Made by a program: the position numbers and the translations under genes. The notes under the pieces are model-generated. The model saw nothing but the letters and a program-made list of their open reading frames with translations, searched no databases and had not been told where the DNA came from. This document shows, one piece after another, positions 1-64,000 of a stretch of 64,000 nt of DNA; positions within the stretch are counted from its first letter, which is position 1; each line of letters starts with the position of its first letter. Origin of the DNA: Gordionus sp. m RMFG-2023 (Eukaryota; Nematomorpha; Gordioida; Chordodea; Parachordodidae); the NCBI RefSeq assembly GCF_954871325.1, contig NC_088777.1, forward strand, positions 1,054,001 to 1,118,000, given 5' to 3'.

Positions 1-123
1 AGTATAAGGGCCATCATTAATATAATCCTCGGAGAAATATAGATATTATAAAAAATGCGTTAATGGGTTGAAGTATGTAAATATTTTTGTGTCAAATACG
101 TTCATATTTTATCGTTAATTGCC

Positions 124-886
124 CAGGGTTGTGCATTTGACCGGTCAAATACGTTTCGGTCAATTGACCGATATTTGACAGGTCAAATATGGTCAAATAC
201 GGTCAAATGGGGTCAAATTCAAATATATGTTTTTTTAAGTTAATATTAACTTTATTTTGAATATAATAGTAAAATGAATCTATAATATTAATTTTTTAAA
301 TTCATTGTCATTCAATAACTAACATGTAGCTCTCTGTAGCAGAGTTTTTTTCTGATTCATATTCAATATTATCATTTTCTTTAATATTTTTTAATCAATT
401 TTCCTGATGTCTTAGATCTTCAATCGATTTCCATTTTCATAAGAATATTAACCCAAATCGACCTATTTCTTTCTAAAGGAGAAGTAGAACTAGGAATTGT
501 TAGTCTCTTAATGGGCAGGGTGGACAAAGTTTAATCTATTAACTAGGTCGGAATTGATTGTTTCTGGTTACTTTCCACATAATTTGCTATATTAAACATG
601 CTGTTTTTGCTTCTGAAATTAATTATATCACTTAAAATATTTTGGTCATCACTACCTTGTAAAATAGCTAATTCTTGAATTATATCACATACTTGTGAGT
701 TTTCCTCTTGATATTGTGGACACAAAAAATAAGCAAACATTGTGATCACATGTATTTACATCGTTTTTCCCTTTTTTAAACATATTTTTAATTTATTTTT
801 CATTTAAATTTTTTAGAGTATTTGACCGTATTTGACAGGTCAAATACTTCTAGGGTCATGGTCAATTGACCGACTTGCCAACCCTG
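124..886 (-). mobile_element. hAT element, non-autonomous, complete ends (hAT-A)
   Basis: A 763-base element starts CAGGGTTG and ends CAACCCTG, the inverted termini typical of hAT elements. It is flanked by the perfect 8-base duplication TAATTGCC at 116-123 and 887-894, the hAT target-site length. Both subterminal zones are packed with GGTCAAAT and GTCAATTGAC palindromic motifs. On the minus strand, about 340-540 reads like the C-terminal hAT dimerisation region (PSSTSPLERNRS, compare the family PxSSAxxERxxS motif), and 543-749 is a 68-codon open stretch just upstream of it. The transposase is therefore only a decayed C-terminal remnant. A 79-base derivative with the same ends lies at 43271-43349. 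Confidence 0.85.
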
Positions 887-894
887 TAATTGCC

Positions 895-1425
895 AATGAT
901 TTATTCTGGTTAGATCATCCAAGAAGCACATATTCTCAGGGCCTTGGTAACATATAATGTGTTTTATAGATCGAATTGTAATCTACTGTTTAAAAATAAA
1001 ATTGCTAAATTTAGGAGCCAACTAAATATATTAAATATATTAATAATAACACCCCCCCCCCCCCTCTACCTTCCGACTATATTTAATATTTCATTTTAAA
1101 TTTCTAAAAATAATAAAATATTTATAAAAAATTTTGGCTTAAATATATTATAATTATAGATTAAATCAAAATTTTTAATTATGAATTTTCAACTGATTAA
1201 AATGGCATATCTCATAAGCCTATGGTCGGCCCCAACTTGAAATAATTAATCCTAAAGTTATATACATATATAAAAATTGCCGACTTAATTTTATAATCGA
1301 GTTGTTACTCAGGTTTATGTTTCCATAGAATTTACCATATAATTATTTATTTTTAATAAAAAATAAAACTCTTAATATTCATCTTATATAAAATTATATA
1401 GAATAATAAAAACTTGTTATTGAAC
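895..1425. other. AT-rich spacer with dispersed repeat and poly-C run
   Basis: No gene is visible. A run of C lies near 1051-1064. The stretch about 945-1260 shares blocks with about 41640-41840, for example GAATTGTAATCTAC and a later block around ATCTCATAA, so it looks like an old dispersed repeat. The downstream part of the minus-strand serpin would have to lie here or before the window, and I could not find it. Confidence 0.4.
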
Positions 1426-1543
1426 CTCAACAAATTTAATTGATAATAAATTATCGATTATTTGATCCTTGTATTTATAATATTTTGAAAATTTAAAATT
1501 TCATAAATTAGTGAATGGCTCTTTGAAACTAGAAATTCCCAAG
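1426..1543 (-). pseudogene. Possible third serpin exon, interrupted
   Basis: Downstream of the serpin exon at 1611-2265 the minus strand has an acceptor-like AG before 1543. In the phase required (2) it reads LGISSFKEPFTNL, then TGA at 1501-1503, then NFKFSKYYKYKDQIIDN and on to KFVEV before a possible GT donor at 1425. In serpins the conserved W-x-x-PF-D segment is followed by a stretch like TKxxPF and then MM-x-x-x-F-x-Y-x-x-D-x-x-L, which this loosely resembles. If real, the in-frame TGA makes this serpin copy a pseudogene. It may equally be chance similarity in AT-rich DNA. Confidence 0.3.
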
Positions 1544-1610
1544 CTTGGATAAGTCGAATGTAAGAAAATGTATATAATAAATCTTCTAAATTATAAATAT
1601 ATATTCTTAC

Positions 1611-2396
1611 TTTGGATTAAAAGGATGCGTCCATTTTTCGTTAAATTTTAGACAGGTTATTGAGGAAATCACGATGTTTTTATCCTCCGAATGCAACTTT
1701 CCCCAATCAGGAGCATCCAGCAATAATTGTTTTTTATTTCTTTTTGACAAATCTTTCGCGAACTTTCTGGTAATTTTATATCCTTCTTTAACGTAAATAG
1801 CGTTTTGGGTTTTCAATGGTTTATAGGGTTTGAATAAATTGATAAGCCAATTAATAAAGTCAACAAATTTAGAGTTTTTCTTATTTTCCCTCTCTATTTC
1901 ATTTCTTATCAAATTAGGAAACAAAATGTTTTCAATGATATCAGGTAATTTCCAATTATTGTGGACATCTTCATTTTTTTCGGTAACCCGTTGACTCCCA
2001 TTAGCAATTGTGTCAGATTGAGGAATTTCGTTGTTTAAAATTTGCTCGATAGTTTTTTTGCACTGACTATCATCTCTGAGTCCAGCAAGAATGGTGCTTA
2101 TCATTTGAAAAATGAGTAATGGAGAGAATACATAACTTTCATTGTTAATATGTAAAGCTGAGTTGATTTTGGCCGCTATAGCGATCGTAGGGTATTTTTC
2201 GCTTTTATATTTTAGTCCAACTTTATCATTCTGAGCTTTATTCTTGCAAAATACCTGATAGTTATCTGCATAAAAAAATTCAAAATTAAATTAGCCATGA
2301 AATTTTACATATTTTTTTTTGTAAAAACTTACAAAATGCAAGAAATATTAAGATTGAGAAGATCAAAATCTTATTTTGAATTGGGAATACCATCAT
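1611..2396 (-). CDS. Secreted serpin, N-terminal half (two exons)
   Basis: Exon 1 is 2396-2333 and exon 2 is 2265-1611; the 67-base intron has a GTAAGT donor and TTATGCAG acceptor and joins in phase 1. Exon 1 encodes MMVFPIQNKILIFSILIFLA, a signal peptide whose hydrophobic core continues to about residue 26 (..NYQVFC), after which KNKAQNDKV starts the mature chain. Exon 2 carries clear serpin landmarks: NNESYVFSPLLIFQMISTIL then AGLRDD (family FSPLSI..L.M.LLGARG), a helical middle with INWLINLF, the strand IYVKEGYKITRKFAKDL (family LYV...F...), and LKFNEKWTHPFNP (family N-A-x-Y-F-K-G-x-W-x-x-PF). It ends at a GTAAGA donor in phase 2. About 239 residues are covered, roughly the first 60% of a serpin. 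The breach region and reactive-centre loop are absent, so inhibitory activity and target cannot be judged. The GKW motif reads EKW. Extracellular protease control is the family role. Confidence 0.8.
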
Positions 2397-3425
2397 TTTT
2401 ACGATATCTGATTTCAAGGATATTTATGATATTTCGTAATATAAATTATTTTTATATAATTTACAAAAAAAAATACAATTTATTTTAATAAAATAAATTC
2501 CACCTGTATAAACTTTTATCTTATTAATAAATTATTTTTTTATTTACTAAGCTGATACCTATATAGGGTTTTGCTAACAAAATTTATTGCAAGTGATTTT
2601 AGATATAAAAAAAGCATATTAAAACATTTTTAAAAATTTATTAAGAGAATAATTTAACTATTTACTGGATAATTTAGTTTTTCGCCTTATAAAATTTTCC
2701 AGGGACGCCATTGGAAGTGGATACTAAGAAATTATAGTAAATATTAAAATAAAGTTACCCATAAACAAATGAGTTTGTTTTCAGTTTAGATCATATTTTT
2801 ATAGATTATCTTAATTAAAAAAAAATATATTAAAATTATAATTTATATACTATATATATAATCTTACATAAAAAATATATAATTTAAAAGAAAGGAAATT
2901 TTTTTTTTAAATTTTCATTAATTAGGTATGGTCGACGGGGCTTAATGACCCATGTACGGATATGCAGTTGAATTGATAGGTAATGTTAATTTTTGAAATA
3001 CGAATGATAGAATATATATTATCAGGCCTAATTCTAGATTCGCTTATTTGGGCAGTTAAAAAAAAATTTGCACCGTTAGAACGAATATTTAATATACGAT
3101 TTTATTTGGAAAAAAATATCACATATAAAAATATAAAATCATCAAAAAATGCTTATAAAATTAGATGGAAAATGAATAATTGACTTCTAGCTAGAAAGAA
3201 GAAATAACTTGATTTAATGAATATGATTGCTCATATACAATAATTATTGAGCAAGTGCAAAACTAAACAAAAATAAAGCATCAAAAGAATATAATTTTGA
3301 TTGAAAATGTATAATACCTTAAAAAACATTACCAAAATTAATCGGTTATGTTTTTTTTTCCCATCTATACTAATAAACGAAGTTACTCCTTATATCATTA
3401 CTCGAATGTTTAAATAATTTTTTTT
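2397..3425. other. AT-rich spacer, no gene seen
   Basis: This is the upstream flank of the serpin. It holds homopolymer runs and short open stretches with biased AT-rich codons only. Nothing recognisable was found on either strand. Confidence 0.5.
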
Positions 3426-3476
3426 TTCTCTTAAGCTTTTACCTTTTTCTGGTGGTAACTTTATTATTCATGCTAT
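3426..3476 (-). mobile_element. LINE 3'-tail remnant, kin of the copy at 54.6 kb
   Basis: The block TCTCTTAAGCTTTTACC followed by TTTTTCTGGTGGTAA and a TTATTCATGCTATCT tract matches, with few changes, 54636-54720, where it is directly downstream of the minus-strand RTE-like reverse transcriptase end. This looks like a 5'-truncated second insertion of the same LINE. The region after it to 3640 repeats a loose unit with GATC..CACC(G)GAGTAT and is somewhat richer in GC than its surroundings. Confidence 0.45.
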
Positions 3477-3729
3477 CTATCTCTTTTTATCTCTGATATC
3501 CCCGACCGGAGTTTTTTTTTATCCATTACACTTGGATCTTCCACCGTAGTATCGCTATCTAGACCAATGTATCTTGATCTCACACCAAAGTTTCAATATC
3601 TACAGATCCCACCGGAGTATTCTATCGAAAGATATCCTGTTGTTAAAAGTTGATTCACAATTTTTACGATTTGGTTATTTAACGATTTGGTTATTAGTTT
3701 TCTTTTCAGGTTCGTATTAAGTTCGTAAG

Positions 3730-4721
3730 CAGAGTTGCTAACGCCCCTTTTTAAAAATAGCTAGCTCCCACTCCTAAATTTTGAAAAGAAGCTAGCTTCC
3801 GCTCCAAGTAATGGATTGCCACTCCATAACCGCTCCTTTGATTTTCATTTTTTTAGAAGGTATACGAAATAAAATTGATTTTTTTTTATCAAAAAGCTTT
3901 ATTTATATTAAATGATCTATCAAAATATTTATAACCTTTTATTAACCTTTAAAAGTAATAAATTTTCTAAATTAGAAATCTAACAAACATCCACGCTTCT
4001 CCCCTAAGACCTGTTTTGCAATACTAAATAGGCACTCCACAGAAGCACTAGAGGGAATCGGGGTATTGTATTTTATAAAGATATTTTTTTAATTCAGGGA
4101 ATTTATCAAAAATAGTAATTTTGGTATCACTATTCAAAAAATATTTGTCCAATATATTATCTTCCTGATGATCAATTTCATGCATAGAATCCAAAAAAAT
4201 CTTCCAAATCAATTTGTATTTAAAAGAAAGATGCTTTATTAGATTGAAGCTGCTCACTTTTTAAAATTAAATAGTTTTTTTTAAACACAAAAGACATTTT
4301 GCCCCTAAATTTGTTTGATCATTTGGATCAACATCTTTTAGAAGTTTAAAATATGATGGAAATGGAAATTCGATTTCTTCATCTATGATCTCTAAATCCA
4401 TAATATCTAAAGCTATTTTTTTATTATGTATATCTCTATAAAATGAATATTAATATGACTGACTTACAAGATTTTTCAAAAAAAATTTCAATTTAAAAAA
4501 AGGAAAACTTGACGTTTAATATTTAAAATGATTAGATGAAAAACCAATATAAAACTCGGCCAAACATTTATTAATGGATTTAAAAAATAATTTAAAATTT
4601 AAAGGAGCGGCAGAGCGTCGCTCCTCCACTCCAGCCCTAAAATGAGCTAGCTCCCGTTCCCGCTTCCGCTCCCGTTCCCGCTTCCGCTCCCGTTCCCCAA
4701 TTTTAAAAGAGAGGGGCTCTC
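3730..4721 (-). mobile_element. hAT element with transposase C-terminal remnant (hAT-B)
   Basis: The left end CAGAGTTGCTAACGCCCC and the right end GGGGCTCT are imperfect inverted copies. Next to both ends are GC-rich arrays of GAGCTAGCTCCC and CCGCTCCCGTTC units, a subterminal style known in animal hATs. On the minus strand 4257-4048 is an open stretch ending FPELKKYLYKI, and an overlapping frame at about 4070-3970 reads NTPIPSSASVECLFSIAKQV then LGEKRG, the conserved hAT C-terminal dimerisation motif. The transposase is broken by at least one frame change, and the N-terminal part is not recognisable. A clean target duplication could not be seen, so the outer limits are approximate. Confidence 0.6.
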
Positions 4722-4861
4722 CAAGTGTTTTTGAAAATATGTAGCTATTCCCTTTTCTTTTTTTTTAAATCTTTTTTTTTTTTATATTTCCAATCATAAG
4801 AAAATAAAAATGGATTTCTTAAACGTCTAATCAAAAAAAAATAATATATAGCACAAAACAG

Positions 4862-5402
4862 AATAGTAAAACCGGGCCCGACACAAATTCTATTTCTCTG
4901 AGTCCGTTATGGCGTATTCCAGCCAGTCTACGAACTCCGGTGTGAGATATATTGCTTCCAGATCTTACTCTGAACACGTATTCTCTTGACCCAAAATCGC
5001 GGCCAAGTGGTCCGTCCCTGGACTTCCATTACTTTGACCATAATCGTTTTTCCTGCCATTTATTTTTTGCTCTTGTTCCCAGTTTACAGTCGCGCCTTTT
5101 CCATCCATCCTCGACCATTAGGGTGCCCACGCGACATCTCCGGATACTGGGTCCGATCTTTTTACCACCATCTCTCGTACGTCTAGCGTTACCGCTTTTC
5201 GCTTCATCAATTCATTAGCCGCCGTTTGGTCATCAGCCACCACGTCTGTTCGATGCTGTTGCTCGTCTTTGCGACCTATCAGGGATCCCTCCATTCCGCA
5301 ATGATAACATCTCCCACGTTTGATCCATGGCCGGGTCATCATTGGCTCTCGTCCTCCCATCCGCGTCCAACAATCCGGGGTTTGAAGGGGTCTTGTTATC
5401 AC
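4862..5402 (-). mobile_element. Possible LTR-retroelement Gag/protease-like fossil
   Basis: This stretch has far higher GC than everything around it. On the minus strand the upstream part contains RGRCYHCGMEG, which resembles the start of a Gag CCHC zinc knuckle, and the downstream part loosely resembles a retroelement aspartic-protease region. It looks old and broken. No LTRs were identified, so family assignment is open, and a GC-rich host or foreign gene fragment remains possible. Confidence 0.3.
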
Positions 5403-6633
5403 TTGTATTTCGAAATCCTCAAATATCCAAAGCTGGCTCGTCTAATTCTAAATTCGAGGGAAAATGTTACTTCACTTTATATATATTTACCTGTCCTTAT
5501 CTATTAGTTACTATTCTAATCTACAACTCAACCCCCTTCTGCTCCTACAACTCACTTTCCCATTCTTTCTTTCTCTCCGCTTTTCTTCACTTTCTAATTT
5601 GGTGGTCTAAATTGATATTTCACATCCTTTACACTCAACCCATAAATAATGATCAAATAAAATTATATCTTATTATGGCTTTAGAATTTATTATAAGTGA
5701 GTCTTCTTTTAATTCAAATTAATTTAATTAATTATAATAAATTTTTTTTAAATCGTATCATCCTTAATTTACTCAAATATAATTTTAAGTTATTTCCCAC
5801 TTATTTTTTTTAATTTCACGATTTATTACCCCTTTTCATACTTTTCTCTTTTACAAAACCTCATTTTTTTTTATCTTTCTTCTTGCTTAGCTCCTTGCCA
5901 ATATTGGATTTAAAGTAAAAGGAGGCTATGAAGCCGTGATCTTATTGCAGTAAACCAGTTTTATCCAATCTCAAATCTGAAGATTATATAGCAAAACTTT
6001 AATAAAAAATTTTATCTTGTCCAAATTCATTGTTATACAAAAATTTTTTTTTTACTTTCACATCTTGTCTTTCTCAAAAACGGGAAAGAAAAAAAAATAC
6101 TACAATTTACCCCGATTTCCTTCCACAAATGGATAATACTAGCCCCTCCCATCATATTATTATAAATTTGATTCTTTACTACTATTAATATTCAATTACT
6201 TTATAAATGTATCCTATTTTTTTTAACCATTCTCGCACCCCTATTCTCTCTTGCAAACTCTCTCAACCTAGCAGATTCTATCCTTCTACAGATCTGATCT
6301 CGATTGAGCACACCCTCTCTTCCGTCTGCAAACCCTATTCTACTCACTTTGCGCCTCCTGTTCTCCAAAACAACCCTATCCTCCCATTTCCTGTTACTGT
6401 TAAAAAAATATTTTTATTTTTACCTTTTTCATTTCATTTTATTTTATTTATCTTTTTTTTATTCCCAACAATATTTTTAATGGCCAAACGCAAAATGATG
6501 AATTTATTTCTTTTTTTTTTCTACGAAAACAAACACAAATTAATAATAATTATAATAATAAATAAAAATAAATAATTAATCATTAAAAAAAGAGTCGATA
6601 TTCTATTATTATATAAGCCAAAATGTCTAACAT
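5403..6633. other. Spacer with pyrimidine-rich tracts, no gene seen
   Basis: The + strand is rich in CTC/TTC runs between 5480-5640 and 6215-6400, with somewhat higher C content than the background. These could be flanking parts of the neighbouring retroelement-like fossil, but no motif supports that. The two open stretches here are made of low-complexity codons. Confidence 0.4.
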
Positions 6634-6757
6634 AGAGAAGAGAAGAGAAGAGAAGAGAAGAGAGAGAAGAGAGAGAAGAGAGAGAGAAGAGAAGAGAGAG
6701 AAGAGAAGAGAAGAGAAGAGAAGAGAAGAGAAGAGAAGAGAAGAGAAGAGAAGAGAA
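6634..6757 (+). repeat. AGAGA/GAGAA microsatellite
   Basis: An uninterrupted purine tract of GAAGA-type pentamers with some GAGAGA variants runs straight into a MITE at 6759. The open frame over it (RREEKRREE..) is an artefact of the repeat. Confidence 0.9.
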
Positions 6758-6758
6758 A

Positions 6759-6910
6759 CTAGTGTTGTTGAAGGGCTCGTTTTAAGCCGATTTTTTTTAA
6801 GACGGCTGACTCAATATTTTAGCCAGAAAAATATTGTTTTAGCCTCGAGATTTTGACTTGCCTAATATTTTTCTGGATGAAATATTAAGTTAGTCGTTTA
6901 ACAACACTAA
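6759..6910. mobile_element. MITE of the CTAGTGTTGTTAAA family, copy 1
   Basis: It starts CTAGTGTTGTTGAAGGGCTC and ends with the inverted counterpart GTTTAACAACACTAA. Internally it carries the family block ACTCAATATTTTAGCCAGAA and its inverted partner around ATATTAAGTTAG. Flanks do not show the 6-base duplication seen at other copies, perhaps because the left flank is an expanding microsatellite. Confidence 0.7.
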
Positions 6911-7273
6911 CAACAACCTATCACAACTCGATGTGGATGATTTAAACTGAAACAGAATATTTGAAAAACATCTGAGAATGCATTTTTTGTATGGATATAG
7001 AAATTTGACAATTTCTGATGTAACACAATCCTTATAATTTTAAAAACTTTTAACAAATAAATTTTTTTTTTAACAATCTCAATCTCAATTTCAATTACTA
7101 ATCCTTCTTCCAGTAATATTGGTTGCCAATAAAGGTTTTAATTTTTTTTATGTCTAGAAAATTAAAATGGCTATCTTAAATTTTATTTAAATTTGCCAGT
7201 TAGTTTATACAAAAAAATTTAAAAAAAATTGATTTCTTCTTCTATGCATTCTGCAATTTTAATATTTCTCGAG

Positions 7274-7367
7274 GCTCCTGTATACAAGAACTTTCTTCCA
7301 GTTGGTAAAACCCGTTTTGATATAGATATTATTAACCCTCCTTTAAGTTACACATCTTACAAGCAAG
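7274..7367 (+). other. Weak candidate exon
   Basis: Between a CTCGAG acceptor-like end and an AAGCAAG/GTAAAA donor-like site, the frame reads APVYKNFLPVGKTRFDIDII then NPPLSYTSYKQ, with a less AT-biased codon choice than the surroundings. It has no recognisable homologue and no partner exon nearby. It could be a stray exon, an element remnant or chance. Confidence 0.2.
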
Positions 7368-7469
7368 GTAAAAAAACTGCATACGCTTCAATTAATTATT
7401 CAACCTATACGTATTTTATAAAACTTTAAAGGAAATCTTCTTCTATTATTAGCAACTCTTTTTAAGTGA

Positions 7470-7650
7470 TGTTGGTATTGTTGTTAAAATGCCTGAGTTG
7501 TGCTGATTTTTAAAAACGACCTTAAGATTTTAGGCTATAATAATATTATGTAAGTCTCGTAATTTGTCAAATAAATGTCCAGACCTTTCTGTCATCTATA
7601 AGCAAAAATCTTCAGACTTGCATAATATAATTTTGGTTATACGAACCTTA
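7470..7650. mobile_element. Decayed MITE of the CTAGTGTTGTTAAA family
   Basis: The stretch retains ATTGTTGTTAAA near 7480, the internal TCCAGACCTTTCTGTCATCT and AATCTTCAGACTTGCATAAT blocks found in the same order in copies at 15785 and 18526. The ends are worn, so limits are approximate. Confidence 0.5.
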
Positions 7651-8002
7651 TAGCATCACTAGATGTTGGCCTATTTTGTGATACCTGCATATATATCTGT
7701 TGTAAAATATTTGCAATAAAAATTAACTTTAATCTTTCTTATCCATTTTGTTTTTACAAGATCAAACTCATACTTCTTATTCTGAATTTTGGCATCTTGA
7801 TCACTACCATTCTACCACCAAATTAACTACATTTACATTTCAACCTTCTTCATTACAATATGAGGTGCGTTGACGCTATTAGGTATTTCAGCAGGCATGA
7901 ATAAATTGTTTTTTTTTAAAACAGATAATTGTTTGAACAACATTTATTTCTCTCAAAAAATTGGGGGTGAGGGACAGGTTGAATTTTTTTTGAAAGAAAT
8001 CC

Positions 8003-8078
8003 TTTCTTCCTTCCTTCTCCTTCCTTCCTTCCTTCCTTCCTTCCTTCCTTCCTTCCTTCCTTCCTTCCTTCCTTCCTT
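8003..8078 (+). repeat. TTCC microsatellite
   Basis: A tandem array of CTTC/TTCC tetramers on the + strand. The open frame through it (SFLPSFLPS..) is a repeat artefact. Confidence 0.9.
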
Positions 8079-9740
8079 ATAGGCTTATAATCGGCCCTGT
8101 ATAATATATAACTTTAGTCACATACTGTTCTTACCCAAAAACATAGTGTCCTTATATCCAAAGAACTTTCCTTGACATAATTATTATTGTATTAGTCATT
8201 ATGTAAGTGTAGTTTCTTGTACTATATTTTAAAAAATTTTATATTATATTAATAATATTAAAGGTAATTTTAGGTTCACAATAAGACTCTGATTTTTGGT
8301 TCCCATTCCTAATATTTATTATTATTATTATGATAAATCTTAATAATATATACTTATTCAGATCCACAAATTCGTACCTTAAGGATATTTGTAAAATATG
8401 AAATATCAAGTCTCTTTTTTAATTTTTATACATAAAATAATAATACTTTCGATGTAATATTCCATATTAACTATAAAGCCTTTTATAGGAATCATGAAAA
8501 TTATATTTATAAAAATTTCTAAGTGTAAATATATACCAGATAAATATACGGCATTTAAGTTTTGTCCTACAATTGCAAAAATTTTCATAAATATTTAAAA
8601 TAGAAAAACTTTGAAATAGTTTGTAATAATTATTCAACAGATCATTACACAATTATGATAAATTATACCTTTTACAATTATTACTGTACCACGATCTATA
8701 AATATATTATATTCTAAAATTTTCGATTATATATTTCATAATTAATTAGGTTAAAGCAAATGACATTCACTAAATAAATAATTTCAGTTATTATATTTAT
8801 ATATCAAACAATACAGTTAGCTTACTCCAACTCCTGCAAATCATGACTTTTCGCACTAAACATGTGTTTTAGGATTTATAATTTATATAAATTTATCGAA
8901 TCTTTAATTTTTAATGGATAAATTATGATGGAATGCATTAAAAATTTAGGAGTTTTATACATTTATTCCTTAACCTATTGCTAAGAATTTCCCCTATTTT
9001 TGAATAGTCCTAGCCCAGAAGTCTGTAATGGGCAAGTTTTTGACATAAATTCCCCATTTATATAGAGAGTAATATACGCCCATATATATTTTTAACTCGC
9101 CTACCTCGCTCTGGTTATTTTTATTAATTTTTGATTTTTTTAAAAATAAATTCATTATTTTTATCAAAAATTTTTTTATGCATGAATATTGCAAAATATT
9201 ATAATATTATTTTTTACAAAATATATTTAGCCTCTTATATATAATTTATATGGAAAATCTGCCTTCTTTTACACTTTGTTTAAAAATAATTTTTAGGCTT
9301 TGACTTTTTTCATAAGAGATTTGATCAGAAATTGAACATTTTGATAACTTTTTATCATTTTTATGATGGATAGACTAAAATATTAGATAGTAACTAAATA
9401 TTCAATCATAATAAAATATAAACAATTAATAAATGACTAAATTATAATTCTAATTTACGAAAATATAAATGATATTTATTTTTGCTTCTAAAAAATTTTG
9501 GCTAAAATATTCGATTTTTTAATAAATTATTGGCTAGATTAACGTTTATTTTTTTTAAAAAATTCCTTTGTAAAATCATTTATCAAACCTTTTAAGAAAT
9601 AAATTAAAATTTTGTGTTCCTTTTAGTTTTGCCGTTTTTCTTCAAACATTTATTTAAAATTAAAACCAAATACCTTTTTATATTTATTTTAATTTAACAA
9701 ATTCAAAATAGAAATAAAAATTCAACAAGAATACATACAT
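8079..9740. other. AT-rich spacer, no gene seen
   Basis: Apart from a short block near 8080-8100 (TTATAGGCTTATAATCGGCC) that resembles part of the dispersed repeat near 1215, nothing recognisable is present on either strand. Confidence 0.5.
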
Positions 9741-9959
9741 CAGAGAGCTGAAGGCCCGGCCGGGCCATTTTTTAAATAAACCCTGGTCTGGCCTAAAAAT
9801 CCTTTTAAAGGATACCAAGGCTGGGCCATATATATTTTAAAACCTGATATTTTAAATCGGCACTATTAGCTATAGAGATTTTAAATAGCAGTAATATATT
9901 TTTAATTTTTTTTTAAAAATCTAGGCCGGCCGTTCAAATTTTATTTTTGCAAGTCTCTG
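9741..9959. mobile_element. GC-rich hAT MITE, copy 1
   Basis: A 219-base element begins CAGAGAGCTGAAGGCCCGGC and ends GCCGGCCGTTC...TTTTTGCAAGTCTCTG, giving inverted termini CAGAGA(G/C). Its size and ends match the 220-base element at 31015-31234, and GCCCGGCC motifs are shared with that copy and the one at 52012. Flanking duplications are not clear here (ACATACAT versus ATTTATGT), consistent with age. Confidence 0.6.
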
Positions 9960-10087
9960 ATTTATGTATGGTATAAGGTCGATCATTAAAAAAATAGTTA
10001 ATCTATGATGAGTTACAATAACTTTGTAACTCAAAATAATCATCACTATAAAAAAAACCTAAATATATTTACTTATAGCTCGCAAGT

Positions 10088-10244
10088 CCTTTCCTTTCCT
10101 TTCCTTTCCTTTCCTTTCCTTTCCTTTCCTTTCCTTTCCTTTCCTTTCCTTTCCTTTCCTTTCCTTTCCTTTCCTTTCCTTTCCTTTCCTTTCCTTTCCT
10201 TTCCTTTCCTTTCCTTTCCTTTTCTTTCCTTTTCTTTCCTTTCC
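10088..10244 (+). repeat. CCTTT pentamer microsatellite
   Basis: About thirty CCTTT units form a pure pyrimidine strand that changes directly into a purine tetramer array at 10245. Confidence 0.95.
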
Positions 10245-10455
10245 GAAAGGAAGGAAGGAAGGAAGGAAGGAAGGAAGGAAGGAAGGAAGGAAGGAAGGAA
10301 GGAAGGAAGGAAGGAAGGAAGGAAGGAAGGAAGGAAGGAAGGAAGGAAGGAAGGAAGGAAGGAAGGAAGGAAGGAAGGAAGGAAGGAAGGAAGGAAGGAA
10401 GGAAGGAAGAAAGGAAGGAAGGAAGGAAGGAAGGAAGGAAGGAAGGAAGGAAGGA
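10245..10455 (+). repeat. GGAA tetramer microsatellite
   Basis: About fifty GGAA units, nearly perfect with one GAAGAAA interruption near 10408, form a pure purine strand. The long open frame across this and the preceding array is an artefact. Confidence 0.95.
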
Positions 10456-13400
10456 TTCCTAAAAAAATAATAAGATTAAATATTTAATAAAAACTTTCTA
10501 AACATAATAAAAAACAATACTGAAATTAGAAATTTAAAGTTTGTGTAGAAAAAAATAGATGATAATATGATTGCCAGATTTAATATTTATTAGAAAGCCT
10601 AGGATTAGTTTATCCAAATTTCTAAATTTTATTTAGAATTTAAAATAAAGCAATATTATTGAAGAGGGTTAAAAATTCTTTTAACAAAGCTATATTATTA
10701 GAAAGAGTATATGGGTATATAATCAACATGTTATAATGTAGCAATTTTTTTTTAATATTTGTTTAAATTGGATTATACATATCTTTTATCATTTTAAAAT
10801 TTATATTCCTAGCAAAATTTATCTTATAAAAATCTAGGTAGAAAAAAAATAAAATTATATAATGTGTACCATTATACTGTAGAAGGTATGGCTTATCTGA
10901 TATTTTTATAATATTCTAATTTCCTTCTTTAACACATTTTTTAATTACCTATAGCCGATGCAATTGTAACATTTCCAATAGCGTGAATATAATAATCTAT
11001 TTCCCCTATGTAAAATTAATATAAATATTATATTAGCTTTTAAATATTCAACGTGCTGTAAAATTTGTCTTTCAAAAAAAGTAGAGCGACCAAATTAATT
11101 GATAGATTTAGTCGACAAGCGCTATTATTTTCTTATTTTTGATAAAATATTTTTTATTTACAATGCGAAACTGAATTACCATCACCATTAAATATTGATC
11201 CAACACCAACCCAAGTCCTTAAAATACTAATAATTTTCTTAACGCTTGGTATATATACTCAACGTATTATTGATACATTAGGATATTTTGATCCCAAATA
11301 GGAATTGTTCTTTAAAATCTATGGGTCAAAAATTTTAAATCCTATTCCAAATCATACCTAATATTTAATATTTAAGACAAAAAACTTCAATCAATAATAT
11401 TTCCGTGATCATATATTTTAGGAAGATATTTTCATTTTACAGAATTTGGAAATATTTGTATTATAAAAGAAAAAGGTTTTATTACATCTTTCAATAACAC
11501 ACAATTAGTTTCTTTCAAATTTGAAATAAAAACCCGAAGGTTTTCAGCTAAGAGGCCAGGTTCGTGCTTTTATAGCCAGCTAAAAATTGGCTAAACGGCT
11601 AATAATATACTAATTACCAAACTATAATATTTAGTAAAAAAATGTAACATCATTGGCAATACACGCTATATAATTTAGGACTTATATTATTTGTAACAGA
11701 ATAAAATCTGAAATGTTCAAGAATATTTTCACTTACTTGCTCAGAAATAAAAAAAATAATAAATAATAATCAAATATTTTGCAAAGTGAAAAAATTCTAA
11801 TTTTTCTCAGAACTTTTATAAAATTAATTTATTATCAAATAAAAACTAATAAATGGATAAATAGATTAAATCGATATTCAACATTCTATATCATCAGGGT
11901 AAGTTTTAATACAGAGGAATGGGGGAGGGGTAATCTTTTAAATATAACATTTCAGCATGGGTATCAAATTAAATCTAATACAAATATCAATTGTTTACAT
12001 TGTTGCACATCGCTCAATGTGTTTAGGGTAGATGTTGACAAGTTGTTGAGGGGGGGGGGGGGTAGTTCATAATTAAATATCTTGACGTGAATATCAAATA
12101 AAAAGATTAACTTATTACATTATTACTCATTTCTTCAAATGGATTAGGAAATGGAGGAGGGTGTTACAGGTATTTTGAGTTTATAAGATTTCAAATGGGG
12201 GTGTTATGTGAAAAATTTAACGACGGAAATGTTTAAATATCATTCAAGTTTTAGTGAGAATTGATATGAGCCAAGGGTTTATAATCTTGACATGGTTCTC
12301 AAAATTAGGCCAACTAAATTATTTGTCTTATATGTTATGAATCATTCTAGGTCTTACGGAAGTCGCCATTTTTTAGTTTTTATGAAATATATATATGGAT
12401 ATTAAAAGTAAAAAAAAGTTAAAAATTTTTATTAAAAATATATTTATGCGATTTTACAAAAATGAAGTATATAATGATATTCGATCAGTCAATCCTAGGC
12501 TTTTATTAGCTTTATTTAAACTTCCTCTTTTATCTCTTAAAGGGTATGTATAATGCGGGGTATGGTTTAAAATATTTTAATCTTATAACTCTTTCCCTCC
12601 TCAGAAATCGGGGTCAATGTTTATTTTTAAAAATTTATAATCTATAAAAATCATCTAAATCTATTTTACTATGCAAAAAATTTTTTTGAGCAATTAAGTG
12701 ACTAACATTTTCCTAGCGTTTCATACATATTTCTATAAAATTCATTTTTTTTAATTTGATTAATTTCAGTTTTATACTTTTTCCTTTCAAATATCGTTTT
12801 CGGAAACCATTACAATATATTTATTTTGATAATCATTTTTGTTATCCTTTTTTATTGAGTTATATTCCATTTATTTATTTTTTTAAATTACTCTTTAACA
12901 AAATGATCGTCCCTTATAAACTATAAAAAAATGTAATTTGAAAAGAGGTGTATTCCAATTGTTACCATCCATCACTTTGGGCAATTATATATCATCTCCA
13001 AATTTCGGCTAATTCTTAATGAGAAAAACATATGTTTGGAAGCTCACATTTATAAAAATATTAACAAAATGTCATCTAATGTATTATTAATTGAATTTGT
13101 TAATTTCCCTCTAATTATCTTAAGTCATACTTTAAAGTTAGTACAAATTCCATTAAAAAATAGTATAAAAAATGAAGATTTTGGAAACAATTCTTTTTTA
13201 AAATTTCATTTTTTTTAATATGAGTTTTAGTTACAATTTATATGGATTATTTTAAATATTATAAATCTTTCTAATTTTATTTTCGAAATAATAATTTAAG
13301 AACAATTAATTTTATTAAAATATATTTACCTCCATAAAACATGGAAATTTTTAACAATAAATATTTAGCCTTTACTAATTTTGAAATCAAGATGATTTGA

Positions 13401-14544
13401 GTTTTTTGAAAGGCAATTTATAAAGATTTTAAGTCTAGAAATAGATGTATTTTCTTAAATTTTAAAAAACAAGATAAGATATTTTGTAATTCTAATTAGT
13501 ATGCGATCTCACTCATATAAGAATGATCCATGAATATATTAATTTAATTCTTATGTAAACGATAAAAATTTTATTAATAATAAAATGTATAATATGTTTA
13601 GATTTAAGATATTTTTCATGTAAAAAAAAATATATCTTACCTACGGGTGCATCTATATGTTCTATTATAATTATGCTAAATAAATTAATTTTTTTAAATT
13701 TTTCTACTTGGTCCAATGAAAAAATTTTTATTTTCCAACCCTAGATCATTTCAAATAAATCATTATTATTCCAATAATATCACTATTTTCTTTAATTTAC
13801 ATATTCCAACCCAGAATTTAGGAGTTTATAATATTTTAAAAATATATTAAATATTTAGGTAAAAATTTATAAAGAGGAAAAAGTATAATATATACTTTCA
13901 ATGTAATGGTGCGTATAATTGAAGAAATCTATAAATTAGGAAATTTAATTAATAAAAATTATATATAACCTATAAGACATTTTCTATAATATATTATAAA
14001 ATATAAATAGGAGGTTAGATAATATTATATATAAATCGTTAATTAAAATTAAAAACAATTTTGTAAAGTAAAGACTAAACTTGGTAATGGATTAAAATGA
14101 TAAATCTGGTACGGTATTTATTGCAGTGCCATCTATAAATGTCGTTTATAAGGATTGCCACTAAAAGTTATAGTTTTTAATTTAATTACTTTAAGTTATA
14201 TTTGAGTTATCTATTTACACAATATTATTTATTTGTCAATACCAAAATGATTTTAAAACTCTTAGCAAATATGTCAAGGTTATAAAATATTTGTGAAATA
14301 AAAATTTTATATAAAATATAAACCTAATTTTTACAAAAAAGTATTTGGTAAATATTTGAGCTCACCTCTTGTTTTTATCTGTCCAAACCGGTTCATAAAT
14401 ATATAATAAGGTTATAAATTATTGTGAAAAAATATTACTATTTGTTTATTTTAGTCAACAAATAAAAATAATACGGGTTTCATAATCGCCTTCACAGTAA
14501 AAAGGTTGAAAATAATAATATATAAGCAGCTGGGCATTATTAAA
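10456..14544. other. Long AT-rich spacer with minor repeats
   Basis: No gene is recognised. A block at about 10860-10903 (GTGTACCATTATACTGTAG then AAGGTATGGCTTA) recurs inverted at about 36937-36975. A run of G lies near 12050-12062. Open stretches at 11779-12072, 13036-13218 and 13513-13716 have no recognisable motif and AT-driven codon use. Confidence 0.45.
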
Positions 14545-15240
14545 AAGTTTCTCCAAGAGTATAAAATCTAAGATGTTGAGAGGAACATCATTAAACATTA
14601 TTGGTTATAAAAGGTTTACACACGTTTAAAACCCATGATTATACTAACCTTGATGATGCCCTTGTCATTTAGAAAAGGACAAGACAATAAAATCTATCAT
14701 GACAGAAAGATTATTATTAGAAAAAGTAGCACTGCAAAAGAAAGATATCCCTATCTTAGTCATCTACTTCTCGGGAACCTTTGACATGATTACCCATGTA
14801 AAACTGTGAGAATCTTTAATTAAGGTAGGAATTCTAACCCATCACCTATTCCCCCTTATAAAAATCTTACATAATTACACAATTTAGATATTTCACACAT
14901 GGAAAAAAATCTAGTGGAGATCGACTTAAAGCATGGTGTGTATTCATGGCCATTCAATACTCTCTATCCATATTATAAATTGGGTAATTGAAACCGTAAA
15001 GTTAAGGAAGAAAGATGAAAAATTTATTGGGAATATTGATATAATGGCCTTAGCCGAAGATAGGTCTCATTGTTAATATGGTTGTCATGGAACGGGAAAA
15101 GTTAGAATTAAATATTAATACTGACAAAACTAAGATAATGAACTTATTTCATACAATATCAAATAGGAACTTAATGTTATGAGGGAAAATGATTGACATA
15201 GTAAATCAGAATAATTGAGAATGAATTTATAGCTAGGAAT
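14545..15240 (+). mobile_element. Decayed LINE reverse-transcriptase fragment
   Basis: Across shifting + frames the DNA reads like a non-LTR reverse transcriptase: a stretch like FRKGQDN near 14670 (family FGFRKGxGT), LQKKDIPILVIYFSGTFDMI near 14735 (family YLCFIDYxKAFDxV), an ADD-like box reading IMALAEDRS near 15040, and REKLELNINTDKTKIMNL near 15095 (family GLKINxxKTKxM). The conserved catalytic DD is not intact (AED). Several frameshifts and stops separate the blocks, so this is an inactive relic. The clade is probably RTE- or CR1-like, on the basis of the NTDKTKIM block only. Confidence 0.65.
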
Positions 15241-15778
15241 AAAAACATGACTGAATCAGATGACTGAATCCGAACTGATTGGCTTAAAAATTCAAAAATA
15301 TTTTTTTAATTTATCATGGATCTCGAATCACAGTTTTTGAAATAGGTTATAATTAATACAAAATCGATTTCTTTAATACCGTTACTAAGTAAAATGTAAA
15401 TTTATAATATCTTACATTTAATGAATAAAATCAGACACTAATTATAAATGCGGACGGGTAATTTTTAAAATTAGATTGGGCAATATTGCTATAAAATTTT
15501 AAAAGTGATTCCTCCTCTAAAAAAAACTTTAAATCATGATTTTAACTGTAACAAAATATATTTATTTAACCTGATTTACACAAAAAAAAAAGTTCCAAAA
15601 TGAAATAATAATTATCAATTTTCAAACTATTTTTAGGCCTTGCAAAAGTTATATGTGCCCTTGGTTTCTCTATTTGTACAATTCTTCTGTAGGATTAATA
15701 TATTTTAAAATAACAAAAAATAATAAATAAATCTTATAAAAACGATTATCAAAAACCTCTGAGAAATATAAGCCAAGC
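15241..15778. other. AT-rich spacer, no gene seen
   Basis: Nothing recognisable on either strand. Confidence 0.5.
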
Positions 15779-15784
15779 TCACGG

Positions 15785-16004
15785 CTAGTGTTGTTAAAGG
15801 GCTCGTTTTGAGCCGATATTTAAAAGCGGCTAACTCAATATTTTAGCCAGAAAAATATTGAAAATACTCTAGATTTCGCTAATATGTCCACACCTCTGTT
15901 CCTTCTACATAACAAAATCTTCAGGCCTGAGCAATATTATTCTAGATGAAATATTGAGTTAGTAGGTTTTAATCGGCTCAAAACACGCCGTTTAATAACA
16001 TTAG
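15785..16004. mobile_element. MITE of the CTAGTGTTGTTAAA family, copy 2, with 6-base duplication
   Basis: This 220-base copy defines the family best. The left end CTAGTGTTGTTAAAGGGCTC GTTTTGAGCCGAT pairs with the right end ATCGGCTCAAAACACGCCGT TTAATAACATTAG. It is flanked by TCACGG at 15779-15784 and 16005-16010, a perfect 6-base target duplication. Confidence 0.85.
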
Positions 16005-16010
16005 TCACGG

Positions 16011-16676
16011 CCCTGTAATATGGCGTTAAAAAAATCAGCTTATTTGCCAATATTGTGTTTGTATTTACCAGTATAACTCTTTTTATTTTATAGTATATAT
16101 ATAGTTAAGATATATTAAAACTATCAATTTAATATTTTAACACCCCATTTTAAGAAATTCCAGCATATAAATCAGGTCGATATATGTTTCTGCATGCAAA
16201 AAATAATCATGGAGTTTTGCAAGAAAGACTGGTGAGTCTTCTAATAAAAATGTTTAAGAAACTTAAACTAAATGCATATTTAGGGCATAACCGACTATAT
16301 TGACTGTTTTATCATAGGGGATCGGGTTAAATGTAAATAAAAATAAGAAAAACAAGCATACATATAAAATTCTCGAACAGGACAAAACCAACTAAAACAA
16401 GTTTTAAGCTGATAAAAGAAAATTGATAATTTATATTTCTAAAAATGAAGAAAAATAAATATCCTTTGAAAATTTAAAAAATTATTTTTAATATTGACAA
16501 TATATAAATAGTCCACCCAAGAGCGCAAATATTGCACAAATATTTATATTTAATTTGATCTAAAGGATTTGGTTTTTATTTTTTTGGAAAATTACTAATT
16601 TTTAAAATATTAATTTACCATTCCCACCTATTTTAAAAAAAAGTTAAAGGAATTGATCCGAAAAAAAAATTTAAAA
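16011..16676. other. AT-rich flank upstream of the module gene
   Basis: No further exon was found. A short ATG reading MEFCKKDW with a GTGAGT donor lies at 16209, without supporting partner exons. No core promoter element stands out in this AT-rich background. Confidence 0.35.
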
Positions 16677-19600
16677 ATGTTTCTTTATACAAAAATAGCC
16701 ACCCTGGCATTCATTTATGTAATTGCTGTTGATTTCAATCCCATTTCCGCTTCAGGTAACAAATAACGCTCAAAACTAAAACCTTATTTCCTATATGTTT
16801 TATTACAAAAAAAAAATATTCATACTTTTTTCTATATCGAATTATAAATTTTAAAAATAAAAAAAACGTATATTTTTATTTGATTTTTTTTAAAAAATGA
16901 GGTATATTTATATAGGATTATTATCTGTAATTAATTATATCATAAAGCTCATTCACTTTTTCTGATATTTATATCTAACAATAAAAATGGACTCCTTCTT
17001 TGCAAAATGTAAGTCGTATAAGATCTTTTCTCTATATAAAGAACTGATTTCTCTGATAGTCAATACCACTTTGTTTGTATTATTTTGTCCAGAGGTTATT
17101 TCTCTTTGAGTTCACATGTGATATAAAAATGTTGCTAATTCTGTATGATATATATTACATTACGATTACGCAAAGCGGATTATCTTTAAAATTGTATGAA
17201 TACTATTTATACCTAAACCTAATTTCTTATATATAAAAATAATTGCCGGGCATCTATATTCTACCTATAGGCTTTATCTCGATTTTGCCCTTGTTATCTT
17301 TTAACTCACCTCAAATAAACTCATTTAAAAATATCTATTTCCAAAAAAGAATTTTTTTTCATTTAATCTCAATTTACGACTACAATCACCCTTACTCCCT
17401 GATAATTTTAAACAGTGGGTATTCTTAAGATTATTAATTTCTTATAAAATTTTAAACCTTCAATAATATTATTTTTAAATTTATTTTTAATTAATGTTAA
17501 TATAGTGAAATATATATTTCGCTTTGTTGATAAATTCTTAATTTAAATTTATCACACATTGGGCTTCGGATTATGTAGACTATATTCTTAAAAGTAATTA
17601 ATTTTTCAAGCAATCCTTCTTGTCCATTTCAAAATATTTTTTTTGGGCATCGAAGTTTCAATGTAGTCGCTAAACTAAATTTTATTTAATAGTAATGATT
17701 AATTTTAAAAAAAAAATTTTAACCGTTTTTTCAGCAATTTTTATGAAGAAATATTAAAAATTTTTATTTCTTTAAAATGTAAGGCATTGAGCGAGTTTCT
17801 TTATGCGGAAAAGTTGCGGAAAATAAATACTACGAAATGAAAGGATTATTTGAGGGGCAAGCTGGATATATACGAAGAAATTTGTAATTCATGTTCCATT
17901 TTAATATTACTCTAAGTAAGTGTTGTTAATACCTATCTTTAATCAACTATAAAACAGCATAGCCATATTTTTATCTTAAAATATTCTAATCAATCTTCAA
18001 GTTGACTTAGAAGCCTTAATTCAATTTTTTTAGTCTAAAAGCTTGAACTAGGACTCAATAGAGATGGTCAGAGCTAGGTAATTTAACAACATTAACTTTA
18101 AAGATCAAAATATTTAATCGTTAAATATGATTAAATTCAAAGAAATAAATCATTTAAATGTAAAAAAAATTTTTAATTATAAAGTTTGCGGGATCTTCGT
18201 CTCAGAAGAAATGCGGACAATGTCATGTGGTCTTACGAAATCAAAAGCGGATATATATCTAATCAAACCTATATTGATCAACAATCCATGAAGCTAACAA
18301 ACGAGAAATTTTTGAACACCCTAAAATGGTTGCACGAATATTACTCTCCTTCTTGGTATATGCAGAGCGATGTAACTTCCTATAATTAATCTATAGCATT
18401 TTAACCTCTGAAATTATCTTTTAAAACTTTAAAATGTATCGTTTCGTACCTTTGAAATTTAAAATTTTATTTTAATCTATCTAAAATGATATATCCATTT
18501 AAGTTTGAAATGTCCATACTTCGCAATAGTGTTTGATAAAAGGCTTTATTTGGTGCCGATTATTTAAAAACTACCAACTCAATGTCTTAAGCCAGAAATA
18601 TATTGTTTTTAAATTTGAGATTTCGCTAATAGATGTTCCAAATCCTTTGTTCCATCTATAAACAGAATCTTCAAGGCTTAATATATTTTTTTCTAGATAA
18701 AATATTGACTTTAGCCTTATTAGCTCAAATCGAGGAGTTTAAAAACACTAATTTTGCAAGATAAAGTTATGGTGCATTTATTTATAATCGTATTGATATT
18801 TTTTTCAAAGTGGAGATTGGAAATGAAGGAGGGTACACAATCTCAAGCTACTAATCTTTGTTACCTTACAATAAATACAATGGAAATAACCTGCTTCCTT
18901 GTAATCAGTATATTGGGCTATAAATTTGGGGTATAATGTTAATTTATTTTTAAATTATATTGTCGCCGCCGCAAAGTGCAAATGTTTTATGAAAATTTAG
19001 AAATTTTTATTTAATTTGAAGTTTTTTGTTATACTTAAACACAACGGTAATAAATATTTTGAACAAAAAAAAGGCCTAATCACTTTGATGTTAAATCATA
19101 TTAGAAGGATACAAGATTAAAAAATCTAAAATTTGCCGTCGAAATATTTTAATTTAACTTTATACTTTGTATGGTTGTAATAGACTTTTTAAAAACATTA
19201 ATTTTATTAGTATCGATAAGAAAGTCATATTAGATATTGTAAATTAAAAAAAAGGTAAGTATTAAAAAATCAAAATTAACGACATTAGTTAGAGTTTTGA
19301 GAAATTAAAATAGTAAGCACTTTCAGCACTATTACTAAGTTTAGCATTCTGCGTCGATATCGGCCCCTATTTTTTTAGGCATAGTGGGAATTCCCTATCT
19401 TTTTGTTTTCCATGCCTTTTTTTAAAATATATATTAAGATAAGTCTATGCCATTACAAATAAATACTATTTACTGCATATAAGTACGGTAGAGCAACAGT
19501 GATATATCTCAAGCTTTATACTTAAATATATATATTATTAACTCTATATTTCATAAATATTTTGAGTAATCCCTATTACACTCGTTAAGGAGTATTACCA

Positions 19601-20443
19601 AAATTGTAATTTATAGAGACATTGCATTATTTTAAACTTAATCTTTACTTTTTTTAATAAGGAATCTATTATCGTAAAAAAAAAATTTCTGATAAAAAAA
19701 ATAAAATATAATTATTATTCAAATAATTATTCGTATATATATTTTTAATGAAAAATTTATTTGTATAATGAACACTAATGTTGTTAAAAAGCCCGATCAA
19801 GATTTTATCCAAAAATATATTATATGTTTGAGATTTGGCGAATAGAGGTTCAAACCTTTCTGCTATCTATGAGCAAACAGGCTTACATAATATTATTTAG
19901 GCTAAAAATCTTAATCGGAATCAGCCTGCTTAACTACATTAATGAAAACCATATCCATGTATTAAAGAAACTTCTTCTATATATATCTAAACCCCTCTAA
20001 CCAACAGTTGTAAACTGTGTTTCTATTTTAATTTTCTCAATAATTTGTCAAACAACACATAATTTTCATTTAAAATGAGGATTTTTTTCTTCTTTTTGTA
20101 ATCTCTCTCAAATTGTGAATATAACTCATAGAGAATTTTGCAGGGGTGGCGAGATTCGAAAAAAAATAAAACTAATAAATTATAATATAATTTTATAGTG
20201 ATTATTTTATTGTAGATTTTAATTTTTTTTTAAAAAAAATATGAATATTAGGTAAAGCAAAAAGAGAATGATATTCTTCTGCTAGGTGATGGTAGAGTGG
20301 ATCAAACTATAAAAGATAGTTTTATTATTTCCTATAAATCTGATGATCTCATGGTTCATGGAAAAAGGCACACCCTAATGATGAAACTTGGAGAATGCCC
20401 TTCGGAACATGATAAAATTGAAGGTCTTAAAAAATCTTTTTAG
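16677..20443 (+). CDS. Module I with signal peptide
   Basis: Exons are 16677-16755, 17784-17883, 18185-18371, 18811-18900 and 20252-20443 (or 20423 if spliced onward at G/GTCTTA). Exon 1 encodes MFLYTKIATLAFIYVIAV then DFNPISAS, a typical signal peptide. Exon A reads IERVSLCGKVAENKYYEMKG then LFEGQ; exon B contains NADNVMWSYEIKSGYISNQT and YIDQQSMKLTNEKFLNTLKW; exon C is WRLEMKEGTQSQATNLCYLT then INTMEITCFL; exon D starts VKQKENDILLLGDG and contains LGECPSEHD. The four cysteines are one in A, two in C, one in D, matching modules II and III. If the TAG at 20441 is used the product is 215 residues. MITEs at 18526-18751 and 19775-19942 sit in its introns. Function unknown. Confidence 0.7.
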
Positions 20444-23400
20444 TCATTGTTAATGCATATGATTGATTCAAATTCATGCATGTTATTTTTTTAAAGTGAA
20501 TTTACAGCAAACGTGACCCCTTCTAACAGCTTATCCAGCTTTGTAATGATCTTATAGTGATAATTTTTTTTTCTCATTTATTTAGTAATTAGTGCATTTT
20601 GGTATAAAATGTTTCATGTGGTTATCATTCAAAGATTATTTTTCTTCTTTTTTTAAAATGCAATTGGTTACCATCTTTCAAGATGGCTGTCGATATTCTT
20701 ACAAACTGACTTTCTTATTTTTGTCACAAAAAATCGGTAAAGATAAATAAAAATACAAACTAGAACCTGGACATAAATGAAAAATTTTAAATATCTTTCG
20801 TAATTTTGAGTCAAAAAAAATGATAGGAGGTCAGTTCGGCAAAAAATATTATTTTCAAGGATTTAAATACAAAATGTGAATTAGTAAAATTAAAAAAATG
20901 AATTTCATGATAATATAGGGAACCACCACATTGAATATGGATGATCTGGGTAATACTGTGTGTATTCTGGTATTACAATTGTTCTCCACTCGTGCAGTTA
21001 GTTCCATATTCGCCAATTTTTAATTAATGGCGTTCTCTTTCTTTCCAATGACACTTTCAATTTTTTTTTCCTGATATATTATTTGTTATCTTTAATATTT
21101 TTATTCAAAATTAATTTAGCCTACACGGATGAGCGCTTATTACACATCGGATCCTCTTTCTTAATTAGATAATTTACTTTCCACATATTTTAGTCTAAAG
21201 CTATATAATTATATTTTAAGATTCTTTGGCAATATCTGAGGTCGCTCCAGCTAAACCTATAGAACCTGAGGTTGCCCTACCTATAGAACCTGAGGTTGCC
21301 TTACCTATAGAACCTGTGGTTGTTCCACCAATAGAACCCGAGATTGCTCCAACTATGAAACCTGCTATGGATAATCAAACTAGGGGTAAAATATTTTTTT
21401 TTACAGTTAAAATTACCCTATTGGTTTGCTCATTAATATGATATAAGAATGCATATTAATACTTTTAATTGATATTTAGATTCCTCAAACATATGTGAAA
21501 AAATTAAAGGGGATGATTGGCAAACTATTAATTCGAAAGAAATACTAGGAGATATTTTGAAGACTGATTTACCTGAAACATTGTATGAATATAATATTAT
21601 ATATAAAGTTATAAAGAGAATATTACTATAATTTTTTTTTATTACCATAGCCCTAAAAATTTACAAGTAATCAACAAGTATGGAGATATTATGATAAAAA
21701 TAAATGGCGCAGATATATATAACGAGAATCAAAATAACTCTATATTCAACGAAAAATTAGAGGCCGTTCATTGGTTAAAAAATCAGGTTATACACTATAT
21801 CTGATTGGTCAAAATTTTCTTTTTTTTAAATTATTTAATATTTGACAGATGAAGTATTTTAGTGGTGACGATGAAAATCCATTACACGTCAAAAGCAACG
21901 TAATAATATCTTTAAATATTTTAAATCTTAATTTGGTGTTTTAATTATCATTGTATCTATTTTTTAAAAAATAAAGTTGATAGCCACAATGAGTTCCAGC
22001 AGCAAAACGTCTAATTTAAAAATTTGCTACTTCGATTATAAAGATAGTGAACGCAGAGAAAAGTGTGTTGATGCAGAGGACCTAAGGAAAACAGTGAGTT
22101 TATTTAATGTATAATAGAAAAAAAATTTTTAATAATACAATATACTTAAAAAATAAAAAGAAACAATTGAATATATTTTTAGAATAGAATAATTCAAAAT
22201 AGTAACGCTATCGAGATGTCGCAAACCGAAAATGGAAAGATCCTTGAAAAGAAATTCTTAGATTCCTATCTCACCAGTATCATAGGAGATTTGACTTTGC
22301 AAGGAACTTTTTACGAATTCGTCTTTACCATGTGCCCATGTCCACGTAAATTTTAAATTTTTTTTTTTACTCGTAATAAAAATAAGGTTGCTTTTCAGTC
22401 ATGCTTTATAATTAAATTTCATGCAATTAAAAAACAGATTTTATTAATGTTGTTTAAGTAGTTCTAAATCGCTTAAACAAAAATGGCTAAAAATTGGGAA
22501 TCTAAAACTTGGATTTTGGATGATATTTACTCCATTTTAGCGATTTTTTAAAATTTTCAATTTAAATACAAGTGTTTACTCCACATTTACTTTCAAAATT
22601 TTCTAAGAGATATAAGACAGATTCCCAATTTTTAGCGATTTAGAACCTATCTCACAATGTCTCATTTACATAACATGCTTCTTTTAAAATGTCTGTTTGG
22701 TCTAGGAAAGTATTTTTTGGAGAAAAACTTAAACATCTTTAAGATAAAAATTTTGAAAATAGTTTATTTGTTAAAGTCATATTGAAATTTATTTAAAAAA
22801 TTTTTTTTTAAAAAAATAAGTAATATAATGTGTTATTTTATATATTTTTTTCTGTGTAAATATAATATTTTATGAGAATTTTTAAATATACAAATAATTA
22901 TAGTACATTTTTTTTCTGCCTCTTTTATTATTTAATAAAAGTGTTATTTTCTTATAAATTCCTCTTATCAAAATTTGTAAAAATTTTATATACTAATAAG
23001 ATAAGTTTCAATTAAACATAGTTTATTGAATTTCAACTGAAAATCCCATATTATTGAAATATAAAACTTTTTATGTTTATAAACACGTAACAAGTAATTG
23101 TAACTAGTTACAATTTTAATAATGCAACCAGCAGAATTATTGATAGATACTTTTTGGATCTAAATATAGATACATAATTTTAAAAAAAACTTATCTACAA
23201 GTTCTGTCTTTTTTTCCAGCTTTTACCCCATTCTAAGGGATTCATATATTTAGGAGTGCATCTACTGTTAACTTTTCCTTAGTATCGTTATCTCTAAAAA
23301 AATAAATTTTTCTACTCATTTAATGTTAAATCACAAGCAAATTTCGCCTAAAATTATTTCGATTATCCTGATCATCTAACATGATTGTATATAGTACATT

Positions 23401-26400
23401 CTTAATCCCATCATATATTTTTTTGAAACATACTATATTAATTTTTATACCCTCCTTCTTAACTTCATTTCCATCAATAAAAATTGGGATAGGCTTATCT
23501 TTCTCCTTTAAAATAATATACAGTATTGAATATCATAATATAATAGTTTGTACATCATACCATTTTTGATAGAGAAAATTTGCTAAAGTATATATTTTAT
23601 AAAACATATAGATATCTGCAAAAGGGTTCCCAAAACAGGTTTGATAGAAATTCATGACGCGCTAGGGATTCAAAGGTATTATTCACAAGTATTTTGGTGA
23701 ATTATTTATATTAATATTAAATATTGATTAAACCTATGGCACATATCGATTGGCACATTTACATATATTAGTTTGCCATAATAATCAGGTACATCGTTAA
23801 AGGGTACCCTAAAAATATTGTACCAGTTTTCCAATTAGTTTTTTAAGAAAAATCAGAAATTTGCCTTAATCAATGTTTAAACAAAATTATGAAATTCCTG
23901 GGTCGGCCTAGAAAGTTATTTTGCAAAATAATTTGCACAGGTAAAACCCGGCGCTGGTCAAACCTTTTAGCCCGACTCGCGGCTTTTTGAGCGAACTGAG
24001 CAAGATCCTCTATATCTGTTGCTCACCAACCTACACAATATTTGACGAAATTAGTTTTAAAAAATTTAAGGCTATAGCTTTATTATTTACTTTAAATATA
24101 ATCTCTTTTTATAAACAATTCAAATACATTATATATATATATTTTTTAGGATTCTGAGCAAACAATACGTATTTTTGCATAGATCACCAGATGATATTAA
24201 ATGGATTCTTGAAGGAACAAACATATTCTCCCCAAAAAGAGTTAATTATTATGAAGCTGGTAATCCCTCAACGTGGGATATAGCGAGAGCATATGGTTCA
24301 AAATTGAATGGGTACACTTTTGACAGAGTAGACAGTTCGGTATGATATGCGCAATATAATGTTTTTAAAAAAAATACTAAATAATATAATAACAGTGGTA
24401 CGTCATAATGAAGGGTGATGTGTCTATCAAAAAAATTTGCGGTCTTACCAATAACAATGGGGTCATATCTGACAAGTGTAACAGTTTTAATAATTATCAA
24501 TTCCAGTATTATGTTCCCGAAAGTGAACGAGTAAAATTTTTAATTAATTAATTAATTATTACCATTAATTAAAAATTTTATAGTATAATTATGATTTTAA
24601 TTATATATTTTTTTATTTTAGTATTTGAAGATTTCGCAAGAGAAGCGGGGTGTTTTATTGACCGAAACTTATGCGAATAGCGTGATCCTAAAAAATTTTC
24701 GTGGCATATTTTTCATTACCCAATTGTTCTATAAAAAGGGGAAAAAAAACTCTCCTAAAGATGGCATTCATAATTTGGTTACCGTTTTATCAAAATGTTC
24801 GGAATCAGAATTAACTTGTGGTATAATTCTCTAATATAAATCGATTATGATAGTGTTGTTGTTAACTCAATACTTCATCCAGAAAAAATATTATGCAAGG
24901 CCTGAAGATTTTGCTCATAGAAGGAACAAGGTTTTGAATATATATATTATCTGAATCTCGAGCCTTAGAATATAATTTTCTGGATAAAATATTGAGTTAG
25001 CAGTTTTAAAAAATCGGCTCGAAACGAGACGTTTAATAACACTAAATTATGATATGATATTTTTGCTTTATTTTAACTTTAGATTTAAAATTTTAAAATA
25101 AATTATTATTTGTTTGTCTACTAAATATATTTTTTTTTCCCCCTTGTAAAATAAATTTTAGTAATTTTTTTTTCTAATTACGTATTCTATAAGTATATTA
25201 TTATTATTATATATAAAATTTTTTTATAAAAAATAATAATATATTTAAAAAAAATATATTGATTAAATATAATACATATATATATCAGACATTTTCTTTT
25301 TATATTTTAACGATAGTTTCATCTGAAAAGGATTGCTGCATTACGAAAGATTACGAAGATGTTCCCGTGCCTTTAGAAAATAATAGTTTTTTTTTAAAAA
25401 AAATATATAAGGAATATGTTTTTTTTCCGTCGTGTTTTTTTTAACTTAAAATAATTGGGGATTTTTTTAAAAAAATTTTTAAAATCCGGTTTCACCGGAA
25501 ATGGATTCCATTATGTTTCGAAATACCTAACCACTTATGAATTTTAGATATGTAAATAAAAATCACAGAGGAAGGTTGTCTAAAGTTTCTGGAATGCGCT
25601 TCCTGTAAAATATATTTTTTTTAATTTAAAAAGGTCATGATCAAAAAATGATTTAAAGGACTGCTTTTATAGCCAGGGCGAATCGCGCAAGCCACGCAAA
25701 ATTTTACACTATAAATTACATAATCGAGCCGATAATATGTATAATTCACAAATATGTGAAATGATGAGATCGCGACTGGTGTTTAGGTATAATTTCATAA
25801 AAACTATTATCATTTGATGAATTAGCTATAATCTTTCAAGCGAATAATTTAGCATAGCTCGCGCGAATCGCGCTTACTACAAATGCAGTGTCACAATAAA
25901 TATATAGTAAATTATTTAAACATCAACATTTTTTGTTTTACCTATCATTTAAAAAATTGCAAATAATTTATAATTTTAATTCAATTATTAAAGCCAGATA
26001 TCTTGATGCCCAAGATTTGTGCTATTTAGTTAAATTCTACAAGACTTATAATGTGATTAATTTACAAACTTTCGGCGATACCTTAAAGTAAAATATAAAA
26101 GTTTATGTCTATTCTTATTCTATCGTCAACTCTGAGCGTTATCATATTTAAATTTACGCATCGTCGGTTGATTATTATAGAGATGACCCAGGCAAAACTG
26201 GCAGTATTTTGTTATTATTTTACCATAAAAAAATGATATTAAATAAGAAATAATTATAAATCAATCCTTTAGCTCAATCCATCACTTAAAAGGAAAATAC
26301 AGTGTAGTTTTCTACCTAAGATACTTAGGAGCTTCATATATTATGGAATATGTATCTTTTTTGGGTGAATCACCAAAACTAAAGTGGCTATAAAAAAAAT

Positions 26401-28153
26401 TGAATATAACTGAACTAAATATTACAATTTTAATATTTATTTATTATTTTTAAGTTATAAACAATATTCAATAAGAGAAATAATCAAAATTAGCACATTT
26501 CAAAATGTTCCCATTTTGAACAGATCGTTCATTTTTAAAATATAAAATACTTTTGCACACTTTAGGACCATTTAAAATTTTTTTTATAATCATTTTTATT
26601 AACGTTCCTTTTTTCATTTTTTGAACAAGAAGTAAAAGATAATATTTTAGAATTCATTTTACAACTTATTACCATGATGAAAAATATTAACCGTTTCTAC
26701 CTCTTATCCTCTTTATTCCAAGATAATATTTATCCTATAGATCGTTATTTGGCTTCTACTTAAAATAACTTTTATATCTAATATACAATTTGTGCAACAT
26801 TTATATTCATTGAGATAAATAAATTTTATTAAAAGCAAAAGAATGCGGATTTATTTTATATAATTTATATGTAAAGCATGGTTTTTTTGACAAAATTATA
26901 ACCAGAAATATTTTCGGAAGGATAAACATTACAAAAAATTATACACCAAAATTCAGGAAAGTTTAAAAATTCGAGTTAACATTGTTACATAGTCAGCCTC
27001 TAGTGTTTTAAGTCCGTAAATAATTTGTTAGAATAAGAGAGCGCTTTAAATTAGTTAAATTATAATTTAGCAATAGTTTATATATTTTTTTAAATTGAGT
27101 AGATTCTTAGGGGTAAGATCTTGACTCTAATCTCAATTAAGACCAAAGAAGAGAGTTAGAATATAATTTTTAATAATTAAGAGAGGGTATTATGCTTCAT
27201 CAATATATTTTATTGATTTAGAAATATCACTGGCTTTTGCTGAAAGACTCTCTCTTAAGGCTCAACCTTTAAAATAAATGTAAAGAGATAAATAAATAAA
27301 AGAAGAAATATAAGTTATTATGGTATACAGAATATTGTATTATTAATATCTTATTTTTCTTTTGAATTTGTAGAATTACATTTCCTATTTTTTTTTTATA
27401 AAAGGAATGTAAAATTGAGAAATTGCAATGGGCTTGTGGAGATAAAGTGGGTAGCTAAAATTGAAGCCAATTACAAGGATGGTAGAACCACTTTTGATCT
27501 ATTCACAGATGAAGAAATAAATACTATGATGCGATTGGAACACATAAAGGACTTCATTATAGAGACTAGCCAAGTTATTTAAATAATCGGCAAAATTTAT
27601 CTATCAATATTATTAATCAGATTGGTTAAGGTTTTCAATATTGTTATATATCATTATATATTACACTTACAAATTTTATTTCGCTTATTTCATATAGGTT
27701 GAATTCCAATTGCATAACCTTAATGTTAATTCCACAAGCAAATTTTCAATGATTGCGAATAACGATATGAATCTCACCACAACTACAATCATGGCTTCGG
27801 ATTATATGAAAGTATTATTAATAATAGCTTAAATTTAACTACTTTTATCCTAGTTAATGAACAATTATGAGTTCAATAATTTATATAATTAAATTAGCTA
27901 TTACAAAATTGTAATATTTATATGTAACAAATCTTAAATAATAAAAAACTACTGTTAGGTCACACTAACACAAAGAGAAAGAGGCGTTTTAGTGGAAGGA
28001 CAATTAGCTTATGATAAATTTGATACTAAATTTATAGATGGACACTTATTAATTAGAGCAGATTACCATGAATCCGAGTTGATGTCAAAAGATATAGGGA
28101 AATTAATTCCGGCACCCTATTTAGTGTGCTCCAAGATTCTTAAAAAATGTTAA
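16677..28153 (+). CDS. Multi-module secreted cysteine protein, single-gene model (20 exons)
   Basis: Twenty exons between a signal-peptide ATG at 16677 and a TAA at 28151-28153 join without a frame break into 863 residues. The chain is signal peptide, module I, proline-rich linker (21221-21385), module II, module III, acidic linker (25317-25385), module IV. Each module has exons A (phase 1 to 2), B (2 to 0), one or two C (0 to 0) and D (0 to 1), so each module is a symmetric phase 1-1 unit. No second signal peptide was found for modules II-IV, which favours one gene. Against this, in-frame stops follow modules I (20441), III (24832) and the acidic linker (25442) if their weak donors are not used, so three separate genes are possible. 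The family is not one I recognise; secretion is inferred from the first exon and the conserved cysteines. Confidence 0.55.
18526..18751. mobile_element. MITE of the CTAGTGTTGTTAAA family, copy 3 (intronic)
   Basis: It begins ATAGTGTTTGATAAAAGGC and ends GAGTTTAAAAACACTAA. It retains the family blocks CCAACTCAATGTCTTAAGCC and TTTGTTCCATCTATAA. Flanks TTCGCA (left) and TTTTGC (right) are only approximately alike. It lies between exons B and C of module I. Confidence 0.7.
19775..19942. mobile_element. MITE of the CTAGTGTTGTTAAA family, copy 4 (intronic)
   Basis: It starts CTAATGTTGTTAAAAAGCCC and ends CTTAACTACATTAA, flanked by TGAACA and TGAAAA, a 6-base duplication with one change. It lies between exons C and D of module I. 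Confidence 0.7.
20444..21220. other. Intron or intergenic stretch between module I and the proline-rich exon
   Basis: If modules II-III form a separate gene, its first exon should be here. The best candidate is an ATG reading MQLVTIFQDGCRYSYKLTFL then FLSQKI before a phase-1 GTAAAG donor near 20740, following TATAAAA near 20601. Its hydrophobic core is poor for a signal peptide, so I favour an intron of one long gene. Confidence 0.35.
21221..21385 (+). CDS. Proline-rich linker exon (phase 1-1)
   Basis: The exon, 165 bases, enters and leaves in phase 1. It encodes about five copies of an 8-residue unit based on PIEPEVAL (PIEPVVVP and PIEPEIAP variants), preceded by DSLAISEVAPAK and followed by PTMKPAMDNQTR. 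At DNA level this is a 24-base minisatellite, so linker length could vary between individuals. Such acidic proline repeats usually form extended, flexible spacers between folded domains; that role here is inferred. The acceptor follows ATATTTTAAG and the donor is G/GTAAAA. Confidence 0.7.
21480..22345 (+). CDS. Module II (exons A, B, C1, C2, D)
   Basis: Exons are 21480-21582, 21651-21786, 21849-21899, 21977-22093 and 22183-22345. Exon A reads DSSNICEKIKGDDWQTINSK; B contains YGDIMIKINGADIYNENQ and EKLEAVHWLKNQ; C is split into two exons, the first MKYFSGDDENPLHVKSN and the second holding LKICYFDYKDSERREKC; D reads AIEMSQTENGKILEKKF and ends FVFTMCPCP before a phase-1 GTAAAT donor. Five cysteines fall at the same places as in the other modules plus one extra in D. 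Internal introns are short (62-89 bases). The splice joint A to B gives PETFPKN across a GTATGA donor. The family is unknown; it is homologous to modules I, III and IV by motif order, cysteine placement and intron phase. Confidence 0.75.
22346..23611. other. Long intron between modules II and III
   Basis: About 1.27 kb of AT-rich DNA. It contains imperfect inverted segments around 22430-22660 (ATTTTTAGCGATTTAGAAC and its partner TTCTAAATCGCTTAAACAA with AAAATTGGGAATCT), suggesting an old inverted-repeat element. No exon motif was found. Confidence 0.4.
23612..24820 (+). CDS. Module III (exons A, B, C, D)
   Basis: Exons are 23612-23675, 24150-24339, 24396-24530 and 24622-24820. The short exon A reads HICKRVPKTGLIEIHDALGI; B contains ILSKQYVFLHRSPDDIKWIL and ARAYGSKLNGYTFDRVDSS; C reads WYVIMKGDVSIKKICGLTNN with a second cysteine in ISDKCNSF; D reads YLKISQEKRGVLLTETYANS then ends VTVLSKCSESELTC. 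Exon A is recognisable only because it keeps the xICxxV core and is the exact piece needed to carry the frame from phase 1 to phase 2. D leaves by a G/GTATAA donor; if unspliced, a TAA follows at 24832. Between A and B the intron has a GC-rich patch at 23940-24010. Function unknown. Confidence 0.7.
24850..25045. mobile_element. MITE of the CTAGTGTTGTTAAA family, copy 5, with 6-base duplication
   Basis: It runs from ATAGTGTTGTTGTTAACTC to CGTTTAATAACACTAA and is flanked by ATTATG at 24844-24849 and 25046-25051, a perfect 6-base duplication. It lies directly downstream of module III, in an intron under the single-gene model. Confidence 0.85.
25317..25444 (+). CDS. Acidic linker or C-terminal exon
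   Basis: It joins in phase 1 to module III and reads SSEKDCCITKDYEDVPVPLE then NN. Two outcomes are possible. With a weak phase-1 donor at 25386 (A/GTTTTT) it is a 69-base symmetric linker leading to module IV. Without it the frame continues SFFLKKIYKEYVFFPSCFF to a TAA at 25442-25444 and closes a module II-III protein. The acidic, proline-containing composition resembles the other linker, which is why I prefer the linker reading. Exon D of module III could also splice directly to module IV exon A in phase. Confidence 0.5.
25445..25993. other. Intron with two GC-rich GCGAATCGCGC blocks
   Basis: The motif GGCGAATCGCGC at 25678-25689 and CGCGCGAATCGCGC at 25860-25873 stand out from an AT desert. 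Each is close to its own reverse complement, and they are about 180 bases apart. They may be the ends of a small MITE-like element at about 25670-25885; target duplications were not found. Confidence 0.35.
25994..28153 (+). CDS. Module IV and C-terminus (exons A, B, C, D)
   Basis: Exons are 25994-26087, 27405-27573, 27698-27811 and 27959-28153. A reads ARYLDAQDLCYLVKFYKTYN; B contains LVEIKWVAKIEANYKDGRTT and DEEINTMMRLEHIKDFI; C reads VEFQLHNLNVNSTSKFSMIA and is the only C exon without the two cysteines; D reads VTLTQRERGVLVEGQLAYDK and ends APYLVCSKILKKC before TAA. Module B exons of I and IV align well (R-N-x-N-x-V...I...Y...T). The paired loss of both C cysteines is what would be expected if they bond with each other. 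A partial genomic copy of B-D lies at 63214-63812, with all three exons still open, which supports these exon limits. No signal peptide exon was found immediately upstream. Confidence 0.75.
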
Positions 28154-30705
28154 AGGGAGATATATATTATGATATTATTTATTATATTGGATTAATGGGA
28201 AATAAAAAATAAGATTATAATTATAAATTATAATATAAGGAGTAATTTATTTTTTCAAAATAGCCTTTATATTAATTATTTTCATTCAGGTTTCAGGGTG
28301 AATATTTTTTTAAAAATTAATTATTTGGGGTAAAATATGGGATAACAACTATTATATATAATCGATTGAATCATGGTTCAATTTTAAAAATTTAATTAAA
28401 TCGATTTAACCAATCCTTGTGACTGGAACATCTGGAATTTAATGATTTTTTACTTGGTAAGAGTGTAAATGTCTATAAAAGATTTTTGTTAATGTTTTTT
28501 TTTTGATGATTAACTTCGTAAGTTAAAATATTTAAATTTCATAATTTAATTGCGAATTTTTCAGGAAAACGAGGAAAAATTATGTAATTACTAAGATTGG
28601 GATACTAAATTGAGTCCATCATTCATTTATTGTAATTATTTATTTTCTCAGTTATTTTGCATCGGAATTGGATCCTTATTAAAGTAATTATTAATATTTA
28701 ACCATGAAAGAATGTTGAAATTGAGATTAATGAGAATATCCAGGAATTTTAAACTTATCTTAATTGATGTATTACAGAAAAGTAGTCCCAATTTAGTTTT
28801 CGTATACCTTCTTTACGATTATGCATACCTATTTTTCAAAGATGCGGTTAATTACCTCAGAAAAAATCCAATTAAAACAAGTGAAATGTGAATTACCTAT
28901 TAAGATCTATTTAGAGAAAACGTTAAAAATAGTTTGATGTGATTATAAGGCAAAATCCAATTAGAAAATATCGTGGGATTTTTGTATTTATCCAATAAAT
29001 TTAGCCTTAACTCTATCTTAAATCGCAACTGCCAATTCTTTAGAATAGGTAGAATATATATATATATCAGGTTAAATACATTAGTCCAGACGTATGCATT
29101 TGTACTCTGACATTACATGTCTAGAGGAATTACATTTGAAACATCATCGAACACCATTATCAAACTTCTTCGATTTTTCATTGGTATTAACTTGAGTAAC
29201 TTTCGGTAGTGATGCCTGGAATGGAATCTCCGATAAATAGCCGTATGAATATTATCTTTATTTTCTTACTTTTCTTGATTAACAAAATGGTAATTTTATT
29301 AAAAATGTTTTCAAAACAAAAGCCACCAAACTAAAACTTCTTGGAAAAACAAATAATTTACATAAAATAGTTATAAAATAAATAAAATTACGACAAATTC
29401 TTAAATTAAAAAAAATTGATTCCTTTCATGTATATATAAATATTTAATTATATATGTAGAAAAATTGCATCAAATATAAATAAATATCGGGAAGAAAAAA
29501 AACTTTAATTCTATGATATATAAAATTTTAATGTCCGGGTAAAATATAAGCATACCAAAAGACGGGAGTAAAAAAATTTTATTGCAATAAATTAGCTAGG
29601 GGTATATAATTTGTTTATATCACACTCTATATAAATACGATGTGATAAGCTGAATCAATTTCGAGAGGATATTTTTTTTTAATATACAATTTTCAATGTG
29701 AATATGGATAACATAACCTAAATGAGGTTTAAAATTAAATGATGCTATAAACATTAAAAACAAATTCATTAATGATAAGATTTCTTTCAATTTAATACGA
29801 CATCGATCATTTATAAAATAAATTATCATCATATAGTTAATTATCAATGGGACCAAGACAAATTTCAAAATAAAACCACCGAGTTATACATATATTATAT
29901 TTGAAAAATAAAATATAAAATTTAATAAAATAAAATATTTTAATTTCTTTTTATATATATTCCTAAATAATTTTTAAAAAAAATTCTAATTACATTTTCT
30001 TAGTTATAATCTGCTATATTTCAATAAATGAGTATATGATCATTAATTTATGGAAGTTATTATATGTTGAAAACATGAATTATTTAAACTGTTGTGAAAA
30101 AAATTAATTTTAAAAGACTAAAATATATATATAATTAATTATATCATCATGCGGTTGTAATATCATTGCGAATTTAAATTATCTTAAAACGGTTTGATTA
30201 AGCTGCAAATTTTTAAATAAACTTTAAATGCCTAGGAAAAACTCTAACTTGCTGTACTGCAAATGGAAATGGTAGGGGTAAAAATTATTTATATTATTCT
30301 TTTAATTAAGTTCTTATTTCTTTACGTATATTATAAATCTAAATAAAGAAATAAATAATAATTTTTAGCTACCCTGGCAAAATTAAAAATTATTTTTTAT
30401 CCCTTTTCTTTAATTTTTTATTAACTTTAATTACTTTCGTACCATAAATTTTAAATAAAATTAATTAACTTGTAACGTTTTTTGAACCTACCATGAAGGC
30501 TAAATAAATTAATTAATTTAGTTTCCTGACCTCACCATCAAGTCTTGATGAAATAAACTAATAATAGTAATGTATTTGTTTGATAAGTTTATATACTTGA
30601 TAAATAATAATATATTTAATCAAATTAAATATAATTGTTTTAAAAACGATAAATTAAAAAATTTTTATTTGAGAATTTTTCAAAAAAAAAATTAATTTTT
30701 AAATA
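28154..30705. other. AT-rich spacer, no gene seen
   Basis: The first 250 bases are shared with the segmental copy at 63813-64000. Beyond that no motif was recognised; an open minus-strand stretch at 29620-29868 is AT-driven and without features. Confidence 0.5.
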
Positions 30706-40346
<9,641 letters not shown>

Positions 40347-43270
40347 TTCCTATAAGATAAAGAGGATTTAGAAGATTTATTTAAAATAGGTAATTTATAT
40401 TATGGAATTTGTTCCCGAGGCAGAATGAGATCACTTTTTTTTTAATTAAAACTATTAAATGCAATAATTTTAATTTCATATGTCGTAATTATTATATTTT
40501 TATCATAAGAACCAGGGATTTTGAAACCCCCTTTTCCTAAATTAAAAATAAATTTATTCACTACCTCCTGGAATGTCTTAACTACTAACTACCTTCCCCC
40601 TTCAATTTAAATGAAGTTCTTGTATATCACCGGCTACAATCAAATAATAATATTACTACCCCTTTTCATGAAATCGTCGATTATAATACTAATCTTTTAA
40701 ATATAATTTTTCTAGGGTATAATTTAATTTTTGAAAACATTGTCACTTAGAAATAACTATTTACATCATTCTTTAAAATAAGTAGGTTCCGAAATTAATA
40801 TTAAATAATATATATTATTTTGCTTATAAATTTACAGATTAAATGACCTGATAAGATCATTTGTTTAATAACAAGGATTTCCTGGTAGGGAAAAACCATA
40901 GTGAATGTTCAACTTTCTTACGATAAAATTTTAATTTTATGTTATTAGATAGAATAAAAATAATTATATAAAAATATTGTTAGTTAAATAAACATTTAAT
41001 ATCTAAATTTTAATATATAAAATTTAAAACAAATTAAATTAACCAAAGCTTTAAACATTAGGAAAAATTTATTTAATGTTATAAATTAAATTAATAATAA
41101 AATAAGATGGCAAATAAACCAATAAAATTCTTTTAATATTATTATAAATTAATGCTCAATGTCATATAATCAATTTCTTTAGTGTAATTATAAATTAATA
41201 AAATACCAAAATGTAGATTAAAAACATATATATAATTTACCTTTTTAGGAGATGATCCCATAAAACTCCTACTGGCATTTAATATATATTAACGTAGACT
41301 TTTTTCCTCATATAAAGTAAACATTAAAATATCGTGTTCTTTAACACTATCTGATAAAATCCTTTGCTATAAAGTAGTATGGAATTGATAATCTAATATA
41401 TATATATATTAAATGATTAATTAAATGAAATATACTTGTTTGATAATTTTGTATAATAAAATTTGGTTATTATTTTTATATTTAATAGCTTTCAATATGG
41501 GTTTTTAATCTGGGCGAGGTTTTTTTTACGCTATACATGATTAAAACGTTTCACCCTCTAGTTGTGGGTGCAACAGTGTAATCATTTTAAATCAGCTACT
41601 ACAAATTTTTATCTTTAATTGTTAATGATATATTCTGTATCACCCAATACTTATATGTTTATCCAAATTGAATGGATTGTAATCTACCGTATCAAGAAAA
41701 GAATAAATCGTAAAATTTTTAAAATATTTTGGCTTAAAAATACTATAATTAATGATTAATATTACAAAATTTTCTTATTGATTGTTAATGATTAAAAAGC
41801 TACATCTCATAAATCTGTATTTGGCCAACTTGAAATTTGACATATTTATTAATGAATATTATTTCTATACAAAAAATAAAATTTGAGAGAAAAAATATTT
41901 AGATCATTTCTATTTTTTTATTTCCGGTTTTCCATTTCCGTTTTTTGACACATTCAAACTTTTTAACAATATTTCACATCATATAAAAGCATACCATTAT
42001 GTTAAATAAGCATTTAAATGACGTCCTCAATTATACCCAAAGATATCTAAAATAATAGAGCGCATTTTGTCTGCCCCATTTCTTCGACCTATAATGGCCT
42101 GTATCTCAGCTGCTGTTTGAAGTTGTATATACAAACTCTAGTAAAAAAAAATTAAGAAAAATCTTAATCTGGGTTTTATACTCATGTTGATTTATCAATG
42201 AAATTTATCCATATTTATATATATATAATTAGTAAAAATAGCATTCTTTATTAAATAATAAATATAATTAGGTTCGTTTTATGATAGATTTAATTCATTT
42301 ATATATTAATATAAAAAAAAATAATTTTGTCCATTTTTATAAGAAGAAGTTCGTAAAAGATTTTAAATTCATAAATAAATTTATTTTTGAAGATCCAAAA
42401 TATTATAAAATTATACTTTTTATATTCACATTATTCCAAATATAGTTATATTGAATCCATCATATTTCATATTCATTAATTTTGATTCTAAATTTATATT
42501 ATATAGTATTTATATCGAATTTTGCATTCAATCAAAGTATGTTATTGCTAATTATAATAAGGTATAATTTAGAAGAAAAATAAGCCAAGATAGGGTATTA
42601 AAGAATCTTTTATACTTTAATTCAAAGTATTCTTTTAAAATTTTTGATTTAACCTTTACAATTTAAAAATTGACACCGAACTATTGATCAGTTTTTAAAA
42701 TAAAGGGAGGAATTTAATAGCCAAAGACTAAAATACCTAACACTTTTATATATTCTGTAGTAATATGATATTTGTACAAATATAACATTAAATGTTATTT
42801 AATAATGTAATTTTTTTTACTCATTAATTTTTATTGGGAGTAATAAATATGAGCTGGCTTATTATATAAAAATCCAATTTATATTTACCTTGCAATAAGT
42901 AGCAATTGTTAAGTATTAATGCTAACCCTGAAGTGCTTCATTAGAAATCTAGAAAGTATGATCTTAACTTTATATCTGTTCAAACCTACTAAAATATTAT
43001 TTACAACTTATTTTAAATATTTGCGTGTAAAGTTTATTAAAATATTTTACAAGGTATAAATTTTTTTATATCGACTATTTGTATGACAACAAATGCGAAT
43101 AGCAAATTAAATTATTAGAGTGATAAGTCAATTATAAATGCAAAATTATATTTTAAGAAAAATAAATTTAAAACGCAATTTATATTATTTATGCAAACCT
43201 TTCATATATATTGAATATTTCTTTTAGAAATAATTGATTTGCTTAAAATATGAGTTACAAATGTTTTAAA
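40347..43270. other. AT-rich spacer with an old dispersed repeat
   Basis: About 41640-41840 shares blocks with about 945-1260. A block at 41545-41580 (TTTCACCCTCTAGTTGTGGG) and relatives elsewhere (for example near 61130) hint at another worn repeat. No gene was recognised. Confidence 0.4.
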
Positions 43271-43349
43271 CAGGGTTGTGCATCCGGTCAAATATGTTTC
43301 TGTCAATTGACTGAATTTGGCCGAACAATTGACTGATTTGCCAACCCTG
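43271..43349. mobile_element. Miniature hAT-A derivative
   Basis: Only 79 bases, from CAGGGTTGTGCATCCGGTC to GATTTGCCAACCCTG, with the same ends and GTCAATTGAC motifs as the 763-base element at 124-886. Flanks GTTTTAAA and GCTTAAAA agree at six of eight positions. Confidence 0.8.
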
Positions 43350-43904
43350 GCTTAAAAAGAAAATTAAATTAAATAGAATTTAAAAAAATATCTGGACTAA
43401 CTGAGGATATGAAACTGATGTAATTAGTTCAAATTATATTAAATACCAACCGAAAGAAGGTAAAAGCCTTCGTTTGGATTTTGGAAAATTTGACCCAGAA
43501 TTCAAACCGTAATAAATATTCCATTATCTAAACACGGAAAATTTTTCTAATTCATAGCAAACCTTTATATTTAATTTTATCTGTAAAAAAATTCAAGATT
43601 GTCTTAAGTATTTTCTTAACGAATCAAAATGGTTTTGAAATGTTAATAAAAAATAGCGAAGTCAATGAATTGTGATAAAACATCATTTTTAAATAGTCTC
43701 TTATATAGATTAAATGGCTCGGATTAAAGACAATTAAAGACACTCTCTCAAACGTCAATTCAGTTTTAATTTTTAAAATATCATCCAAATATTTTATTGC
43801 TTATTATTCGATAAAATAATATTATTTTGCATTAATTTTTCTATAGATCTTAATAAATCAAGTAAAATTTAATAAAATATTAATATTATATATTTCATAT
43901 ACAC
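43350..43904. other. AT-rich spacer, nothing seen
   Basis: No motif recognised on either strand. Confidence 0.5.
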
Positions 43905-44277
43905 TGTGTTTCAATTGAACTAACATCCTTTTTGATTTTAGAAATAATTTTCAATGTTTTCTGCCAAATTTGATCAAAATTTATCAACAGGGTTTAAAGT
44001 TATGCACATTCTACATTAGACAAACATAATCAAACTTTCTAACATGTAAAAATTTATTTTTTATATTTCATCAAGATTTACGATTCGACAAAAAAAGAGC
44101 ATAAAAAGATTAGCATTTAAAACTAATTTGAATCTAAGGTTATACTTCAAAGTTGATGTTCAAAATGACCGCCATTAGCATGAATACATGATCCAAGACG
44201 ATCTCGCCATTCATTGATTGCACCCATTAATTCCTTGATAAAACGATTAGGCAAGGCTTTTTGTAACGTTATGATAG
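43905..44277 (-). mobile_element. Mariner-like transposase C-terminal end
   Basis: On the minus strand 44277-44151 reads TIITLQKALPNRFIKELMGA then INEWRDRLGSCIHANGGHFE then HQL and a stop. The ending WRxRLxxCIxANGGHFEHxL is a hallmark C-terminus of a group of Tc1/mariner-superfamily transposases in animals. The 3' terminus appears to be TACACTGTGTTTCAATTGAA near 43911, resembling the inverted ends of that group. The upstream catalytic part and the other terminus were not found, so the element is truncated. Confidence 0.65.
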
Positions 44278-45254
44278 TATGCTTAATTTTTTATCCATGC
44301 AATAAATATAAGCTGTGTGCAGCCAAGTTTTAATTCTTAAACTAAAAAACATGACGGATTTAGAAAAATTTGAACGGGTACCAAGCAATCTATCAGCTGC
44401 AATTTATTTTTTTATCATTGAAATATAACTTACATCCTATTGGCAGATTTACCGGTGGAGTTACTGTAAACAAATTTATCCCATGAATCAGATAAAATAA
44501 ACTAATCTCTCTCTGAGGGTATTTTTGTAGAAATCGTTTCGATGATCAATCCTATCCGTATGGTTTAGATTCTGGCGTTTTTTTCTTTTTTAAACAATTT
44601 AGCTGCCTCTTTGTGGATAATCAGATCCCCTAAAGATTGCGCGAGAAACTTAACGAATCGTTTTATGTATACAGGGTCTATAATCAACATTTTTCATAGT
44701 GTAAGCTGTGCGTAGTCTTTGAGGCTGACGGTAAAATTAATTTTTGGCAATCAATTATTAATTCAATGTGATACACTCATTTCTGTCTTCAAAACCTTAC
44801 GTGATATAATAAAAAAAAAATTTTCTTGCCTAATTTAAGTGAAATTAAAGTCATCTTTACTGAATATCATTTCATTTTTATTATTATTATCGTCTACCTA
44901 AATGTAAAGTTTAATTTTAAAATAAAATAATTTTTTACAAGTTGGAAAGTTCTAATTTTGTTTGTCCAACTTTGAATATCCATAACATTGAAAATTACAG
45001 AAATATTATAGTTTATCGAATTACTTTAAGATTTGATAGATTCTATGACAAAAAGAGATTTTAAAAAAATGTTCATCTTGTTCTTAGCAACCGAACTATT
45101 ATAATGTAAATGACTTCTGTTAGCGTTGCCTTTTTTTTCTAAATATTTCCAAAAAAAATTAAGGCGATAAGGATGAAATAATGACTTAAACAAACATCCA
45201 AAATACTCATCTAAAACCATATACACATAAATTGTACATGAATATTTCTTGCAG

Positions 45255-45851
45255 GCTGATAATATTTTCATTGTAAAAATTCTATTTGTTGATTGTCAGT
45301 ATTATGTTTTATACTTTTACGAACTTATATCAAATTGGATGGTAATATTAAATTATAAGAATTCAAATATTTTTAGCAAGAAACGAGATCACTGGCTAAT
45401 GACCGGAATATCCTATCATCTCATTTTCAAAAATTTATTAAATTATTTATTTTAAAAGCTGCGACAGTCCATCATTTAGGTAAAACATTTTTTGCTTAGA
45501 AAAATATTTATTTTCACTTAGAATTTAATATATGATTTTTAAAAATGACCAACTCAATATTTTATCTCGGAAAAATATTAGGCAAAGCATAAAGATTTTG
45601 GACATATAGATAGCATCAATGTTAGGACATCTATTAGCTAAATTTCCAGGATTATGCAATATTTTTCTGGCTAAAATATTGAGTTAGCCGGTTTTAGAAA
45701 TCGGCTCAAATCGAATCGTTTATACAACACTAAACCGATAGCGAATAAAAAGTTAATTGCCATTTGTGTGAGTATTTATGGATTTAATTTTAAAATGTGA
45801 ATTTTTATTAAATTACAGACCATATAAGTGGGATCCTAATAGTATCCTTAG
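45255..45851 (+). CDS. Unassigned three-exon fragment
   Basis: Exons 45255-45341, 45377-45479 and 45819-45851 have AG/GT borders and compatible phases (0, 0 to 1, 1 to 1), with a 35-base first intron. They read ADNIFIVKILFVDCQYYVLY then FYELISNWM, QETRSLANDRNILSSHFQKF then IKLFILKAATVHHL, and DHISGILIVSL. The second exon has codon use unlike neighbouring spacer. No start, end or family could be identified, and no next exon in phase was found, so it may be a gene remnant. A MITE copy lies in its second intron. Confidence 0.3.
45536..45733. mobile_element. MITE of the CTAGTGTTGTTAAA family, copy 6
   Basis: Right end is well preserved: GTTAGCCGGTTTTAGAAATC, GGCTCAAATCGAATCG and ACAACACTAA. The left end is worn but keeps GACCAACTCAATATTTTATC. 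Confidence 0.65.
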
Positions 45852-46939
45852 GTAATAATCATATTCAGTTCAATTGAATTTATTGTCGTATTTAAAAAAA
45901 AAATTGTACAATTTTCTATAGCTTGATTTTAAAGTAGACCCCAAGGCTATGATATGATGTAATTAGAGACTTTTACACCAAAAAATTATCCCCTACTTCC
46001 TAAAAATATGTTACCCTAAAAACCACCTTCAGATTGTACTCCCGACCCCATCTAGATTTTATTACTCCCTCCCTATATAAAATCAAAATTAGAAAATTAA
46101 AGTAAATCCAAATCAAAACTATATTCTTTTCCCTTTAAATTATATTCAAAAGACGATATATTTTTTTATAACTAACTACCTTATTCTAATTTAAATGACG
46201 ATCTTAAGTCATATTTTCCGCTCAGTAAGGAACTTTCCCCGTCGGAGAGTGTTGCTTTCACTCTATTCTTTTAACCCTATCTTATCTCCCTTAGCTACGC
46301 ATTCAAGATAATATTTCTGACTTCCTTGATCCAGAGTTTTTATCCTCTGAGCCTATATCAACTATTTTATACGATGTTTTTCTTTATAATATCATAATTT
46401 TAACACAAGTGTTTATGTTTAGATATATATTCTATCAAAAAATAATATAAAAATTAACATCAACATATTTTTCTCTAATAATATTGTAATTGATATCTTT
46501 AATTTCACTTAGAAAAATTATCGTAATAATAAAGAAATAATCCTTAAAAGATTAATTATAATAAAAGATAAAATTAATATCAAAAAATTTAAAAACTTAA
46601 TTGACTGTTACACCATAATGCTAGTAGAAATATAAAGGCTAATTATTTTATTAATTTATCTCCTCATAGGAACGACAGAAATATTTCGAGGAGATGGTAT
46701 ATAACAAAATTTACATGATATGATATAAATTTTTATTGTTATAGTCTTTAAGTTTATCTACATCAGAAATTTTAATGGAGGTAAAAAATTTATAATATAT
46801 TTGTTCGTTACCACGATTTTAAAATTATTTTATAGACTTTAAACCATATCTACTACAGCATAACGGTATTATAAATTATTGTTTATTTGCTTTTTATATA
46901 AACGAATACTTACAATTAGTTATTCAATTTTAAATGTTA
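45852..46939. other. AT-rich spacer, nothing seen
   Basis: No exon or element end recognised. Blocks such as TACACCATAATGCTAGTAGA near 46610 and AACCATATCTACTACAGCAT near 46845 distantly recall the repeat at 10860 and 36950. Confidence 0.4.
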
Positions 46940-46947
46940 AAGAAAAG

Positions 46948-49459
46948 CAGGGATGTGTACCTGGACTCGGATCTGAACCCTCCTGGACCCATGTATTATG
47001 GCTGAACCCCTTAATGGAGGGTCTAAGGATTCAGGGTGTTATAAAAAATTTTACATAAAAATTTTAAATAATGTAAAAATATTATTTTTAAAAATTAATA
47101 TAAAATTTTATTAATTTTTTTCGTAAAATATATTAATATAAAAGGCTATAATAGTTTGGGTAGTAAATTTATAAAAATTAACAGCATTAAGAAAAATTAT
47201 ACTTACTAATTTTTTATAAAAATTTGAATTATGAAAAATGAAATTGGACACTATTTTATTTTTACATCAAAAATAGATTATGTAATTTTTTTTATTCAAA
47301 ATTTATTTATTTATATTAAGATTTTGGATGCAGCCTTATTAAAAATATATACATTCTATGTGACTCTATACTTTTAAGTTTTAGACAAATTAAATTTTGT
47401 TTTTTTTTAGTATGAAAGTAATAGGTATTTTGTTAGAGTACTATAATGCAACTAAAGGGGATTCTGAGTACAAAACCTGCCACATAATGATAAAAGGTTC
47501 ACACAATACTAACCTGGAAAGACATTTAAAAAGACATCATTCTATAATCTTTGAGGAATATTTTAATAGAAAAACCAAGTTTTTGGAAGAAGACATTGTT
47601 ACAAAGTCTACTGTCTGTATTGTAAAAGGATGAAAATAATATTGAAAAATTTTGCTTTAAAAAAATCATTCATATTCAAATGTCTGAGGAGAATTTGATG
47701 AATTCTTTAGTTGAGTTTGTTACAATAAATGGAAGACCTTTTAATATTATTGAGGATTCTGGTTTAAAAAAAATTATTGATCCTATTAGTAAGGCAATTG
47801 GAACATCAATTAATCGTTTTAAAATTAAGGACTTAGTGATTAATGAATCGAAAAAAATTTGAAGCAAAAATAATAAAAGAAACAAAAATCAAATAAATTT
47901 TATTAAAAATTGATTCCGCCCAAAGATTAGGGAGAAATATTCTAGGAATAAATATACATTATTAAAAGGAAATAATATAATAATAAGAAATTTAACTATG
48001 AAGGAGATTAAAGAGAGTTCAACTTCTGAAAATATAAAAAGAATGATATTAGAAATATTAAATTTTATATTCCTATAAGAAACGTTTATACAATTACTAC
48101 GGATAATGGTGCTAATCTAGTAAAATCAATCAAATTATTAAATGAATGTTCACTGGAAGAAATGGATGTTATAGATGATGATGATGATAATTATGAGGAC
48201 ATAAGTTAAATTGATTTACAGGAAATAATAAAAGATTCCTCCACAACAATATACTGTATCAGATGTGCAGCCCATACGCTACAATTGGCTATTAATGATT
48301 CCCTAAAAAATAATCACTTTAAAACTATAATTGATAAAGGCAAGGGATGCTGTAAAATATTTAAGAACTCCCACAATTGTAAGAATATTTAAATCCATGA
48401 TAAGGCAAATGGCAATATTAGATTGCAGAACACGTTGGCCCTCTATTTGTATGATGCTAGAGCGATTAATAAGTTTGAAAAATTTCTGTAATGAGTTTAT
48501 TATAGGAGCATATGAAGTCATTTTGTCAGAAGATGATTGGAATCAACTTACTAGTGTGTTGGTTCCTTTAAAAATAACTATATTAAGATTGCAAGCAGAA
48601 CAGTTATGTTTATCGGATTTTTATGGCATATAGATAAGATGTGGATTAGAGTTAGAAAGATTTACAAGTTCTTTTTCATATAAAGTATTAGAAAATATGA
48701 AAATTAGAGAGCAACAATATTTAAGAAAATAATATTTTATATGCTTCAATATATTTAGACCCTCGATATTAAGTTTTATTGTATTGAGCAAAATTAAATG
48801 GCAATAGACCATCTTGAGGATTTATGACATACCCTAATCTCTATTATTTACAATATATTGGAGGCTACGACAATATCTACTGGTTTTAGCGATAACAATG
48901 ATAAAGATAACAATATTGAATTTTACTATTAAATAGAGGAAAAAAAATCAAATTATCATCAGATAGAAAGGAGCAAAAAATATCTATTGTATCTTTAATA
49001 GAAGTTCTTAGAAGTTAAGAGAATAAATAGAGACGATATTTTAAAATTCTGGGACGAAAATTCTTCAATATATCCAGAATTATATACCTTGTCTAGAATC
49101 GTCCTGGCTGTACCGGCGACACGTACAATAATTTATGTATTATAAAAATGACTATCTATTTTAGGTAAGCGTAGAACATGGATTTTCATCATTGAAATAA
49201 ATTTTGTCTAATTTACGTGGAAATCTGAAGGATGGTATTTTAGAAGATATCATGATCGTGCGATTGAAAAAAATATTTAAAATATAAATTATTTCATTTT
49301 GAATTATGAATGTGTATATATTGAAGTACAATAAAAAAACGAATGAAAAAAAAGTCATATTTTGAGTCATTATTTTTATGTTCCCTGAACCCGGACCCGA
49401 ACCCTGGACCTCCTTTTTAGACCTGAACCCTTTTTTTTGTCGAAGGGTTCACATCATGG
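46948..49459 (+). mobile_element. hAT transposon, complete ends, broken transposase (hAT-C)
   Basis: The 2512-base element starts CAGGGATGTGTACC and its other end reads, inverted, CCATGATGTGAACC (10 of 14 identical). The flanks carry a perfect 8-base duplication AAGAAAAG at 46940-46947 and 49460-49467. Transposase blocks in order: a BED zinc finger at 47397-47633 (YKTCHIMIKG then LERHLKRHH, where the second zinc cysteine is replaced); 47680-47862 with EFVTINGRPFNIIEDSGLKK; a catalytic-core part near 48080-48290 with TITTDNGANLVKSIKLLNE and IRCAAHTLQLAINDSL; 48331-48633 with LDCRTRWPSICMMLERLISL; and a C-terminal dimerisation part near 49050-49280 (YPELYTLSRIVLAVPAT, VEHGFSSLK). Several stops and frameshifts separate them, so the copy is inactive. 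Confidence 0.9.
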
Positions 49460-49598
49460 AAGAAAAGTGTCATTTCAAACTTATAGTAGAATATCAATTG
49501 GCAATTGTAGTATTATTAATTTCTCGATTATATTTATTTCTTGATTATTTTATAATGCCACATTTCGTTTTCTAACAGCAAAATGTAATATATATGTG

Positions 49599-51806
49599 GT
49601 ATTCGGATACGGAATCATGTGGGATTCGGAATCCCAACGTGGGGATTCGAGATCTTGAATCCCCACGTTTTATTCGGAATCTTTTTTTAATATATTTTTT
49701 TTAAATATTCCAAATTCTCATACTAAATTATATTTTTTTTTCTCCCTTTTTTTGACGTCTCTCAGAAAATTTTATTTACAGATATTTTATTTGTTATAAT
49801 AAAGTAAATGATATAGATTATACAAAAGGATATAATTAAAATGCCAAAATAAGGGATTTAAAAAGAGAATGTTTAAAAAAGTATATAAAATTAAGGTATA
49901 TTGAATGAAAAGGGATAAGGTTACATTTGTAAATTTGTATAAAATCATAAATATTTTCAAATGAATATAAATTTTAAAAAAATCCGAATTAAAATAAAAT
50001 ATTTATTACACTTGTGTTTCCATCAATTATTTGTCTAAATATTTATTCTATAAAAGAGAAATATGCCCATACGTTTGATGTGGAAAATTACTCAAATATT
50101 TGTTCATGAATAGAATAAATTAGACTTAACCATTATTGATCATATTCTTGGCAAGTCTCTGCTCCTTACCGATAGAATTAGGATATATTCTTGAAATATG
50201 AGTAAGATTGCAACGGGAAAAATTATTCACTTTATTTTATATAAAAAAAATGACATTAGATTTAACAATTATTTGGCAGAACACAAGGAAAGAGGTAAGA
50301 TGTATAATATAAATGATATTTATCATATAAATTTTAAATATTAAAAATATTGTATTCTAATACATTATACTAGCCCTGTATAGGGCTGTAAAGTGATAAA
50401 ATTTAAAATAATTAATACTTTTTATTTACCAATAAATTTCTTTCAAACTATTTACAATAATCCAAAGTATGCCATAAAATAATAAAAATTAACAAATTGA
50501 TACTGGGTCAGGCTGGAAAAATATTAACTCCATTTTAAAGATAAGGTTTTGTTAAAATGACTGAGTCGAAGCATTAAAAGCTAAATTTTAATATAATGAA
50601 AATATCGATAGCGATTTTATATGATCTTAAGGAAATGTAGATTATATATTTAACGATTAAGGAAAGAGGGATATTAAGTATAATATTTATTTATATGTTC
50701 ACAGATAAGCCTATTGTTTACCAATTAGGAAAATTATGCGAACGTTATATACATTGCTACTAAAATCGCAAAGGTTTCAAAAAAAAGATTCGAGCTTTTA
50801 AATTGTCCATTCTAATAGTCCTTGTTCAAAAAATGTTGACCATAAAATTACATGGAAAGATAGTTGTGCTACCAATAATATTGGGAATACTATATCTAAT
50901 ATTTTATAATGGGCCCCTTCCTTTATTTATTTAAATGAGTGGGCGACAAAACATAATTTATTCTCAAATAATTGAACAAAATAACTTTATCTTAGGTGAT
51001 GATAACCTGTTTTTACCTATCCATAGGACAGAGAGAACTAATATCTATACTAAATATTTAGAAGAGAAAGTATTAAAAATTGAATAAAATAAAATAAAAT
51101 ATGGAATTTCTACATCATTTATTACCTCTAGTCTATAAAAAACTATGAAATTAAACGATTTTGAAGTTCCCGACAAAGATATACCAATCATAGATATTTT
51201 TATAGTAACCAAACCACATATACTCTACAAATTAATTAATGTACATAAAATATATTTATTTTTTATTTCAGCTTCTAAAAATATTTAGGAGCTTCACGGA
51301 AGAATAAAAGGTGTGAGTATTTCAAGAACAACCTTAAATGTTCAACGAAATGTCATATTGCATTGAATAATTGTTGCAATAAATAATTTTTTTTAATTCG
51401 GATATTTAAAAAAATATATATTCATGTGAAAATATTTATGATTTTATGTAAATTTACAAACAAAAATGTCTTCTTAACCTTATCCCTTTCCATTCATTAT
51501 TTTATACTATTTACTTTTTTAAACATTCCTTTTTAATCCCTTATTTTGGCATTTTAATTATATCCTTTTTTTTATAATCTATATCATTTATTTTATTATA
51601 ACAAATAAAATATCTCTAAATAAAATTTTCTGGTGCCAGCCAGAAGTCAAAAAAAAAGGCAGAAAAAAAATATATTTTAGCATTGGGATTCGAAATATTT
51701 TTATAAAAAATATTTTAAAAAAAGATTCTGAATAAAACGAGGGGATTCAAGATCTCAAATCCCTAGGTTAGGATTCCGAATTCCACATGATTCCGTATCC
51801 CAATAC
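49599..51806. mobile_element. Element with about 410-base terminal inverted repeats
   Basis: 49599-50010 (GTATTCGGATACGGAATCAT...) is the inverted counterpart of about 51380-51806, with mostly matching sequence to GTTATAATAAA and ATCCGAATTAAAA near the inner edges. Each arm contains the palindrome-like GGGATTCGAGATCTTGAATC. The unique middle is about 1.4 kb. Near its right edge a + frame reads KRCEYFKNNLKCSTKCHIAL then NNCCN, resembling the cysteine-rich tail of some integrase-type DNA transposases; this is a weak clue. No target duplication was seen, so superfamily is undetermined. It lies only 131 bases from the hAT-C right flank. Confidence 0.8.
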
Positions 51807-52003
51807 GACAATAAAGTTTTTCGTTTTCTTGGTAAAATATAAAAATTTAATTTTCATTATACATTTTGTATGATCCTATTATTTTCCTAAGATATACCTT
51901 TAAAAGTTTGAAATGACGCACTTTAAGTTTGCAATGAAACAATTTGGAAATGCTAATTTACGAGTGCTTATTATATTAACAAGTTCGCTTAAGAAATTAT
52001 TGC
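51807..52003. other. AT-rich spacer, nothing seen
   Basis: Short gap between the long-TIR element and a hAT MITE. Confidence 0.5.
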
Positions 52004-52011
52004 AAATATAT

Positions 52012-52167
52012 TAGTGATCTGCATTGGGTTTAATTTTTCAAGCCCGGCCCGGTCAAAATTTTTCAAAATATTTTAGGCCCGACCCAACCCGAACCCAAGT
52101 TTATTTAAAATTGGGCTTGGCCGGAGTCGGGCCGGATACAAGCCAGGTCTAATTTTGCAGATCTCTA
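52012..52167. mobile_element. GC-rich hAT MITE, copy 3
   Basis: Ends TAGTGATCTGCA and, inverted, TAGAGATCTGCA. Flanks AAATATAT (52004-52011) and AAATAGAT (52168-52175) form an 8-base duplication with one change. The interior AGCCCGGCCCGGTC and CCGGAGTCGGGCCGG match the GC-rich style of the copies at 9741 and 31015. Confidence 0.75.
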
Positions 52168-52175
52168 AAATAGAT

Positions 52176-53139
52176 AATGATTTTTTAAAATATGTTGATA
52201 ATATAATAATTAATTATAAGTATTTCGTCTTATGAGCATAATAATTTCGTTTTTATAATTCCTAATATAGGAGAGTTTTTAATTATTTGCTAACATATTT
52301 GAATTGCGTTAATTTATATTAATAAGAATCTTGTATTTTAATCACTTGTGGATATGTAAATTTATTCTGTATTCGCTTCTAATATTAATTTTTACGTAAT
52401 TTATTATAATTAAATGTATAGTGTCGAATAAATTATTCCTAATTTTTTAAAAAAAATATTATCTTATATCCACACCACACATTATATAATTATTTGTATA
52501 TTTCATAAAGGAATCAATATGAATATTACCAGAAAATCTTAATTATATTACAATTAATATTTTATTTATAAAATTTGGGGTTAATTTGAATAACATTTGT
52601 TTATTGGATAATCTTTGGTTTTTTTTATCATTGCAAGTATAAGCCAATATTATTCTTATATATTTATTAATATAATAAAATTTGCATCCTTTGTAATTTA
52701 TTCAAAAAATGAAAGGAATTATAGGGAGATGTTAACTAACAGCCGGTCATTATAAGGAAATGATTAACAATAAAGTAGTCATTGTAAATATTTGAAGATT
52801 TTATCAATTCCCTAACAATTTTCCCCAAATTATATACATTAAATTTTACAATTTATTTAAAATATTCATTTGTTGAAGACATAAAGGAAACCAATGGAGG
52901 CTTAGATTCTCTATCAAAAATTTGTGAGTTTTAGAAAAATTATATAAGTGAATAATCCTAATAGAGAATTTTCATCAATATATATGGGAAACATATTTAT
53001 TATATTGGTTACTAGTCATAAATCATTAAAAAGTAATGGTTATTACCTGATATAATTAACACAAAAAAATGTTTAATAAAATATTTGAATTGCTATTCTT
53101 ATTTAAAAAATAATAAATAATTACCCAATATATAACATT
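52176..53139. other. AT-rich spacer, nothing seen
   Basis: No motif recognised on either strand. Confidence 0.5.
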
Positions 53140-53361
53140 TGTCTATTGTATTTTTATTCACGGTATTTTTATTAGGGGAATTTAGCAACCATTATCTACT
53201 AATCTTATGCCTATTTTGTAGGTTGTAATTGAAAATTAAATAATATTTCTGTCTATTGTATTTTTATTCACAGTAATTTTATTAGGGGAATTTTAGCAAC
53301 CATTATCTACTAAACTCATGCCTATTTTGTAGGTTGTAATAGAAAATTAAATAATATTTCC
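53140..53361 (+). repeat. Tandem duplication, period 110 bases
   Basis: Units 53140-53249 and 53250-53361 both contain TGTCTATTGTATTTTTATTC, TTAGCAACCATTATCTACTA and TGCCTATTTTGTAGGTTGTA, with few changes. Confidence 0.85.
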
Positions 53362-53419
53362 CTATCCCTCATAAAAGAAAATTCAAATTCTATCATTTTG
53401 TCTAATATCTTTATTTGCA

Positions 53420-54550
53420 GTATGTTTGTATCTGCCACATGGTGGCACAGGATTCCTTAATCATTTACCACTCGAAGTTGCTGTAGGATTCATCATTTTG
53501 ATAATGTCTTTGGTCTGTCCAAATCATATTCTAAGGGAGTATAAGTTTTCAAAAAATAGGAATATTATATTATTAAAATACTATTTTGGATTTTTTTGTT
53601 ATCACCTACGTAGAATATAATAACTTGGATTGTGTTTAACTAACAAGAAGAGTTTCATTTCTGTTGTGCCGATGAACGATGGAAGCTGAGTTGAACAGAA
53701 TCCTAGACGAAGTCATTATCAAATAAATGAATCCTACAGCAACTTAAATTACCCCTGCCTGTGCCGCCGGGATATGAGGAGATTTTCCTTTAACAATCAA
53801 CAAATATTTAGCGAAAGATAACGATTTACTACTAACTTTATTTAATCTGATAAATAGGATAGCAGCCGTTAAAATATTTCTCTAGGTAGATTTAAGAGAC
53901 GCATTCCTACAATCCGGGTTAGTTCAGAATGTATGGATACCTTTTACCTTTTAGTAATTTCTACTCAAGTACGTTATTACATGTACCATCCTTCTAAGTT
54001 GATTAGCTTACCAATAATAATTTAACGCTTTTAGCAAAATCTGTTAAAAAAAATTCCTATAGTCAGTGTTTATTTGACAAAGTTATCATTTCTGGAGATA
54101 ATTAATTTGAGAAATATTTTGACGTTTTAAGGCTGAATGACGACCAATAAAATTAAAATTGGGGAAAAGTCAATCAAGATATCTGGGTAAGGTCATTGAT
54201 GAATTATGAATTAACCCCAATGGACTATAAATTATAATACACCGTTAAATATAGAAGAATTATGTTCATTTCTTGGAATAGTTAATTTACCATGAGTCGT
54301 ATATACAAAATTTACAAGCTAATTTTGTGCCTTTTTACGCTGACCAACGAGTTAATGTTAATTAGTTGGTCTGCTCAAAAATGAAATATTTAAGAATGTT
54401 ATAAATATATTATCAAAAGAGGATACAATAATTCCTAATTCAGCAGATATTCTTGTAGTAATTTCTTGTGATGCCTGAACCTATTGCATACCTGTAAAGA
54501 ACACTGACATCGTAGGATTTTATCAACTATTATTAATTTTATATCTATTT
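53420..54550 (+). mobile_element. Ty3/Gypsy-type pol fossil
   Basis: From about 53640 the + strand carries worn reverse-transcriptase-like blocks of the Ty3/Gypsy type, including VDLRDAFLQS near 53890 and a later block resembling the FLG and RNase H junction. A piece at about 53430-53515 is an inverted partial copy of about 53710-53775, suggesting a second broken insertion or a rearrangement. The element is old and broken many times over; no LTRs were identified. Confidence 0.6.
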
Positions 54551-54634
54551 TAAAATTTGTAAAGATATAGAATATTGCATGGTGACTTTAATGTGGAGAA
54601 TTATAAATTAGTTTATTTATATAAAAAAAAATTT

Positions 54635-55480
54635 CTCTTTTAGCTTTCACCTTTTCTGGTGGTAAGCTACTTCAATATCTATCTCCACTTTATGTTATTC
54701 ATACTATCTCATTTATCTAATTTACATTTCTTCATATTGGCTCTTACTTTATGGCCCCATTGAAGTTTTGGCCTTCCTCTTTTACGTTTACCCATCACTC
54801 CCAAACTCTCAACCTTATTTCCTATGTATTTCATAGGCCTTCTCATTGTATGCCCATACCACTTAAGTCTGTTTACCATTGTATTAGTCTTAATGGGGGC
54901 TACCTTTAAACTTCCTAGTATTCTTGTACTTCGCACCTTCTCCTTTTTTGTTACCCCAGCAATCATCCTCAGCATTCTCATCTTCATAGTTTGTAGACTT
55001 CTCTCGTCTGATTATTTGGTTGGCCATGTTTCCGAACTATATTGAATAGTTGGTTGTTCTATTGTACCCTTCAATTTATGTGGGATTCTTTTGTCAAAAA
55101 GCACTCCAGATAAAGATCTCCACTTTAACCACCCTTGATTAATTTTATTCTTTATCTCTTTCTCTATTTTGCCGTTTTTTGTATAGTGGAGCCCAAATAT
55201 TTGCAGCTTTCAATTGCCGATATCTGCCATTCATTTATATCATTGCTTTTTGTTTCATCTCCTCCTATCACCATATACTCCGTCCATTCTCTATTTACTT
55301 TTAGTCCGTGATTTTCTAGGATATTTAACCAATTAACTAATCTTTCTTTCATTTCATCCTTAGATTCGGCAAGTATCACAATATCATCTGCAAATAACAT
55401 ATTCCAGGGGACTGCTTGTGGTATAAACTGTGCTAATACATCTATTACTGTTATGAAGATACAGACAAATAATTTTACCT
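54635..55480 (-). mobile_element. RTE-like LINE, 3' part of the reverse transcriptase
   Basis: On the minus strand 55430-55164 reads AQFIPQAVPWNMLFADDIVI then LAESKDEMKERLVNWLNILE then NHGLKVNREWTEYMVIGG, with the intact FADD catalytic box and the GLKVxxxKTEYM block. After a short interruption 54987-54709 reads MKMRMLRMIAGVTKKEKVRS then TRILGSLKVAPIKTNTMVNR then LKWYGHTMRRP, and a basic end GKRKRGRPKLQW, the usual C-terminus of RTE-like LINEs. The 5' part (endonuclease and RT fingers) is missing, as expected from 5' truncation. The 3' tail at 54636-54720 recurs at 3426-3476. Confidence 0.85.
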
Positions 55481-56079
55481 CTCACTCAGCAAAATTTATA
55501 TCACGAAGAAACAATTTGTATAATATCATTTTTATTTTTTGTATTACTATAATATGAAAGTTAAATCTAAAATACATGATACAATAATACATTAAATAGT
55601 ATACTTTGTAATATATATGTTGTATTCCATATTGAGTCAACCAAAAAAAATTGATTCTCAACCCGACCCCCTTCAATTTTTAAAAAAACTTGCATGTTGG
55701 TAGTATATACACTATAAAAATTTAAAATTTTTCTTTACGCATCAGCTTACTTCGTGAGATAAGGACATCTTTCGAAATGCTAAAATTCCAAAATACGCTA
55801 TTCAAAAAGTGATTAAATAGCTCTCTTGCCCTTTAATATGATATAAGATTTATTTTATTAAAAATAAGACTATTACCAAAAACCGGAAATGGAGCTATAA
55901 AATAAAAATTATTTTATATTTTTTTTACAGATAGACATTTTAATTCTTAATATTTGTATAAAATATTAGATTGCAACAGATACTAACTAGACCAATAATT
56001 ACTACATTTTAAATAAAAGTGGTATGCGGCCTGAATCCTATATTATACCAAATATATAGTAATTTATTTTTATTTTAAA
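55481..56079. other. AT-rich spacer, nothing seen
   Basis: No motif recognised on either strand. Confidence 0.5.
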
Positions 56080-56728
56080 GTGGGCAATATATGTGAATAA
56101 CAGCATCAAATCTAGGATCCTAAAAATATCCGATTATTTTGATAGTTTAGCCCTGGATAAAATTCTAGATCAACAAAGGTAGAAAGTTTTAGCTTATTTC
56201 CAATTTGGGAAGATATCTTGAAAAAGAAAAAGCAGACTTTGATTCCTTTAAAAAATAACGCATAAACCAGATTATTTTGATAAAGATTAAATATTTTTTG
56301 ATGAGGATATGAATGAAGATTCTTTAAAAGATGCTTTATTAAGCTTTGTGCAATTAAAGGAAAATTCTTTAATTTTTTAATAAATTTTCACAAATTAAAA
56401 TTTTTATTTATTAAATATAATGCAATCCTCACATCCTCTGCGCCAGTTGAACGTGTGTTTAACACGATGAAAAGTGTGTTGGGCACTCTCTTGTTTATCT
56501 GATCAAAATTTTGAAAATTTCATTGTTATAATTAAAGAAAAAATTATTATAAAAAATCTCATCTTATAATATTTTATTTTTGTATTATTTTATTTATATT
56601 ATATATAGGATATATAATATTTCATTTTTCAATGAGTAACGCGTTAATAGACAGTAACGCGTGTTCCATTCTTTGCCAATGGAGTAACGGTAAGGCGTTC
56701 CTTTTTTGACGTAATGTTTACAGCACTA
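56080..56728 (+). mobile_element. hAT element, 3' part (hAT-D)
   Basis: The + strand keeps a hAT C-terminal dimerisation block, SSAPVERVFNTMKSVLG near 56440, then in another frame CLSDQNFENFIVIIKEKII. The right terminus GTAATGTTTACAGCACTA (inverted TAGTGCTGTAAAC) is preceded by AACGCGTTAAT and CAGTAACGCGT blocks, a subterminal pattern widespread in animal hATs. The left end was not found, so the start is approximate and the copy is truncated or too worn. Confidence 0.7.
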
Positions 56729-59572
56729 ATTATAAGGAATAAATAATAAGATTTTGTAAAAAGTAATAAAGTAACAACTATGTTAATAAAAAGTGAGCTC
56801 AATAATCTCTATACATAAAGATTGGAGAATTAAAAAAAACTCCTCTACAACATTTATAATAATTGATCAAGGCAGAATGGTATATTTTTTGCAACTTCAC
56901 GTGGCTCCTTGCGATTTATTAATGGGAATTAAGCGGCTAGAGCAAGACTGCAACGTCCTTATGAAATAAATATATTAATGAATTTCCAATTTAACTCAAT
57001 AAAAAACGACCCACATAATAATATTATATAAAGATAAAAATTATACGATTTTTATTCTCCTGAAGAAAATTTAAAATATATTTATTCAATCATTTTGCAC
57101 GGTGCTAAGACCCGTCCTATAAAACTGCATTAAATTTTATATGATTATAAGTATTACTTTAAATCATCTATTTTAAAAATTCGGTTATAGTTAACTTTCA
57201 ATATTGGTAATTTTATTAGTTAGTAACTTCGCTGAACAAAATATAAAATAAGATTATCTTTTTAAATCAAACCTTAGCAACTGATTTCGCTACAAATATT
57301 TATAAATGGTTAATGATTTTTAAAAGATAACCAAGAGAAATATTTTCCGCTATATAAAGTTAATAGATATAAATGGGATGCTACTATTAAATTAAATTTG
57401 CAGCTATAAACAGTACTGATTTTTCTAAAATAATATCCAATGAACGGATAAGTCTCATGCGCTGACAAGCCCCAGTCTCCCATATCATATTCCAAGATTT
57501 GATTTTATTTCATAATCATTCTAAATGTTGTAATTTATTTTGGTAAATTGATCCAAAAACCTTTTAATTTTGGTAGAAGAAGTGTTTTTTGATGATATTT
57601 TCAGATAATAATTTTTCTATTAAACCATCTAACAAAAATAAACGTATTTTAATTATAAATTATGCTTAGTAACAGAATTGGGTGACCGCCAGTCAAAATA
57701 AGACATAACTATAATAATATATAATACTTTATTCATATTCTGCTGCTGCTTATTTCTGAATTCCATTTCAAAAATTACGAACAGAGGATATTACTCATAT
57801 TTTAAAATCTTTGGGATTTTTTAAAGGTCCCAAATTTATTTTGCACTGGACATTCTATAACATGGCCTTGTTTATATGTAACAGAATTCTATATAATTAT
57901 TAGTTTATTAACAAACATATACCAAATTTTGTCTAGCTTGTATACTATAAATTCTACTCATTGAGGTTTTATTTATTGTTTGCCCAAATTTAAAAAAATT
58001 AAATGAGCAAATTTAAATTATATCTAAAAAAAATGAATGTGACACTGAGATTTATTCTTTAAAAAAAATATCGGCATATATTTAAAATTTAACTGTACTC
58101 CTTTTTAAATGGTATGGCTATATATTGAGTCACATTTTTCAATATTGGTTTTCTTTATTTATTTTATAAATCCTTTTCAACTATTTTGCCATTAGGCAGA
58201 ATTATGTTTAAGAATTAAGTCAGAAAATGAGGCCTTTAAGTAATTCATATTCTAGAACTCCTACATATGAAATTGTTTGATTTTATCCTAGAAAAAAATA
58301 CATAAATATGGTAAAATTAATGCATATAAAAGTGATGCTGATAGAAAACTAGAATACTAAAAATCAATTATGAGAAGATTAGCATTTTAAATTGTAACCT
58401 TATTGTAAGCATATCTTCCGATATATAGAACTTAATTACATATATACATTTAAATACCTGATAAGTTTGAATTCAAACCTCATTTTATATATATAATAAT
58501 TAAATTATATATATCTAGCCAAAAATGTGTTGATTTAATTAAATTGATATAAACACTTGTTTAGATATATTATTGGAAAATGAATAGATTAGATATATAA
58601 TGAATAATAATCATTTGCAATTACTTATATTAAATAGATTAAGAAATATTCTGAATATTACAATAATTAATGACCATTTAATAAATAATAATATTATAAG
58701 GTCGGCAAAGTATCTTATGACAAAATCCAACCATTAAAAAAATACAAAGATTAAAAACAGTGGCTCTGTACAAAAAAATTATATTTTATATTAAATTTTT
58801 ATTTCCATTTCATGCATCTCTTTATACAATCAAGACCCTCATAAACCTATATTAATTAGATAAAAAAAATGGTTTATAATAATTTGAAATATAAACCTAG
58901 CGAATTCGCTTCTAACTGTATTAGTGCGCTAGATACAAAATAATTTGTTAATGTTCTACATTTTGAGAACCATTAGGCTGAATTTATAGTATACGCCATA
59001 AGCGCTGCGTAATTTAATGCTATCGAAATCACATCTGATTCATCATAGCGTTTACTTATAATGTCGCAACATTTATTTATCAAATTTTATCATGGCGTTA
59101 TCATCATAACTCTTCATATACCTATTTATTGGCTTTATTTTGTAAATAGCGCTACCTTATATAAGCTCTACCTGAGCATAACTCATTTATTATAAATGAG
59201 ACCCTAATTTGACATGAGTGAGATTTTTCTATTTGCGAATCACAGTAAATTTATCACAACAATAATTCTACAACACTACGCCGGATGCTATTTGTATTTT
59301 TTCCTCATTATAGGAAAAGAATTCTCAGAAGTTATTTAATTAAGCATATTCTTGCTCTTTGAATATTTGAAAAATTCACACATTCTATAAATTTTGTCTA
59401 ATCTTAAATATTAGTAGAGGTAAATTAACTGAAATTATTTTTGGCTTATTAATTTTTTAAATATCCAGCAGATTTTAAGTTATAAAAACAAGTACACTTT
59501 AAATTTGCATGAGATAAAATATTATTTTAATTATTTTTAACTTTTACAAGAATTTGAAATGGAATAATTTAA
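56729..59572. other. AT-rich spacer, nothing seen
   Basis: No exon, element end or RNA gene recognised. Around 58980-59300 base composition is slightly less AT-rich, with ATAGTATACGCCATAAGCGC, but nothing could be assigned. Confidence 0.45.
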
Positions 59573-59580
59573 AATTCAAA

Positions 59581-62307
59581 CATAGGCGTGGCTAGGATTT
59601 TTAATGGGGGGAGGGGGGGGTCAATAAATTTGTAGGGCTGTAACCCTCCCCAATTTTTGAAGAGACTTGGGTCCGCATTTACTCAGCCTTAGGCCGGATT
59701 TCCTATCCTATATATCGTCGCCTGAGAATTATATTATTCTAACTTCACTATTTCCAACTTTACAGGCGAGTAATTTTATTGTCTGTGTTTTTGAATATTA
59801 GAAATGCTTACATAATTTTATTTTAAATTTAGAATATTTAATAGTTGTTCCGTCGTTAATTATATAAATTATTATTATATTATTCTTAAAAAATTGTTGT
59901 TTTTTCATTAGTAAACTGAAGATAGAATAAATACCAATTATTTTTAAAAATATTATACATTTCCAAACAACTTCTATTTAAATGTAATAATAGGATTGTA
60001 ATTACACATATTATATTTTTTTTATTATATTATTATAGGCAAAATTATTCAATTTTAAATATAATTTATAATTTAGTACAAGCAAGAAATGGTATCAAAA
60101 CAGGTGCGTCGCTAGCCTTTACAATCTCGGCTCAACTAAAACAAATTTTATGTGGGGCTTCGCCACCATATTCCTCATTTGCGGGCCTTCGGCCCGCTTT
60201 TGCTCGGTCTTCGGCAGGGTTTTATATTAATATATTATACTTTTTAAAAAATTTGCTAACTCTGAATAATTATTTTAAATTTTATGTCATTTATTATATT
60301 ATGCATACAAAATAAACTTGCATAAAAATAATTAAAACAATATAAGACATTTCTAAAAAATATTATTTTTTAATACAAAATCTATTTATTACAAATATTT
60401 TCGAATGCTAATATAAAAAAATTTTGCGTCTAAAGAATTATTCATATATATGCCTCAATTGAAAATTGTTTTACATATAAGCAACTTACATTGACAAAAG
60501 GTAGTAATTAATATAACACTCTGTTACCATTTTTAGACAATGCTTTATAGAATAAACTAATATGATAAAATTTATAGGCCTAACCAAATTAACAATTCTT
60601 GGAGAAAAGAATATAAACGACCAATCCAAATCATATAACTATATGGTGGTTGAGTTTCCTCTTAAATAACATGATAGAAGCAAGATAAGTAATTGAGAAA
60701 AAAATTGTAAGATATTAAATTTCTAAAAGATTATCTTCCATTTTTAATGGTATATAAACAACTACACAGTTGACCATTATTGCTTATATAATATGCAATC
60801 ATATGCTATCAGCAGCTGTAATAATAATTTTAAATTACATAGCCACAAAAATAATAGATGCTGGTTAATTTACTGTCATAGCCATGACAGTGACACTTAC
60901 TATATAAACTTATATCAAAAATTTATTATGCTAGATAAACTGATAAAACAAAATACTAAAAATCTTTAGAAGAAATTATGCAAATGTATTGAAGCCTTAA
61001 GTTATTTACAAGGCAGCGATGCCATATTAGATATGAAACATTTTGTAACTAGAAAATAAGAACCATAATGATATGATATGATAAAAGAAATTAATTAAGA
61101 TTTTATATATTATTGTAACACCACCTCTAGTTGGTATATTACATCTTAAAATAGTAGTAGTTTGTAATAATAACAAATATACTAGTATTAAAAATTAAAC
61201 TCAAAACTGTTTTTCAAATAAGAAAAAAATAGCTTTCCTAAAAACACGTAAAAAAGAGAAGAAAAGTTATCTAATTTATTACATCCATTCTGGGATAAAT
61301 AATAAGATGTTAAATTTAAAAATTTTTTTTAAATAAATAGATGACTTTAAATATTTAAAAGCAATTTATTTCTTATGTTTATTAACAAAAGCATTTATTA
61401 GTAAAATTTATTCAAATTTTAACTGCAATATCTTATAAAACTGTCAAATACGTCTGTAAAAGTGGTATCTAACCTAATATTTTATAACCAATTATATCTA
61501 GGAGGATTATAAACTATATGTTTACTTACTTTTTATAATTAAATCTCTTATACTTATTTGGATTTGGACCTTGAAAATAATTTTAAGAAGAGGCATGGTA
61601 ATTAAATTTAAATATCAATAATATAGTTGATTAGTGATTTTGAACTTGGCTAATTACAATTTTTCAATTAATATTTAATTAATTAGGGTTATAAAATAAT
61701 TTAAATAATAAATGTCAATATCAACTGTTAATGCTAAATTAATATGAAGTGAGTGATATTAATATTCTATTTTTAACACAGAATTTGATTGCAAGCTGAC
61801 GTAGTGAAAATATAATTTATAAGTATTAATAGTATCTAATAATTAAAAATAGTATTCATTCCAAAATAATTTAGATAGACTTATTAATTTTTAGATTACA
61901 AAATTAAATCTATATATTACTCAATAGAATTATATATGAAATCATTCAATGGGCAATCAAATTTATTTTTAGTCAAGGGGATATTAAGGAGCCATAAAAA
62001 AAAAATTTCTGCTTCAGGAAGCTATTCAAATTTTTCAGGGGACTCGAGCCCTTGCGCGCCCCCTACCAAGCTATGCCACTGTATCAAAATATGTCTCTTT
62101 TATATATAATTTATTAATTTTAGTTAAAAAAATATTAACCTTTATATTCTTTCTTTCAAATTATTGTATAAGTTATACGCATATATTTTTGTGGGGTGGG
62201 GACAAAGAAAAATATTTTTATTAGCTTAAAATGATATTCACAAAAAGTAACTTATTTATAAAGTGTAGGAAATTTCCCCTAGCCCTCACCCTTCGGTTAT
62301 GTCTATG
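59581..62307. mobile_element. Outer hAT element interrupted by another hAT (hAT-E)
   Basis: Starts CATAGGCGTGGCTAGG and ends TCGGTTATGTCTATG, with CCCCTAGCCCTCACCC as the inverted subterminal match to GGCTAGG..GGGGAGGGG. It is flanked by AATTCAAA at 59573-59580 and 62308-62315, a perfect 8-base duplication. About 738 bases belong to it once the nested element and one duplication copy are removed. No transposase remnant is visible, so it is non-autonomous. Confidence 0.85.
60101..62081. mobile_element. Inner nested hAT element (hAT-F)
   Basis: Starts CAGGTGCGTCGCTAGCC and ends AAGCTATGCCACTG (inverted CAGTGGCATAGCTT), with a perfect 8-base duplication TATCAAAA at 60093-60100 and 62082-62089. 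The left part has the GC-rich hairpin GCGGGCCTTCGGCCCGC at about 60180. The 1.7-kb interior is AT-rich and no transposase block is recognisable. Being inside hAT-E, it is the younger insertion. Confidence 0.85.
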
Positions 62308-62315
62308 AATTCAAA

Positions 62316-62730
62316 ATTCATAGGCACATTTAATTTTTTTCAAAAAATTTAAGACTGGGCAATTTTCCTATGATATACTCTTCCATTTTTGGGGAATTAA
62401 TCTGTATTACGCGCATAACGAGACGATATATATTAATTTATAAGGATATTATTAAACACGTTTTATCTATTTAAATAAATGCTTATACTTTAAGAACAGT
62501 TATAGGATCATATTGCATTGAATATATTTTCGAATGATCAACAAATTATTTTCTTCAAGAAATATAACGCTTCATCATTTAATCAAATCTTAAACTTATA
62601 ATACTTATATAAATATGCATTTATGACTATATTTTAAATGTTAATTTTAGCGAACAATGTTATGATTATAAATTATAGATAAACTTTGATACTCACTTTA
62701 TTTTAATAAATTCTATGTTATAGGAAATAT
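62316..62730. other. AT-rich flank upstream of the PRELI-family gene
   Basis: No extra exon was recognised. An AG at 62722-62723 (TTATAG) shortly before the ATG could be an acceptor of a 5' untranslated intron. Confidence 0.35.
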
Positions 62731-63213
62731 ATGGCAAAATCATGTACACAAACTTTTACATTTAATTATCCATGGGAAAAAGTAGCTTTTGCTATAAATA
62801 ATCGATATCCAAATTCTTACAGGTTAATAAATATTTTTAAAATATTAAAAATTTTATATACATAAGTTCCCATGTAATATCCGAAGACGTCATATCTAAA
62901 GAAATTAAAGATAACAAATTATATATTAAAAAAATAATTGTCAAAATTAGCAAGTACATTTTTAATTAATTATAATAATTTATTACATCTATATAGAATT
63001 CCTAAATGGGCGGAAAAAATTATACCTGCTAGATCTGTACCCATACTTGAAAAATGTATCATAGATCCTTTAAATAAAATTTATGTATCATATAAGCAAA
63101 ATATAATGCACCAAAAATTTATGGTTTTATCACATTAAATTACAATAATTATTATATTATCTGCATAGATGGCAAGAGAATATTGCACGTACACTCAAGA
63201 TAATGCTAGATAA
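62731..63213 (+). pseudogene. PRELI-domain (PRELI/MSF1 family) gene, 3'-truncated
   Basis: Exons 62731-62822, 62867-62953, 62997-63123 and 63169-63213, with introns of only 44, 43 and 45 bases, join in frame. The protein begins MAKSCTQTFTFNYPWEKVAF then AINNRYPNSYSSHVISED (family W-x-x-V..A...RYPNPYS.HV..ED), continues KIPKWAEKIIPARSVPILEK then CIIDPLNKIYVSYKQNIMHQ (family R-M-P-x-W-A-E...P..V...LE.S.VDP), and KFMMAREYCTYTQDN (family LM.VEE.C.Y..NSDN). PRELI proteins move phospholipids such as phosphatidic acid between mitochondrial membranes with a small TRIAP1/Mdm35-type partner. After residue 114 homology stops: two codons later comes TAA, where a duplicated piece of the module gene begins. 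Known family members are about 170-220 residues; this one is 116, missing the C-terminal helix, so it is probably non-functional. Confidence 0.8.
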
Positions 63214-64000
63214 TATGATGCGATTGGAACACATAAAGGACTTTATTATAGAGACTAGCCAAGTTATTTAAATAATTAGCAAACTTTATCTATCAATAAT
63301 ATTAATCAGATTGGTTAAGGTTTTTCAATATTGTTATATATCATTATATATTACACTTACAAATAGTATTTCGCTCATTTCATATAGGTTGAATTCCAAT
63401 TGCATAACCTTAATGTTAATTCCACAAGCAAATTTTCAATGATTGCCAATAACGATATAAATCTTACCACAACTATAATAATGGCTTCGGATTATATGAA
63501 AGTATTATTAATAATAGCTTAAATTTAATTATCTTTATCCTAGTTAATAAACAATTATGCGTTATAATTAAATTAGCTATTACAAAATTATGTAACAAAT
63601 CTGAAATATTAAAAAACTACTGTTAGGTCACACTAACACAAAGAGAGAGAGGCGTCTTAATGGAAGGACAATTAGCTAATGATAAATTTGATACTAAATT
63701 TTTAGATGGACACTTATTAATTATAGCAGATTACCATGAATTGGAGTTGATGTCAAAAGATATAGGAAAATTAATTCCTGCACCCTATTTAGTGTGCTCT
63801 AAAAAATGTTAAAGGGATATATATATTATGATAATATTTATTATATTGGATTATAATTTATTTTTTCAAAATAGCCTTTATATAAATTATTTTCATTCAG
63901 CATGGTGAATATTTCTTTAAAAATTGATTATAGGGGTAAAATATGTGATAAAAACTATTATATATAATCAATTGAATCATGGTTCAATTTTAAAAATTTA
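63210..64000 (+). CDS. Partial segmental copy of module IV (exons B', C, D)
   Basis: This stretch matches 27521 to about 28396 at high identity and continues past the window edge. It starts inside exon B: MMRLEHIKDFIIETSQ to 63262, then exon C 63388-63501 (114 bases, same length) and exon D 63627-63812 ending in TAA. D is 9 bases shorter, an in-frame loss (CSKILKKC to CSKKC). Amino-acid changes include GVLV to GVLM, AYDK to ANDK and LIRAD to LIIAD, with no stop introduced. The C-D intron is 125 bases here and 147 in the source. It lacks exon A, most of B and a signal peptide, so it is probably not a working gene. Confidence 0.8.

Follow-up and report, generated by a model that had tools for sequence, protein, structure and literature searches.

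The mobile class 1-1 domains of animal extracellular proteins have outer borders in phase 1, are repeated in tandem, carry cysteines and are joined by linkers. A gene with these features is present in the hairworm Gordionus sp. m RMFG-2023. It lies in a stretch of 64,000 nucleotides, C3:1,054,001-1,118,000 (the window; positions without a contig name refer to it), of a genome of 287,057,807 bases in 267 contigs. To our knowledge, the molecules behind hairworm life in arthropods are largely unknown. A multiplied, probably secreted family without detected relatives elsewhere provides a concrete candidate set for testing, and its strict exon phases reveal how a lineage-restricted domain was multiplied. 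Our best explanation of the whole, at a probability of roughly 0.8, is that the window gene belongs to a family of secreted hairworm proteins in which domains of ~170-195 residues stand in tandem, and which arose by copying of a four-exon module. Annotated genes are few in hairworms, 10,819 in Gordionus montsenyensis according to PMC11603191; the animal studied here would be that species.

Gene Model and Deposited Product

The spliced model consists of 19 exons on the plus strand (16677-28153) with an open frame of 840 residues and GT-AG ends in all 18 introns. Exon SP (16677-16755, phase 0-1) supplies the start codon and the signal peptide, MFLYTKIATLAFIYVIAVDFNPISASG. Module 1 follows with exons A (17784-17883, phase 1-2), B (18185-18371, phase 2-0), C (18811-18900, phase 0-0) and D (20252-20423, phase 0-1), and then a linker exon of phase 1-1 with PIEPEVAL repeats (21221-21385). 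Module 2 is made up of A (21480-21582), B in two parts (21651-21786 and 21849-21899), C (21977-22093) and D (22183-22345); module 3 of A (23612-23675), B (24150-24339), C (24396-24530) and D (24622-24820); and module 4 of A (25994-26087), B (27405-27573, with paralogs on both C1 and C3), C (27698-27811) and D (27959-28153), which includes the stop codon.

Most of the exons are joined in one deposited product: a 778-residue protein of the same animal, P0001, carries 16 of the 19. When this protein record is mapped to the window, 15 exons match at both borders and exon 1B at the 3' border only. Exons SP, 1A and 1C are missing from it, and its four N-terminal residues are foreign to the model. 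Exons 2A, 2D, 3D and the first part of 2B are found alike in the gene model, the exon search described below and P0001. The deposited protein also adds to the model an exon that the earlier list did not hold, a second phase 1-1 linker at 25317-25385 (VSSEKDCCITKDYEDVPVPLENN). Linkers of the family are of low complexity, rich in proline and glutamate or in serine and threonine, and join one domain to the next.

Exon SP is absent from P0001 but probably genuine, since its alignment to the N-terminus of a deposited paralog, P0004, has a score that none of 5000 shuffles reached. Secretion of the product rests on this alignment, and the window-gene protein is probably secreted.

Several other features lie in the window. 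A serpin-like exon at 1610-2390 on the minus strand (Pfam Serpin, E 2.2e-4, 21 bits, under the cut-off of 27) appears by eye to have a signal-peptide exon of its own; serpin matches number 91 in the genome, many of them clustered. Judged by eye from their motifs, open frames at 54712-55481 (minus) look like the remnant of a LINE reverse transcriptase, and those at 47394-48630 (plus) and 4051-4449 (minus) like hAT transposase remnants. Long purine/pyrimidine tandem repeats at 10002-10487 and 38589-39000 give rise to spurious open frames; a similar repeat separates exons B and C of a paralog at C1:90.58 Mb.

Exon Phases and Conserved Residues

The original prediction described four copies of an A-B-C-D module with phases 1-2, 2-0, 0-0 and 0-1 in every copy. 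Order and phases hold along 16677-28153 with one exception, the D exon of copy 4, which ends in a stop codon rather than in phase 1. Nor is B a single exon throughout: in copy 2 it is split by an extra phase-0 intron, whereas a paralogous exon, C1:73463247-73463409, is undivided. Except at the end of copy 4, each module is bordered by phase 1 on both sides; therefore, a whole domain could be copied without breaking the frame. The chance of 12 matching phases was computed as 2e-6 to 4.5e-6, but since no intron follows exon D in copy 4, only 11 apply and the value becomes about 1e-5 or less, a guide only, as the exons were picked with some freedom.

The proposed exon-A motif, (L/I)CxxΦ, occurs as [I/L]-C-x-x-[I/V] in all four copies, e.g., IERVSLCGKV in module 1, HICKRV in module 3 and DLCYLV in module 4. 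The proposed exon-D core, Q-x-E-x-G-x-L, fared less well; it is complete in one copy of the four, and the Q is its sole invariant position. Across 13 wider rows only this Q is invariant, with an I five residues downstream nearly so. The cysteines of exons A and D are invariant in 15/15 aligned modules. Exon C has at least two cysteines in 13 of the 15, spaced C-x10-C in module 1 and C-x12-C in modules 2 and 3, and none in the two type-4 modules, module 4 of the window gene lacking both. The exon-A cysteine, near the domain start, probably pairs with the exon-D cysteine, near the end, in a disulfide that closes the domain; a second disulfide probably forms within exon C in most copies.

Are the Four Modules Homologous?

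Overall the four copies are highly diverged, as originally stated. When types were compared with each other, types 2-4 being entered together with close paralogs, the hhalign probability was 0.43% or less in 6/6 pairs. The homology of modules 1-3 is established by profiles of the wider family, not by the four copies alone. A chromosome-1 profile, built from four modules of deposited proteins of other loci, matched the window modules with values of 1.9e-11 (W1), 1.1e-14 (W2) and 6.7e-5 (W3), each unequalled in 2000 shuffles. When the profile was instead trained on all other types, W1-W3 still scored above every one of 2000 shuffles. The hhalign probability of each type against all the rest was 95.9, 98.5 and 94.5% for types 1-3 (maxima of 100 column shuffles, 1.5, 1.8 and 2.2%), and 95.7, 98.7 and 37.0% against the chromosome-1 modules alone. 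At the level of single exons, grouped into types beforehand, a leave-one-type-out search, ranked after masking of 63200-63820 and of the exons used for training, placed the true exon first in 5 of 16 tests, with E from 6.4e-5 to 0.067 (A1, 0.067; B1, 0.01; B2; B3, 0.0013; D1, 6.4e-5); no C exon stood out among the 16. By these profiles, modules 1-3 are homologous.

For module 4 the evidence is divided. It might be an unrelated C-terminal region whose exon phases resemble those of the repeats, modules 1-3 only, by chance: type 4 reaches just 2.95% in hhalign against all others and 2.1% against the chromosome-1 modules, its score with all other types as training was equalled by 62/2000 shuffles, and the exon-C cysteine pair is missing. 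On the other hand, the 2.95% slightly exceeds all 100 column shuffles (maximum 2.1%), and the chromosome-1 profile gave W4 a value of 1.1e-4 that only 4/2000 shuffles equalled. Module 4 also keeps the exon order and phases, the exon-A and exon-D cysteines and the Q of the exon-D motif, and it comes after module 3 both in the window gene and in a paralog at C1:81.01-81.02 Mb. We consider an unrelated origin unlikely; from position, phases and cysteines, module 4 is a probable member of the same family. Amplification by exon duplication, the core of the original prediction, is shown for modules 1-3, and copying of whole domains would extend to module 4.

Paralogs, Gene Clusters and Selection

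P0001 produced at least 43 match rows in the genome at E<=1, and a divergent-copy query at least 54; both counts are lower bounds that overlap, with the window gene's own exons included. The P0001 matches fall on C3 (the window gene, a duplicate at 63.2-63.8 kb of the window, and 1.027 Mb) and on C1, where they cluster at 73.44-73.46 Mb and at 80.98-81.02 Mb, with one weak match at 90.59 Mb. The divergent-copy query matched no contig but C1, at 73.34-73.46 Mb and at 90.57-90.69 Mb. A phase-aware exon search of the window, C3:1.018-1.038 and C1:73.434-73.472, 80.974-81.032 and 90.582-90.591 Mb finally gathered 12 exons each of A, B and D and 7 of C into its profiles, window copies included. The chromosome 1 clusters of related genes are best explained by tandem gene duplication.

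Four further deposited Gordionus proteins, P0002-P0005, are family members with the same modules and cysteines; the source names of P0001-P0005 (e.g., LOC135929787) give neither function nor domain. One complete module each of P0002 (C1:90.63 Mb) and P0005 (C1:73.463 Mb) has intron phases 2, 0 and 0 at the A-B, B-C and C-D junctions. P0003 found no position within the genome stretches examined.

Decayed and partial copies are also present. The duplicate of the gene's 3' end at 63206-63812 on the plus strand (part of 4B, 4C and 4D; match C3:1117206-1117274) begins its homology within exon B, which is cut; the phase-aware search placed its exon C at 63388-63501 and its exon D at 63627-63807, and both are still open. 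Another copy, which has decayed, lies on the minus strand of C3 (1,026.56-1,027.2 kb). A copy of exon 1C on C1 is broken but retains 80% identity, and in a broken paralog at C1:80,981,000-81,002,100 (minus) in-frame stops interrupt exons 1C, 1D and 3B. A stretch at 0.5-1.0 kb of the window (minus strand) looks module-like by eye; the exon search at E<=1 did not list it.

Codon comparisons with the C1:81.01-81.02 Mb paralog show coding constraint, i.e., purifying selection, on modules 2-4: dN/dS is 0.28 over 522 codons in 11 exon pairs, and pN/pS for the same pairs is 0.42 (bootstrap 0.36-0.50). Between two younger copies, C1:90.58 and 90.63 Mb, pN/pS is 0.50 (178 codons, 4 exons). These values bear on whether there is a gene here at all. 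AG and GT are frequent in AT-rich DNA, where open frames and splice signals can arise by chance, and a direct comparison between the four types shows no significant likeness. Yet purifying selection across modules 2-4, the existence of deposited proteins and the phases shared by paralogs make a chance assembly extremely improbable.

Searches for Known Families

No known domain had been recognised in the modules, and profile searches of Pfam and NCBIfam likewise brought no convincing family match. The whole 840-residue protein matched no Pfam family at E<=10. Ten modules matched five Pfam families (best E 0.064) and four NCBIfam families (best E 0.066), each in one module of the ten and none convincing; in five public proteins every Pfam match was below the curated cut-off. 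Two profiles found only weak matches among PDB sequences (best E 0.74 and 0.17). Particular candidates were considered as well. Cu2_monooxygen (PF01082) for exon D reached 18.4 bits (E 0.0026) of the 30 bits required, in one of five proteins (P0003, residues 492-539). A cystatin-like domain, suggested by the cysteines of exon C together with the Q motif, found no support in Pfam. Nor did Pfam match the MAM and ependymin domains; that neither appears among the listed structural matches does not count against them.

Among 5.77 billion proteins (7123 candidates scored), the 840-residue product had one match at E<=10, and it comes from Gordionus sp. m RMFG-2023. With a 469-residue chimeric query four proteins matched, every one from the same animal, whereas none of 718 candidates matched a 15-module profile at E<=10. 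As far as the protein database reaches, the family has no detected relatives outside Gordionus; the searches cover lengths of 0.55-1.75 times the query, and the database may hold no other hairworm proteins. No description of the family was found in the titles and abstract openings listed by literature searches, and no paper was found for LOC135929787.

Because no described domain family matched, the module is a candidate new extracellular domain. The prediction of an undescribed extracellular domain spread by exon duplication is supported, since neither a named-family match nor the lack of a product joining the exons was encountered, and we regard a secreted, exon-duplicated new domain as highly probable.

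Predicted Structure

The domain was modelled with a pLDDT of 85.7 and a pTM of 0.81; modelling of the five full-length proteins gave a pLDDT of 36.5. The domain model is predicted to be beta-rich, with 13 strands of at least three residues and four helices of up to 17 residues. By title or known identity, galectins and galectin-type lectins make up 36 of the best 50 matches listed by Foldseek and equally 36 of the best 50 listed by VIA-align. The other 14 listed by each method are mixed and include levan- and alginate-degrading enzymes and thrombospondin, laminin and neurexin domains. In a viral structure library, the best E was 5.6e-3 and TM by query length did not exceed 0.23 among the 50 matches listed. 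The modules might accordingly belong to a known class of extracellular beta-sandwiches, the galectin/ConA-like lectins, as a branch so diverged that the sequence signal is lost. The prominence of lectins in both lists speaks for such an origin; the likeness to, e.g., Agrocybe lectin 2zgt and human galectin-3 1a3k consists of a beta-rich build and a weak superposition over model residues 52-170. We think this origin improbable and favour a new domain.

Possible Role and Comparison with Known Systems

As the likeliest mode of action, the modules may be multivalent extracellular binding domains, perhaps for glycans, acting at the outer surface of the worm or in fluid shed within the arthropod host. 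A binding or host-interface role is a tentative suggestion. About as likely, and if anything a little easier to credit, is that the gene encodes a structural protein of the worm itself, for the cuticle, egg-string glue or mucus: secreted multi-domain proteins with low-complexity linkers suit an extracellular matrix equally well, though tandem duplication is common in interface proteins. The fullest scenario, a hairworm-lineage invention in which a fold so far absent from solved structures was multiplied by exon duplication, then spread in tandem gene arrays, and came to serve the worm growing in its arthropod host as a multivalent effector or shield that it secretes, is speculative and rather unlikely as a whole.

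Whatever the role, each domain is encoded by four exons with phase-1 outer borders. Compared with the mobile class 1-1 domains, the hairworm module matches no named domain and has three internal introns; it is like them in its phase-1 outer borders, tandem repetition, cysteines and linkers.
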